From Endocalyx cinctus (taxonomy: Eukaryota; Ascomycota; Sordariomycetes; Amphisphaeriales; Apiosporaceae), in assembly GCA_001600455.1 (NCBI GenBank), contig BCKC01000004.1, positions 62,001-126,000 on the forward strand: 64,000 nt of DNA. Direction: 5' to 3'. The translations under genes and the position numbers were made by a program. Shown piece after piece: positions 1-64,000 of the stretch. Each line of letters begins with the position of its first letter. Within the stretch, counting starts at the first letter, position 1. The notes under the pieces were generated by a model. It searched no databases and was not told where the DNA came from. It saw only the letters and a list, made by a program, of their open reading frames with translations.

Positions 1-608
1 TTTAATAACTTTGAATACTCCGATGTCAACATCCATATCGGCTCGTTTGAATTGCCGGCCCATCAGCTAGTGCTCTCGGCTCAGAGCCCGTTCTTTCAAA
101 AGGCTCTCAATGGTAGCTTCCAAGAAAGCAAGACCAAGCGGTTCCGCTTCACGGATGGAAACACACATGCTTATTGGAGGGTATTTGAATATATGTACAC
201 GGGTAGTTACTCTGACGAAGCTAATAAGGTGATAGACGTAGAAGGTAAGCGGTTTTAACTCGTACTTAAGTTGGGGCTAACTTTTGTACAGATGATGAGG
301 AGCTGCTGAAAGACGTGCGCGTATACGTAATAGCCGACTTCTTTCTCATGGACGAATTGAAAGCTTATGCTCTCGCGAGATTCGAATCCAAACTTCAGCA
401 ACTTTGGGTTAGCGAACTATTTTTCGACTGTATCAGAGAGGTATATAGTTCTATCACAGCCGAGTCTGGGAAGGGGATGAGAGATGCTGTAGTCTGGGCT
501 GCAAAAGGACACTTGAAGGAGCTGTGGTTGAAGAAGGCGTTCCAGAGCCTTGTCCGCGAGGTCGGCGATTTTGCCGTGGACCTTATTACACAGTTACAAG
601 CGCGATAA
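1..608 (+). CDS. BTB/POZ domain protein, 5'-truncated by window edge, two exons
   Basis: The frame is open from base 1 with no start codon, so the gene begins upstream of the window. Exon 1 runs to 244. A 47-nt intron (245-291, GTAAGC...TTGTACAG) joins in frame to exon 2, 292-608, ending in TAA. The N-terminal part reads like the core of a BTB domain: YSDVNI, then LPAHQLVLSAQSPFF, then a YMYTGSY strand. The region after the intron (VIADFFLMDELKAYA) matches the usual helices that follow a BTB core. Fungal BTB proteins of this short type are often substrate adaptors or orphan expansions; the role here is unknown. Splice phase agrees on both sides. The family call is from motif memory. Confidence 0.8.
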
Positions 609-1810
609 ATAGACTAAATTTGCTAAGGCTATCTTACCTACGCTGATTTATTCTTACGTCTATCTATGGGGAATGACCGTGTGGAAATTTTAGATTCTTA
701 TATAGTGCTTTAATTAGTTTACTTAACAACGCGACGGGATATTTACTCCGCTTACAACACGTAGCTCGGTACTACGTGTGGCCTATACTATTACTCATAG
801 TTTCTAGCTTGGTGGTATGGGGGTGTAAGGGCTCATCTTGAACGGCAGGGTGTTTGTCAGGTTGGTCTCGTGTGCGTGCGAAGAAACGAGACGGGCGGGC
901 CAGAATTCGAAGTGGAACGAACGGAAAAGAATCACGAGATGAATCTGGCTATTATTCGTCGGTGAAGAGGTAGTATGCACTGCAACCTAGAGAGATATAA
1001 TGGGCGTGGTCGTTTGTATGCGTATTCTCGTTCGTCGTCGTTAACATAATGATTGAAGTGGCAGGCTTGGGATAAAGGGGGGGAAATGTGATAGAAAATT
1101 ACCGCTATTACTAATTAAGGATAGATCTTGCGATGCTTTTCATAGGAAAAAAAGCCTTAGCTTAGGTCTCAAATTAAGCGCTATTTTACATAGTGTTCAA
1201 GTCTACTACACAATATCGTTTTAGTAAATGGACAGGGCGTGATTTAGTTACCTCGCAGTATTTAGCGCAAGACCTTAAATTATCCGTCACTTCATTCGTT
1301 TCCAAGCTTACAAACTGTGCTCATAAAAGTTCGATTTAGTAAATTACTAATACTTATGTTTCACTCTCCCTTTATATATAACTGATATTAATCAAGAGCA
1401 TATACGAAAGTAAAAACAATATTAATGAAGGCTGCTTTACATAGTTGGAGATGGAGGATAGCGATACCATTGAAGTTCACCGGAGGCAGGTTGGAAGCTC
1501 TTGTTGCTGAGAAGAAAGCGCGACGCCTGAACTGGCTAGGAGTTCTTTTATTGCGGCCGCACAGCTGTTACATACGTCTCCCGGTCAGTTTTTTAATGAT
1601 AGTGATTGATCGCCAGTAAATCGTGGTACTCCAGCTTGGAACTCCGGAATCCCAAAAGTTACCGTGGCAAATGAGCCCATCTCTGCAACCGGCGACATGA
1701 GTAGGCCGATGTATTTGGGATCAGTATAACTTCTAACGAATTGCACCACACGATAGTGCTTTATACACTTTCATATCTGGATATCTGCCTCAAACCGCTT
1801 CATATCCTCC
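609..1810. other. AT-rich intergenic stretch, no supported gene
   Basis: I see no convincing reading frame. A 64-codon ORF at 1425-1619 has an ATG but no recognisable family and uneven codon use, so I leave it out as a gene. Confidence 0.4.
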
Positions 1811-2115
1811 TTTGGAAACCTACGAAACGTTACGGGAAAGATCGGCCTCCACCCCTACTTCCATGCCACCAGGAGGGCCGACACCGACCAATGCCAATAC
1901 GGACGCGGGTCGTAGACGTTGCGGCATATCCTCTTAGAATGCGGGGATTGGGTAGACGAGCGACAGCAAATATAGGCAAGTCAACAACCTTGTACAAATG
2001 TTAAACGCATTCTCTGTAGCTCAGCTATGAGAGTAAAGTAGCAAAGATGATCCTCGCGACAGCGCTCTTGGAGCAGTTCAGGGCAGTCCCATACACGATA
2101 TTTAAACATACATAG
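1811..2115 (+). pseudogene. Relic of LINE-type (Tad1-like) ORF2 C-terminus
   Basis: In frame 2 from 1811 the translation gives TGKIGLHPYFHATRRADTD, then CQYGRGS, a TAG stop, and TLRHILLECGDW. This is the C-terminal CxxG...RHxLLxC finger that follows the RNase H domain of fungal LINEs. Between there and 2047 the frame shifts. It then continues as KMILATALLEQFRAV to a TAG at 2113, the usual extreme tail of these proteins. The premature TAG could be a former CAG, consistent with RIP. No reverse transcriptase domain is visible upstream, so only the 3' tail survives, as expected for a 5'-truncated insertion. Known: family tail motif. Inferred: Tad1 affinity. Confidence 0.65.
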
Positions 2116-2458
2116 CATCGACGAGCGATAGTCAGTAGACAGAAATGCAGGTATAAAACGTATATAAAAACTACTGTTCGCCGCATAACCGCCTGGGGGC
2201 GGGTGGAACAGTCTATGATTTTTATTTTATATATATATATGAAGTTTTATTGTTTCGCTTACTAGTATCTAGTAACCTAAGCATCACTCATTAACTATGA
2301 TGTAAAATATTAGTTTTGACTGATAATAGATAGAATTGGCCTGCTAAAGTTTGAAAATTACTGATCAGTCATGTAGACGGCCGCTGATAGCACCAGTCTC
2401 TGCACTGGCGCTTGTTGGCCGTAAATAGTGCCATGGAATTGTCGCTACTGCCCCAGTC

Positions 2459-3445
2459 CTAGTCCTCGTCGCATTTTGTAAAGTAGTAGATAGGTCCTGC
2501 CACGTTGGTGACCACTCGCTCAGGGGCCGAGGGCGCCTCCTGGCAGTCAAGAAGTGGTGTGCTGGGCACAGATGCCAATCCCTCTTCCTCGACGGCTCCC
2601 TGGCGAGGAGTGACGGGCATGCCTGCCTGGCACGATACCTTGGGCGTCGCCGGGGCGCTATGCACGGTGATTTCATCACCGTTCGTGAATAAGTTGCCAT
2701 TTTCCGAGGGTTCGATGAAGCTATTCGAGTCAATGTGGCCAAGGTGATTCAGATTCGCCACGTCATCGTTGCATTCTGCCGCGATGATCGTGCTCGAGTC
2801 ATCGGACTTAAGACCGTCGGGATCCACATCACGGCGGTCCACATCGTCACTCTGGAACTCCTCAAACTTTCTCTTGAAGCCCAGTTTCAGCTCCACCTTT
2901 GTAAGGGGCCTTGCTTTCCAAGGTACCGTCGGACCTATCAAGATGGTTTGGTCGGTCCTCTCGCTTGGGCCCAGAGAGAGGAACGCGAGACACTTACTCG
3001 CGCTCCAACGTTTCTCGGTGTTTCGCAGCAGCATCCCCCTAAGGAGAGGCCGATATTCCCCATCACACCTAGCCTCAATGAGCCTATCGACATGGTGCAT
3101 CCACGTCTGTACATCGGCAGACGACTGCGGAACCCTTCCACCAAGAGGATGATCGCAAAAGGGATCATGACCTGTCAAACACTCTAAAAATAGGACACCG
3201 AGGGAGAAGATGTCGGCTTTTTCGTCGTAAGACCCACCATCTAGGATCCCAGGCGCGCAGAAGAAATGGGTCCCCTGTACTCCCTCCACGCGGCGGTCAG
3301 TGTGCGTCGCCCCACCGTGGTCGGTAAACGAATAGATCAATCGACCCGCGACTTCGTGCGCTAACACATTAGCAGGCTTTATATCGCGATGCATGATGTC
3401 GTTGCTGTGAAGGTACAACGTGGCACTCGAGAGCTGCAGCATCAT
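2459..3445 (-). pseudogene. C-lobe of a protein kinase-like protein, N-lobe missing
   Basis: The frame contains the catalytic loop HRDIKPAN (residues 19-26 from the ATG at 3445). The metal-binding DFG appears as DHG (42-44) and the APE motif as APG; SLGVLFLECLTG of helix F follows. The C-terminal half is acidic and low-complexity, ending at TAG 2459. The same frame stays open upstream to about 3526, where a TAA stops it. A short ATG frame (3545-3480) overlaps in another phase, so the 5' end may be frame-shifted. No glycine loop or VAIK lysine is seen. With DFG and APE both altered it is either a pseudokinase or a decayed kinase; I favour decay. It has no clear gene partner nearby. Confidence 0.55.
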
Positions 3446-3526
3446 ATCCTCCTTGTCCTCAAGGGTGCGTGGGCGTTTATTTGCGAGGCTCGTCTCCGTT
3501 CCCGCGGTATGCTCTCGCGACAGCTT

Positions 3527-4641
3527 TTATTGCGTCGCTCATTTCTCTGCTGTTGACATGCCCCTCCTTCTATATCTTTAGTGTAATAAGGTCTCGGATA
3601 ACCAGATGCTTGTCTACTGGCGGAAAAATCACGGCTCGTTGATGATTTGGGATATTGATGACGACTTGATGGGTTTGTAGCAACCCGGGAGCTTGAATGG
3701 TGGCGTGCAACTGGGCTGGTTGCCCTCAGATGTTGGGTGTAAACTATTGATGTGCGCCGGCGATAACTAGGCTTCGAATATTTCGGGGGCGAGATGCAAC
3801 ACAGAGCGTATAGTATACTGTGCATCTCTGATGGGTTTGCTTTGCATTTAGTTTGTTTGTTTCAAGTGCAGTATGTACTGTACATTCTGCGTATGCACAT
3901 ATCTGAGATATTCCTTCGTTAGTTCCGAATAGTAGTTGCGCTGAGTAGATCGCAGCCTTTATTGACCAGATCATATGTCGCACACCACGGTGCAATCAGA
4001 GTACATTCTGGATGCGCACTAAACAAGGGCTAAAACGGCTCTCCCAGAAATTGCACAGATATCTCGAAACCGGCTCTAATATTAAGTAATATTTCAGATC
4101 CAATTGCAGCTCAAAAGACTCCGGTCAATTTCTGTAATATCCACAATAAGATTTTAATACGTCGAGACTCTTCGAAGTACCAAAATGCGTTCCTTGACCT
4201 AGTAGTGCCCTAAACGACTCGTAATGCATAGGTTTAGTGTATGTACGCAAACCGTATGTAACTTTGACCGTTCAACACCAAAAGTCCTTCAACGACTCTT
4301 CGATAATATTCATGATGTCGAAGTCTCTATCAGTCAATAAGCCACCAAACCAGCGTGCACGGGTGACTCATCTAGCCACAACACCTAAACAGTCGCGTGT
4401 AGTGTGGAGTTAACCGATCTTAGACTTACGTATAGTTGGGCTTATCCAAAAGTGCATCGAGAGATCCTGTTATCCTTGTATAACGGTCCGAGAAGCTGAT
4501 ACGGCACTTCAGATATGCTCTAGGCTGGTCGAAAGACTGAAGTTGCTGATTCCCCATCTTGATCCTCCCCGTAACCTGTCTTTTGAGACGAAAGAGAGTT
4601 CAGTTTTCATTTCGGCAGAAGGGCCGAGGAAAGCCGTCAAC
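3527..4641. other. Intergenic, AT-rich, short palindromes only
   Basis: No supported gene. It contains one copy of the self-complementary GTACTGTAC-type motif (about 3870-3885) that recurs elsewhere in the window. Confidence 0.4.
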
Positions 4642-5400
4642 ATGGCCTTTACGGGTTGCCTCGCTCAAACAGCTTCTCTCTTCTTCGGCTACTTCAGCTT
4701 CATGGTAGCCACTCCGTCATGCCTAGAATGGAAATTCTGCGGCACGGCCGAAGCCACCGCGAGCGCTGCAATGGCATTTGAAGCCGCCTACAATAGTACA
4801 CTAGCCTTAGCTGCAAGGAACTGCAGAGCTTCCGAGAGACGCAGCTACTGTCTGGGGGTTGCTCACGGGCTAGATTCGCTGGCGGATAGAGTGAAACGGG
4901 GGGTTGGTCTGGTCACAGGACTTGAGAACCAGGTACAGAAGCACTGCGAGCGCCATAGAGAGCTAGTGGAGCTCATACATACTGCACGCAATTCGGAGGA
5001 GTACGGCCTCTCCTTAGCTCACAGCGTTCGGGAGCTGCGAGACCAGGAAAAAGCATACCAAGCAACGCAGCAGGCGCACCACAGACAAATAAGCACCCAA
5101 TTCAACACCCAATTCAGCACTCAATCCACGATAGACCAAGCTTCCGGCGTAGACGTGACATTTATAAGAAGAAGCAGTGGTAAATGGAGGTCACGGACTA
5201 TTTTTGAGAGGAGGGCAGCAGGGTCATTTTCGAGCCAGCAGTTGAGGAGTCTCAGACAATATCAAAGAAGAATCGCAATCCGGGCAAAACACCTGAAGCG
5301 GGAAAACGAAATATTTGCTTCTTACTTGGCTGGGGAAATTGACCCAAAGTATGATGGAAACGAGTCAAACCAGCCAGCACATAAGGTAAGGAAGGAGTGA
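4642..5400 (+). CDS. Hypothetical protein, 252 aa, helical/coiled-coil
   Basis: The first ATG in the open frame is at 4642; the upstream part of the frame lacks an ATG. The N-terminus MAFTGCLAQTASLFFGYFSF is mildly hydrophobic and could be a short membrane or signal segment. Residues about 40-150 are rich in Ala/Glu/Arg with Cys at several positions and look helical, and a QFNTQFSTQ-type repeat follows. The C-terminal 80 residues are strongly basic (RRSSGKWRS, QYQRRIAIRAKHLKREN). I do not recognise a family. Codon use is GC-richer than the flanks and there is no stop over 252 codons, which supports a real gene. It could be a nuclear or membrane-associated orphan. Confidence 0.5.
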   Translation: MAFTGCLAQTASLFFGYFSFMVATPSCLEWKFCGTAEATASAAMAFEAAYNSTLALAARNCRASERRSYCLGVAHGLDSLADRVKRGVGLVTGLENQVQKHCERHRELVELIHTARNSEEYGLSLAHSVRELRDQEKAYQATQQAHHRQISTQFNTQFSTQSTIDQASGVDVTFIRRSSGKWRSRTIFERRAAGSFSSQQLRSLRQYQRRIAIRAKHLKRENEIFASYLAGEIDPKYDGNESNQPAHKVRKE

Positions 5401-5757
5401 CTATTCGATATGGAGGTCAAATACTTATCGTTTCATCTAGTGCCAATCACGAAATTGCTCGATGCCTAAAAATCTTGTGCCTTACTGGAAAGGGTGGAGG
5501 GATGCTTGTGAAATAGAGATTAGTCGTAAGCGACTAGATTATTAGGAAGATCGGCAAGCGCGAATACAAACGAGCGGGAAGAGGGTATCCCACATATGCT
5601 GCTAGTCTCAGATTAGACAGAAGAAACCCACGAGCAATTGGATGTACACTACTGACGAGTTATGAATGAACCGCTCCAAACGGATATCTGCGTACTTCAG
5701 TAGGCTGATACTTTACTCGGTCACTAGCTTCAAAATGATTTATAATATAGAAGTAAT

Positions 5758-6042
5758 TCATAGGGCATATATATTAAATAGTATTCCCAGAATCAGATTC
5801 CTATACTGTAATTTTGGAGTCCTATCACGATAATGTATAATATTCCCTTGTTTGAAGAAGTTGACCGTATGTCCGGGTGCGATAAATGTAAACGAGTTCT
5901 GTGGGTTTTTAAGGTTTAAATTATCCTTTGGAACAGGTATGGTTAGACGAGATCTGCCTCCCATCCGGCGGTTATCTTCGACCTTTTCCTGGAGCTTAAC
6001 ATTCTCCTGGTTGACGGACTTGATGATTTCTTCAGGTTTCAT
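5758..6042 (-). CDS. Small hypothetical protein, 94 aa
   Basis: The ATG at 6042 opens MKPEEIIKSVNQENVKLQEK, a short acidic coiled-coil-like start. A KDNLNLKNPQNSFTFI stretch and a hydrophobic C-terminus (YRNLILGILFNIYAL) follow. The open frame extends upstream to 6147 only through a TTG. I recognise no family. Codon use is mixed, so it could be a single exon of a larger gene or a chance ORF. Confidence 0.3.
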   Translation of the reverse strand: MKPEEIIKSVNQENVKLQEKVEDNRRMGGRSRLTIPVPKDNLNLKNPQNSFTFIAPGHTVNFFKQGNIIHYRDRTPKLQYRNLILGILFNIYAL

Positions 6043-6147
6043 GGTTGTTGGACTGGCTGGAAGTCGAATTGGATAGATTATGACCAAGGTGGTGGTCGTC
6101 GAACCGAGATGTCTTGGTGTGAGGGGAAAATTCGTCGTTTCTGGCAA

Positions 6148-7098
6148 AATCGATAAGCAATTGAAGTGGACAATTTATGTTCTGGTTGTGAAGGAAAACA
6201 GGGCTGTGAGATGGAAGGTACTATATAAAGATACCCTATGGATTACTTTATAACTTTATTCCTTCCAAAGTTTTTTTTTGCTTAATTCTTTGGGGACTTG
6301 AACCTTGATGACGTATTTAAGGTGACTAATAAAAAACCAAACATTATAAGGGTGTTACTATTTAGGGTAATTTACTTTAGGCTACCTGTGCTAGAACTAG
6401 CTTTATCTGCGATTATCAATCTTATCTAATATACGTAGTGCAGACGACGAAGGACTCATATTTAGTACTTAATACTTAGTATAAGCTTTCCGCTCACTGA
6501 ATTAGTACTTAGTACATCCACTAAATTTAATGTGGTAGTGTCGGCAACGAAATATACTATAAGCTTAAAAGAAAGCTGAACCCTAAGCCCTCACACCTGA
6601 TGACGTTGCCGAGGTGGGTCTTTGTGGCTTTTCAGCCATAAAAAAGTGACTTGGGTATATAATGAAACTCGGCCTCCGGTCACGAATAATTTTTTTTCCG
6701 ATCATATGTTACCTGAATCTAGGATAGTAGCATAGGGTAGGGAGAAGTGAACCATGAACCACAAATCTATGGACTGATGTCCTTAAAGGACCGATCTCTG
6801 CAGGCTAGTAAAATTTCGATGTCATATAAAATGCACTGCCACACACGAAATACATGTCCTTCTAAGGGTAAAGCGAGCATATTACGGTAGGGCATGTTGA
6901 ATTGTTCATCTAATCTGAGGCCCAAGTATGCAAGGCTTCGTCTTGATATCCCTAATAACGCCTAGGTAGGGACTTAGGAAAATTTTCGGGTTTTCTACTT
7001 AAGTAATGATGGGTAGGTATCATAAAATTAAACTTATTATATTCACAGATCGTTTAGAATACGATCTACTTTTATTTCTAGTTTAATCTCAGCTCAGA
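6148..7098. other. AT-rich intergenic stretch
   Basis: No gene seen. It has a local short repeat of TTAGTACTTAGTAC-like units around 6455-6520. Confidence 0.4.
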
Positions 7099-7435
7099 AT
7101 GGTTGAACCAGGACGAGATTATTGTTATAGCATGAAAACTATCAACATCGTGTTCCTGATCGTCTCCACAGCTGTCTTTTTAGTTCGGACCTTCTCGAAA
7201 TGTATGTTTTTGAAGAAAAATACGCCATGGCATAATTTCAGCCTCGATGATATTTTATCGACATTAGCATATGTACGTGAATTAAGATTATTCCGCTCCC
7301 TAGGAGATAAAAGGTGGATACGATCCTGAAATTGGTGGCTCACGCTGACCAAAATTTAAAAACACTATTCAGTTAGGTTTCGTGGTTCTCACGATACCGT
7401 CATTCATATGTCAGTAATTGCCGACTATTAAATTT

Positions 7436-7472
<37 letters not shown>

Positions 7473-8944
7473 CTTCTCCCTCTGCCCTTCTCCCTTTCCC
7501 TCTCTCTTTCCCAACTAATAAGGTGAGATATTAGGCTAACTCAGCTGAATATAGTAGCCGAAAACAAGGCCTTGTCCCCCGATAGTTATGCACCACACGA
7601 GTCTTCGAAGATCGTGGAGAATGTATGTGAAGTTACGGATCGTGTAGTGATAGTCCCCTCTTCGTCTTCCCCATTTTCCTTCCTTTTAATACTAACAACG
7701 GATATCATTTTCCCCTTATAGTCCATCCGAACCTTCTCAGCTTTATTCTCATTGTGTTTGGTACTGGTAAAACTATCTCTCTGGTGCCTGCATCAGAAGA
7801 TCTTCTCTGTCGGCTGGCCCCGATTACGGTACTGGTGGTGGATTAACTTGGTCTCAGTCATTGTCGCCAATTTGGCCCTACTGATCCTATATTCGATCCC
7901 GATCGCTTCCGCAAAGGTTTTGGAGGATGATGATGATGCTATGTATAGCCAGACCCATACTTACATAAAACCGTGGTGCAGCGTCGTGAGCGCCGCTTCG
8001 GATCTACTCCTACTCGTTTGCACCTTGCCGGTCCTCTTCAACTTGCATATTTCATCTTTAGCAAAATGGAAGCTCATCGCTATTTTCACAATACGTTCTT
8101 CGTAAGGTGTGTTTGTTCACGGAAGGAGATAATCTATACATAAGAAGATCGCCTTCCTCGACAATCCTCTTTTGTCTCTTCCTTGAAAGAAAGCTAATGT
8201 TGATCGATAATGAGTATTGCTGAATCCTTCCCACTTTTTTTTTTTTTTTTTCAAAAAAAAAAAAAACCCCCCCCCACACTCTAAAATAACTTAACTCCGA
8301 TATTTCCCTCGAATATTTTATTCTATAGATTTTTTTCCGCTTTAAAAAGAACGTTATGTTTTCTACTATCTCAACTCCATTTTTATTATAACCTCAAAAC
8401 TTCCTATTATGACATCTATTCCTGACCAACTTCCCTCCCTCCTTATTTAGTTATAATTAAAAATTTTTTTGCCATTTTCACTCTTAATAATGAGTACACC
8501 CTGTTTATTCCAGTATCCTAATCTATCAATAGAACCTTTATTATCTCCATAATCCGCGCCGTGTTCGTGAAGATTTCCTTAAACTGGGACGGCGGGCTCG
8601 GACTCTTCGTCGACTGCGCCCTAGCGGAGAGCGAGATCTTGGCCGGTTTTATATGTGCCTGCTTACCCGTCATGTATCCTCTCCTGAAGAGAAGCAGCAG
8701 CGCCTTTCGCACCACCAGTCAGAACTTATTATTAAGAGGACGACAACATTTATCAGTACAAGACATCATAAGAAAGGAAGGAAAGACGAAGAATAAAGAC
8801 GCTTTTACCGTGTATGATAATAGTAACTTCTTTCCATCGCCTCTCGACCTACAACAAGAAAAGTACGAAAGCTTGCCGTCTCCCGGCGACGAAACAATTC
8901 AGTGGCCATCGAAAGCTCACATTTGGGAAATTAATATTGTCTAG
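7099..8944 (+). CDS. PTH11-like / rhodopsin-domain integral membrane protein, four exons
   Basis: My spliced model is exons 7099-7272, 7545-7622, 7722-8101 and 8533-8944, total 1,044 nt, 347 aa, with all phases consistent. Exon 1 gives a transmembrane segment followed by RTFSKC...FSLDDIL, the R(x)n-LDD pattern at the start of fungal rhodopsin-domain (PTH11-like) receptors. Exon 3 starts FSALFSLCLVLVKLSLW, the KLSL helix with FYxRIF-like follow-up, and contains two further membrane helices. Exon 4 carries FIISIIRAVFVK and AESEILAGFICACLPVMYPLL, matching the family's E-n-(A/G)-x-I-C-A-C-L-P-x-L-x-P motif. The C-tail is cytosolic and basic. Such proteins sit in the plasma membrane and are suspected surface-sensing receptors. 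Intron 1 holds a CT microsatellite and intron 3 long homopolymers. The gene appears intact; family assignment is from motif memory. Confidence 0.75.
7438..7508. repeat. (CT)n microsatellite inside intron 1
   Basis: About 30 nt of pure CT dinucleotides, then imperfect TCTGCCCTTCTCCC units. It lies in intron 1 of the PTH11-like gene and supplies the polypyrimidine upstream of the acceptor. Confidence 0.9.
8233..8276. repeat. Juxtaposed T, A and C homopolymer runs
   Basis: A run of 17 T, one C, 14 A and 9 C in direct succession within intron 3. The T and A tracts can fold as a hairpin. It may also be an assembly or sequencing artefact, since such runs are error-prone. Confidence 0.85.
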
Positions 8945-9604
8945 AGGTTGGAAAATATCGCGTTAGCTGGTGAACTGGCGTGTCCTTACCTGCCATTTTA
9001 GCGTTCGTGTTACAAAAAAAAAAAAAAAGAAACTACTGCCTTAAAGCACCATGGGTATTTAATATAAAAGCCCGTTGGACGGCTACTAGATGGTTTCATT
9101 CTTTATCCGGAAATGGTGCTTGTTTTATTTCTTATAACACCCGTTTCGCTATATGAAAGAAAACAGAGGTCTATTGTTTTCGGCCACTTTATGAATCGCG
9201 AAATTTGAGAAATGATGTTTATCGCTACTTGTTTTTTTTCCCGCTTTCGCTATCGCACAACCCCATGGTCATCATGGTCGGTTATGATAGAAGCTTGACT
9301 GTGCACCGCGGAGGATACAGATGCTCTGAATGTTGTAAACGCTGTTCTAAATTCTCTGCGAAGATGCGCATGCTCTTCCCAAAGTTGGGCTACTTGTAAA
9401 TCGGCGGCCATTCTCCGTTGAAGAGGACGTGACCAGATGATTTCGTTGTATCGCGTAGATGCGTCCGATTTATCAAGAAAATTTTTCACTAAGAAAAAAT
9501 AGCAGAGCCGGGGTTTTAGCTACAACCCCAAGTAGGTCTACGCTGTAGTATAGTATTATAGTATCGTTGGTTCGCTTACGCACCACGTCTACTTTGTTAA
9601 GGTC
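8945..9604. other. Intergenic; weak minus-strand frame
   Basis: A minus-strand frame at 9250-9489 (RPLQRRMAADLQVAQLW... ) has plausible codon use but only a GTG start and no family match. I list it here rather than as a gene. A 15-nt A run lies near 9013. Confidence 0.35.
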
Positions 9605-10351
9605 ATGAACTTCCTATCTAGACCTACAACATCCGGATTAAATCCCATCGAACGTCTGAATGACCCCACTAGCGTCCTGGTGAATATATCCAGCGAGGGG
9701 ATCCCCCTCTGCCTGAACATGAGTAACACGATCTCAGCAGAAGTAAGAGGTGGGAGCTTGGACCTGACATCAACTACTATGGTGTTGACCAAGTCGCTCA
9801 TCTTCGTCTTCCTGATTCTCTCCTGCTTTGCATACTCGACGGTGGTCCTGGTGGGCTTGGTGATCACCCTCTCGGTCTCGAAGTTCCACGACGAGTACAT
9901 GACTATCTCGACACACAGCTGAACATGGGTATCTACCCGAGTGGTTCCTGAACGAGTAGGCACAGATCAACACACCATCAACAACGACATGGGCAAGTGC
10001 GTGACCACGACCGACTTCGTCAGCATATTCACCAAGATGAGTTGGTTCGTCGACAAGATAATGAAGGCCAACATCAAGCCGTACACCAACACGAATGTAG
10101 ATGCCCTCGTTCTGACGGAGCTGATATCGATGAACAACGAGAGTATGAGATGCAATCACACATCGACTAGAGACAGGAACAGGCTGTGCTATGAGAGGAC
10201 ACCGGACGACTGGAAATCCATACCGACCACGGTTGAGCAGATGGTCGCCAACTTCGCATCCATGATGGGCGATAGCATGATTGTGAGAGAGAATGAGGTC
10301 ATGTGTTCCACTATGGTCGATATAATGAAGGGACCTGAGGCTCCAGTTTAA
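9605..10351 (+). pseudogene. GC-rich single-pass membrane protein, one internal stop
   Basis: One frame runs from ATG 9605 to TAA 10351, interrupted only by TGA at 9920-9922; a CGA there would restore it, a C-to-T change. Third codon positions are strongly C/G on the plus strand and not on the minus strand, which decides the orientation against the overlapping minus ORFs. Residues about 62-90 are a strong membrane segment (KSLIFVFLILSCFAYS onward). The C-terminal soluble half contains DFVSIFTKMSWFVDKIMK and RLCYERTPDDWKSIP. I recognise no family. The composition differs sharply from the AT-rich flanks, which hints at separate origin. An intron around the stop is possible, but only about 31 nt could be removed. 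Confidence 0.5.
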
Positions 10352-11371
10352 CTATTGGGAAAAGCAATTACGCAAGGCCTTATATGGCAGCCACCGTAGC
10401 ACACCAGTACAGTATGCTGTGACGGTAGCCGGCTGTTGAAGTATCTATTCAGATTTCTTATGCCGATGTTGTGGGCATTATGAGTGAAATATTTATGTAG
10501 TATGGGCTGTACCTCTTGGTAAAGCAAGCGATAAGTAAAAACGAGGCTAAATATTCTTTTACGTATCCGCCCCGAGCAAAGTTTAATCGGGCCTCTCGGT
10601 ATAAGAAATATGTATATTATATTACGTATTTATGTAAAAACAAGCCAGTAGACGTTATTATATAATATTAGGGTAGTTTTACCTGGAGGTAATATTTTAA
10701 AGGTAGATTGGGGTTCCATCACGGTGAGGAGATATGTCCTTCATAAAGTAAAACGTTTTGAGGCTTAGTAAGGGGGAGAAAATATAAAATAAAAAATACC
10801 AAGGGAACAGATTACAGGAGTTAAGATCGATATTAATGAGTGCTCTGAAGGTAGTAAACTGGCTATCAAAGTTAGAGATACAGAGTGTATTTATATACCA
10901 TCCTTCGAGCTTACTAAGGTAAGAATAGTTAATTAATACTTTCAGATAAAGAGATTGAAAACACTTAATAGAACCGGATAGCGCGGACCGATTATCAGAC
11001 GCACCCACCTAGATATTACCCCACTAAAGCCCGCAACCACCATAAAATTTGGGTTAGTAGTTCATGGAGCGGCCCGCGCTTACAGGATACTCACTAAACC
11101 CACTATAATTACTGCAATCATCGCAGCCTATACAATTCGATTGACGATGCAATTGACAAATAACAGCTCTCAAGATAAGATAAGCCCTGCCCCACACTGG
11201 GGAGCAACGCTTCGCGAGATAACTACTACCACGACTTGCTCCATTTCATCATCGTAAAGATACACATATAATATAAAGCCTTGCAAAACATCTTTAAAGG
11301 CCAACCCCTACTACATTTAACATATATAATATCTTATCTAGTAACTATTGATTCTTTTTTTTTTTTTTTTT
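10352..11371. other. AT-rich gene-free stretch
   Basis: No supported gene on either strand. It ends in an 18-nt T run near 11355. Confidence 0.4.
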
Positions 11372-12872
11372 AATAAATTATACCATCGCTAGGCACCAGA
11401 ACAGATTTGCAGAAGAGCGAGGCCAGTTTCGCCAACGTAGTCTGAAGTACCAACAGCACGTCTACAATAAAGCCGAGAACTACTCATCGCGTATTGAGAA
11501 ACATAGCCACAACTGTCCCCTACCTCCAGCTGCAGCAGCCACCCTGACCTTCCCGCAGCCGAAGTAACACCGAACATTAGACCACGTGCCGTCTCGATCA
11601 CTATTCGAGCCATCTGAACAATGGAGCGAACAATAGAGCGGGATCCAACAAGTGTCAAGACAGATCTTGCCTCGAGCCTGCTGCCGCCGCTAGAGTTAAC
11701 TCGGGCGAGCTAGGCCATAAAGACGATACGATCAATATTTTTTGCCGAGATATACCTCCCGGACGATCCTTACAAGCAAATCAGTTTATGATTCATCAGA
11801 GATAAAACCTTCCGGCTTCAACATAGACATTTTGGCGGACAACACATTGCTGGACGTGTCGGATCTTCGTCGGCCGCATGATGGAAGCGAGGTGGTTAAC
11901 ATAGGCTTCCCGATTTTTAACCGTCTTGATGACGCGCACAAGAGATGGCAAAGTTAGCTTACCGTAGATTAATAAGAGGCGAATAGTTGTTTCTGGTACA
12001 GTAAAAGAAAACAAAATTCTCCGGCGGAGTAGCCGCTAGAAGCGCCGCTGTAGTTGGCCGATAAACCATTATATACAGCCTGTTGTCAGTTTTTCATATC
12101 TGATTACTAAATTATCCATGGCGACTGTTTAAGTCGTCTTGATTCCTCTATTTCCCACCGCCCGAAGCTTTTCACATCGTCCGATTAACTCTTGGTATTG
12201 TTTCTTGCAACTTCTAGTATCACGACTGACAAGACCAGGTAGCATCTAGTAAAATTGACCAAGTTAGCTTCATCGATATATGCTCAATGGGGCATACCGT
12301 TAAGGAGCCCGTATTATAAGTTACCTATTCAGCTTAAGCATAACGACAATCTCGATTCAGATGGTTGTTGCATAATAATGACGTGGTAATGCTGCATAAT
12401 GATGTATAGGTATATAAGCATTCTTACCACGGCATAAATACTCTAGTGTAAGCATGACGTCACTTGACAATACTTGGAATAGCCCATCTATGGGAGAACA
12501 ATCATTAGAAAAGCTACGAACAGTCCTCAATCTAAGGACATTACATGAAACCATCATAATCATCATGAGAGAAATATTATTCCCCTATCAATCAACCCTA
12601 CTGTCTAAAGCATAATCATAGTTTATAACCATGATGTATATCATCGAATACTCGTTAATATGAAGAACAATCCTGTAAAATCTACTTTGACACATAATAG
12701 TTCTTAAGGCAAACGCATTTACATAATAAAGAGATAAAGATAGAATATATAAACTCAGAAGAGAACATTAAACGATAGAGATCAACCTATGGAAAATTTA
12801 GGAGAACACTGACATTATAAACGTCCGAGGCATAACTGCTGGGTTTCCCTTATCCGAGCGGTTTCCTGCGTT
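11372..12872. other. Possible coding debris, no intact gene
   Basis: On the plus strand a frame from about 11372 reads RFAEERGQFRQRSLKYQQHV..., runs into TAA near 11565 and continues in the same frame to a TAG, both convertible from CAA/CAG. A second fragment at 11742-11957 (KPSGFNIDILADNTLL...) also looks codon-like. Neither matches a family I know. The rest is AT-rich and gene-free. Confidence 0.25.
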
Positions 12873-14399
12873 ATGATCAGAATGTTGAAATTTAAATCCA
12901 GATCATTAAGACCGACGAGACTTGAGGAAAACTTACTTCCATGTGGGGTTAGTCAAACTAGAGTCTATAATTGCGGCGAGAGATTTCTAGCTCAGGAAAT
13001 CCTAGTCCTCTGTCCTCTAGACTACATCAAACCATTCGGGAAGAACAATAATCTGGAGCTCAGCTTCAAGCTGATATACGGAAAAAAGGGGGACAAACAA
13101 GCAGAAATTTTGACTCGCAAAGTAGCTGGAAAGCAGCACAATAACTTTAGTATCAAAGGAATCTGCGGGACGTTATCTAAAACAAAAATTCTCGTATTCT
13201 TATGTGGAGGACCTGGTGTTGAAAATCCACCAGACCGTAATCCTAAGTTCAACGAGTTTTTCTTAGATAAGGGCTATTGGATTTTATATCCGGACTATCG
13301 CGGTACTGGTGGCAGCGCATTACCCACTAATATCCGTTATGACGTGGATATAATCGAATGTCTACGCCAGAAAGACATCGCGCGCGATCTTGAAGGCACA
13401 CGCCGTTTGCTTTTGGGCGACAAAAAATGGACCATCTTTGGCCAGTCATTTGGCGGCTGGATTTCACTCACGTATATCTCATTATTTCCTAATGTATTGC
13501 AAGAGGCTTTCATAACCGGCGGTCTCCCACCTATTAATGCTAGCGTCCTAGAAGTATATAGAGAGCTCTACAGAATTACGAAGATTCGAAATGAGATTTA
13601 CTATGAACTTTATAAACCTGACGAGGCTAAGGTTAAGACTATTGTTAGGTGGCTACTAAATCAACCCCGCGGTGTCCATCTAAGAGAATCGGGCGAATTA
13701 AAGGCCCAGAGATTCCTTTGCTTGGGACGTGCACTAGGAAAGGAGGCCAACTTCGCGACTATCCACGAAATGTTGACAAATATGGACAAAGATATTAACG
13801 ACTATAACAGCTTGTCAAAGAAAACAATCAGGGAGTACGAGAAACTCGAGGGCTGGCGCCTACATGAGCGACCGCTCTTTGCAGTCTTGGACGAATCTCA
13901 GTATTGTAATAACGCGGGAAACGTATCTGGCTGGGCTGCGCAGACCGTCGCTAAAGAGCCAGAGTTTTCAAAAGATTTCTGGTGGGTAAACTGTACACCT
14001 GAAGTACTAGGTAATCGTCTCACCTCTGAACCTGACCAAAGACTTTATTTCACAGGCGAGATGGTTTATCAATTCTTCTTCGAAACCCCGACTTTCAAGG
14101 ATCTTTCCTTATATAAGGAACCTGCACATAAGCTCGCCACGAGGCCGTCAAAGGAAAATATGTACGACCTCGATCAGCTACGACGAAATGTTGTTCCAGT
14201 CACTGGAATTATTTATACCAGGGACATGTTTATAGTCCCCAAATTTGCTCATGAAACAAGAGATATACTTGGAGGAAACCACTCGATCAAGTCGATTCAG
14301 GAGAACGAAGACTGGGAACATGGCGCCATCAGGGCGGCACCAAAAGAAGTGTTGGAATTTCTATGGGACAATCGTCCGAAAGCAGCAGTGACTTCCTAA
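12873..14399 (+). CDS. Alpha/beta hydrolase, proline iminopeptidase-like (S33), 508 aa
   Basis: Single-exon frame from ATG 12873. The oxyanion motif CGGPG is at residues 111-115, DYRGTGGS at 141-148, and the nucleophile elbow GQSFGG at 190-195 with Ser192. A late YTRDMFIVP supplies the likely acid and WEHGAIR near the C-terminus the likely His, as in fungal and bacterial prolyl aminopeptidases. These enzymes release N-terminal proline from peptides and are usually cytosolic or secreted; no signal peptide is visible here. Length and motif order fit a complete family member. No introns and AT-rich codons are notable, but neither proves transfer. All catalytic elements are present, so I take it as functional. 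Confidence 0.85.
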   Translation: MIRMLKFKSRSLRPTRLEENLLPCGVSQTRVYNCGERFLAQEILVLCPLDYIKPFGKNNNLELSFKLIYGKKGDKQAEILTRKVAGKQHNNFSIKGICGTLSKTKILVFLCGGPGVENPPDRNPKFNEFFLDKGYWILYPDYRGTGGSALPTNIRYDVDIIECLRQKDIARDLEGTRRLLLGDKKWTIFGQSFGGWISLTYISLFPNVLQEAFITGGLPPINASVLEVYRELYRITKIRNEIYYELYKPDEAKVKTIVRWLLNQPRGVHLRESGELKAQRFLCLGRALGKEANFATIHEMLTNMDKDINDYNSLSKKTIREYEKLEGWRLHERPLFAVLDESQYCNNAGNVSGWAAQTVAKEPEFSKDFWWVNCTPEVLGNRLTSEPDQRLYFTGEMVYQFFFETPTFKDLSLYKEPAHKLATRPSKENMYDLDQLRRNVVPVTGIIYTRDMFIVPKFAHETRDILGGNHSIKSIQENEDWEHGAIRAAPKEVLEFLWDNRPKAAVTS

Positions 14400-15036
14400 C
14401 ATCTTCTTTGGGGTTAAATTGGCAGTTTATTTTCTCTGCCTACGAAGGATTTTTCATTATTAGATAGCAGCGCACGTATCCGGACAATCTCCAGGACGTA
14501 TCAATAGACGCATCGGGGGCTAGCACTAGCAGTTATCGGCGTTTAGAGTTCTAGAGACGTTTTTCGGTCGCACAACCCCGATCAGGCTCCGCTAGATGCT
14601 GCTCAACCAGTTCGTTAGTATGGATCAGACGTCCTGTCTAGACAAGTTCGCATTTTCTATGGACAGCTGTAGAACTCGTATGAAAGAGGCATGAATTTGT
14701 CACACAGATCATTCGTCAAAAAGGCTTGCAACAGCTTGAAGAGGAACGGGATATATAAGTGAATGGCGTATTTGTATCTGGTCAGTCTTTACCTTAGCTC
14801 TTCAGCTTCCAACTTAAATCTATTACACCCTAATAGATAGAGTATCTTAAAACCTCGTTTACAAATATTGTGATTTATCCACTTGACTCACCCTTGACTT
14901 AAGTGTTCTCCTCCACATCAAGACCCTCACGAACCGCTCTATGTAGATATTTACCCCAGATTATAGACGTGTTTGTAACATGTTCCAGTTGTCATGGACG
15001 AAAAGGTGCCCTAAAATGAGCTAACATAGGCATATG
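14400..15036. other. Intergenic; diverged repeat copy
   Basis: No gene. Positions about 14889-14984 resemble 19505-19607: both share CACCCTTGACTT, ATCAAGACCC, CACGAAC and a GACG-GTTTGTAACA block in the same order. Confidence 0.4.
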
Positions 15037-15273
15037 TAAGCACTTCTACGACTCCATGGTCAGCAGAGGAAGAAATACTTTGGGGCGCAACTGGTTAAAA
15101 TGCAACTCATCATTGAGCGGAGCGTAATTCGCATAGTTAATCGTTGCCCTTTCTTGAGCATTGATTTGGAACAGTACGTAAGTATTTTCCAAAGCTCGGT
15201 TTTCGTTGGAAATTTCCAGTCCTTAGCCGGCCTTCCATTAATAAAGGAAGACGAAAATGATTTTAGTTTTACA
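15037..15273 (+). pseudogene. Orphan coding fragment
   Basis: The frame is open between a TAA at about 15034 and the TAA at 15271, reading FGAQLVKMQLIIERSVIRIV then FQSSVFVGNFQSLAGLPLIK. The composition looks protein-like, but the only internal ATG leaves about 50 residues. A possible acceptor (GGTCAG) precedes it, so it may be a last exon. No family recognised. Confidence 0.25.
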
Positions 15274-15431
15274 TAATTTAATAACTGAGATAAGTATAAA
15301 TACGCCGCTACTTTGGTATAGCAGTATGATTCCGGCGCGGTAAAAGCTATGTTAGGCTTGTGGCCAACGTGTATCAAAACCCACATAATGTCTATTATGT
15401 CAAGGCTGTAGTTGTAGTCGTGCTTCTTTGT

Positions 15432-15638
15432 TTATTGTTCGGGGTCGTAATGTTGTTCTGATGTGTCTGGAATAACAGGTGATGGAGGCTGACGAGAGAG
15501 GATGAGGACCGTGAGGTGGAAAAAGGAAATGGCACTCCTACCCCACCATAGGTCTGATACAACTCTCATATCTGGCAAATCACTCATTTTTACCCTTTCT
15601 TTTACTCCCTCTAGAACTTCAAACATTAAAATTCCCAT
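15432..15638 (-). other. Unsupported 68-codon ORF downstream of P450 relic
   Basis: ATG 15638 to TAA 15432. It has a plausible but unremarkable composition, is in line with the P450 relic, and matches no family I know. It may be chance. Confidence 0.15.
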
Positions 15639-15789
15639 CTTTATGGCGTCTTATTACTCAACAGCATAACTGATACTCTTTAAGGTTCACCAAATTCACC
15701 CTATCCGAAAAGGAATTCTGTACTCCTCGCTATTTTCCCTCTTATCCTTGAAGATCTTCTGCACTTGATACTCCTTGCATATCTGTAGC

Positions 15790-16665
15790 CTATATACTTC
15801 TTCCCCGATAGTTCCCTTTTGTTTCTAACACCCACCCCTCCATCTCATTCCTTCTATACCGTAACGGAATTTCTAGGTTTCTATTTAACGGCACTTCGCC
15901 ATCCTGTATACTGAGCTCGGAAATCGATATACCGAATCTTTTGGCCAGCGTCGTTACTAATAACATAATCACACGATACCTAAACCCGCCTACCGCGGGA
16001 CACATATATTTCGAGAGTCCGAATAGAATGTACGCGTCTTTCATATGCTTAGTCAGGCTTTCAAAGCGCGCCGGTCTAAACTACAACACGCCCGAGCCCC
16101 AAATCTTTGGGTCGCGGTGACAAGCTTCGACATTAACAGCTTTCATCTCATAGCCAGCACCACCGATCGCTCCGCCGTAGGATGAGGCGCGGTATATGCT
16201 CTTCGTAGGTGGATATAGGCGAAAACCCTCCTTAGCGTTTTCACGTTATCATGTTAAAATCACTGGGCAAGAACTCGTACACCGAGGCTGAGAAACTGAC
16301 CTTTGCAAATGATAGAGCAGCTGCGCTATTGCCATTCAGTGCATTCTCGAAGCAATCCGGAACGCTTTTCACAATAGATTCAAACCTCTCCTTAGTCTCA
16401 CAATCTGCCTGTCGGTGCGCAGCAGATATGAATATGAGTAGAACAACTCGCCACACTGTCTCATATACCGGCATAATGAGATTTAACGAGTTTGTGTGAT
16501 CAATCCATGGCTAGAGATTGGGGAGCAACTCCTGGAGAGCATCTTGTAAAATTCTTTGCCGGTCTTTCGAAATACTCTGGGATGGGTTTTTCGACTGCAG
16601 CCATAAATCATTGATGGCCTCAGTTGCTTTTTGCACCTCGTTCAGATCCATCTGCCCGACCTCGG
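15790..16665 (-). pseudogene. Cytochrome P450 C-terminal half, multiple stops
   Basis: Read from 16665 downward. A helical segment (AINDLWLQSKNPSQ) is followed by TAG, then in the same frame LIMPVYETVWRVVLLIFIS, which is placed as an I-helix region. After a frameshift near 16235 comes KEGFRLYPPTKSIYRA, containing ExxR (EGFR) and the PPT beta strand. Next is ACHRDPKIWGSGVL, a TAG, FRPARFESL (the FxPERF motif) and LFGLSKYMCPAVGGF, the haem loop with its Cys ligand but degenerate FGxGxxxCxG. The frame ends at TAG 15790. This is diagnostic of a P450, a haem monooxygenase normally anchored to the ER. Stops and shifts make it a pseudogene. The ORF at 16241-16474 alone mimics a secreted protein but belongs here. 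Confidence 0.75.
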
Positions 16666-17028
16666 CTGAGAAGAGGACAGTAATAATTAATTCTTAAAAC
16701 ATTTTTACGTTTCCCTACTGCTTCATTCCGAGTCGCCGCCTGGCCTTAGATTGAACTTCCAGGTGGTCTTTCTACCGCTGCAGGTGAAGGCGCCGAAATA
16801 ACAAAGGCCAGTTACTTTGATCGCCCATTGATTTAATGCACATGGGTAATACGAAATGACTCATTACGACCTAAGCACGAAGTTTGCCTGCAGGCTCCTA
16901 CGAGGCAGGTGCCTAGGAATAAGACCCCTGAGCGAAATTTACCTACCGAGCACTATGAAATAAGTCACAAGCGTTACTCCCTGTGGAAGTTCAGTGGATA
17001 TTCTCATTTCGGGTATTAATCTGTCCGG

Positions 17029-17298
17029 TCAGGCCATAATTACGTTATGTTGCAAGTATGATTGGATATCAGAGAGAGGACCGGATACCTTAGTTCCCTC
17101 GAAAAAGTTAGAGGTGGTGTTCCTGCGGAGGCTTCTCTTCGACGTACCAACGAATCGGGGAATGGCCTTCAGGTTCTCGGTGTTCTCGATCAACAACGCC
17201 TGATCGATAATTTCTGGGATGCCAGCCTGGCTGTTCATAGCCCGCTCAGGAGAAGCCCAGGTCGGGTGCTGGAAATGAATACGAGATCTTCCAAATAA
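17029..17298 (-). pseudogene. Coding fragment, possibly N-terminal part of the same P450
   Basis: The frame from about 17298 reads FQHPTWASPERAMNSQAG, then PRFVGTSKRSLRRNTTSNFF and KVSGPLSDIQSYLQH to a TGA at 17029. It has the same strand and order as the P450 relic 360 nt downstream and would fit its membrane-distal substrate region. I cannot prove this without alignment. A plus-strand shadow ORF covers the same bases. Confidence 0.35.
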
Positions 17299-17459
17299 CC
17301 ATTCTTACAAGAGGGACATCTTTATGTTTGTATGGTTATTTTTGAGCCCCTGGGTCTTCACCTTTCCCCTGATTAAAGTTTCGTATGGCCTCACGGGCCA
17401 CCAATATAATCAACGTACGTATTTCCATTGAAGCTATCTCAAATACTAGAATACGTATA

Positions 17460-17852
17460 CTATTGTTTTGTTTTGGCGTATTTCACTGTGATACACTCTT
17501 CAGGCTCTGTATTGCCAAGGTAATCGTCGTCAGGTGCCCCAGGCCCGTCTCTAGGTACCTCGCCGTTGAGAGCTTCGTCGTCGTATACCACCCTATTTCT
17601 TAGCCTTCGTTTCGCCCGCCGTACGTTAGTCATCCGAATAAACGCCTGATTCAGCTGATGTTTTATAACCTGGCGTACCTTACTAGCTTTCCTGTCTATT
17701 TTTGCTTGTAAGTATTCAACCTGGCTCTCAAGCTCGACGATTCGAATAGCTTGTTGGTCTAAAGCTTTAACGGCCTTTCGGGTATACAGCCGCTGACTTG
17801 GTAATCTGAAAGAAGGGTTCATAACAACTAATTTCCGACTGTTTTCTCGCAA
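17460..17852 (-). pseudogene. C-terminal tail of a pogo/Fot1-type transposase
   Basis: It shows the typical tail of these DDE transposases: PSFRLPSQRLYTRKAVKAL, a leucine/heptad coiled coil (RIVELESQVEYLQAKI) and a basic FIRMTNVRRAKRRLR block. The same architecture recurs at 23450-23896 and 39498-39842. The DDE core and CENP-B helix-turn-helix are not found upstream, so only the tail remains. It would have bound element termini in the nucleus. Confidence 0.6.
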
Positions 17853-18462
17853 TGCCTGGCTATCGGAGGGAGTATTTATTGGTATTTGGGCTATTGTAGT
17901 TACGAAATTAGGAGATGGTTGTCGTATAAGAGGTTAGGGCGGTTGGGGCTGTAGCCTGGCTATATCTACGTCTTCCAAAATAACATATTTCGAGCTTAAC
18001 GGCTTCGTACGATCGCGTGGCCATATCCCAGGGCAGACTTCTTGATGAACTCTTTAATTCCAAACAGGTATAGGTCATAGTAGCTGGGATCATGTAAAAT
18101 CTGGCTTAGATGATGAACGGTATAGTGCAACTTTGCTTGTCGATCGGGCGCACGTTGTCGTAACCGCGTCTCTGCCCGCTAAGGTTGATGGCGTTAAGGG
18201 GGTTCTTGAAATTATCTCTCATATGGATCCCGCTGATGCGTTACGCAAGGATTACAAGCAGCCAAATATTCATCGCCTTCAATTCGAACACGGTTTGTTG
18301 GTACAATATATTTGTTAGAAAGTATCACCTGGTTAGGAGGATCAGGTAACGAAACAGGTGACATTTTTGTTTTTATCAAGTCCAAATCCAAGATCTTCTG
18401 AAGGGTCCCAGATTCTCTGCTCATAGAGTCGCATGGAGCTGCTACGAACAGGGGCACTACTA
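17853..18462. other. Unassigned stretch between relics
   Basis: Minus-strand fragments such as HDPSYYDLYLFGIKEFIKK (about 18090-18030) look codon-like but are broken by several stops. No family recognised. Confidence 0.25.
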
Positions 18463-18950
18463 TTATGTGCAAGAGACATAACTATGAATACTGGCGGGGC
18501 GAGAATCGACAACTAACAAAGTGAGAAGGATGTTCTGAGATAGTGAAGGGGAGAGCAGTGAATTGGGCAGTGTATCATTGGATGGGGCAAAGGTTGTGTT
18601 CGACATCCCATCAATATGCTGCATCACGGCAGTCTGGGAGAGATTCTTATGGGGTTCTACGAAGGGGTTACACATGTCTTCAATCGCGGATTCGAGGCTA
18701 TCTTTGAGCCCACATTGGGAGAGGCTGCCGAATAACGTAGCTTGGTTCAGGCATCTGTAAGGGCGCTCAAGCTGGTTGAATTCGAAATATGAATTAACAC
18801 AATTCAGATCAGGGAGGTATGACGGGTCGATTGTATCAGAACCAAAATCTTCTTTTCTTCCTCCATCAGTAAAATTCTCCGCCCAAAAGCCCCGAGGTTG
18901 CTCTATCTTCTTTGATTCGAACCACGGCCCCAAAGCGTTAGCATTTTCAA
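18463..18950 (-). CDS. Hypothetical protein, 3' exon
   Basis: The open frame ends at TAA 18463 and runs up to about 18972, where TAG or an acceptor (CATAG) closes it. It has no ATG near its 5' end, so an upstream exon is required. The sequence is hydrophilic with Cys and Asn/Ser-rich patches (PYRCLNQATLFGSLSQCG) and ends with a weakly hydrophobic segment. It looks like the C-terminal region of a regulatory protein, but I recognise no domain. It is head-to-head with the small plus-strand gene at 18962. Confidence 0.3.
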
Positions 18951-18961
18951 TCAGCGTATCA

Positions 18962-19316
18962 ATGGAAGGCCCATTTGACTTCGACTTCTATGACGGCATC
19001 GATGCCAATCTAATTATATGCAGGGACCGATGCCGGGAGGGCAGCGAAGAGCAGGTCGCCCTCGGTAGGTCTTTGGGACGACGAGATCCGGAGACTGTGC
19101 GAATTATCGCTGACGCCAGGTAGTAAATCGCCTCCTCGGGGTATGAGGAGTTCGGCGTCACCAGAACCAAGTAATGCAGACCGTCTAGCCTTTCTTAGTA
19201 GCTTTTGCGAGCTAAGAGGTTATAAAGACCTTGAAGATCTTACCACCAAGCTGCAGGGGCTGTGTGTGTCTTCCTGGCAGCAATACAAAGCTAACTATGT
19301 TGAAGCAATGGGATGA
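18962..19316 (+). CDS. Small acidic/basic hypothetical protein, two exons
   Basis: ATG 18962 opens MEGPFDFDFYDGIDANL. Exon 1 ends at 19064 at a GTAGGT donor. A 55-nt intron (19065-19119) contains GCTGAC close to its CCAG acceptor. Exon 2, 19120-19316, gives SPPRGMRSSASPEPS, then DRLAFLSSFCELRGYKDLED and SWQQYKANYVEAMG, ending in TGA. Phases agree (100 aa). No family recognised. Alternative: exon 2 reads in another frame as an extension of a longer minus-strand gene, which I find less convincing. Confidence 0.35.
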
Positions 19317-20006
19317 TGGCAAATTTTGTCTTAATTTGAGATATCTTATTTGTCTATTTTCTTCTCCGTGCAAGAGGTTGGCTCCTCGTCGCTGTTTGAT
19401 ATGATGCAGTCCTGACCGCGACCAAATACTTATTTACTTTTCTCATCAATCCGTCTAGTACCTCGAAACCTCTTTTTCCGAACATCGTGAATATGACTTG
19501 ATCTTCACCCTTGACTTCTTGTTACTGCAAATCAAGACCCCACGTCACGAACTGATCTGTACCGACAGGATTAACTGTCAGCAGTGTCACAGACGGGTTT
19601 GTAACACGAACGTACGATCGAAGCGGAGAACTAGGACATTAATGGCTCAGGTTTGCGAAAGGAAACGAACCCTAAACAGGACTGAGATAAGGCAATTTAC
19701 CTAAGATTTTATTTAATTTCCGCTTGTTTGGTTTTCCTAAACCTCGTATACTAACTGTCAACTTCTTTTATTTGCCGATAACTTTATATAATCTCGAAAG
19801 ATGTAATAATTCTAATTAAATAGTTTAATTTAGAACAGGAAAAAATTAAATAATAATTAAATAAAATATATAATTAATTATAAGTATTTTTTCAGATATC
19901 GTAATAGGGTGTCGTAGAAAGAAGACGAGAATAATACGTCTATGTGGCCCGACTGGATAGAATATGTATTTCTTACTGATATGTGTTTTTGAACTGGTTT
20001 TATTAG
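19317..20006. other. AT-rich, repeat-like
   Basis: Positions 19505-19607 are a diverged copy of 14889-14984. No intact gene. Confidence 0.35.
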
Positions 20007-20845
20007 AAGATACAATTTAAACTGACCCGCTTCGAAGTCCTTTTCCTTATTTCACCTATGGGCAGAAAAATGTTCTGTTCCAGCACCGGTTTCTCTTATG
20101 GCCGGAATATACTTATTGCAAAGCACCTCTGGAACGTTTACTGTCTCTTCCTCGACCAGAGCGGAGAAAACCGCTCGGATATTGAAGAAAGAGACGGCGG
20201 CCCTCCGGAGCACCCAATGTACAGAACGAGGAAGCAAGTGTCAAGCCATGTCCAGGTTCTGCAGGCCTTCTTCGCGACTGTACCAACTTATAAGTATATC
20301 AGGACAGACTTGTTACCAAACGCAGAAAGTTGACATCATTGAAGATACATGTAATTATTCAGCATTGATAAGGTGCCCAAAATTAATATGGATGCGAATT
20401 TTAGATGTAGTATTCGAGTCACATTAATATAGATTGCCAGTAGGTAGCTATAATTCATTTTCTGTTTCCAGCTAGTACTTCCGACAGTTTTAGAGGGGTG
20501 GCGGAGGGGCCTAGGAACGCAAGTCTGCTCAAGAACAATAGAGTCCTGGCATCCATCGACAATGGTGATACCCCTCACGAAGTGCCAAACTACGCCTACT
20601 TCTCCTTACTCTTCGGTGCAAACGACGAGGTTTTCCTCTGGCCAAGTAAATGCTGAGTTTTTGTTTCGTCATATAGCACTAATCTAGGAGAGACAGACAT
20701 CGCGTCGGAAGATGGCATCGAAAAGGTATCTGGTAGGATGTACAGATCGGCTTTACGAGAGCCTCCCTCCCCGTGGCGGCCAACCGGTTACGCTTTTACA
20801 CGAATACACCCGGGGGCTGTCGCAGAGACCATCAGCATCTATTAA
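20007..20845 (+). CDS. TEA/ATTS-domain DNA-binding protein, at least three exons
   Basis: The first visible exon (from an acceptor at 20006) reads FEVLFLISPMGRKMFC then YGRNILIAKHLWNVYC. After an acidic linker comes YRTRKQVSSHVQVLQAFF, the recognition helix signature of TEA domains (AbaA/Tec1/TEAD). The frame is open to TGA at 20333, so a donor must lie near 20300. Exon 20472-20645 follows a TTTCCAG acceptor (SDSFRGVAEGPRN... PHEVPNYAYFSLLFGANDEV). A 51-nt intron leads to 20697-20845 (IASEDGIEKVSGRMYRSAL... ), ending TAA. The first junction is unresolved. TEA proteins are nuclear regulators of development such as conidiation and filamentation. The 5' end, and an ATG other than the internal one at 20058, is not found. 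The second and third exons are assigned by coding quality and order. Confidence 0.6.
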
Positions 20846-21786
20846 TCACATCGATCGCGAGTGGGCCAAGCGGTTCCCAAAGCTTCAAGAGGAAAGACTC
20901 CGTTCATAATTGTTTTACTCTTCTTAACTTCACTCGTAACTCTTAACGACTTCTTATACTAATCCAACCTAGGTGGCGTGAATCCTGCTACAAGATTATT
21001 TTATAGATTCCTGCGCCTGCTTGGGTACAGTATGTAGTATAGTTTACGGTACAGTAGTCCATTTACTTTTAACTTCGTATATCGAATCCAAATTTATCCC
21101 AACTTCTAATTGTATCTCTGGAATTTACTCTGAAGCAAGTTTCCGCTTTTCGAAAACGATATAAATCGTTTGAATTTATGGGATTATTTACAGTACATTA
21201 CAGTAGAGTTTTATCCCAGCACCTTCTATACTCTCCGCGAAAATCCGTACTTTCCAATCCGAACCTCTTTTAATGCATGCATTGAGTTTAGGTAGTGAGG
21301 AAGCGGAATCTGTTTGGTCGTTCTATCTGGATGTGTACTTGTTCTGTCTGGTGGACATCTAGAGAGAGCTCATAGGATGGCAATTTTACGACTCAGACCA
21401 CTGCACATATTAGTCCGATGATGCTTATCTGCACAATTTCCTTTGAGGCTCGGACATCGCCGGTTGATCTATCGGCTACGGGGATACTGTTTGAAAGAAG
21501 ATCAGGCAATGAATTGGTTTTCTTGTTCGGATATGGGCTGAGCTGGACCCCGGCTTTGTTTTTCCTTTCATATTATCACAGTCAATCTGAGATCGAGGCG
21601 GGAGTAACATTTCAAAAGTGGGATCATGAATTTGCAGCTGCGGAAGAGAGAAATGAGATGTTGAACTACGTATTTAGGAGTAAGATTCTAATAGTGTATG
21701 AAGCAACGTAATATAATTTTTCTTAACCAGAGTATCGAGAAGCCCAACACCATATACCATCTAGCTTATCTGCATAAATAAATACA
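20846..21786. other. No supported gene
   Basis: Includes a palindromic ACAGTATG-type motif near 21028. ORF 21418-21711 has an ATG but does not resemble the N-terminal part of the P450 that follows. Confidence 0.35.
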
Positions 21787-22640
21787 CGCTGCCTCACGAA
21801 TAGTTAGCCTTGACGAAAAGTCTTACGTTGCAGATTTTCATAAAAAAGCAGGCGGAGAGGAAGACGAATATATTTTAAAATGGTCTGCGATGTCGATATA
21901 TGCAGGCGGGATCGATACTGTAAGTAGTTTCGAAATATGGTCCCACTTCCTAGTACTTACTCAGGAAAACAAAATTCGAAGACCGTGGTAGCTGTACAAT
22001 CGTTCTTCCTGGCGATGTCCTTATATCCTAAAGTCTTGCTCCGAGCGCAGGAGGAAATCGACCATATCGTTGGATCGGACCGACTTCCTTCGTTCGCCGA
22101 CCGAGAGTACCTCCCTTACGTTAACGCCGTGGTTACAGAGGCTTTCCGCTGGCATCCTGTTGTGCCAATGAGCGCGCCACACGTCAGCACCGCTGACGAC
22201 GTCGTCGACGGGTACTTCATTCCAAAAGGCGCGCTTATTATTCCCAATATCCGGTTAGTATCCATTTGTTGATTTATACATGATAATAAAATTCTAAATT
22301 ATGTATACACGATCAAGTTGGTTTGCCCATCCCATTATCCCAATCCTTCGCGATTCGACCCGTTACGATATCTCGGGCCAAATGCTCCGTCTGACCCGCG
22401 TACTTATATATTTGGTCACGGTCGGCGAATTTGCCCCGGTCGTTACCTCGCAGACGCATCAGTATGGCTAGCCGTCGCGCGTACCATCGCCGTCTTTAAC
22501 ATTGGCGAAGGAGTCGATAAAAGCGGCCAGGTGATCCAGCCAGAAATACGGTATTGTCCTGGCGTGATCAGCCATCTAAAGGAATTCAAGGTCAACATCA
22601 GACCGAGAAGTGCAAAACATGAGGCGCTAATTCGCGGCGT
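21787..22640 (+). pseudogene. Cytochrome P450 C-terminal portion (fungal OrdA-like type)
   Basis: The relic starts in SLDEKSYVADFHKKAGG and reaches the I-helix KWSAMSIYAGGIDT. A 62-nt intron (21920-21981) leads to VVAVQSFFLAMSLYP, AQEEIDHIVG, then EAFRWHPVVPM with ExxR. A second intron (from 22254) precedes the PERF-like region HYPNPSRFDPLRYL and the haem loop FGHGRRICPGRYLAD. Around the second acceptor WFAHP and HYPNP sit in different frames, indicating a small deletion. About 270 N-terminal residues are absent. The frame then reads on through GC-rich unrelated sequence to 22845. ExxR and Cys are intact, so loss of function is by truncation and frameshift. P450s of this type hydroxylate small molecules in the ER membrane. 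Confidence 0.75.
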
Positions 22641-23099
22641 AGAGACCCTATACCCGTCGTCGCGGTCTGTGGCGTGTGGGCGGACGCTCGCGGCACCCTA
22701 TCATCAGAACGAGACTCGGAGCCGTCTCGTCGCTCCCCCGCGACGAGGTCAGCTGTTCCAGCCGGTCCGATCTTGCGATGGCGGGGGTTTCGTGTCCCGA
22801 GGACCAAACCCAGTGAGAGCACGGGATAATCATGGTAATGCGTAGTGATGCAGTTACCTTTTTCTCATCTTTTCCGGCATTTAATCCCATATATATAAGC
22901 GTGCATATGTCTACTTTCATAATTCGTTTGCGGACTTCTATTTTGGTGTTTGGCTAGAAACGGCCGTACGCCGCCCCGGGCGCCTGCCGACAAAACCGGC
23001 CACCAGGATTATTTTAAAAGATCTTTTTTCCCGGCGAGGAAAGCAAAGCTCGCTCACACATACGCAGTTTCAATTTTTCTCATCTGCTATTTGAAAATC

Positions 23100-23258
23100 A
23101 TGTTCTCTAGAAAATATCGACACAGGTGTACCAAATGCGGTAGCACCCGCTCGAGAAGTTTCCACCGACGGTATCCCGCCGGTCCTAACCACCCGCAAGT
23201 CAGGAGCGTCTGCCGTCGCTGTCGCCCTCGAGGGGCCTCCGCAAGTGCGGTACTTTAG
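23100..23258 (+). CDS. 52-aa protein with GATA-like four-cysteine finger
   Basis: ATG 23100 opens a short basic protein with CTKCGSTRSRSF and, 24 residues on, VCRRCRPRG: CxxC-x24-CxxC. This resembles a treble-clef/GATA-like zinc finger. The frame is open upstream to 22950 but only from a TTG. It lies directly upstream of a pogo transposase tail on the same strand. It may be an independent micro-gene, or a remnant of a larger DNA-binding protein carried by a mobile element. Confidence 0.35.
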   Translation: MFSRKYRHRCTKCGSTRSRSFHRRYPAGPNHPQVRSVCRRCRPRGASASAVL

Positions 23259-23449
23259 CGAAAGCCTTATTAGGAAGAAGTTCTCAGAGCTTTCCGGATA
23301 GCTAGGGTGGAAACAATGACGCGGTCGGCAATTCGAAGTGCTTGGAGAGGGGGTGGTACACGGCGTAGGAATGGGGAGAATGGTTTGAATTCGAAATGCA
23401 CATTGTTGGAGGAGAGGGGTGTGCCCCGTCAACGTCCGGAGCACCCCCC

Positions 23450-23896
23450 AGCTGTGATCAGGGCGTCAACCCCGAGTTTTTGGAAGAAGCAAGTCCAACG
23501 CCGATCAAAATACTCTCCAGGGGTCAAGACATACGGAAAAGCAACCGGGAGCTCGCTGTTACTTACCCTTCTTTCAATACACCCGTTGAAAGGTTGCTAG
23601 TTAACAAGGTTGGGAAGGCACTTGGCAAGGCTTCTGTTAAAATAAGGGAGCTCGAGGCCGAGAATGAATATTTACGTTCGAAAACCAAAGAACAACAACC
23701 CAAGAAGCGAAGGAAAGTACTGCCAGCACCTAATCAGGACTTTGTACGCATGACTGACGTCAGAGGTACTAAACGGAGGCTCCGAAGGAAGGTGATATTT
23801 GGGCACGAAAATAGCGACGGCGAGGTGGTCGTACCACCTCCAGGTGCTCGCAGGCTCGAAGAAACGGAAGTAGAGGACCGTATGGTTCCTAGATAA
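23450..23896 (+). pseudogene. C-terminal tail of a pogo/Fot1-type transposase
   Basis: Same layout as the 17460 copy: PIKILSRGQDIRKS, YPSFNTPVERLLVNKVGKAL, a heptad helix (KIRELEAENEYLRSK), then KKRRKVLPAPNQDFVRM and a basic RGTKRRLRRK block, ending TAA. No DDE core is recognisable upstream. It shares subfamily-like wording with the 17460 copy and is more distant from the 39498 copy. Confidence 0.6.
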
Positions 23897-24291
23897 ATCG
23901 AAAACACCAAAAAAACATTGTCAACAACGTTGTTGGTTGTTGTAGACAGAATATAATTAATGGAAAGCTATGTGCAAGGCCGAGAAAACTGTCAAAACCC
24001 CAGTGATACATACCATCAAAGATCGAAAAAGACTGTAAAAGTCCCAGTTATAGAAGCCCAAGGCCAAGCAGGTGTATGAGTTAACATCCACCTTAGGGTC
24101 TAAATGCTGGCCATCTTCAATACGGGGGCGAATGGCATCGACCAGGAACTGGGTCTCGTTCATCGCCATGGCCAGACATGGACATCGCCACCTATTGTCG
24201 AATTTACAAATTTCATAATACGTATATATGTTAGGTACTGTACACACTGTATTCTGATCAGTTTATTAGAAATTAATAATTATTATTATGT
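23897..24291. other. Intergenic
   Basis: No gene supported. It contains an AACAACGTTGTTGGTTGTTG imperfect palindrome near 23920. Confidence 0.3.
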
Positions 24292-24612
24292 CTTCATGCT
24301 AAGGTTGTTGGAATGCTTGCTTACGTGCATATACAGGATACACCAAATGCTTCCAACTTCTCGGATCACGTCCGAACTACAACGATAATATCTCCCATTA
24401 TCGTAGTTAGTTTTATTCTATCCGTGCTCGTCCTCGTCTTTATCACACGGCGCAAAGCCAAAATGCGACGGTATTCCTAAGCTCGAGACAAAGACCCTCT
24501 GTTGTCTATAGAGGAATTCTCACGCCGATACAACTTAAATCTCGAGAAGAAGCGTAAAGAATACGAAGATCAAAGAAAGGTTCTAATTGAAAAAGCCTAT
24601 CTAGTCGAATAG
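24292..24612 (+). pseudogene. Single-pass membrane protein tail with in-frame stop
   Basis: The frame gives PNASNFSDHVRTTTIISP, then a strong membrane segment (VVSFILSVLVLVFI), the stop-transfer TRRKAKMRR, and TAA at 24478. The same frame continues as PLLSIEEFSRRYNLNLEKK and EDQRKVLIEKAYLVE to TAG 24610. The layout (Ser/Thr-rich linker, one TM, basic then acidic cytosolic tail) is that of fungal podoplanin-like surface proteins. The ectodomain is missing. The TAA could be a former CAA. Confidence 0.45.
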
Positions 24613-25082
24613 TGGATAATTGAGTTGGCGTATGCATGGATGGGTTCACAAAACGCGCCCAAAGCTTTATGCACAGTACTAGGGATGATACTATTCTCGG
24701 ATTAGCATCACCTGGAATTCAATATACAACCGTTTTTTTCCTGGGTGGCTATATCTAGTCCACAAGTTAGAAGCATCTAGGTCATCAGTGAAGCCGTTTA
24801 GTTCTTAGTTCTTCAGCTATGATACGGATATTTTAGTTATGTTATTCTCATACGGTGCTGTACTTCTTCATAAATCGTTATAGTGTTACATGATCCAGTA
24901 CTGGTGACTAGTCTGACTTGTCAAGTACCATGAAGGTGGAAGGGCCGTGATGGCATCACATACTTATATTAAGGGAGTTTGTGTTAATTTAAAATGCAAA
25001 TAACGCGCCAATAACGTTTTCATATTCAATCTCCCTGCGTGTTTTCCCGTAGACATCCCTCCTTGGGTTCACCCCGATTCCT
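24613..25082. other. Intergenic, AT-rich
   Basis: No gene seen. Confidence 0.35.
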
Positions 25083-26058
25083 ATGCAACACAATCCAAGT
25101 TCTGCATATGGCTTACAACTTACTTCCCACATACCCCTCTCGCAGCTCCTGGATCCTATGGACCTACCTCCTTCTGTAGCCCTGGATAGAGAAATGTGTC
25201 CACACCTTCCAAGCCCAACCAGCTTTGTAGAATGGGACGGCGACTCTATCAGTAAAGTTGAGAGACCTACATCGTCGACGCCTACGCGAACTAGGACCTT
25301 GCCGACCGGTACTCTTATCACTTTAAAAGACTCGGCCGACGAGAACCAAAGATCACTTTTCAACTTACGTCGTGAATTGAATCATAAGAAGAAAAATTAC
25401 AAGGATAGCATGTGGGAAGAGATATTGAAGTCCTGTCAAGAAATGTGGCCTGGCGAACACCTCAACAAGGCTGCGCTGCAGATGAGGATTACTAGAATCG
25501 TCTTCCACCACGCGGAGTGGCCTGAATCGGAGGTATGCTACTGGCTCAAATTCATAGATCCTCATACGTCACATCGAATTTCTTATGTATAATAAGACAT
25601 GCTAACACCGAAGCTTGACTCAGGACACATCACTGAGGCTGGCTGTGGCTGAGTTAGATCGTCATCGATATCGAGAGATACTCAGGCTCATGAAAAAGCA
25701 TGGGGGTTGTCAAGCGTGGAATTGGAACGAAGCTGTCGTCGCGAAACGGTTGATCGAGCTGCGCTTAGAAACGTTTGATGATGGATCGGAAATGAAGCCT
25801 AAACGACGACAGCGCAAGACAGCGGCGCGCAAGAAAGTGGCAAAAGTCACCAAAACTAAGAATGTGGGCGGTAGGACGATGAATTATAACAATAGAAGCA
25901 TTATAGAGTACCAGGAGCCGGTCCCCGCCCTGACGATCGAGCAGCAGGAGTACCTACTGGCTCAATATTACAAGCAGGAGCCCGAACTCGACAGTGTAGA
26001 GACAGAGGATATTCATCAAGCAACTGATCGTGACCTCGCTAGGATATTTGCGCTGTAA
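25083..26058 (+). CDS. Myb/SANT-like nuclear protein, two exons, 294 aa
   Basis: Exon 1 is 25083-25532 (ATG, 150 codons). A 91-nt intron (GTATGC...GCTAAC...CTCAG) joins in phase 0 to exon 2, 25624-26058. The N-terminal third is Pro/Ser-rich and probably disordered. Around residues 105-150 KKKNYKDSMWEEILKSCQEM...LQMRITRIVF looks like a Trp-containing helix-turn-helix. Directly after the junction a second one follows: HRYREILRLMKKHGG...WNWNEAVVAKRLIEL. A basic KPKRRQRKTAARKK stretch is a likely nuclear signal, and the tail is acidic. Such fungal SANT-like proteins are usually uncharacterised. The frame is intact and GC-richer than its flanks. Confidence 0.65.
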
Positions 26059-26152
26059 AACAGTTATAAGCGTGCCAACCACACAAGGCGTAAGTGCATA
26101 CATCTCGGTTGTTGGAATGTTGGCTGCGATATTAAGATAGGGGTCATATTGT

Positions 26153-26210
26153 GCCCAGGAACTGGGATGTGGGTGTGGTCCGGGAACTGGGATGTGAGTG
26201 TGGCCCAGGA
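26153..26210. repeat. Two-copy 27-bp tandem repeat
   Basis: Two near-identical units built on GGAACTGGGATGTG followed by GTGTGG, lying 3' of the SANT-like gene. Confidence 0.7.
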
Positions 26211-26349
26211 GAATGTTATGTGCCGGGCATGGTGTTTGCGATATATATAAGTCGCAATCTCTTTCTTACATTCAAGTCTATTCGCCCTTGATCTCTCACT
26301 ATTTTATTTCACTTCTTATTTGCGACAGTATGAAGAAGATTATTAGCGG

Positions 26350-26465
26350 TTAATAGAATAATCTGGAATATAATGATCTGGAATAGAATGATCTGGAAGA
26401 ATATGATCTGGAAGAGAATAATCTGGAATAGAATGATCGAAGAATATGATCTGGAAGAGAATTTA
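26350..26465. repeat. 15-16 bp tandem repeat array
   Basis: About seven units of GAATGATCTGGAATA / GAATATGATCTGGAAGA. The minus strand of the array translates to an ILFQII-type repeat that inflates an otherwise unsupported ORF (26309-26896). Confidence 0.75.
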
Positions 26466-26865
26466 TTAAAGAACATTTCCGGAGAGCCTTTCGAAGCTAT
26501 TGAAATATAACCTCTAAAAATCCGAGTGTCGAGCTGCAGGAGTAAATCCTTAATGCGAAAAAGCTGGAAGCGGCTGATATCTGTTTTACAGATTAATGGC
26601 GAGGGGGTGAATTCTGGTGGACCACTATTCGTTAGTGTTAGCTGCCGCCAGATTTCCAATTTGTCCTCGAAGGAGGTACCCTGGGATAGTTTGATTTGAT
26701 TGACCGTCGCTGTCTCTATTGTTGGCCTGAACAGTACCGGAACAAGATTAGCACCACGGAGGGAAAAAAAACCAAAAAGTGCTCTCGTTGTCGTATTTTT
26801 CCTTAAGATATTCTTCCTTATCGTTATAATCTTCCTCGTATCCTTCCTTGAGACCCTCGTGTTAA

Positions 26866-27067
26866 CAGTCAGCATTCCGATGGCTAGTATATACAATACA
26901 TATCTTTAGGAAGGGATGAGACCCTTTGCTATGCGCTTTCAATTGTCTCCCTGGGCAATCCCCTCTATAGCAAATGTCACAGTCATCATTCCAATGGAAA
27001 TAATGACTAGTCCCCACTCACCACCCTGCTTCAATATAGCAGTCAGCATTCCGATGAAAGGAATGAA
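26866..27067. repeat. Dispersed CATTCCAATGG repeat, three units
   Basis: Units at 26867, 26980 and 27040 share AGTCAGCATTCC(A/G)ATG then GGAA..AATG. The core is an imperfect palindrome. Further units lie at 28114, 28210 and, inverted, 33915. The pairs at about 27 kb and 28.1-28.2 kb also share flanking sequence (CCCCACTCA, TAATATAG), so a larger segment was duplicated. Confidence 0.7.
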
Positions 27068-27648
27068 ACCAAAATATCTAAGTATGGTTCGATATGAATT
27101 TTTACTGTTTAGTCTTTATAATCCTGGTACAATATTACGTCTAGTGTATAAGGCTAGGTCAGCCATCTATAGGAAATGATGACTGTACAAGATCGTCACA
27201 CTATACGAAAGTCAAAGTCTAGACGTATAAAGTACTGTACATATCATTCTTCTGATGCGCTTATCTCGAGTAATATGTAATTGACCTTAATTCCATCTAA
27301 CTTCATATTCAAATGGTTACGGCACAAAAGGCTACATAATTACTGTTAGAGAAACCAATAAGCAGTCGACATTTGATGATCCCTGTTGTGATGCCATAGC
27401 AATATATCAATCTTCAATCCAAACCACCTTTTCATTAAGCTGTTCATTCTCTCCATACTCTACACGAAACCAGGCAATCCAGCTTGGTGAAAATCTATTC
27501 GTCTCAAGAAGCTACCTTTAGGTCCTCACTAATCCGTTTTGCTTTAAAATTTATTTTCCCTTAAACTAACCACCTAATCAGGCTAAACATCTCACGCGAA
27601 ATAATATTTTATCTCAAGTTGTGGTGAAATATACCCTTCGACTATAAA

Positions 27649-28050
27649 ATGTGCAAGAACTATGTTGCAACATACAAGTGTGGACATATCAAGCCCTCGG
27701 GTGTCGTCAAATGTTCTAGACAGTTGGCGACAGAAGGACCGTGTCCTAACGGGGTAGAAGAGGTTCCTAAGGATTCTCCAGGAAATTGCTCTACATGTCC
27801 TGATAGTTAGTAGCGGAGATCTAGACTAGCACCATATATTCAGAGTATATTTTACGTAGAAAGAGAGCTGAAAGCACTGGAAAAACATATGAGTGGAGCC
27901 GAATATTTCGACGAGGATCTTATTAAGTTTATTAAGTACTTTGAGAAGCTTTAACTGCTATTTTAAGAACGGAAAGAGGCTGAAAAAGAGGGAAAATTTA
28001 AAGAAATCGACATGGGAGACCATTTTCGAAGAACTTAAGAAGGATATTGA
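27649..28050 (+). pseudogene. Cysteine-rich protein pseudogene with RIP-like stops
   Basis: ATG 27649 opens MCKNYVATYKCGHIKPSG. Cysteines follow in paired spacing (KCSRQ, GPCPNG, NCSTCPDS), like a family of small fungal cysteine-rich proteins with an N-terminal CGH motif. Two consecutive TAG codons then interrupt. The same frame continues for some 75 codons (LAPYIQSIFYVERELKALEK, EDLIKFIKYFEKL) through three TAA codons to TGA 28048. Each internal stop would be Gln with one C-to-T change reversed. It is flanked on both sides by the CATTCC repeat units. The Cys pattern probably binds zinc; the function is unknown. Confidence 0.6.
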
Positions 28051-28113
28051 TAATCACTGATAAATTGCACTTCTGACATATCCACCAAAGACACTCTCCC
28101 TTTTGCTATTCCA

Positions 28114-28234
28114 CGCAGTCAACATTCCAATGGAAATAATGTCTGACGTCCCTCGCCCCACTCATCCCTTGGCTACCCAATAGCCCTATAACCCTGCCTT
28201 AATATAGAAATCAGCATTCCAATGGAAAGAATGC
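28114..28234. repeat. Second cluster of CATTCCAATGG repeats
   Basis: Two units (28114-28146, 28210-28234), a diverged copy of the 26980-27067 pair and in the same orientation. Together they bracket the Cys-rich pseudogene. Confidence 0.65.
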
Positions 28235-28436
28235 ACTCTGAGCATCTATATATCGAAACAGCGGTTCAATAGTACGAATTTTGGATATACCGGACATATA
28301 TGGGAGCTTACTAAGGGGTAGTGGCCTGACAATAGGCCCATCACGTAATCATATGTCGTTTCTTTTCCTGTGACAGAAAGAGGATTATGTATATATATAT
28401 AGCAATATTACAACAGAATATATTATTAGCCAAGAC

Positions 28437-28691
28437 ATGGACTATGAAGAAGGAAATGCTGATGTTCGCAAGCCTTATACGGCCCCCGATATCCTCGACC
28501 CAGTAACATACTCATCGCCCGAGCTACCGAGCACGGGAACGCCGGATCAGCAGCCCCTAGCAACCCAAAAATCTTTCACGTGCAATAAGCGTGAGTGTGC
28601 GGGGAGAGAGTGGGCCAGGTTAGAGCACTTAACAAGGCATAACTCGATGTACTTACGAACCTTTCCCCTTTCTGAGGAAGTAACTAACTAA
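28437..28691 (+). pseudogene. Single C2H2-like zinc finger fragment, 84 aa
   Basis: From ATG 28437, a Pro-rich leader is followed by FTCNKRECAGREWARLEHLT and RH, the fungal C-x4-C...H finger with the RLEHLTRH helix. The expected second zinc-binding His is a Tyr (TAC); CAC would restore it. The protein ends 17 codons later at TAA. Such fingers occur in pairs in fungal regulators, so a second finger is probably lost. It is possibly a decayed gene. Confidence 0.45.
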
Positions 28692-28855
28692 TACAGGAAG
28701 CAGCGAACATAACGAGAATGCAGAAAAGTATAGCTTGTTGTAGGCCATTGTCACGTGCCATTTGATTTAGATAGCTTTAAGCTCTTGATTGTTATAAAAT
28801 TCCGAACATTTGTACTCGATTTTGTGAAAACTTTTTCAACCCTGCCGCGTGTCAG

Positions 28856-29092
28856 TTTACGTATTTTTTCTGCCAGTTTGCAAAAAATACGTATCTTTTC
28901 TGCCGGCAGAAAGAAATACGTACCTTTTTCTGCCGGATAAAAAGGGTACGTACTTTTTTTGACACCCCGCCCCCGCCCCCCTGGCAGAAAAGGTACGTAC
29001 TTTTTTCTGCCAGATAAAAAAGTACGTAGCTTTTTTGTCTAACTAAATTTAAAACCTTTTTTTGCCCGGCAGAAAAAATACGTACCTTTTCT
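28856..29092. repeat. Nested inverted-repeat cluster
   Basis: At least six alternating units of TACGTACTTTTTTCTGCC and its complement. The outermost arms, 28858-28874 and 29068-29084, are a perfect 17-bp inverted pair. TTTCTGCCGGCAGAAA near 28896 is a perfect 16-bp palindrome. A C-rich loop (CCCCGCCCCCG) sits in the middle. It does not encode a protein. Confidence 0.9.
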
Positions 29093-29137
29093 GTTGAATA
29101 AGAAAAAAGTGATGAAATGTATCGATAACAAGGAACT

Positions 29138-29420
29138 CACGCCCTGAACCGGCGACAGAGGCTGGACCCGCCGCTGCCGGCGCGGTTCCTCGGCAACGCC
29201 GTCGCGTTTCCACGGGTGCAGCCGCAGACGGTGCGCGAGATCATCGCCGGGGGAAACTTGAAGAAGCAGGCGGCGGCGGTGCGAACCTCGATCAACACGA
29301 TCGATGGGGACTACTTAACGGGTCTTTCGGACTGGATCGCCGTCAACATGGACTCCCTCATGGGCATTGATTCTCCACGAAGATATTGAGGTCTGTATCT
29401 GCCACGAGAAGAGCTGCAAA
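29138..29420 (+). pseudogene. Fragment copy of the acyltransferase gene at 53948
   Basis: GC-rich and nearly identical to 54874-55335 of the intact acyltransferase gene. It starts in the LNRRQR region and runs through FLGNAVAFPRVQP and TIDGDYLTGLSDWIA. Nine codons are missing exactly between two copies of TGGATCGCC that exist in the parent (55070 and 55097). A second deletion removes the DFGFG region before the copy resumes at EVCIC. It has no start and no catalytic motif, so it is dead. Confidence 0.9.
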
Positions 29421-29907
29421 CTAAGAAGTCGCTAAGAGTATTATACAAGTCTGCTCATAGAGATAATAATTGAATGTAGCAGGGTCTAGCTCATTTGTGA
29501 TCGCGTAGATTGCTTTACAAGGCTCGATGAATGTATATACTATTTAGAGGCATTTCTTCAAGTTGGAGAGACGCCGACCGGTATATTATGTGAGGATGCG
29601 AATGCTTTTGATGATGTAGTTGTTAAAGAGCATTGGGTTACCAGGAAAAACCCTGCCGAATTAATCTTCTCGGCAAGCAATGCAGCCACTGTAATAATCA
29701 CTATCAGGATCAGCTGCATCACAATCGACTTACTATCATAAAGTATCACAGACATGGAAGTAAAAATGAATATAGTTACTTTGATGAGAATGATATAATT
29801 GAATCGCTAGCATGCTCTATCAACTTAGTGACTAATCTCTCGCGAAACCTCCATCATCACAATGTAAAACATCAACGCAATCCATTATACCCTTGTAGAA
29901 ATAGCAT
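29421..29907. other. Unassigned, overlapping weak ORFs
   Basis: A minus-strand ORF (29558-29755) begins with a hydrophobic signal-like stretch (IVMQLILIVIITVAALLA), and a plus-strand ORF overlaps it. Neither is supported by family or codon bias. Confidence 0.25.
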
Positions 29908-30599
29908 TTAATCCTCAAAGCCAGCCTCCGCAGCACTCAGACCAGCCTGTTCTAGGCTAACGAAGTTGGTCACGGCGTTGTAAATGCCATCATCATTCTT
30001 CATCCCAGCAGCCCAATCAGACCATCCCGCCAGCACTGGTCGCGCAGCGACAACAATGTTGTAAGGATCGTGTTCCCAACCTTCATGGCTGTCCTGGCCA
30101 TCATTCTGGGCAAAGGACAAAAAGGAACTATGCAGATCCGATATAAGGACGAGCCACATGGACCATTCCGTGCGAATCAGTCCAAACTCTTCCAAGCGAA
30201 TCGCAAGTGCGTCGATCTTGGCATCGTCTAATTGCCAAATGCCATCATCGTTTTCGGAAACGATGGATGTGACATCTCGAGGTATGTCGGCAGCGAAGGC
30301 GAGGGCGGAGGAAAGACCAGCATCGAAGGTCGAAACAGGATGCTGAAAGCCAGGAAAGAATTTTTCCCTAATATGGAATTAGTTAGCCCATCACGAAGCA
30401 AAACTACAATGGTAAATACTTACTTGTTCAATACTAACGCAAGGCCGATAGCAAGATCTTTCCAAGTTAGATTGACACGAGCATCCTAAGCTGCGCCATG
30501 ATCTACTTGTAGACGAACATCGGGATCGGCAACATCTAGTACATCGCTTTGAATGATTGCGAATTTAGAGATCTCAACGGGACCGATGACACCTGACAT
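29908..30599 (-). pseudogene. Two-exon hypothetical gene with one premature TAG
   Basis: ATG at 30599 opens MSGVIGPVEISKFAII. Exon 1 (30599-30424) has TAG at codon 38 (30486-30488); CAG would restore it. A 56-nt intron (30423-30368; GTAAGT...GCTAAC...TTAG) joins in frame to exon 2, 30367-29908: REKFFPGFQHPVST, ENDDGIWQLDDAKIDALAIR, SMWLVLISDLHSSFLSFAQ, ending TAA. All the rest is clean over 211 codons, so inactivation looks recent, or translation starts downstream. It reads as an acidic soluble protein. No family recognised. Confidence 0.6.
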
Positions 30600-31300
30600 G
30601 ATGAATGACAAAAGATGACAAGTGTAGAACAGTAGAAAGTAAGAATTAAATGCAGAAAATAGTGCGAATGGCTATATAGATAGGAAGGTGTTGTTGTCAA
30701 AGAAACTTCTTAATAGATTGTTGTATGAAAGAAGAAAAAGAATATAATTGCAAAAGGTCAAGAATTATTTTAGTGTGGGAAAAATTATTTTAGTGTGGGG
30801 TAAAGGTGGTAAGTAATGGCAGAATCGGAAAAACTTTTTTGCAGTAGTCTGTACATGCATACCTTCACTAAATTAATAGCAGTTTCTACCTTCCACTAAA
30901 CAAATAGCAATTTCTACCTTCTACTTTATTCAACATCAATATTAAATAAGAAAAGTAGATATCAATGCCTTCTTACAATGTTTCAAACCATCCTACTTAT
31001 CTCTCTGACCCTTGTAATCAAGGAATCAATACATATAAAAAGGAAGTTACTATTAATAGAAGCTAGAGACTGGTTATTTGTAGTAGTAAGAGGGTCAAGG
31101 GAATATAACGACGAGCATACTTAGTAAACATATGGTAACAGTAGACTAATAGTTGGTAGCTAAAGATTGAATGGGTATATTTATTGATTCTTGCCCTTTC
31201 CTCCTTTTAAGAAGAGGGAAGGCTCTCCTTATAGATAAATTATACTAGAGCAACCTCCAGGGTCGCTGTTACCAAGCAGCTATTTTACATGTAATCCTAG
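30600..31300. other. AT-rich, gene-free
   Basis: No coding signal seen. Confidence 0.4.
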
Positions 31301-31522
31301 TCCTGTGACATTATTGTTATCAATGGAGATATTTACAGTAGAGGACGTCGATGTTTAGGATATGCTGACTTAGAAGAGGCGTTTTGTAATATTTATATTA
31401 TTTGGACAAGTTGGAAATCATGGTGGTTTTACTTAACTAAAAACTGTGTTGAGTGCTTAAAACAAGCTCGCGATGCTCGTGATGTTCAAATGAAGGGTGC
31501 TGAAAAAGGTGATGTTAATTGA
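31301..31522 (+). pseudogene. Coding-like exon without start
   Basis: Open from a CCTAG (stop or acceptor) to TGA 31520, reading IYSRGRRCLGYADLEEAFC then WKSWWFYLTKNCVECLKQAR. Trp/Cys-rich and clearly non-random. It is either a terminal exon of a lost gene or a relic. No family recognised. Confidence 0.3.
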
Positions 31523-32252
31523 TTATAGTTGAATTGAATGAATCCTTGATGTTGGCCTTGCTTTTATTGTGATCTGCATTGTAGTATTATTTTATATAAT
31601 TTTTAGAGAAGCCTTTTACATCATAAGTGAGGATAGTATCAGTCGTGGAAGGAATTAAAGCTTTAGCTAAAAATATAACTTAGGAAGAGAAAAGGTATTA
31701 TGTAGCATATGATATTGGTGCTTATGTGGTATATGGTGTTAGATGTCAGTCATAGTACTGGTGAAAAGTAGGAATGAGTGTGATCAGCCACTATGTAAAT
31801 GGTATACTGTCGTGGTTAACATAAGTTGATAGTAGTAGTGATCAAGGCTGGCCAAACTAAACATAGAACAATGTCCAAGTTAACATATGATGATAGGGAC
31901 CAAGAACAAGGTTAAATATGCTGTAATATAAAGACTGTCGTGGTTTAACATGTCTTTATAGTTAGGTGATGAAGTTGAGCCAGCAGGAATATAAACCAGT
32001 GTCGTTAGGATCATATGTATGCAGGAACGATAAACAGATACTACCAAACTTTTAGTAAACCACTATTATCTTTAGCAACTACGAATAGCTGACAGGAACA
32101 AGACATGCATGAAACTTAAAAATCTTTGACTATAGATAGTACCTCTCAAAAAGCTATGCTTCTTGATCTTTATACCTGATGTTACCTCGACATAACTGTC
32201 TAAATATCACAATACCACCTCAGCTACCAGCCATAACTATCTAGGAAACACT
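31523..32252. other. AT-rich, gene-free
   Basis: Short dispersed words such as TGTCGTGGTTAACAT recur at 31811 and 31929. No gene. Confidence 0.35.
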
Positions 32253-32420
32253 ATGCCATTCTCACTCCCACCTCTTGCAAGGACAGAGGAAAGCTTACCT
32301 ACACTTACCCATACTCCTTCAACACAAGTAAACCCCATGCCATTCTTACTCCCACCTCTTGCAAGGACAGAGAAAAGGGTATCTATATCTATCCATAATT
32401 TCTTCAACACAGGTAGGAAA
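32253..32420. repeat. 84-bp tandem duplication
   Basis: Unit 1 at 32253-32336 and unit 2 at 32337-32420 both begin ATGCCATTCT and contain CTCCCACCTCTTGCAAGGAC. The period is divisible by three and both strands stay open, but I see no gene. Confidence 0.8.
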
Positions 32421-32768
32421 CATACGATACCTGTATGCAGTTTCTTTAACATAGTTACCCTGTTTATATCATGTGGTTATTTACATCACTTTCTAAGACA
32501 AAACAGAGGAAAGATAGTGATAAGATATAATATTTCTCGAAATACGATATGGTATGTTTACCTCCTTGATAATAGCTCAAGATGTGGAATTATAAGTAAA
32601 ACCATAATGAGCTCCAAGTGTATATATAGAGGGTCTTAGGCCCTCCATTTCCATAGAACACCCTCATTTAGATGATATGCCTAAATTCGGTATTTGTTAT
32701 TTCTGGTGAGCTTAAGCAAGCTGTTTCACAGCTCTTTCAGTCCAAAAGCAATTTAAACATACGTAACA

Positions 32769-33458
32769 ATGGCTCAGCGCAACGTCTTTCTTCAGCAGTA
32801 CCCATTACCAGCAACAGATATCGAAAGCTTTTTAGGTCGTGTCGTCTCCTCGAAGACCTCTCCTCTGGATAAATTCGCACCATTCCCCTCACCCGAAACA
32901 CCACCTCATGATACCAATGATATTCTTCCCGCAATTCTTCCTGAGCCATCTATATACCCCTCCACCCTAGTAGCTACCAATACACAACAACAGGATATCA
33001 ATAGCCAACTCTCTAGGCTATTAAAGATCGTGTTTAACCGCGGCGAGGAGCAAAATAAAACGTTAATAGAGTGCGAAAAACTCAGACACTATTTTCTTCC
33101 AAACCCCAAAGTTAGTTTTCAAGACTTGATGAAGAATCAGTACTACGCGAATGATGTTCGGCTCCTATTTGATGGGGTTTTGCCAATGCCCGCATATCTC
33201 GTCACTGGCTTCTACGTTACAACTAATTCCAGATGGAAGACCGGATCTTCAGCGGGTGTATCATCCACGGCGATGAGCTATGAGATGACTATAACAGACG
33301 ATGTAGTCATCGCTGTCTCGTACTCCGTCATAAAGCTATCTTACGGAGTCTCCCTAACCGCACCATTTATCATAAGAGCTCCTAAGACCGGTCGTCCCGT
33401 ACGAACAAAGCCTATCCACATGTCCATAAAAAGCGACGACAAAATAACAATAAACTAA
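32769..33458 (+). CDS. Hypothetical protein, 229 aa
   Basis: Intact frame from ATG 32769 (MAQRNVFLQQYPLPATDIES) to TAA. A Pro/Ser-rich segment (FPSPETPPHDTND) is followed by a short helix (INSQLSRLLKIVFNRGEEQ). The C-terminal half has beta-like alternation: YLVTGFYVTTNSRW, STAMSYEMTITDDVV and SYGVSLTAPFIIRAP. The whole resembles small fungal orphan proteins of accessory regions. No signal peptide. Function unknown. Confidence 0.5.
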   Translation: MAQRNVFLQQYPLPATDIESFLGRVVSSKTSPLDKFAPFPSPETPPHDTNDILPAILPEPSIYPSTLVATNTQQQDINSQLSRLLKIVFNRGEEQNKTLIECEKLRHYFLPNPKVSFQDLMKNQYYANDVRLLFDGVLPMPAYLVTGFYVTTNSRWKTGSSAGVSSTAMSYEMTITDDVVIAVSYSVIKLSYGVSLTAPFIIRAPKTGRPVRTKPIHMSIKSDDKITIN

Positions 33459-34197
33459 AATTCTGAGTAGGATTTTGATAAGGAAATCATTGAAGAACAA
33501 AGCCGAATAAGCGGCAAAACATGCAAGGCCAAAAATTATAAACGGACATAATGGCGTCCATGAACGGACAGTAAAGCGAGCTGTCTACCAAAACAGAGGA
33601 TTAGAAAGTTACTGTACTGTAACTGGTCACATCGGACACGTCCCGCACGCCGAGAGAAAAAATAGTCGTGGTTACTGTAACTACTAGTTTGATAGTTTCC
33701 GCCCGCCAAGGTTCTTACCTTACACATAAATCCAGATCTTGAATATATTGCAGTATTCGTCTCATTAATGTCGTATATTGTACAATACATATATTTAGTC
33801 CTTTTAGTTGGCTTGTTCGTGAGACTATTCCTACTGTGAGTACATTCTTTCCACTAAAATGCTGATTTCCATATTAAGACAGGAGTCATTGGCCTACCGG
33901 GAAGGTAAGGGGCTAGCCATTATTTCCATTGGAATGCTAACTATAATATCAAAGGGAAAAAAGATCTTTTGGTGGATGCGTCACGCATACAACAGTAGCT
34001 ACTAGAGTATTGACTATAACATTGAAACAGGGATTACCGGAGTGAGGTTACCACTACACTAATTGCTAATCGTAAACCCGACAAAATGGTAACGTCTATG
34101 ATTAGCTACTGTAAAGGGATTTGGTCAAGGGTGGGGAGCTTGAAACTTAATAAATTTTGAACGATACATAAGATAATTACACATACATACCATATCA
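33459..34197. other. Intergenic; one inverted CATTCC repeat
   Basis: 33915-33942 carries the dispersed repeat in reverse (CATTATTTCCATTGGAATG). No gene. Confidence 0.45.
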
Positions 34198-34371
34198 CTA
34201 TGCCGCGATATTTAGTTGTTGCTTAGTATCTAAGATATAAGACTTGAGATTATCCGCCCAGGCCTTCAGCTTCAATAAGTTATTATTAACTTCGCCACTT
34301 AATTTCGCTGTCTCTTCCTCTAAACTACTATGCATTAGTGCCCGTAGACTTTCATGATATTGTATGGTATT
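34198..34371 (-). pseudogene. C-terminal coding fragment cut off at the recombinase element
   Basis: Minus-strand frame from about 34371 to TAG 34198: YHESLRALMHSSLEEETAKL, VNNNLLKLKAWADNLKSYI. Helical, with no start. The open frame stops 10 bp from the left end of the inverted-repeat element, so the insertion may have removed the 5' part. I found no obvious continuation on the other flank. Confidence 0.35.
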
Positions 34372-34380
34372 TACCTATTA

Positions 34381-34832
34381 GTATGTGTTTCCGCGTGGAA
34401 AGGTTGCCGTTTTTGGCAGGCAGGCTTTGCCACATTTAGCAGTTGTCTCACAGCGCTAAGGTTTTCCTATCCAGGCATCAATTTTTTCGACGCTTTCCCA
34501 AAAACAGATGCTCAGCTCACCGCCTTCCCTAAAGCACATATCGATCTCACCGCCTACCTATTCCTGTCATTCATGATCCCCCAACTGCTAACGGTCGCTT
34601 CCGTCAAAAACGGTTAAAGATAGTATCCAATAACGCCCCCGTCCCCCTTTTTCCGTTCTGTAGATAATACACATGACTATAATAAACGATTCTATTTACC
34701 TCTACGCGATGGGTTCTAATTTAAGACTTTGTTATTTTGATTATAAGGTATCTATACGGGGTTTAAACTTAATTAACGCATTTATATATAAAAACTTGTA
34801 GCTTGTTAGTTTAGTTATCTTCTCGTATTCCC
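34381..34832. repeat. Left terminal inverted repeat
   Basis: 452 bp, starting GTATGTGTTTCCGCG and ending CTCGTATTCCC. It contains the recombinase stop codon (34815-34817) and 3' region. An 87-codon ORF inside it is mirrored in the right copy and is not convincing as a gene. Confidence 0.9.
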
Positions 34833-36925
34833 TGGTTCGCTTCCGAATACGATCTCTTGATAGTCGACTTCGTTAAAATCGGGCATATAATAACGAACAT
34901 ACGTCGACGAGTCCCCAAGCCTATGGCCCATACTCTTATTGCGCTCTTCTGGGGTTAGCGCCTCTGTGGCCGACTCATTAGCTTCGGCCTAGCAAAAATC
35001 GCTGGTGCACATACCGTTCAGCTTTTTGCCTGACGCTCGGCGAAGGTCGTAATATTCAAGCCGCTTCTCATAACCGAGGGCCCTTCCGAGACGAATCAAA
35101 AAATTCCTCGCTTTATTATACTCAAAGGCTCTGTCCAGGGCCAAGATGACGTCTTCCCCTAGACCCTGGACATCGCGAAATACATACCTGTCACGCCACT
35201 CAGTTTTCCAGGGAAGGGGCATCCGGGGAGTATTGGGCGGCACCCTTAGGTTATAAATCTCTTGTAGACTCTCAAACTCGTTTAGAAAGGCGTTGTCGGC
35301 GATAGCGATACTTTCCATATATAAGACGGGATCATGCAGGAAAGTGTCCTCTTCGTGAAACCCATAGCTTGTCGGTCCCGTTTTCCCTTTCATATTTGTC
35401 AATGTTACCTTCATGCAGACGCGCGCCGGTCGACTGCCAGCCGTCGGTGGATGAACTTGGAACTCTACGTCTTTATATAGCAACTGTCCGATAAGTGCTC
35501 CAGGTCGCATCCCTGTGGCACCAGACAAGCAAAGAATTAGCGCCATATTCCCGCGCAACCGTTCATGCGACAAAACGTCTTGGTCAAGAACCCAGAGGTA
35601 GTGTAATATCGCATCTAAGTCTGAAACATAGAGGCCCGACTTATTCTTAGTCGAGATATCAAGCCCAAATTCAGGCGTGAGAACAACAGGGATCCACTTA
35701 ATAAAGCTTTATACTTAGCAAACTAGTCGCCTGACTTGAGGGTTTACGTACGTTTCCAATGTCATATAATATTGCGCCGTTCATCCATGCTTTCGTCTGG
35801 TCGCAATAATGCATGCTGAGAACCTTCCAATATGTAACAATAGATGACTCCTTCTTGACTCTTGAATTTTTACATCTCCAGTGTAAGTAGCCCTTGAATA
35901 TGCTGGCCTCGCATTGCTTGAGGGCTTCTCCTGGGTCCCGCCCCGTTATACTACAGAACCTAGGATGATACGATATATTAGCTTGATACGTCAATTAACA
36001 CCGAAACTTGAACAACTTACTTGTCCCATTTAGTCTCTTCCGTCTTGATCATCTTTCCCGTAGAATTCTCTTCCCTCCTTGCCATGATAGGGCCCTCCTT
36101 TTCGTACTCGGCAATCTTTGTATTATAAAATTCACCTTCGTCTCGGCGATCATCGGTTGAGACATAACCAGAGTCAAGATCGGAATCCGAATCAGAATCA
36201 GAATCCAGCTCAGATTCTGAATTAATATCTGACCTGGAATCGGAATGTTCTGAACAGTACCCGGCATTATCTTCCGATGGAGATCTAAATACCGAGTCGG
36301 GCTGTGGCAGCTTGGAAGTAGGATCGTATACTGTAAGCGATGTAGCTGTGGTGGGAATGCTTGGACATTCGGATCCAATTTTGACTTCTTGTAGTCGCGG
36401 GGTATTATTAACTAAATTTCCGTCCTTATTCGTTGTTAATAGTGAGGTATAATTAAAAGGAGCAAATCATTTTAAACTTGTCTTACTTACCGGTTGGTTT
36501 ATTATATTAGATCTTTTTAGATTAATAAACTCCTCCTTTTTATTGATGCTACCTTCTTCGGATACATGAAGTAAATTTTCCAGTAAGGCAGTTAAGGAAC
36601 AGATTGCTTCATCAAAGATAGCGAATGCTCGAGTCACCTTAGTAGTAAAGACGGACGCGGTGCAGTTTATTAAAACGTCTCCGAGGAGAGAGGCTTTTGT
36701 CACAGCGAGAATATCGAGCTGACATTTTGCCGAAATAACAGCATTGAAAATGGCGTCTCTTGGGATTGCAGCGCAATTTACTAACTCATCTCGAGGTCCG
36801 TCACTATTGATGCTTGCTCTTCCGTTGGGGGCTGTAACGGCAGGCGCTGCTCGCTTCATGTTCCGACGCTGGCGCCACCTCCGTGGAGGCTCAAGGTGCT
36901 CGGTCATGCTGCTCACGTTGTTCAT
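34815..36925 (-). CDS. DUF3435 tyrosine recombinase (Starship captain family), five exons, 614 aa
   Basis: My model has exons 36925-36487, 36387-36021, 35959-35752, 35696-35015 and 34963-34815; the four introns are 51-99 nt and the total is 1,845 nt, in phase throughout. Exon 2 has an acidic (SD)n stretch and ends TKWDK. Exon 3 carries FCSITGRDPGEA and ESSIVTYWKVLSM, and exon 4 WIPVVLTPEFGLD, ATGMRPGAL (Arg about 402) and YDLRRASGKKLN (YxxR at 554-557). Exon 5 carries LTPEERNKSMGH and STYVRYYMPDF with the likely nucleophile Tyr (587, 590 or 591). This is the R...YxxR...H...Y box of DUF3435 proteins, which cut and rejoin DNA to move Starships and Crypton-like elements. Intron 4 hides a TAG that would otherwise truncate the protein before the catalytic Tyr. 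The first junction has two usable acceptors (36388 or 36385). The N-terminal exon is lineage-specific in sequence. Confidence 0.85.
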
Positions 36926-36989
36926 GCTACTCGAGTATAACTAAAAGACTATGCAAGAAGATCTAAACGATACGTTCATTCTGAGAAAA

Positions 36990-37441
36990 GGGAATACGAG
37001 AAGATAACTAAACTAACAAGCTACAAGTTTTTATATATAAATGCGTTAATTAAGTTTAAACCCCGTATAGATACCTTATAATCAAAATAACAAAGTCTTA
37101 AATTAGAACCCATCGCGTAGAGGTAAATAGAATCGTTTATTATAGTCATGTGTATTATCTACAGAACGGAAAAAGGGGGACGGGGGCGTTATTGGATACT
37201 ATCTTTAACCGTTTTTGACGGAAGCGACCGTTAGCAGTTGGGGGATCATGAATGACAGGAATAGGTAGGCGGTGAGATCGATATGTGCTTTAGGGAAGGC
37301 GGTGAGCTGAGCATCTGTTTTTGGGAAAGCGTCGAAAAAATTGATGCCTGGATAGGAAAACCTTAGCGCTGTGAGACAACTGCTAAATGTGGCAAAGCCT
37401 GCCTGCCAAAAACGGCAACCTTTCCACGCGGAAACACATAC
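36990..37441. repeat. Right terminal inverted repeat
   Basis: Inverted copy of 34381-34832. Its inner edge lies 65 bp upstream of the recombinase ATG, so transcription must start within it. Confidence 0.9.
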
Positions 37442-37728
37442 TTTTAGATATATGCTCATGATGGTAGGAAAAATACATAGTTTTAAGAGTTATAAATAGC
37501 TGCGAACAAACTCGTATTTTGTAAGTATGCATTTTTATACACTAACTGCACGAAGCATTTCGTGAAGTCGATTATTTATTTGTTTATTGTTTTACGCGAG
37601 CTAGGTTATTCGAGCATCGAAGATTTTAAGGCCCGGACGTATAGAGGTTTGATGACGTAGGATAACGCAACTTTATAGTACAACCAGTCAATTTCCGAGG
37701 AAGAACTGAACGGGACCGGGCGCGATTA

Positions 37729-38056
37729 ATTTTATATTTATGGATGTCGTCGGTGCTTATCATTATTTAGTAATCGATTTGACCTCGAGTCCGGCTTGCC
37801 GGCTTTCACAAGTGTGCGAGGCGCGATGGGTTTCGGAGCTAGCGATAAAGGTTTCTGTGGAGCTAAGGGAGGCAATGTATTATTATGTCTTATGACGAGA
37901 TTAACTACAGGTATAATGAATCCTGGATCCTGGATTGAGGCTATAACAATATGTGTTACTGGGAAAACATCGAGATCTGTCTTTAGGATGGTGAACGAGG
38001 GAAGCGCCGATGAATACGAATATCTGCGTAGTTACGCACATGCCCTTTATCCTTAA
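37729..38056 (+). other. Weak ORF with Cys/Gly-rich start
   Basis: Open frame to TAA 38054 with ASDKGFCGAKGGNVLLC and GSADEYEYLRSYAHALYP. The only start is TTG or an internal ATG. It is convergent with the small two-exon gene. No family recognised; it may be an exon. Confidence 0.25.
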
Positions 38057-38489
38057 TCGTTCACATCCTCCGCTTCGCTGACTGCTTTTTTCAGGTACCC
38101 AAAAAGGGTTTGAGAAAAGTTTAACATATTCTGTCTTAACTTCTCGAGAGACTCTCTGAGCTGATTAACGACTTGCGTAATCCCTTCAATAGCACCTCCG
38201 AAGCGGCCTACTGTGTCCCGTATCTCCTGCGCGTGTTGCTCGCTCCTGCTTAATGAAGCTTCAATTTTATCTATACGGGTGCATATCATAATGAGAAGGC
38301 TGTCTGTGATTAGCTAACTGTATGGTTGTAAAAAGATACGGCTTACCTCCTGATGTCTGTGTTGGCAGATATTGTAGGGTCCTCTTGGACAGCTGTGAGA
38401 TTTGGATCGTTATTGCCGTCGCTAGCAAATGATGGGAAACTCCCAGCATCGAACCAGTCGCCTGAGAAAAGACTAATGTCAGGGTTCAT
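38053..38489 (-). CDS. Small coiled-coil protein, two exons, 129 aa
   Basis: ATG 38489 opens MNPDISLFSGDWFDAGSFPS. Exon 1 ends at 38347. A 46-nt intron (GTAAGC...GCTAAT...GACAG) joins in phase to exon 2, 38299-38053. The C-terminal two thirds form heptads: DKIEASLSRSEQHAQEIRD, GAIEGITQVVNQLRESLEK, LNFSQTLFGYLKKAV. It is probably a dimerising cytosolic or nuclear protein. An ORF at 38704-38486 upstream on the same strand overlaps the ATG by 4 nt and could be an earlier exon in another frame. No family recognised. It sits 600 bp from the recombinase element. Confidence 0.5.
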
Positions 38490-38704
38490 AATGATCGTCG
38501 CGCTCGATTTTGGGTATTCTCTATTCTAACCGGCAGCTTAGGGTATAGCATTTGAGCACATGTCTTCCTCTTATATTCTTTAATCCTGATCCTCTGTGCA
38601 TCACTATCCCTTAGGTCCAGGTTTTCGGAATAATAAGCCTCCACTATTTGGGAAATATGTATATCCTTCTTTACAGTTAAATTAAATATCTTCGCCCCAC
38701 CCAC

Positions 38705-39438
38705 CCGTCACCCGTAAGCCATATGGAGCAGACAAAGGGCAGAGCGATAAAGCTTAGTCTCCGCCAACTCGTATTACTGGCGACCGCGATAAGCTGCGGG
38801 CTCCGAAGTAGTGGGAATTTCGGATAATATTACAACAGCGTAAATATAATCGTCTTAGCTTAAGTTTAGTCCAATTTCTTACACGTTTCTATTTAAGCAT
38901 TGCGTAAGCTTAGCCCATGTCCGGTTTTCGGCATTGCTTAACTCGCCCAATGGAGGGGTAGAGATTATATGGTGAGGTGTTCAAGGGAGGCTTATAAATA
39001 GTCTATTTAACAAACTAGTGGGGCAGGAGCTGTAATACCGAGAAAGTAACCTGCGTTCGTAGCCAAATTTCGAATAGCAAGGATGAAACCTCCCCCCACA
39101 GGAAGTCGAACAGATCTATACTACTTATAGAGTGCATTTCTAACAGTGATATAACCTAGACTAGTACTCTAGCTTTGACGCCTCCACTTACTGCAGGGTC
39201 GATCATTAGGGGGCCATTTCCAAGACGGACTTACCTCCTTCGCTTAATACAGGGAGAAAACAGAGATATCCGAGCATAGCGAAAAATATACGAACATACT
39301 GTACATATATACTGTACTGTATATACAGTAAAAGTCGAAATGGGTGTTGCGAGTTTGGTTACATAACAATTACCAATTCTGGATATACCTAGCTTGGCAT
39401 GATAAGTGACTTGGAAGTACCATTACTGTCATCGTATA
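38705..39438. other. Intergenic with palindromic motif
   Basis: 39292-39330 is a dense self-complementary tract built from TACTGTACATATATACTGTA-like words. No gene. Confidence 0.5.
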
Positions 39439-41479
39439 ACGTCCGTGACCTATCAACCGGCCACCCCCAACCATCACCAACAACCCCATTTACGCTCTTA
39501 TTCACTTCCTACCACAATATAGTCTTCTATTATACTACTTAATTCTGACTCGCTTTCTTCAATAGAGCTACTTTCTAGCTGGCCAAGCTGTCCCCTAGCC
39601 TGGTATATAGCATTAATCTGTGCAAACTTCGAATTTGGGTTAAGTTCGATTTTCTTTCTTTTTCGTGCTTCTAGGTTATTTAACCTAGCTCGAAGTACTT
39701 CTACCTCCCTTTCCTTGGCGGTTATAGTGGTATTTTTTTCATCGAAAGCCTTGTTGATTTTCTGAAATAGTAAACGTTTGGTATGTGGGTCGGTGTTAAG
39801 GGAGGTACGACCCACTAGGGTACCCCACTTCTCCAAACGCACTAAAACACATACTATATCGTTGAGATATCTTTATAGATTCTCTTCCTTATTCTTTTCA
39901 TGTAATCAATCAATTTGCTACGGAATTTGCTATTTTGTTCACCCAGGATTGGCCTCGTTCCCAATACCATAGAGATCAGCAAGATAGCAACTATAGCTAG
40001 GCAAATTCACCTCTTTTCTCTCTAAAAGATCCCAGTAAACCCCTGATAGTCGGGGTCCAGCTGGTCGAATTGGTATATCTCGTCCCGAAGCTTCTGGGAC
40101 GTACGAGGCGTTTCCCATATAACCTGGGAGGTTGACTCTGACTATAGATTAGGTGGTACGCTTACAGTACGCTGTATAAGGGTATCACTTTGTACGGATA
40201 GGCTGGTAAGAGCCCTAGTGACTGATACGGGTCATAGCCCAGTCCCTTTCTACCCGGCTTTAATATTTCTTTTTGTTAAGCCATTTTTTCGAGCCTCATA
40301 ATAACATAAAAGAAAGTTTCTTTTAGCTGTTATTGTTGATGTGTTATGGGAGTCTATATTTCTAAGGTATTTCCGGTATGCACCTTTCAACGGCCCAAAT
40401 ATACCTACGTCTAACGGTCAAAGTACATGGGAAGCGTGTGGTGATAAGAATAATAGGTATATATTATGAGAATAATATTCCCATATAAAATTATCGGTTG
40501 TATGGTTATGATGGCCGTTACATACTAATAAGCGTGTTTCTTTAGGGCTTAGTGGGGTAGTCTTTGGTATAAATACCTTCCGTAACCATTCCAGTACTCC
40601 TAGGTTGTCTATTCAGCCATTCTGGTAGTATATGAAGTGCTGAGTTCGGTATGGTGACAGGTAGTCAGGGTACCATTAGGCCTGGAGGCTTTTTCCTTTA
40701 AAAATAATAAGGGGGTTAAGTGCTTTGCTTAATGCATTCGACGAAGGTGGTCCAGGTACGCACACCAGGCTGTTTTTTTTTTTGGAATTTTTTGAACGTT
40801 GCCGGCCGCCAGAACGATACTATTACTACTACTGCCTTCCATTACACCTGACTCGTCTATATTATACCTGTTTTCGGGTTTGATATCGGTAATAGGGTAT
40901 ATTTGGAGTCGTTGAAACCATTCGCGAATAATAGAAGGTCTGGCTCCATTGACCCTTCGAGAATCAATCGTACGTTGACGTATAACTTTAATAAATGGAA
41001 ACCGACGTAAAAAACGCCGTATCCAGGTCTCTCCTAGTGCCCTGGAGCCTCCGTTAGCCCGTACGATTCGGTGGGCGAACTCTCGGAGCTGTTGGTGGGT
41101 AGGTGGGTGGCCCAGGGCAGTCTAGGTGGCGGTCCAATTGGCCAGATAGACTTCCTGTACTTCAAAAAATAACTGACGATGATTAAAAGCAACGCTTCTA
41201 GACTCGCGACCAGATATACGATCTATTAAGGTAGATCGGGGTATACCCCATACCTTAGCTGCTTTTCGAATACTTTAGCCATCAGCTACTGCTTCCATTG
41301 CGTTAAGTAGGTCATTTTCGGTATATTCAGCCATCGTTATATATCTGAAAAAAAAAAGACGAATTGGATTGAAGGTAATATGGTAAAACTATTATTGTTT
41401 AAAAGCTGTTGGTGATAATGGCGGTGTGCTGACAGGGGTGGCCGATATATGGGCCGGTCGGTAATTGGACAGGGTACGT
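39439..41479 (-). mobile_element. Complete pogo/Fot1-type DNA transposon, inactivated
   Basis: A 2,041-bp unit with TA on both outer sides (39437-39438 and 41480-41481), the target duplication of Tc1/mariner/pogo elements. The ends start ACGTCCGTGACCTATCAACC and, inverted, ACGTACCCTGTCCAATTACC: recognisably inverted but diverged. The size fits Fot1-class elements. It encloses one transposase pseudogene on the minus strand. Confidence 0.8.
39498..41334 (-). pseudogene. pogo/Fot1-type DDE transposase
   Basis: ATG 41334 opens MAEYTENDLLNAMEAVADG, then TAG, SIRKAAKVWGIPRSTLIDRI: a psq-type helix-turn-helix. A CENP-B-type second HTH follows (QLREFAHRIVRANGG, LGETWIRRFLRRFP). The core begins RYNIDESGVMEG with the first catalytic Asp. 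Several TAG/TAA stops replace likely Gln codons. The clean last 114 codons (to TAA 39498) form the coiled tail KEREVEVLRARLNNLEARKR and KKIELNPNSKFAQINAI. It would cut and paste its element in the nucleus; the stops make it dead. Confidence 0.8.
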
Positions 41480-41636
41480 TAAGGACTCTTTAAATATAGG
41501 CTGACTATCGATTCAAGTGTTCTAGGAAGTCTCGTTGTCTAGACAGAGTTTTGTATCTAGCTTTAATACCGGGTAAGTTCGTCACATGAGTTAACCGGCA
41601 ACTGAAATTAAAGTTTATGGGAGTCTAGAATCGAGA

Positions 41637-42265
41637 ATGGCACCACTATCGAGATCTCCTACCCCGTACTCGCATATAGAAACGACCGATTCTATCTATA
41701 GTTCGTCTGGGAGCTCAACTCAAGAGAATATCGAAAGTCTGTATGCTGAATTTCAAGTTAATGACACTACGCGCCTCGGAAATTCAGAGACCGTTGATGT
41801 TCTTCCTCCATATACGCCGACTCGACTATCGCCTTATTATTCCGACGTATCAATCATTCCCTATCAGACTACTTCAAACCATGAGCGGAATTCTCATGAT
41901 GAAATAATGTCAAAGAGACTTCTCAAAAATGTAAAGGAAAGAATGAAAGTAATGCGCGACTCCATAGAAAGAACAGGAAGAAGAGCTGTGGGAATAGTAC
42001 GAGAGGAAGTCAGAAATATTTACGTAGGTGTTACAATCACTATACGGATCAAAATGCGCGTATTGGGTAGTAATCACCAACTATAACTATATATAGCGAA
42101 GTTGGTAGTTCTCTCGTTACTATATTTTCCTTATATCAAAACTCGGCAGCTCCAGCTATAAGAGAAAAATCTCGCAAACACGAAGTTTTCATGGTCAACA
42201 GTACATCTGGCATATTTAAGTCGTGGTATAAGAAGAAGGATAAGAAGTCCCACAAACGACATTGA
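41637..42265 (+). CDS. Hypothetical Ser/Thr/Pro-rich protein with basic tail
   Basis: ATG 41637 opens MAPLSRSPTPYSHIETTDSI. A Ser/Thr/Tyr-rich disordered first part is followed by a basic helix (KRLLKNVKERMKVMRDSIER). The first frame ends at TAA 42086. A downstream exon-like stretch (SGIFKSWYKKKDKKSHKRH, TGA 42265) can be joined in phase with a GTAATC donor at 42069, which is a weak splice site. It lies directly beside the dead pogo element. No family recognised. Confidence 0.4.
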
Positions 42266-43199
42266 GTACGACACGCGATTTCAATAATCTACCAATGGCT
42301 ACAGGTATCCTTGGTCTGCCCTTGGAATTTAGTGGCGATATAAGTAATGTCGCGCCGTTTTATTATTATTATTTGTCATTCATTGTCCTACTTGGAGTGG
42401 GGGACTTCTGACAACAGGGGTTAGAATATATATATTAGGTATAATTACAGGTCAGTATGGACACGGGGGGTAGAGAATCTTGCATGGGGCTTTCTTTAAA
42501 TAAGTACTACACAGTCAGATAAGGGCTGTAGAATTTGGAGCGAGGTGGTATTGAGAAGGTTCTACTGCTGTAATTTTGTGTCTAAGTACTGAAATCTTGG
42601 GAATATAGAAAATAATGGGAACCACCCCTTTCATGGGTATTCAGTGGGAAGGAGAGCCTTCGGCTCTCCTTTTATTGCTACCTAACTTGGGAAATGAAAG
42701 GAGAGGTTACTTCTATGCGTATGTGTATATTGGAGCATCTCTATTCTTTATGTTGTTTATTTTATCATATAAAAAGAGGAAATTGTAAACGGTCTCTCTA
42801 GTTATACCACATGCACACTGATCCAATGATACTACTTCGGTTTGATATAGGCATGCATTTAGCTTGGTCATACCCGTCCTAAGCATGGCAAGTATACTAG
42901 CTTCTCTCCACGAGATTGGTGCAGGATTATTGTAGATAAGGCCACCGTCTTGAAAGGTTCCCAGGCCGTCGATAAGCCTCGGTGGGAAGTAGCTGAAGGC
43001 TGGTTAGCTGTGTAGTTAGTGGATGAGTACCTGAAGACTTACTACCGTGCTGCCGTGGTGCACATGACGCTATTTACTCGGAGTTAGCAATGCAACGTAA
43101 GGGCTGGCTTGTTTACGGATTACAGACATCTCCCAAAGAGGTATGCGTCGTAAACCACAACTAGGTGGCATTACCCGATAGTCTATTTCAATTAGTATA
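42266..43199. other. Intergenic with strong hairpin
   Basis: Includes the hairpin at 42648-42674. No gene recognised. Confidence 0.4.
42648..42674 (+). other. GC-rich hairpin followed by T tract
   Basis: GGAGAGCC-TTC-GGCTCTCC is a perfect 8-bp stem with a 3-nt loop, extended by AA/TT and followed by TTTT. It has the form of a bacterial intrinsic terminator. In a fungal genome no such role is expected, so I only describe it. Confidence 0.8.
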
Positions 43200-45085
43200 T
43201 TAATTTCCTATATTTGCTTTCCATTTAGGTCGATTTACCAGGGTTTTCTGGACGCTCCCCTGCTCCGTTGTAACTCGTGAATACGCAGGCCTTCGTAGCC
43301 TGGACCGTGGCCACCGGGATTCCGATCTTAGTTCCCATTTCCGTTGCGAACAGTCCACGATACTTTTCGAGCCGAAAACTTCCCGAAGAATCTCTAGGGC
43401 TTGACCCGAGTATCGGCTGTCAAAAAGGATAGATTTGAGGAACTGGAAGAGTTCAGAGAGAAATGGAATTTTAATCCACAACTCTGGCGGTTTAAAAGCC
43501 ACTTGGGCAAGTCGTTCGTAGGTGTCGATGCACTCTTTGATGGGCCAGCCGTTCACGTACAAAGCACAAGCAATAATTGCACCTGTCTATCTTAGTGATA
43601 TCCACAAGCTGAGACTACTTCCCGCTTACCTGAGCTTGTACCGTATACAAGGTCGAAGTGGTGCTGAACCGAAAACGGTAATCCGAGCTCTTCTTCTAAT
43701 ACTTTCATAAATTCGAGCGGTGCTCGCCCCCGAGTCCCACCACCGTCGATGCTGAGAACCCTAACACCGGCCGTGGGCGGCTTTAGTTGGAGGCAAGCCT
43801 TACCGGTGGGCTCCCCGCATAGGACGCAACTATCGAGGCGTCTCGTCCATGGTGGTAGATCCTCACAACTTCCGAGGATATCAAAACAGTTCTCGCACAT
43901 TATGTGTCCACAAGGTAAGGCAAACTGTGGAGTGTGCCGGAGGCAAACAAGACACGTATCCTCCAGACGAAGATTAGCCCACTGCTCGCGATGGAAAGCC
44001 ATGAGCTCCCCATGGGCACCTGCAGACGATCCGAGGCTCAGCAGACGTCTAAACCGCTCTACATTTCGACGATGTCAGCAAATCTTGAGGGCAACAAAAG
44101 TTTACGAGTGTTCTGGTCGGCCAGAACCCAGTTTCTACAAATCTTGTAGCAGATGTCTCTGTATAATGAACGGAATACTATAGAGAAGTTAGATCGTTCA
44201 AATGCCCTTCATAGCGCTGCTTACAGTGCATTCCTGGTGGATACTGGTCAAACAGAAAACTTGATGCAATCACTGGGACAGCAAAGTTTTTAATCGAATC
44301 GAATGAATGAAAGCGTGTTAGAAAATTTGTTAGGTGAGCTTCTAGCTTAGATGAGACCGGGTTCGTAACTCTCGATGCGCGGAATAAGTTCAGCGGTGAC
44401 CAGTCCGTATCCATCGCGCATTGAGCAGCATTCTGAAGGAGCTCGGCCGAGTGACGAGCAGAAAATAATAGACCATCGGAATTTCTAGCGCGGTTAGTTA
44501 TAGCCAAGAGACACGGAACCTCATTGTGAAATCTGTGCCACACATCTTCTTGTCTTAGTCGGCTTGATCTAGTCCTTGGAGGTTCGGTTGCGAGACTAAT
44601 AATGCGAACTCGTCGGAAGGACTTGTAAAGATTGCAGGACTCTGCGCTGACTATGCGGCGGAATGCAGCCAGTATACCCTGCTCCTCTCCGCTCTTAACA
44701 ACGAGAACCAACCATGGAGAAACATTAATCGTCGAGGGCCTTCCAGCACTAATCCATGTGACGACGCGGCGTGCCACGTTCTTCAATCCACCCAAGTCAT
44801 CTACGAAAAGACAAAAGACATAAGCAAATGGAAGCAGCACTCGGTGGTATAAATGGTCGGCAATGCCGACGGCATTAACATGTTCTAGGCTCTCGGGAAT
44901 ACGTCGACTAACGGATTCATGGCACTTCGGCTGTCCCCAGCACCGGCCGAATCCATTCCGGGCAGGAATGTTCCTGTCGGCTATCCATAACGGTTCAGGA
45001 TAACGCTTGTCGCTTGCCGGGAATAGGTGAATCTCTCCATGTGGGTTCCTGCCATGATGTATTAGAGGACGGCTTCTACAGGACT
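43200..45085 (-). pseudogene. RING-patatin phospholipase-like protein, broken
   Basis: Upstream part (about 45085-44178): FVDDLGGLKNVARRVVTW, SAGRPSTINVSPWLVLVV, typical of the long N-terminal region of fungal RING-patatin proteins; it lacks a start. Stops and frame changes follow at 44177-44003. Next is a RING-like CLVCLRHTPQFALPCGHIMC, then VRVLSIDGGGTRG and the lipase serine motif GTSSG. A clean 46-nt intron (43628-43583) splits the serine motif and continues IIACALYVNGWPIKE. A one-base frameshift near 43345 breaks KSIVDC from TEMGTKIGIPVATVQ, and the rest of the patatin domain (with the catalytic Asp) is missing. The ancestor would hydrolyse acyl lipids; this copy cannot. Confidence 0.8.
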
Positions 45086-45372
45086 AGGGAGGGGGACGCA
45101 GAGGCGTCCATTGGTGGAATGGCACAATAATAGATTTCTATCGTTGTTCCCTGAAGTTGGTCAGTGGAGAGGTATACTACATAACACTCTTGTAGCTATA
45201 TAAACAAAAATTGACGAGTTTATAGTATTAATCGCATTACTGAAAAGCAAGCGAATGTACAGTATTATAGGTGGTTTTTATACAATTTAATATTCAACAC
45301 AATATATAAAATGGAATATATCGTAGTCCTTAGATTACTAATTACCAGTATTCCAACAGGCACCGACAAAGC

Positions 45373-45792
45373 TCAGAGAATGTCTGGTGTGAAACATCGT
45401 CCTTTTGTGGGTTGACTTCGTGTAAAACGCTTCCAGTCTCCAGTTTCCAGAGTCCAGACCGCACCATCAACCGTCTCACATTCGCACAAGTATCCTTCTA
45501 TACTCGTAGATAGAGAAGCGGTGCCGAATGCCCGAGCATCAGTGAACTCCACATAACCTCCGTCGAGCGGAAAATCTAAGCACATAATACTGTCCATGGC
45601 ATCCCAGAAGTCTGCCTGGAATTTGCACGGTTTTAGTACCGATCCAGTACTGTAGGTGAGATTAGGAAGATTATTAGATATAATCCGAGCGCGGTTGTTC
45701 AGAACGGGTTTGGGGATTTGGGCCGTCGTCGCTACTATAGATATGATTGCTAGCACCATAGCATTCGCTTTTAAACGTAGTAGACACATCAT
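45373..45792 (-). CDS. Small secreted cysteine-containing protein, effector-like, 139 aa
   Basis: ATG at 45792 (two adjacent ATGs). The N-terminus has a signal peptide: basic residues, then a hydrophobic core MVLAIISIVATTA with likely cleavage after TTA. The mature part of about 115 residues has five Cys (KPC, IMC, LCEC, GRC), acidic loops and aromatic residues (FQADFWDAMDSIMC). No introns, no family recognised. Small size, secretion, Cys content and a repeat-rich location fit fungal effector-type proteins, but that is inference only. The frame is clean to TAA. Confidence 0.6.
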   Translation of the reverse strand: MMCLLRLKANAMVLAIISIVATTAQIPKPVLNNRARIISNNLPNLTYSTGSVLKPCKFQADFWDAMDSIMCLDFPLDGGYVEFTDARAFGTASLSTSIEGYLCECETVDGAVWTLETGDWKRFTRSQPTKGRCFTPDIL

Positions 45793-45894
45793 TGTAGGAG
45801 TAATGACTTAGGGAGGGTGACTAGGTAGTCTACAACTTCCTGTTGACAGTGATCTTAATTATATAAACTTAATCTTACAGTACCGTAAATGGAT

Positions 45895-46041
45895 TGTGAT
45901 ATTCATTGGCCTATTCATATTTAGTCTCGAAAAGTTGAGTATCCTATATAGGCTCCGGTGTATAGTTCGTCAAGCAAAGTCCAAATCTTGCTTTGCACCC
46001 CCTTGCGTCTATAACGCTCGATCCGATTATGGACATCGTGG
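45895..46041 (+). repeat. Inverted duplicate of 52654-52896
   Basis: Shares with the reverse complement of 52654-52896 a series of blocks in order: GTCTCGAAAAGTTGA, ATATCCTATA-like, CAAAGTCCAAAT, GCTTTGCAC, CCCTTGCGTC, CGCTCGATCC, ACATCGTGG. This copy lacks about 100 bp present in the other. Confidence 0.8.
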
Positions 46042-46422
46042 GTCTTTTAAGTACCACGGACGCAAGGGAGGAAGCTGAAGTTGGGAATAGGACCCAGTAA
46101 TTAGGCGTCGTTGTGTACGTCATTCGCCATGCTAAGCCAGGGATACTCAGAATTAAACTACTACTTTAAGATTTTCGACGGTTAATTGGGACGAACAATG
46201 TCCTAATTGGAACTCTAGCTTCCAGTTTAACCAGTTCGTGCCCTCAAACCTTTGTTCTTTGTCGTTCAAACATACCATAAATGGCGGCCAATCAGAGTTT
46301 ACACTAATTATGACAGACAAATTGCCAGTGGCGTAGCTTAATAAGAACTCTCCCGAGACTTCCTCTTGTCGACATCCACCGATATCCCTTGCCCAGCCAT
46401 GCCCATATGAACATCGTTTCCA

Positions 46423-46913
46423 TTAATATTTCAAACATTCTGACTCGCCATCAAGTTTTATATATGCTTCACTTCCTCGAATGTTGACATTCATCTTTCG
46501 ACCTTTGCTTTGCTCTAAGCTTGCGATATAATCCTTCTTTCGTTTAATTCGAGAGGGGCGACTATTCTTTGAGGACTGAAACCGCTTCTGTGGCACTTTC
46601 TTCTTTTCTAAAGCCTGGAGCTGGCTCGACCGTGTTTGATTCTCTTGAGTAGCTTCAGAATCCGAATCAGCAGTAAGGTCGATAATGATAGGTGATTGAT
46701 GGAAATCTGCTTAAGTATGAGAACTTCTTGTGAAGTTGGGCATAGGCGGGTGCCAAACGGTAAATTTATTATCGATAGGTGGCGTATATTTATACGAATT
46801 CTGATCCAAAGGAATCTGAAAAATATTGCCATCGTCAACATTATATAGACTGATGTTCAGCTGGTCATCTTAGAAACAGGGAGTTGTGAGGAATGTTGAG
46901 TTGTCGTATCCAT
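46423..46913 (-). pseudogene. Nuclear-type basic protein pseudogene
   Basis: ATG 46913 opens MDTTTQHSSQLPVSKMTS. A one- or two-base shift then leads to ISLYNVDDGNIFQIPLDQNS, and the frame meets TAA (former CAA?) before continuing SPIIIDLTADSDSEATQEN, KKKVPQKRFQSSKNSRPS and KRKKDYIASLEQSKGRKMN to TAA 46423. IIDLTADSD resembles a SUMO-interacting motif beside acidic residues, and the basic run a nuclear signal. Two independent lesions mark it as a pseudogene. No family recognised. Confidence 0.5.
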
Positions 46914-46945
46914 GCTGAAAATTTTCGGATGGAATCTCGTTGAAA

Positions 46946-47640
46946 TTAACGTAAAGATGAAGAGGGAGGTTTTGTAAACGGACGAAAAGGAGGGCGGTCG
47001 ACTTGTACCGTATCTTCTATTAAACCAGGCCGAAGGCATCTAATCTGATGATTCGCCACGTCGAGCTTCATCGCTTCTAACACGCTCAGGAGAGTACGCA
47101 TTCCCTTTACCAGCTCGGACATGTCGTTTGCCCTGCTACCATTCGTTAACTGGTTGTACATGTCATCTACCCACTCATCTCTCATAGGTGCACAGTAAGA
47201 TTTCAGGACGCCCGACAACCAAAAGGCAATCCTCTCCAGATCTGCCATTCCTCTGCTAAATTGCTGCATAATTAGCGGCACATCAAAACCCTCATCCAGA
47301 TATACGCGGTCTCGAACGGGGACGAGCGTCTGAATAATCTCTTTCATGGATCTTAATAGCGATGGGAGGCACCACTCCTCACCATTTCCGAACTTGCTCA
47401 TAAACTCATCTCGGTTTGTAATAAGCAAGTTCAACTGTTCACCGAGAGTAGTCCAGAACTGATCGGTTTTCTGCTGCTTCCTTCTCCCCTTATCGCCGTC
47501 AAAGTTTGGCCTCAAATGAAGGTTCGGATCAAAGTTTAAGTCGTGCCTCAACTTTGGGTTTTCGAATGATTCTATGTACGTCTAGTTCGCTCAAAGTAGT
47601 CGTCGTCACAGGAGGCTCTAAAGGTTGGGACACTCGAGAT
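46946..47640 (-). pseudogene. TCP11/SOK1-like protein, 5' part only
   Basis: LSELDVHRII and then, after a one-base insertion, NPKLRHDLNFDPNLHLRPN match the start of the T-complex-11 domain. It continues through KTDQFWTTLGEQLNLLI, PSLLRSMKEIIQTLVPVRDR and KSYCAPMRDEWVDDMY. After IRCLRPGLIEDTVQ the frame drifts into unrelated sequence ending at TGA 46946. A Gln-rich frame at about 47815-47690 (EGQIQQQAESPTTENVDG) may be an earlier exon. TCP11/SOK1 proteins act in cAMP/PKA-linked signalling in yeast. Truncation plus frameshift make this a dead copy. Confidence 0.7.
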
Positions 47641-47859
47641 CTTTGTGAAGGATGTACCCCTTAGCGTATTGCTGAATCCATCGAAGTAGTCGCAGGGTTT
47701 CGTGTAAACTCAAGGTTGGTTGAAGCTATAGCAGCGTTTGGTACTGGACGGCAGACCCCATCTACGTTTTCGGTAGTGGGCGACTCGGCTTGCTGTTGGA
47801 TTTGGCCCTCGTGAGATCCTAAATGAATGACGAAGAGAAATAATACAGAGAGTAAATGT

Positions 47860-49621
47860 TTCCCTGGCTCTTAAGCAACTAGGGGTTTCAGGGGGAATCA
47901 GGGCGGGGAGGGGTCATCTTACTAATACAGACAACCAGGTTTCCTCTTCGTAAGGTGCTTTAGACCCGGTATAGATATCCCGACTCCTACATATCACAAT
48001 TGACTTGGAATTCTCGTATTGTTACCCGAAGACATATCAGCTCACCGGTCATTAGATAAGGTTATAAGAGAATAGGGAGGTCCGTGACTTCGACTCTATG
48101 TTTTCTAGTTTCACGCGTTTAGACACTCTTACGTCTATATTAGTGCTCGATCCCGTTATGGACGCTTATTTATGCCAAGCCAGAAGGACCTGAAATTGTA
48201 CCCTCTTACATTATATGACGGCACTCATTTCCCCTTAAATCCACTTTCAGCTTCAACCGTCTTCAAAGTGACATTGTCTACTTTTGGATCTGATCCTGAA
48301 ATGTAATGACACCAGAAGTGGCGCTGAAAGTGACGCTTGGCCGATGTTTTCCATAAGTAGAGCCTTCAGAGTTGAGTTTCACTGTTTTTGGAAGCCCGCC
48401 AAGGGTCGACGCTCATCCAGAAGTGGCACTGCCAGAAGCAGAACAGGTTGGGTACGAAAATGGGACCTTGTAACCATAGTTGGGGAATTTTCACTAGCAA
48501 CCCAACTGTTGTTTTCTGTACATACTGTACTGTACATATGTACTTTACTGTTATATACGACAAGAGAAGAAAGGATATAATCTGGAGACAGGCTATGTAG
48601 AAGCTCTGGACGAACAAGTTCTACTTTGTAGATTAGTAATAGTTGCCCTTTCGGCTCCGCTGCCTAGGTATGCCCCTACAGCCCGCAATATCTCAATATA
48701 AGTTTAGTTGGTAATCCGTCGTAATTCTTTGACATTCCAGGGCTAGAAACTCTTGTACCTTGACGATTCATCTAATGTAAGGTTTCATTGTGTTAGCTAC
48801 CCTAATGGCAAGGCAGAATCCGACTGGATTCAGGGGCGAAGTGGTAAGGAACGAGATAAATAGGCATATATGTAAGACATAAGAGGAGCACTTCTGATGT
48901 ATCACTAGTCCCTCCTTATCTGGGATTCTGGACGTTGCCTAAAGGCAAAATAGAAGTTTCTCGCAAGTATCACAGGTTGAGCTCGATCAGCCTTGGCATG
49001 TATAGCTAACACTGCCGTAGCCAAGAGGCCATCTTCGGCACGGATTAGAGGCAACTGCCAGATATTTCTGACTTCTGTCTCTGGGCCGATAGTCTCTCGC
49101 GTGTGACGTAATCAGGTCGCCGTCTGCTCGTAATAGACCTAGTGACTTCCTCGTATATCACTCACGGGAATATGAATCTGACGCAGAACGAGGCCTGACC
49201 TACATTACATGGGGTGGCACATAGCCCTTTATGAGATAGGATCCGATTTCCACAAAAGCGTAGATCCACGTAGGCAGCCGTATATTATAGTTCATATAGA
49301 GAGCAAATTCTGGAGGGTGTCGTCAAGGCCCAGTGATGCATAATCCTTCCATAGTCACACAAGTAGTTATAGATAAATAGAACATAATTAAACTATATCG
49401 TTTAATTTATTTCTTGCCTTCTTTTCTTTCTCCCTTATAATCTCCCACAACAAAAACCGGCGCCCTAACTACATACTAAATAAGCAACCGAATATTATCA
49501 AAGTTAAACAGCGATAAGTACTATCCTTTACTCTGACTTTTCTACTTAAACATTGTTCTCGCTTCAATAAATTATCAGTACCAATCAGTTTTAGACTACA
49601 ACTATCACGAAACATATTACA
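47860..49621. other. Gene-free stretch
   Basis: No supported gene. 48512-48545 is a palindromic TACATACTGTACTGTACATATGTA-like tract; split, its core is CATACTGTA/TACTGTACATATG. Short CCAGAAGTGGC words repeat at 48310 and 48416. Confidence 0.4.
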
Positions 49622-50143
49622 ATGCCTACCTATATCAGCCAGCATACAATTCGAATAAGCCTTGCTATCCTGCTCTTCGTCATCATAGGCCTTGCCCTTG
49701 CCAGTCTCAACTCGGCTAACGCGCGCTTTGCGGTCATTCTACGAGACCGGGCGAGATCCGAGTTTGTCGAACCCACCAACGCTATAAACGACAATGCCTT
49801 CAGTCTGCTCATGCAGAATGTCCTCAAAGATACTGTGATTGCGGCCCTCAGCTCTACCGTGTTTGTCATTTTTGGACTTGTGTTTCTAGCCCACCCAAAA
49901 CGGCTACGAGAGCACGACAGAGCTTGGTTTTACTATGGGTGCTTTCAGATCATCCTGGCCTTCGTCGCTCTTACTACAGGGGGTTATCTCGCCGACCATG
50001 TTCACGGCTTCCAAACTTCGTTTGACAAATTTGGCGGCGACTTCCCCTATTATAAGATTATGTACTATGGAGGCGTTAGTCAGGCGGCTTATGGATCTCT
50101 GCTGATCATCGGAGTCATCGCGACTTTAGTTATTTCTTTTTGA
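49622..50143 (+). CDS. Four-TM integral membrane protein, 173 aa
   Basis: ATG 49622, no intron, TGA 50141. Four hydrophobic segments are clear: residues about 10-30 (RISLAILLFVIIGLALASL), 70-90 (VIAALSSTVFVIFGLVFLA), 102-124 (WFYYGCFQIILAFVALTTGG) and 150-172 (AAYGSLLIIGVIATLVISF). Short hydrophilic loops lie between. The layout resembles the MARVEL-like small membrane proteins common in fungi, but I have no motif to confirm it. Codon use is GC-richer than the flanks. Confidence 0.6.
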   Translation: MPTYISQHTIRISLAILLFVIIGLALASLNSANARFAVILRDRARSEFVEPTNAINDNAFSLLMQNVLKDTVIAALSSTVFVIFGLVFLAHPKRLREHDRAWFYYGCFQIILAFVALTTGGYLADHVHGFQTSFDKFGGDFPYYKIMYYGGVSQAAYGSLLIIGVIATLVISF

Positions 50144-50505
50144 TCATTTCCAGAGGAGGAAACTCGTGACTAACAATAGGCATTCCAGAGGGGGCAGGAC
50201 CGGCGTGGTCGACAACAAGCTCCGTCAAGTTTAGTTCGTAATCAATACTTATAACAACAACAGGGTCTAATTAATCCCTCAAAATTCCTGACTCGTCCAA
50301 TTCGTGATTTTAAGAACTTGACGCTAGGGCAAGGGAATCGTATAAATATCAGAATATAACGGCGAATACATATTACAATGAGCCTTGTTACTGTAATCAT
50401 TAACTATACGACAGAAGTTCGCGGAACGGAGGCTGCGACCATGTGCAATTAAGCTAAATAAAGGACGGAGGTTTAATCACAGTTCCTCTACAGCTTTGTG
50501 ACCAT
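50144..50505. other. Intergenic
   Basis: No gene; the region lies between the 3' ends of convergent genes. Confidence 0.4.
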
Positions 50506-52282
50506 TTAGACGCCTTGGTAATTCTCTAGTATCCAACAAAGAAATTTTTGCCACCGACCTTGCCAATCCTTCTGGACCACTCCGCGCTCCTCGTCTGACA
50601 TGCTCGAGTGCTCGAGGCTCCACTCGATCAATTGCCGAAGACCGTGAAACGTCATATCTCTCTTGCCTATCAAAACCTGGTAGAAATCATGGGATAGGGA
50701 CGACCTGTAAGCTCCTGTTAAATCGTATGAACCGTAGCAAGGCGTAAGGCAACCTGCTTACCTAAAAATCGTCGGGTTATCGCTATTCACGGAGCAGTGA
50801 ACCTCGTGAGCCAAAAGCTCATACAGCGCGTGGTCGCCAATCCTAGAAGCAAGGCCCAGCTCCTCGTTTGAGATAGGGCACACCTCTACGCAGACATCTT
50901 GACTCTTCATGAGATTCATGATGGCTGGCTGTCGTGGCAGAGCATAACCGTGTCCGATCCTTTTCGCACCGAGTAGGAGCGCGACCCGGAGATTTTCGTC
51001 TAGGTCATGTCTAGTCTCACCACAGTGAAGCAAGTACGGGATCTCTACTCCATCCAGCTCGCAGGTATTTTGAAATTCAAGGAGCTCTTGTTCGAAATAC
51101 GCAAGCGGGTGGCCGGCCGCCTCTTCGCCCACGAGATCAAAACCTAGACACTATTAGTCGCACGTTTACGTCCGGACGGGCTGGCGATATACGTACCAGC
51201 TATCCATTCGGGCCATCTCTTCTTGAATTCCAGGCACTCCTGTAGCGCGGCACTGACTTGTTCTTTCGACACCGACCGAGGGGTGCAGTATATCACCTTC
51301 AGTCCGCCAAGGACATTGCCCGTGTTCTTTTGGAATCTTTCGTATTCCTCTTTAATAATGACCATAATGCCATAGTTATCGATCCTCTTAGTACCGTCAT
51401 CGGACCATAGTTGATTAGTGCTCATAAAGTTCGGTCGCACTTCTACATATTGGATTCCGTCGTCGGCTAAGTGCTGGAGGAAGAGCGGGATGTACTTCCT
51501 ATAAGCCGTCTCATAGTTGAAAAGGCCTTTCAACATGCGCGTTCGGCCGTTGAACTTTTGCCACAGCCTAAGGATGAGGTATTCATTAGTATTTTATTTC
51601 ACAGATCACGGAATACTTATCAAGATGCGTACCCATGAGAAGTCTGGGACTTGTTACACACTTCATCTTCCTGAAACTCCAGTTTACTTATCAGCCACGC
51701 TTCAGCGCTACAGTGCGAGAAACGTGTCTGGAATTCGTCAATGAAATTCTTGAGGCCCATCGTCTGGCGCCTGCCCTCGAGATAATCAGCATCAAATAGG
51801 TTTTCGGGGGTTTCTGGCTCATTTGCCACGGATAATATCTGGAACTGGATCTCGCATCTGTCTAGCAGGTCCAACCCGGACAAAGGTAAGTCACTCGTAA
51901 TAAACATCCGAGGCATGCCCTTGGCAATATTGATCAGCAGGCTTGGTGGGAGGCAAGCGTTGAAATGAATGTGTAAATGACCCCCCTTTGGCATGTGTCG
52001 GATAATTTTGAAGACATCTGTCTCGTTAATGAGTTGCCTATTGCTGAGGAAGTGATCACCGGCAAAACGAGGATGCTCTTGACCGTGGTAGCCAATTCTT
52101 GGAGTAGCTGCGCCATACACTCGGATGGTATCGTTATGCTTCAAGATCTGCAGAATACGGTTTGCCTTGATCTCGTCTTCTGAGGCGTTCTGCGTACAAG
52201 CCCAGTCAAATGCATGGATTTCCGCTAAGGGAACCGTGAGTGCATTCTCTTTATTATATATAGCCATGGCCATGCGAAGCAT
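50506..52282 (-). CDS. Adenosine deaminase, ADGF/CECR1-like, four exons, 533 aa
   Basis: My model has exons 52282-51633, 51567-51197, 51143-50762 and 50704-50506; introns of 65, 53 and 57 nt; 1,602 nt in phase. Exon 1 carries the zinc ligands in MPKGGHLHIHFNACLPP (HxH). Exon 2 carries YETAYRKYIPLFLQHLADDG and YVEVRPNF. Exon 3 carries AGFDLVGEEAAG, LLHCGETR (catalytic Glu/His), RIGHGYAL and VEVCPISNEELG, plus NSDNPTIF with the metal/catalytic Asp. Exon 4 ends SSLSHDFYQVLIG...WSLEHSS. The motif order and length fit the adenosine-deaminase growth-factor family, which converts adenosine to inosine. Metazoan members are secreted; here I see no signal peptide, so it may be intracellular or have an unseen upstream exon. 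All catalytic motifs are present. Confidence 0.85.
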
Positions 52283-52435
52283 AAGAGTAGGTAAAAGTAA
52301 ATGGGGTGGTTTCCTTGATTACGTCGGAAGCTTTGCTAAAAGTTTATGGGGGTGGTGGAATAAATGGTTTCATTAAGATTAAAAGTTCTGTTGCTCCTTC
52401 CCCCCTTTATATAATGAACGTGCCATACCAAAACT

Positions 52436-52699
52436 TCAACGGCGTGCCTTGGCAGGCAGAAACCTAGGAGTTACCTCCAATTCGCTGTCGAGGCCTATGT
52501 TATTTGACAAACACAGGCCTCTTTGGCCGAGCATTTTGCGGACGAGCCCCACCTGACCTATTTCTGGCAGCGTCACTTCTAGATAAGCGCAATTCTGGCC
52601 GAGCTCCAAAAAAGACAAATTCAATCTTGAAAGCTCTATTTCTGGGCAAAGGTCCACGATGTCTATAATTGGATCGAGCGCTGACGCAAGGGAGTGCAA
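52436..52699 (-). pseudogene. Hypothetical coding fragment, duplicated upstream
   Basis: The frame from about 52740 reads KQSPNSALHSLASALDPIID, IVDLCPEIELSRLNLSFLE and IGQVGLVRKMLGQRG to TGA 52436. Its first third is also encoded in the inverted copy at 45970-46041 (KQSPNLALHPLAS, LDPIMDIV). A CTTAG acceptor precedes it at 52740, and the exon upstream (52896-52829) reads GVSIFGLEKLNILYR. Conserved coding sense in both copies suggests a real former gene. Family unknown. Confidence 0.35.
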
Positions 52700-52896
52700 A
52701 GCAGAATTTGGACTTTGTTTGGTGAACTAAGGAAATACATATTAACGCTGCCGTGCTTGCTGGTTCTGGACATTTACTGTAAATATACTGACAATGCTAA
52801 AAAAAGATCGCGCTAAGTACTTTTCTGTACTGGAACCTGTATAGGATATTCAACTTTTCGAGACCGAATATGGATACGCCAATAACTATCACGCTC
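52654..52896 (-). repeat. Inverted duplicate of 45895-46041
   Basis: See 45895. This copy carries an intervening segment of roughly 100 bp beginning GTTCCAG and ending CCTTAG, exactly between the two conserved blocks. Confidence 0.8.
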
Positions 52897-52905
52897 GCCA
52901 CACAA

Positions 52906-53947
52906 AGCCTAATTTATCTTATCCGAAATATGTACTAACACCTCGACGTTAAGTTTGCGAAAGAGGAGACGGGAGCATGCCACCTTAGGTAGTGTGGTGG
53001 ATTCAAGAACAAACCCCTTTAAGTTTAGTTCATAATTAATAATTATATGTAAAAATGATATACTATAATAAAGCTCAAGACTAAATTGGTTTCTTCCGTG
53101 GCCTCGTTGATTCAGGTAAGTTGGCTGTAAATGGGGCTTGGGTAGAAACATGGCGGCGTAAGGCTTAGAGATCGTAAGCAGGTGAAAAGGAAGGAGGGTC
53201 GGATTTGGCTCCTTATATGATAACATTGGTAATGGTACTTCGAGGTACAAGACACTTGTTATGCCAAGCTGTGTCATCCAGAAATGGACCTTGTTATAGT
53301 TCTTATATAACCAAATTCACGACACCCATTTCGCCTTTTACTCATAATTCTTTCAAAAACATTTTACTGTACATACAGTATGTACATACATATCGTTCAA
53401 CATCAGAAAAATCGCCTTGATCATGCCATATTCTCTTTATAGCCGAGTGCCTCAACATGATGCGGAGGGGCCCGCATAAAGGATCCATTATTTGACCAAC
53501 TAGTGTCAAAATCTCGATGTCAGCATTCCAAAGAGAGTACCAGGTGACATATTTTGCTAAGCTTACCTTCTAATTCAGGGCAAACTTATTCGCCCTGTGA
53601 TACTGTACATATGTATCCGAATTAATTATAACCAGAAATGCCGATAAAAGGGAGATACGCAGGAACATGTGCCCAGGAAGTCATAATTACTTGGGGAAAG
53701 GTGGAAAGTGATTACAGTATGTACTATACAGTATGTACTGTAAACTGCCATAATCACATTTACTCTGGAAAGCGTAGTTAGAGGAGCAAAACATAATCAT
53801 CAACTCATAAACGGGTCTAGCATTAAATCGCCTTTGTCCGCGAATTTGGACAGAATATAAACTCTCAACAGATCTTCGTTTTGTTACCTTAAAAGCCCCC
53901 CCCCTATACTCAGAACCTTTCACCCATATAATCCGAATTAAATTAGT
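52906..53947. other. Gene-free, palindrome-rich
   Basis: Self-complementary tracts at 53365-53391 (ACTGTACATACAGTATGTAC core), 53600-53612 and 53715-53743 (two ACAGTATGTACTGTA-type words). No gene. Confidence 0.45.
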
Positions 53948-55408
53948 ATGAACGGCATAGAAGACATTCGGGTTCGTCCCATAGACTGGAAGACAGCCCC
54001 GGAACAGGAGAAGTTCCACCTCTCGGACATAGATCACTTTATGCCCAAGATCTTCGTACTCGTGGTTGAGGTATTCGAACTACCGTCGAGCCTCGAGCGC
54101 GCCAAGATTATCGATAGCATAGTTAAAGGCCTCGAGTTTACGTTGAGCCAGTTTCCCATCTTGGCCGGAAGCCTTAACATGGACGCTAACACGGGCCGGA
54201 TGTGGGTGACCAAGAAACGAGAATCGTCCGTGGGCTTACGCATTAAGCATGCCGCCGACGGCGAGTTCCCGACCTTTTCCCAGTTCGACGAGCGCGATTT
54301 TCCGGTCCAGTTGTTCAACGGGATCTTGCCCGAGTCCGTGACGGAGAAGCAGCTCTTTTCCCCACTGGGCGATAACGGGGACGAGGACTTAGCCATCGCC
54401 ACTTTTCAGATCACTTTTATAAAAGGAGGCATGATCCTCGGCATCGCTATCCACCACAACTGCTCCGATGCTCCCGGGTGCAACGGCTTCTTTACGACTT
54501 GGGCCGAGAATTCGGCCGCCGCCATGCACGGGACGCCGTTTAAGCCAATAGACAAAACAAGTTTAGACCGAACGCGGTTTGATGGGAGTAGGACCACGCT
54601 GGAGGCGTGGAAAGATCTCGACCGCAAATTTCCCGTCCTAAAGGATGCAGGTGGGCCGCCTCCGCCGCCTCCGGCCGGCTTTAAGATGCCCGAGATTAAG
54701 AGCCGGATGTGGCACTTCAGCAAGAGTAAAGCAGCGGCTCTCAAGCGAGACTCGATGCCGGACGACTCTTGGGTTTCGACTTACGACTCGATCATGGGCC
54801 TTCTCTGGAAGTGCATGGTACGGTCAAAGCTGCCGCTGCTCGGGTGTAGCCTCGACGCCGAGACTTGCATGGTGCATGCGCTAAACCGGCGACAGAGGAT
54901 ATACCCGCCGCTACCGGAGCGCTTCCTCGGCAACGCCGTCGCGTTCCCACGGGTGCAGCCGCGAACGGTACGCGAGATCGTCGCTAAGGGAAATTTGAAG
55001 AAGCAGGCGGCGGCGGTGAGGACCTCGATCAATACGATCGACGGGGACTACTTAACGGGTCTTTCGGACTGGATCGCCGGCCTAGACGACCGCCGCTGGA
55101 TCGCCGTCAACATGGATTCCTTCATGGGCCTCGATCTTGCTGGCACCAGCTGGAAGATGATGGACCCTTACGAGAAGCACGATTTTGGCTTCGGCGTGCC
55201 GAAAGCCCTGCGCTGGCCTAACCCCTACATGGACATGTTCGTTTTCGTCTTACCCAGCCGCAGCGGGGTCAAGAAAGGCGCGCTCGACGAAGGAATTGAG
55301 GTCTGTATCTGCCTCGAGCAGAGCTGCCACGACCGGCTGATGAAGGACGAGGAGTTGCTGAAGTATGCACAACCGCGTGGAATGGAACAAGCATATGAAG
55401 TTAATTGA
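53948..55408 (+). CDS. BAHD-type acyltransferase (trichothecene 3-O-acetyltransferase-like), 486 aa
   Basis: Single exon from ATG 53948 to TGA 55406. The catalytic HxxxD is HNCSD at residues 170-174, and the structural DFGWG-equivalent is DFGFG at 412-416. FHLSDIDHFMPKIFV at the N-terminus is typical of fungal members. These soluble enzymes transfer an acyl group from acyl-CoA to an alcohol or amine of a secondary metabolite; the substrate cannot be told from sequence. The gene is strongly GC-rich with C/G third positions, unlike its AT-rich neighbours, and is intact. Part of it (54874-55335) is copied at 29138-29420. No other biosynthetic gene is adjacent, so it is not in an obvious cluster. 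Confidence 0.85.
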   Translation: MNGIEDIRVRPIDWKTAPEQEKFHLSDIDHFMPKIFVLVVEVFELPSSLERAKIIDSIVKGLEFTLSQFPILAGSLNMDANTGRMWVTKKRESSVGLRIKHAADGEFPTFSQFDERDFPVQLFNGILPESVTEKQLFSPLGDNGDEDLAIATFQITFIKGGMILGIAIHHNCSDAPGCNGFFTTWAENSAAAMHGTPFKPIDKTSLDRTRFDGSRTTLEAWKDLDRKFPVLKDAGGPPPPPPAGFKMPEIKSRMWHFSKSKAAALKRDSMPDDSWVSTYDSIMGLLWKCMVRSKLPLLGCSLDAETCMVHALNRRQRIYPPLPERFLGNAVAFPRVQPRTVREIVAKGNLKKQAAAVRTSINTIDGDYLTGLSDWIAGLDDRRWIAVNMDSFMGLDLAGTSWKMMDPYEKHDFGFGVPKALRWPNPYMDMFVFVLPSRSGVKKGALDEGIEVCICLEQSCHDRLMKDEELLKYAQPRGMEQAYEVN

Positions 55409-56346
55409 GTTCGCTGTAGCCGGTGGGCTTTACATATTTTTTGCCGTGTGGTTTTTCTGATTTTCTTTTATTGGTGCTTCGTACTTAGAAGTCGGAGTAA
55501 TTCGCATCTATGATTTTTTTAAATCAAGTTAACTCAGCCATAAAAAAACCTTTTCTTTCGTAAACTATGCTATAGCCATGGAGGTAATTATTTATAGTTT
55601 GACTATCATTCAAAAAGCACCGTTGCGGCTACCCAGAGGCATATTGTAAACATAACTATAGCCTAGACTTAAATACAGAACGCTCATAACGGTAATTCCT
55701 TCGCTGTTAACTCAAGGAACATAGTTATTGTTGGAGAAGTCTTTCTGAGATGCCTGGCTAATTCCCACATCTTCCATTGTTTGACTGCTTGAATCTCAGA
55801 TAGAGCCAGGCAGGCCAGTATTGTCCGACGTATTGGCGGGTTTGTATGTATGTAACACATATGTAACATGTTGGAATTGATATTGGCTCAAGTGTGGTAA
55901 GTGCGACGAGAATTATTTATCCCAAATTCCCACATCCAGGATTCCGGTAAGCGCCACGAACCATGGCAATCTATTCACGTTTTTAGCAGGCGTCGGCATA
56001 ATGGCTGGAAAGATTGGCATAGTACTATAGGAACTGAGCCCTAATCATTTATTTTGGTTCTTCGTTTATGTAAACGGGAAGTAGATAACAGTTAATGGGC
56101 GCTCTGCCTGCTTCCATTCCAGATCCCTGGATTAAGCGCAACCCGTTCTTGGCTCTTCGAATAGTGATTATGCCGATACTAAGATCGAAACTACCAAACA
56201 TCTTATAAAATCTAAATAATTCTTCATAAGAATAAAAAAAAGCGCTTTTCCACTCGGAAAACTCTAGCGTGACTTACAAACTTCAGTGCTATCGCTGCAA
56301 GAAATATACTATAAGCAACAATCGAGAAAATCATATAAGTGAAGTC
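55409..56346. other. Gene-free
   Basis: No supported gene. The frame of the next gene is open back to 56269, but only from a GTG. Confidence 0.4.
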
Positions 56347-57336
56347 ATGCCAAACAATGAACATGATACGTCCGACGTGATCATCACTTACGGAGATTAC
56401 CTCAAAAGCATATATGATCTGGGTTTCTGTCCCGCACCGCATCGAGACCCCATATTCAACGAACAAGACGTCGCATTCCATCGAGGTCTGCGTGATTCTT
56501 CCCATCTTCCGAAACTTTTCAAGGATAATCTCGACATTGATTCCACATTCTATCATTATGTAAGACATCGGATTGAGTCGTTGACTCTCGTATGGGATGC
56601 TATCCTTGACGAGAAAATCCGCTACGACGCAGAGGGTTTACCATCAAGAGACCCGCACTTCATGGAGTCTTTCCTCTTGTCCATAAATACCATTTCTAAA
56701 TACATGAACAAAATTGGAGGTATGAGAACCAATCCGCGGCAGCTTGCAACTCTTCAAGATGATAAGAGTTTCGGTCAACGGTGCGGGAAGATCATGTCGA
56801 CGCCGAGCAATACATTTCCCGCCGGTACTATAACTACCAGTCTGACTAATGGCAGCGCGGATGCTACGTTCGGAGAGGCGTGTGATGCTCATTCGCCAGG
56901 CCAGAAAAACTCAGTTATGAACGGAAGTTTTTGGGATAACCGGCCTTTGAATTTTCCTTCCCAGAGCCCAGATTCAGAAGATGGTGCGTATCATAATACT
57001 TTAAGTCTGGTGAATGGCTTGATTACGTTGCATCCTTGCGAGTTACTATTCGGCAATACAGATTATTTTTATGGCATTTCTCACCAGGGATTTGACAGCG
57101 AACCTCAAGATGAAGAAGATATTCATAAGGATAGGATCAGGAAAGTTGAAGAGGCCTCTCAATTTAATGCACTATCTCAGTCTAGTAGCTCAGAACATAT
57201 AAATCGACTCCCGCGGACCGACAGGCGCCCGGATGGAAACTTTGTGACACCTAGAAAGCGTAAATACGATGAGTTTGTGGGTTCTGGTATTTACGACACA
57301 GAAATTTCCCAAGCTCGGGCCTCGCGTGGTGAATAA
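56347..57336 (+). CDS. Hypothetical, probably nuclear protein, 329 aa
   Basis: ATG 56347 (MPNNEHDTSDVIITYGDYLK) gives a clean frame to TAA. The N-terminal 130 residues look globular and helical (FYHYVRHRIESLTLVWDAIL, ESFLLSINTISKYMNKIGG). The rest is polar and Ser/Asn/Asp-rich, probably disordered, with TPRKRKYDEF near the C-terminus as a candidate nuclear localisation signal. No family recognised. The 330-codon frame without introns is longer than expected by chance in such AT-rich DNA. Confidence 0.5.
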   Translation: MPNNEHDTSDVIITYGDYLKSIYDLGFCPAPHRDPIFNEQDVAFHRGLRDSSHLPKLFKDNLDIDSTFYHYVRHRIESLTLVWDAILDEKIRYDAEGLPSRDPHFMESFLLSINTISKYMNKIGGMRTNPRQLATLQDDKSFGQRCGKIMSTPSNTFPAGTITTSLTNGSADATFGEACDAHSPGQKNSVMNGSFWDNRPLNFPSQSPDSEDGAYHNTLSLVNGLITLHPCELLFGNTDYFYGISHQGFDSEPQDEEDIHKDRIRKVEEASQFNALSQSSSSEHINRLPRTDRRPDGNFVTPRKRKYDEFVGSGIYDTEISQARASRGE

Positions 57337-58626
57337 ACAAGCTTATCGCCACTGAAGGCATAGCGGATATGTGGCGGTAGTAAATAAGCTATAGAAATAG
57401 AAATAGCTAATTAACTTATTCTACGGTTAAGGTGTGTATATACACCATCGGATTCGCGCTCTTCGTTTTCTATTGTTATTTTGGTCATCTAATATTCCAT
57501 GAAAGACCTTATTTTATTCCGAGGGCTGAGATATCTCGTTTTGCTAGTTCCAGGACAGGCTTGCCCATTCTAAAGAATCTTTCTGTATTATTAATACTGA
57601 TATTTGTATTGCATTATTTATATACAATCTGCGCAGGCCATGATGGGCTGTAGCGTTTCCTGATTCTCTGACATTGTCGCGGTTGTCAAATTTATTTATG
57701 TTAGCTTCACATTGATAAACGTGTTTATCTTATATTCTGATAACTCTTATTTAACTCCTTAGGCCTAACTGAGGTATTTATAAAATAAAGCACGGAAGTG
57801 TTCCCTGATCTGTCCTTAATATTATGTAAATATAGTTAAATACCGACAAATCCTATTTTTGATCTCCTTAATATCGTTTATAATGGTGAGAAAGCTAGAC
57901 CCTATATTTCAATCTCGGTTAACACTTACTTGGAATGAGATATATATGCAATTGGATAACAAGTCGAAAATGCTAGCTAAGATCAGGGCTATAATTCGCT
58001 GTCCTGAGTGATAATTTTATTCTAGCCAACAAAGCCGCGTAAGTGCATCGCTTTAAAATATTATCTCCCCTCTGAAGAATTCAGAGGAAAAGAACTGTAG
58101 TATATGTACAGTATGTAACGTGATTACATAATACATATTTATGTACATACATATTAATAAAGAAAATATCAGCCGTGAGCGCCTCATCCCTAGCTAGTGA
58201 AATAATTCCCCTCTCGATATTCCGGTCAGCATTCCAAAGCACCGGTCTTGAGAGCATCATTTCGAGCAAGGGCAAATTACAAACGCAGGGAGATTAAATT
58301 AAGGGTCCAGTTTTGTTATGTATGTACAGTAGGTAACGAAATCGGCTTCCTCCCTAGCAGCACGTCAAAAGTTATTTACATCAGGTTGTCATCCTGTCTT
58401 GGCGCTTATACAGTATGGACAATTACTGATGACTGTCATCACATGCTAAATGTATATACCCTTATATAGACCTATTATATAATTAAGCGAGCAATCAATA
58501 AAGCAACCTTAACTATGCTTAAAGAGGAAGATTATTCTCGAAGTTTCTAGATAGATATTCGTACTATAAATTTATCGGCTCCCCTACAACCCCTCTTTTA
58601 CAAAGGTAGAAAAAAAATAATACAAA
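57337..58626. other. Gene-free, AT-rich
   Basis: Contains TCAGCATTCCAAAG near 58226 (also at 53521) and palindromic GTACAGTATGTA words at 58106 and 58325. No gene. Confidence 0.4.
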
Positions 58627-61600
58627 TTATCTTGGGCCTTGTGCGGAAAACCGTAAAATAATGACTCTTCCCGACGAATTGCCAATTACTATAGTTGGCC
58701 CGGAAATTGCAGACGCACTAGGTCGATATTCTGCTGGTAACCATAGTAAATCCTTTCCATCTAAAGTTATCCAGGAGCTATTTCCGTTTATACCATACCC
58801 GAGGGGGTAATTCTGGTTATGCTTGGGTAAGATCTCTATAGGGGGTGTAATGGAAGACGTATAAATATTAGAATAAGTGACGGGTGCTGGTTGAGATGGA
58901 CGATCAAAAGAAATAGCACCAATATCAGTCAATAAGGATTGGCTCTCTTTATTAAAGGATAAACTATAAGAAGCTCTACCAATGTTAATTGATTGGAGAC
59001 AGCGACCCGCCGACCAGAGCCGTACTGTGTGGTCGTCTGATCCCGAAGCTACCGTTCGGCCGTCGGGCGAGAACGCGACCGAAGTAACGGAGCTGCTATG
59101 GCCTTCGAGCGTCTGTAAACAGTTATTCCAGTTCAAATTAATTCGGGGCCTAAGAAGTATCCATTTTGGGAAATTATCTTGGAACGTCTTGCGAATAATA
59201 CTCGCTTCCGGCGCGAAGATAAGAGTCGAAGCATATACTTGGAGAGGCGCTGTTTGTATTATTGAAAGATTCGTAAGAGCAAAACGTAAAGCATCATCGA
59301 TAAAGTTCGATAATTGACAGCTGTCTCGAGCCTAAATTATATTAATTAATGATGATATAATAAAAGCGGGGGGATATACTTTATATAATAATTGTAACGT
59401 CCTTATGTTTTGGAGACTTTCTGAAGTCCTTCCTATTAGGCTTAGTGCTTCTAACCAGTGAAGAAAATGGACTTGAAGGAAGCGATAGACTTGATTATCG
59501 TCGTCGATATGTCCCCCTGCTTGCTCTAGATGATAAACCCAGTATTGGCATGCGTATTGGACTTCCGGTTGTAGGCTATCGTTTAATATCTGCGGCTCAA
59601 TAGAAGAGTGGAGAGTCCCGGGCCATTTTAGTTCGCAGATATCTGTTCGAAGGGCTTTATCTAATACCCGCAGACAATGTATAGCCAGTTGCCTGTGGGT
59701 TTCCTTCTCATTCACCCAGAATCGATTATTGCGTTTCTCGGGATCCAAGAGGAAGTCACGAAACGAGAGATGTAGCAGTCTGATAGGCGAGGCGGGTGAT
59801 GAGGGTACGCTTAGCACTGAGTGGAGCAGGTCTAGTCTGCCATCGACAGTCTCTTGCTCTGTGTTGAGTAATCGCGCTAAAGCTTGCACGGAAAGGGGAT
59901 TTGCAAGGACTATAATCGAGCCTACAATAGCCCGAAACTCTTGCAGTGCTTCACTTACTTCCCGTTCGGAGAGATCGGCAAGCATATAGTCCAGGACAGG
60001 TAGATACGTCGCATTCAGCTTGGACTCCTGACTTTTAGTTCGCTGCTGTAAAACTATCTGAAGCTTTGCCTTTGGGTTACCAACCCTGCGATCAGCTATA
60101 AACCGACAGACTGTGGTAGCGAAGATAAAGAGCGGAACAGCCATATCTACAAGAATCTGGATTTCCGATGGCTCAGGCCAGCTCGATGGTAGTTGTCGTT
60201 CATCTCTAATCTTGGCGAACTCGTGGAGGAAATATGCAGATATGTCCTTCGCAATTACTAGCTCGGGTACCTCGTGAAGCACCAAATCTTGGTACGCGCC
60301 GTTAATATTTTTAAAACCAAGTCGAATTGGTAGATCGGGCCGGCTGGTTATAAAGATCCGCAGCCGTGGATACTGCGACGCTGGAATCCGAGAAAACAAG
60401 TGGATGATATTTTTAACGTCTTCCTCTTGTTCACACTCGTCAAGAGCATCAACCACAATTATAAGAGCGTCAACTTTCCAAGCGTCGCGAGGAATGTCTA
60501 ACAGGGGTTCGAGTATAAGCTTCTCAAATTGCTCTCGCATCGTCTTCCCAAAGATGGCAGGGTCGGCTTCGATAGCGCTTTGAACGTGTTGTGCAAGTTT
60601 CGGACTCTTCCGAATCAGCTGGCTAGCTATCGTGCTAAAGAATTTGGATATTCCACCTCGATCACCCTCGCCTCTCTTGAAAAAGAAGCTAGCGCCAAGT
60701 TGGCCGCGCTCCGAGAAGGCGCGAGCCACGGTACGTGAAATGGTTGATTTTCCTGTGCCAGCCATGCCATTTAGCCAGAAGATGGTCTTGGCTTGAGTAT
60801 TGTCCGCCCAATCCTGTATTGCCTGTAGAAGGTCGACTCGAGTATCTCGTAGGCATGTCGGATTGTGTTCTTCAGCGTGGGAATCGAAGGAAGCTCCGTT
60901 AGCAATAGGCAGTTTATCGAGCACTGGCTTCTAAGAGCGAAATATATGGTTAGCAAAAGATCGTAGGGCGGGTGTTTTCACTTACTCCTAATTTCCGATT
61001 AATCTCCCCCTGCAAGCGCCTAAACGCTTCTTCCTCCCCCTCTCCGTAAATAAGAGGCATGTGAATATCGAAAATACCCAATAATGAGTAAGCTTTGTCT
61101 TCTTCTTTTTTCGTCCCGCGGCCTTTTGACCACGACATTCGTATATCGGTACTAAAATCTGAGAGCGGATATCCTCGAAGAGCGTTGATTGCGATTCCTG
61201 TAACCTCGTGCACTAGCCGTTCTAGTGATTTCTTGTCGCCTAACCGCTGCCTGTTCGAGGCAAAGAACTCTACCGATAAGGGAGCAATGAGCTCTTGGAG
61301 TGTCCAGCCACGAGTAAACCATCTGCTATTACGAAATTCCTTTTGCCACGTTGATCGGAGAGGCTCTGCGATATGTGTGATATCGTTTTTTAAGACGTCG
61401 GACAGGTAAACGTAGCATCTGGCTGCATTCTGGTACCATCGAAACATAGAGTTGATAGCTTCGGAAAGCTCTGTATTGTTTGATTTATCAATGCAACACG
61501 TATCGATCCAGACATATTGGAGACCATCAGATGCAGCCTGATCAAGGCAGAACTCGATCTTTCGATATCCCTCCTTCTGTCGCACAGTATTTTCCACATG

Positions 61601-61750
61601 TCGCCCAATGCCCTCCGAGATGTCTTTAAATGTGATTTCCTGGTTATCATGTCCCCATGTATGCGACAGTATAGCGTATTGTGGGATGGCTCTAGAGAGA
61701 TCTTCGGTCAGCGTCGGGCTACCATCTTCTCGGCGGTATAAAAGGCGCAT
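58627..61750 (-). CDS. HET-NACHT-WD40 (HNWD) heterokaryon-incompatibility NLR, three exons, 1,006 aa
   Basis: My model has exons 61750-60986, 60930-59380 and 59331-58627; introns of 55 and 47 nt, all phase 0. Exon 1 is a HET domain: [31 protein letters not shown]. Exon 2 is a NACHT NTPase: Walker A GMAGTGKS (about 310-317), Walker [13 protein letters not shown], and [12 protein letters not shown]. Exon 3 begins in the linker ([25 protein letters not shown]) and has one canonical WD40 repeat ([17 protein letters not shown]...DDHTVRLW), then the conserved C-terminal extension. The layout is that of HET-D/HET-E/HET-R proteins, cytosolic sensors that trigger cell death on recognition of non-self alleles. 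Paralogs usually carry several WD40 repeats; only one is clear here. The frame is intact. Confidence 0.9.
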
Positions 61751-62404
61751 GGTCGGATGTTGCGTTATATTACGAGTGTGAAAAACGAGGCCGCGTTATT
61801 GCAGGTTAGTTAGTGTCGTTGATGTGGTATTTAGCAAGTTACCGGCTGGTGTTATCTAGTATTGAATGGTCTCGCTTCGATAGGAAGTTCTGAGATGACA
61901 GTGTAGAGAACCCCTCATCAATATTACGATCCTAGAATAAGGCTGCACCAGTCATGGGATATGCAGGTCTACCCAATCAAGTTATATCATCTATTGTGCA
62001 ACAGCTTGCTCGACATCGCACTGTTTACAACGCTCATTTTTTTGGTGCGCACCGCGAATAACTCTAGGCCGGGACCGCGTTGAGGGTGTGAGATGCATCA
62101 TTGAATTTTTATGGTATAGTTATGGTTCATTCGAATAATTCAACCGATATTTTTAGAATATCCAAGGAGATACGCAATGCGATATAGTGAATAACGACGA
62201 CAATACACGTTATTTGCTCGTTTCCAGAGTGGGTGGTGTTGAAGAACGCTAGGCTAATAATTCGTATATCGACCAGGGTGCCTGGAAATCCAGGGCTAAA
62301 TAGTGGGTAGAACGCCCTGTAAATGCGGGGCGGAGATTCAACCACGTATCATAAAAATTCTGATTCCTTCCTTACGACAACATAAAAAAGACGTCATATA
62401 TAAA
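61751..62404. other. Intergenic and 5' part of Tc1 element
   Basis: The HNWD promoter must lie at its left end. CCAGGGTGCCTGGAAATCCAGG near 62273 (read in two halves CCAGGGTGCC / TGGAAATCCAGG) is self-complementary and may be the left terminus of the transposon. The right terminus lies beyond the window. Confidence 0.35.
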
Positions 62405-63382
62405 ATGGCACCGAATCTTGCACCTTCCCAGCTCGAGCTCGCTCATGGAATGATCACTAGTGGATCATTTACTAATAACGAAATCGCAGGTGCCGTTAGC
62501 TGTAGCCCTCGCTCGATTCGAACGATCCGATCGAACCTTCGTTGCTTTGGAACCACTCGAGCACCTCCCAACGCTGTCGGACGACCCAGAACCGTAACAC
62601 CACCTATGCTTGATGNATTGCGCGACCTTCTGATTCAGAGACCTAATATGTATCAAGACGAAATGGTCGCGNTTCTTAAGGACGAGTTCGACGTAGAGGT
62701 GACAAGAATGAGCATTAGCAGGGCCTTAGCTTCAATCGGATGGTCGAAGAAGACCATACGACGTGTCGCTAAGGAGCGTAATACAGATTTACGGGATCTA
62801 TACTGTCATAATTTATTGAGCTTCCGGTCTTACCAACTTGTTTACGTAGACGAGTCTGGCTGTGACAAACGGGCAGGGTTTAGACGCATGGGTTGGTCTC
62901 CACGGGGCGTGACACCCNTCCAGACTGCTCGGTTCCATCGCGATCGCAGGTACCAGATCTTGCCAGCTTATACACAGGATGGGATTATCTTTTCGCGTGT
63001 GTTTCAAGGATCGANCGACACCGTCGTTTTTGAAGATTTCATTGAACAGTTGCTATCTTACTGCGGGAGATGGCCTGCACCGAAGTCTGTCCTTGTGATG
63101 GACAATGCATCATTTCATTACTCTGATCGGATTGAGAGGCTATGCGACGAAGCAGGAGTAAAGCTTGTGTACCTGCCTCCGTATTCGCCGGACCTGAATC
63201 CGATTGAAGAGTTCTTCGCCGAGCTGAAAGCATTCGTCAAGAGAAACTGGCATGTCGATAGTGGTTTTCCTAGGCAAGACTTTGGTACCTTTTTAGAGTG
63301 GTGCATAGATACTATAGGATCAAGAAAGTCAAGTGCCGAAGGTCACTTTCGGCATGCTGGAGTTACTATGGATTATCTGTAA
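62405..63382 (+). CDS. Tc1-type DD34E transposase, 325 aa
   Basis: ATG 62405, TAA 63380. The N-terminal paired HTH (TNNEIAGAVSCSPRSIRTIR) and the GRPRTVTPPM hook between the two helix-turn-helix domains are present. The second HTH is EVTRMSISRALASIGWSKK. The catalytic triad is YVDESGCD, VLVMDNASFH and LNPIEEFF, with 34 residues between the second Asp and the Glu. The length equals that of intact fungal Tc1 transposases. It cuts its element at the terminal repeats and inserts at TA. Four ambiguous bases (62616, 62672, 62918, 63015) hide residues but no stop is seen, so it may be active. A convergent ORF follows 32 bp downstream. Confidence 0.9.
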   Translation: MAPNLAPSQLELAHGMITSGSFTNNEIAGAVSCSPRSIRTIRSNLRCFGTTRAPPNAVGRPRTVTPPMLDXLRDLLIQRPNMYQDEMVAXLKDEFDVEVTRMSISRALASIGWSKKTIRRVAKERNTDLRDLYCHNLLSFRSYQLVYVDESGCDKRAGFRRMGWSPRGVTPXQTARFHRDRRYQILPAYTQDGIIFSRVFQGSXDTVVFEDFIEQLLSYCGRWPAPKSVLVMDNASFHYSDRIERLCDEAGVKLVYLPPYSPDLNPIEEFFAELKAFVKRNWHVDSGFPRQDFGTFLEWCIDTIGSRKSSAEGHFRHAGVTMDYL

Positions 63383-63414
63383 TTAAACTTTCCCAATTTT
63401 GATTTGTGTTCTAT

Positions 63415-63993
63415 TTACGCAACTTGATATTTCTCAACCCAGACCTTAATATCCCGCACGAATCGTTTTGCAATACCACGTTTAACCCCTTGTGTTACTA
63501 AGAATTGAAAGTCCTGTTCTTCGTGAAGCTGCTCGAGATCAAGACCATCACCCAGGGTCAGATCTCGGGCCCTCTGAAATTCAAGCTTAAGCTCNCCATT
63601 CTCAACTTGCGAGCATTGCCAATCGCAATANCTCTTGACAGCTATATCACGAGATCCTGATATCTCAATAGNACTTAATGCCATACCTGCTCGCCTTTCT
63701 GTCGGCACTTCNGCGGCATGGCTAGGCATGACATTGGTGATCTGAATCGAGGGTTGCTGAGTCGACNAGGAAGCGTCACGTTTCCTTTTACGTTCTAGGT
63801 ATTGCTNCTCCTCGGCATATAGTTGGTTACNGATTTCATCAGGCATATCATCATGGCTTTCCAACTTATGACCGCTGTCGATATGTTTGATGAGGCTNCT
63901 TAAATGGTGTGTCTGTAACCTATAATGTCTGTTCGCACTTCTGTCCCTCCAACAATAGGGGCCCAGGTGACACGGCGGTCCTGGACATCGCAT
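63415..63993 (-). CDS. Accessory Cys-rich ORF of the Tc1 element, 192 aa
   Basis: ATG 63993 opens MRCPGPPCHLGPYCWRD, with three Cys and then THHL...SLIKHIDSGH supplying His, a plausible zinc-binding module. A helical, charged middle (LYAEE, LERKRKR) and a C-terminal domain (RDLTLGDGLDLEQLHEEQ, KRFVRDIKVWVEKY) follow. It runs convergently to the transposase, 32 bp apart. I recall similar proteins next to fungal DNA transposases but know no assigned function. Eight ambiguous bases fall inside it. An upstream exon beyond the window cannot be excluded. Confidence 0.65.
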   Translation of the reverse strand: MRCPGPPCHLGPYCWRDRSANRHYRLQTHHLXSLIKHIDSGHKLESHDDMPDEIXNQLYAEEXQYLERKRKRDASXSTQQPSIQITNVMPSHAXEVPTERRAGMALSXIEISGSRDIAVKXYCDWQCSQVENXELKLEFQRARDLTLGDGLDLEQLHEEQDFQFLVTQGVKRGIAKRFVRDIKVWVEKYQVA

Positions 63994-64000
63994 GAGGTTA

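Follow-up and report, generated by a model that had tools for sequence, protein, structure and literature searches.

A gene for a tyrosine recombinase (YR) of the DUF3435 family, the family of the Starship captains, is bracketed by two long inverted copies of one sequence in Endocalyx cinctus. Is this unit a transposable element of its own, or has a captain gene been caught in a rearrangement? The preferred answer, with a probability of about 0.6, is a rearranged remnant of a DUF3435 captain locus. Three observations form its basis: the arms are identical, the unit is present as a single copy in its own genome, and the family similarity ends at the edge of one arm.

In the window, the whole 64-kb stretch of DNA that was analyzed, the unit has the following boundaries.

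34375..34381, no strand: outer left edge, CTATTAG; the right edge is CTTTTAG at 37441-37447, with one mismatch

34380..34833, plus strand: left inverted arm; the recombinase frame (minus strand) ends in its inner 19 bases; 454 of 454 bases are identical to the reverse complement of 36989-37442

36989..37442, minus strand: right inverted arm; flanks the recombinase gene on its 5′ side and holds the TTTATATATAAA motif

The initial annotation had described inverted copies of equal length (452 bp). These were borne out and reach one base further on each side. The arms enclose 2155 bp, and the bracketed unit of 3063 bp contains one recognized gene. Ungapped extension of the arm pair yields 465 nt at 99% identity, the added outer bases being imperfect. 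The sole other inverted pair of at least 60 nt reported in the window measures 64 nt at 84% identity. In the genome of the fungus (44.76 Mb, 15 contigs), the arm sequence matched at its two places only; this count, like all counts from genome sequence searches given here, is a lower bound. The divergence between the arms amounts to 0 differences in 454 positions (upper 95% bound 0.0066), so that either the duplication happened recently or the arms became homogenized. The inner contexts just inside the two arms differ. RIP indices, calculated for the arm alongside its neighborhood, gave no clear sign in either direction. A TATA-like TTTATATATAAA is located in the right arm about 105 bp upstream of the ATG, a position spotted after the fact; the motif is a palindrome and thus carries no orientation information.

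The recombinase gene is located on the minus strand. A splice model with five exons yields 625 codons and is open throughout.

36491..36925, minus strand: exon 1, with the ATG at 36925; splice model

36021..36424, minus strand: exon 2; splice model

35752..35959, minus strand: exon 3; splice model

35015..35696, minus strand: exon 4, encoding most of the DUF3435/YR domain; splice model

34815..34963, minus strand: exon 5, encoding GH, the presumed catalytic Tyr, and 23 further residues; the arm contributes the last five codons and the stop

The introns comprise 66, 61, 55, and 51 nt and have GT-AG ends. Splice sites were picked by eye and then checked for an open frame. An alternative intron 4 of 33 nt, instead of 51 nt, keeps the frame open too and yields 631 residues with the same stop. 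A Pfam scan of the 625-residue protein identified DUF3435 (PF11917, E=1.1e-40) and no other family at E up to 1. The exon-4 open frame (34989-35708) gave DUF3435 with E=8.9e-32. A PDB sequence search revealed 0 matches at E up to 1. In an alignment of the protein from exon 4 onward with three paralogues (alignment A1), the H of GH (H241) and the Tyr (Y253) are invariant columns. The R of GMRPG is common to both paralogues covering that stretch. These conserved H, R, and Tyr residues are presumably catalytic, as in other tyrosine recombinases. The catalytic residues of tyrosine recombinases are stated as R-H-R-Y (PMC3212892). With its presumed catalytic residues, the short protein may possess a residual recombinase activity.

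The left arm probably truncated the gene, because the profile match stops at the arm edge and the tail is short in comparison to the paralogues. The DUF3435 match aligns residues 374-620 with profile positions 2-253 of 418. Codon 620 corresponds to 34833-34835; its position 34833 is at the same time the last base of the left arm on the inner side. Profile matches do not end with residue precision, and the base-level coincidence with the arm edge may be partly luck. Residues 621-625 and the stop codon (34815-34817) lie within the arm, into which the frame runs open without a disabling mutation, a point against a remnant. The aligned Tyr is followed by 23 residues, vs. 272, 428, and 206 residues in the paralogues L016, L018, and L019, respectively, which are 21-26% identical to the recombinase over the aligned region. 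L016 matches the DUF3435 profile up to position 418, as the only one of the three longer paralogues with a profile match beyond position 253. L017, the fourth other DUF3435 place, covers profile positions 4-132 only and was left out of the C-terminus comparison. The initial annotation had seen one intact five-exon DUF3435 gene enclosed by the arms. One gene with five exons and an open frame is present, but it is neither intact nor enclosed: its stop and last five codons are part of the left arm, at whose inner edge the profile match breaks off. An intact element is doubted mainly because the family similarity ends where the left arm starts.

The transposon reading had been tied to further copies sharing both boundaries and to an empty site. 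Both were sought in the own genome only. Searches with the arm, the whole unit, and the outer 20-mer revealed no second element with the same ends there; for this one genome, that is the outcome named by the initial annotation as refuting the transposon reading. The outer 20-mer, allowing up to 3 mismatches, gave at least five matches, two of which are the arms; a reversed control pattern gave at least two. The whole unit (E up to 10) had 39 bp of intron 2 on contig C5 as sole match elsewhere. This stretch (35975-36013) is 92% identical to C5:3339018-3339056 (L036), the one extra copy found; the three frames on that strand are rich in stops, and an introner-like or other small repeat may be represented. 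Outside the locus, the 625-residue protein yielded three weak matches, at C4:458425 (E=0.0012, a known paralogue), C8:2421094 (E=0.0039), and C7:377482 (E=0.012). DUF3435 has at least eight matches in the genome. One is the recombinase gene, the other seven are located in four places. The 10-kb stretches around these four places (4/4) contain no inverted pair longer than 53 nt, and the 53-nt pair does not bracket the gene.

The search for an empty site via both flanks found none in the own genome. Each flank is present at full length once only. Short flank pieces recur on contigs C13 and C11, without an empty site. A 51-bp block (34327-34377) recurs once, on the 418-kb contig C13 (L031:3585-3635), and the similarity stops 2 bp before the left arm. 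The 10-kb stretch at this block on C13 showed no right-flank similarity; it contains another shared piece in a different order. Interruption of one gene by the unit found no support: peptides of the flanks matched their own places only, the single exception being a weak match at the C13 block. Beyond the own genome, the exon-4 frame was compared with prokaryote and viral contigs, resulting in 25 and 5 pattern stretches, respectively, and no confirmed relative; this search used exact peptide words and hence reaches close relatives only. A 22-base end sequence had 0 matches in viral contigs. A 17-base end sequence had 7 matches in bacterial records, which were taken as chance.

At the outer edges, CTATTAG/CTTTTAG is the best direct repeat and is imperfect. 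A repeat as good or better was obtained in 394 of 5000 random flank pairs, hence it is not significant. The pair is weakly transposon-like, a further point against a remnant. A scan over offsets from -14 to +7 revealed no direct repeat of 3 to 13 bp without mismatch. Because the arms are perfect, the missing perfect repeat speaks against DDE elements with longer duplications. It is compatible with a YR element, since imperfect direct repeats have also been recorded in a Starship (PMC12506042). For inverted similarity between the outer flanks, tried at four lengths, the random frequencies were 0.056, 0.017, 0.024, and 0.052, uncorrected.

Two readings had been offered by the initial annotation. 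Truncation at the arm edge, the one genome copy, the lack of a significant target duplication, and the lack of long arms in the 10 kb around 4/4 other DUF3435 places favor the captain caught in an inverted duplication. The other reading, a compact YR transposon class with long TIRs and no cargo, found no support in the own genome, and the truncation weakens it.

As a captain remnant, the unit would have formed as follows. The right arm would be the 5′ flank of the gene itself, including the promoter. It may also be a relic of a Starship-type element, namely its 5′ edge, with the captain a few hundred bp inside. The ATG is located 64 bp from the inner and 517 bp from the outer edge of the right arm, the latter being the putative element edge. 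The left arm would be an inverted second copy of the 454 bp, joined into the gene just past the presumed catalytic Tyr. There it would have replaced the C-terminal portion of the protein and anything that followed. The right arm is taken as the original and the left arm as the inverted copy, because the left arm meets the gene inside the conserved domain. No break was apparent between the right arm and the 5′ end of the gene. The initial event may have been an inverted duplication by template switching or end joining during repair. Alternatively, the same element may have been present twice, head to head, with a large deletion between the copies. We infer that the gene once encoded the C-terminal part and that the locus has become immobile.

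The unit resembles Starships, whose captains carry DUF3435 (PF11917), in the recombinase family. The DUF3435 gene comes first at the 5′ edge of a Starship; in the unit, a few hundred bp lie between the captain start and what may be an element edge, and the profile match comprises positions 2-253 of 418 only. The differences concern size, protein, and ends. Starships range from 15 to about 700 kb (PMC12134995), whereas the unit has 3.06 kb and no cargo. The C-terminal part of captains beyond the YR domain is lacking, as the protein of the unit stops shortly past the presumed catalytic Tyr. The two ends of the unit are the same 454 bp, inverted. Direct repeats and an empty site, traits of Starships as well, are represented by the insignificant CTATTAG/CTTTTAG pair and by no empty site in the own genome. 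The initial annotation had ascribed short or no terminal repeats to Starships, in partial agreement with the literature: TIRs are reported in 18/20 high-confidence Starships of A. fumigatus (PMC12153272).

The surroundings of the unit showed no further Starship signs. The window contains 23 open frames of at least 170 aa. Nineteen of them and a shorter frame (38056-38313) were Pfam-scanned, and the exon-4 frame was scanned separately; the frames 9773-10351, 26312-26905, and 63418-63999 were left out. Pfam matches in the window include protein kinase, alpha/beta hydrolase, P450, Tcp11, and acyltransferase. A DDE_3 transposase open frame (62300-63379) comprises 360 aa, with scattered single Ns from 62616 on. 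Two 71-bp direct repeats with 83% identity are located at 32243-32397, their starts 84 bp apart. WD40, NACHT, and HET frames are arranged in a row on the minus strand (58630-61795). HET-NACHT-WD40 genes are common in fungi. NLR-type genes are named among Starship accessory genes (PMC12506042), and by analogy these frames could be accessory genes of a Starship. The start of the HET frame in this row, compared by eye with L018:3524-4033, is identical in 59/60 printed residues; the L018 frame adjoins a DUF3435 gene at C4:389 kb. DUF3723 is another named accessory family (PMC12506042). It has at least six matches in the own genome, none on the contig of the window; three are located on C3, at a distance of about 3 kb from its DUF3435 place. 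The latter region, C3:1922295-1926966 (L019, L050), with DUF3723 and DUF3435 genes about 3 kb apart, is a candidate Starship region.

Doubtful as an origin of the unit is a non-autonomous DDE-type transposon, e.g. a Tc1/mariner-like element with long TIRs, that picked up part of a captain gene between its ends. A precedent is MarCry-1_FO, a Crypton recombinase inside a Mariner element (PMC3212892), which shares with the unit a recombinase gene between inverted repeats. MarCry-1_FO differs in 16-bp TIRs, a TA duplication, a DDE transposase, and four analyzed copies (PMC3212892), none of which was demonstrated for the unit. A capture would agree with a gene fragment ending at the repeat edge, and the DDE_3 transposase frame is present in the window at 62300-63379. 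The outer ends offer TA if the termini are read as TGTG, but TA inside inverted arms is its own reverse complement and thus uninformative, also as regards a 2-bp TA duplication. A perfect duplication of 3 to 13 bp (offsets from -14 to +7) is missing despite the perfect arms. A family of copies would be a further trait of TIR (DDE) transposons, but the arm sequence matched at two genome places only, and other elements with these ends were not found in the own genome.

The reading as a compact transposon, built of a recombinase gene and long terminal repeats, is unlikely. In its self-sufficient form, with TIRs of 452-454 bp, the short recombinase would excise the 3.06-kb unit as a circle and integrate it. 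The joined ends would then form a recombination site, in which inverted TATGTGTTTCCGCG flank the 7-bp spacer CTWTTAG. Perfect arms do bracket the gene, the presumed catalytic residues are retained, and the imperfect 7-bp direct repeat at the outer edges falls into the 6-8 bp range of YR-site spacers (PMC3212892). However, the arm edge is exactly where the family similarity ends, and the protein is a short one. Independent copies sharing both ends are absent among the matches in the own genome, which revealed the one copy. The direct repeat was equalled in 394/5000 random flank pairs, and comparable arms are absent in the 10 kb around 4/4 other DUF3435 places. With this evidence on both sides, self-sufficient movement appears quite improbable.

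CryptonF elements provide the other comparison for a small fungal unit with a single YR gene. Cryptons have no TIRs or long direct repeats, 4- or 6-bp direct repeats occur, and CryptonF proteins carry GCR1_C (PMC3212892). In contrast, the unit has 454-bp inverted arms and no perfect 6-bp repeat at the scanned offsets, and its protein carries DUF3435 only. In the available portions of the literature on DUF3435, captains, Cryptons, and long TIRs with fungal tyrosine recombinases, no DUF3435 element of this shape was found, which is no proof of absence. A minimal YR transposon class, defined by a short captain that stops shortly past its catalytic tyrosine, long perfect inverted ends, and a lox-like circle junction (two inverted 14-mers, 7-bp spacer), is very unlikely. 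If the compact element were true, a captain without cargo or C-terminal part would move alone between long inverted repeats, and it would break the present picture of DUF3435 elements.

Equally improbable as the self-sufficient transposon is an internally deleted Starship with long TIRs at both ends. The deletion would have removed the 3′ part of the captain, all cargo, and the inner 3′ TIR, and the outer edges would be true element ends. TIRs are frequent in Starships (18/20, PMC12153272), and direct repeats may be imperfect in them (PMC12506042), but TIRs of 450 bp were not met in the Starship literature covered. The left edge, ATTAGT, fits the target A(N)TAGT given for the Lamia Starships (PMC12153272). 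The right edge, AAAAGT, misfits this motif; several motifs were open to comparison, and the fit of one edge to one of them, spotted after the fact, is weak.

Most improbable is an assembly artefact from a misjoined chimeric or fold-back read: the junctions were judged from the assembly alone, but the left and right flanks differ and are each full-length once in the genome, a simple fold-back read would mirror the flanks as well, and the stretch between the arms is full-length once only in the genome.

Read as a rearranged remnant, the locus of E. cinctus would be a small example of captain-locus decay. An inverted copy of the 5′ flank would be located where the C-terminal part of the captain should be, and this copy would be recent enough, or homogenized enough, for the arms still to be identical.
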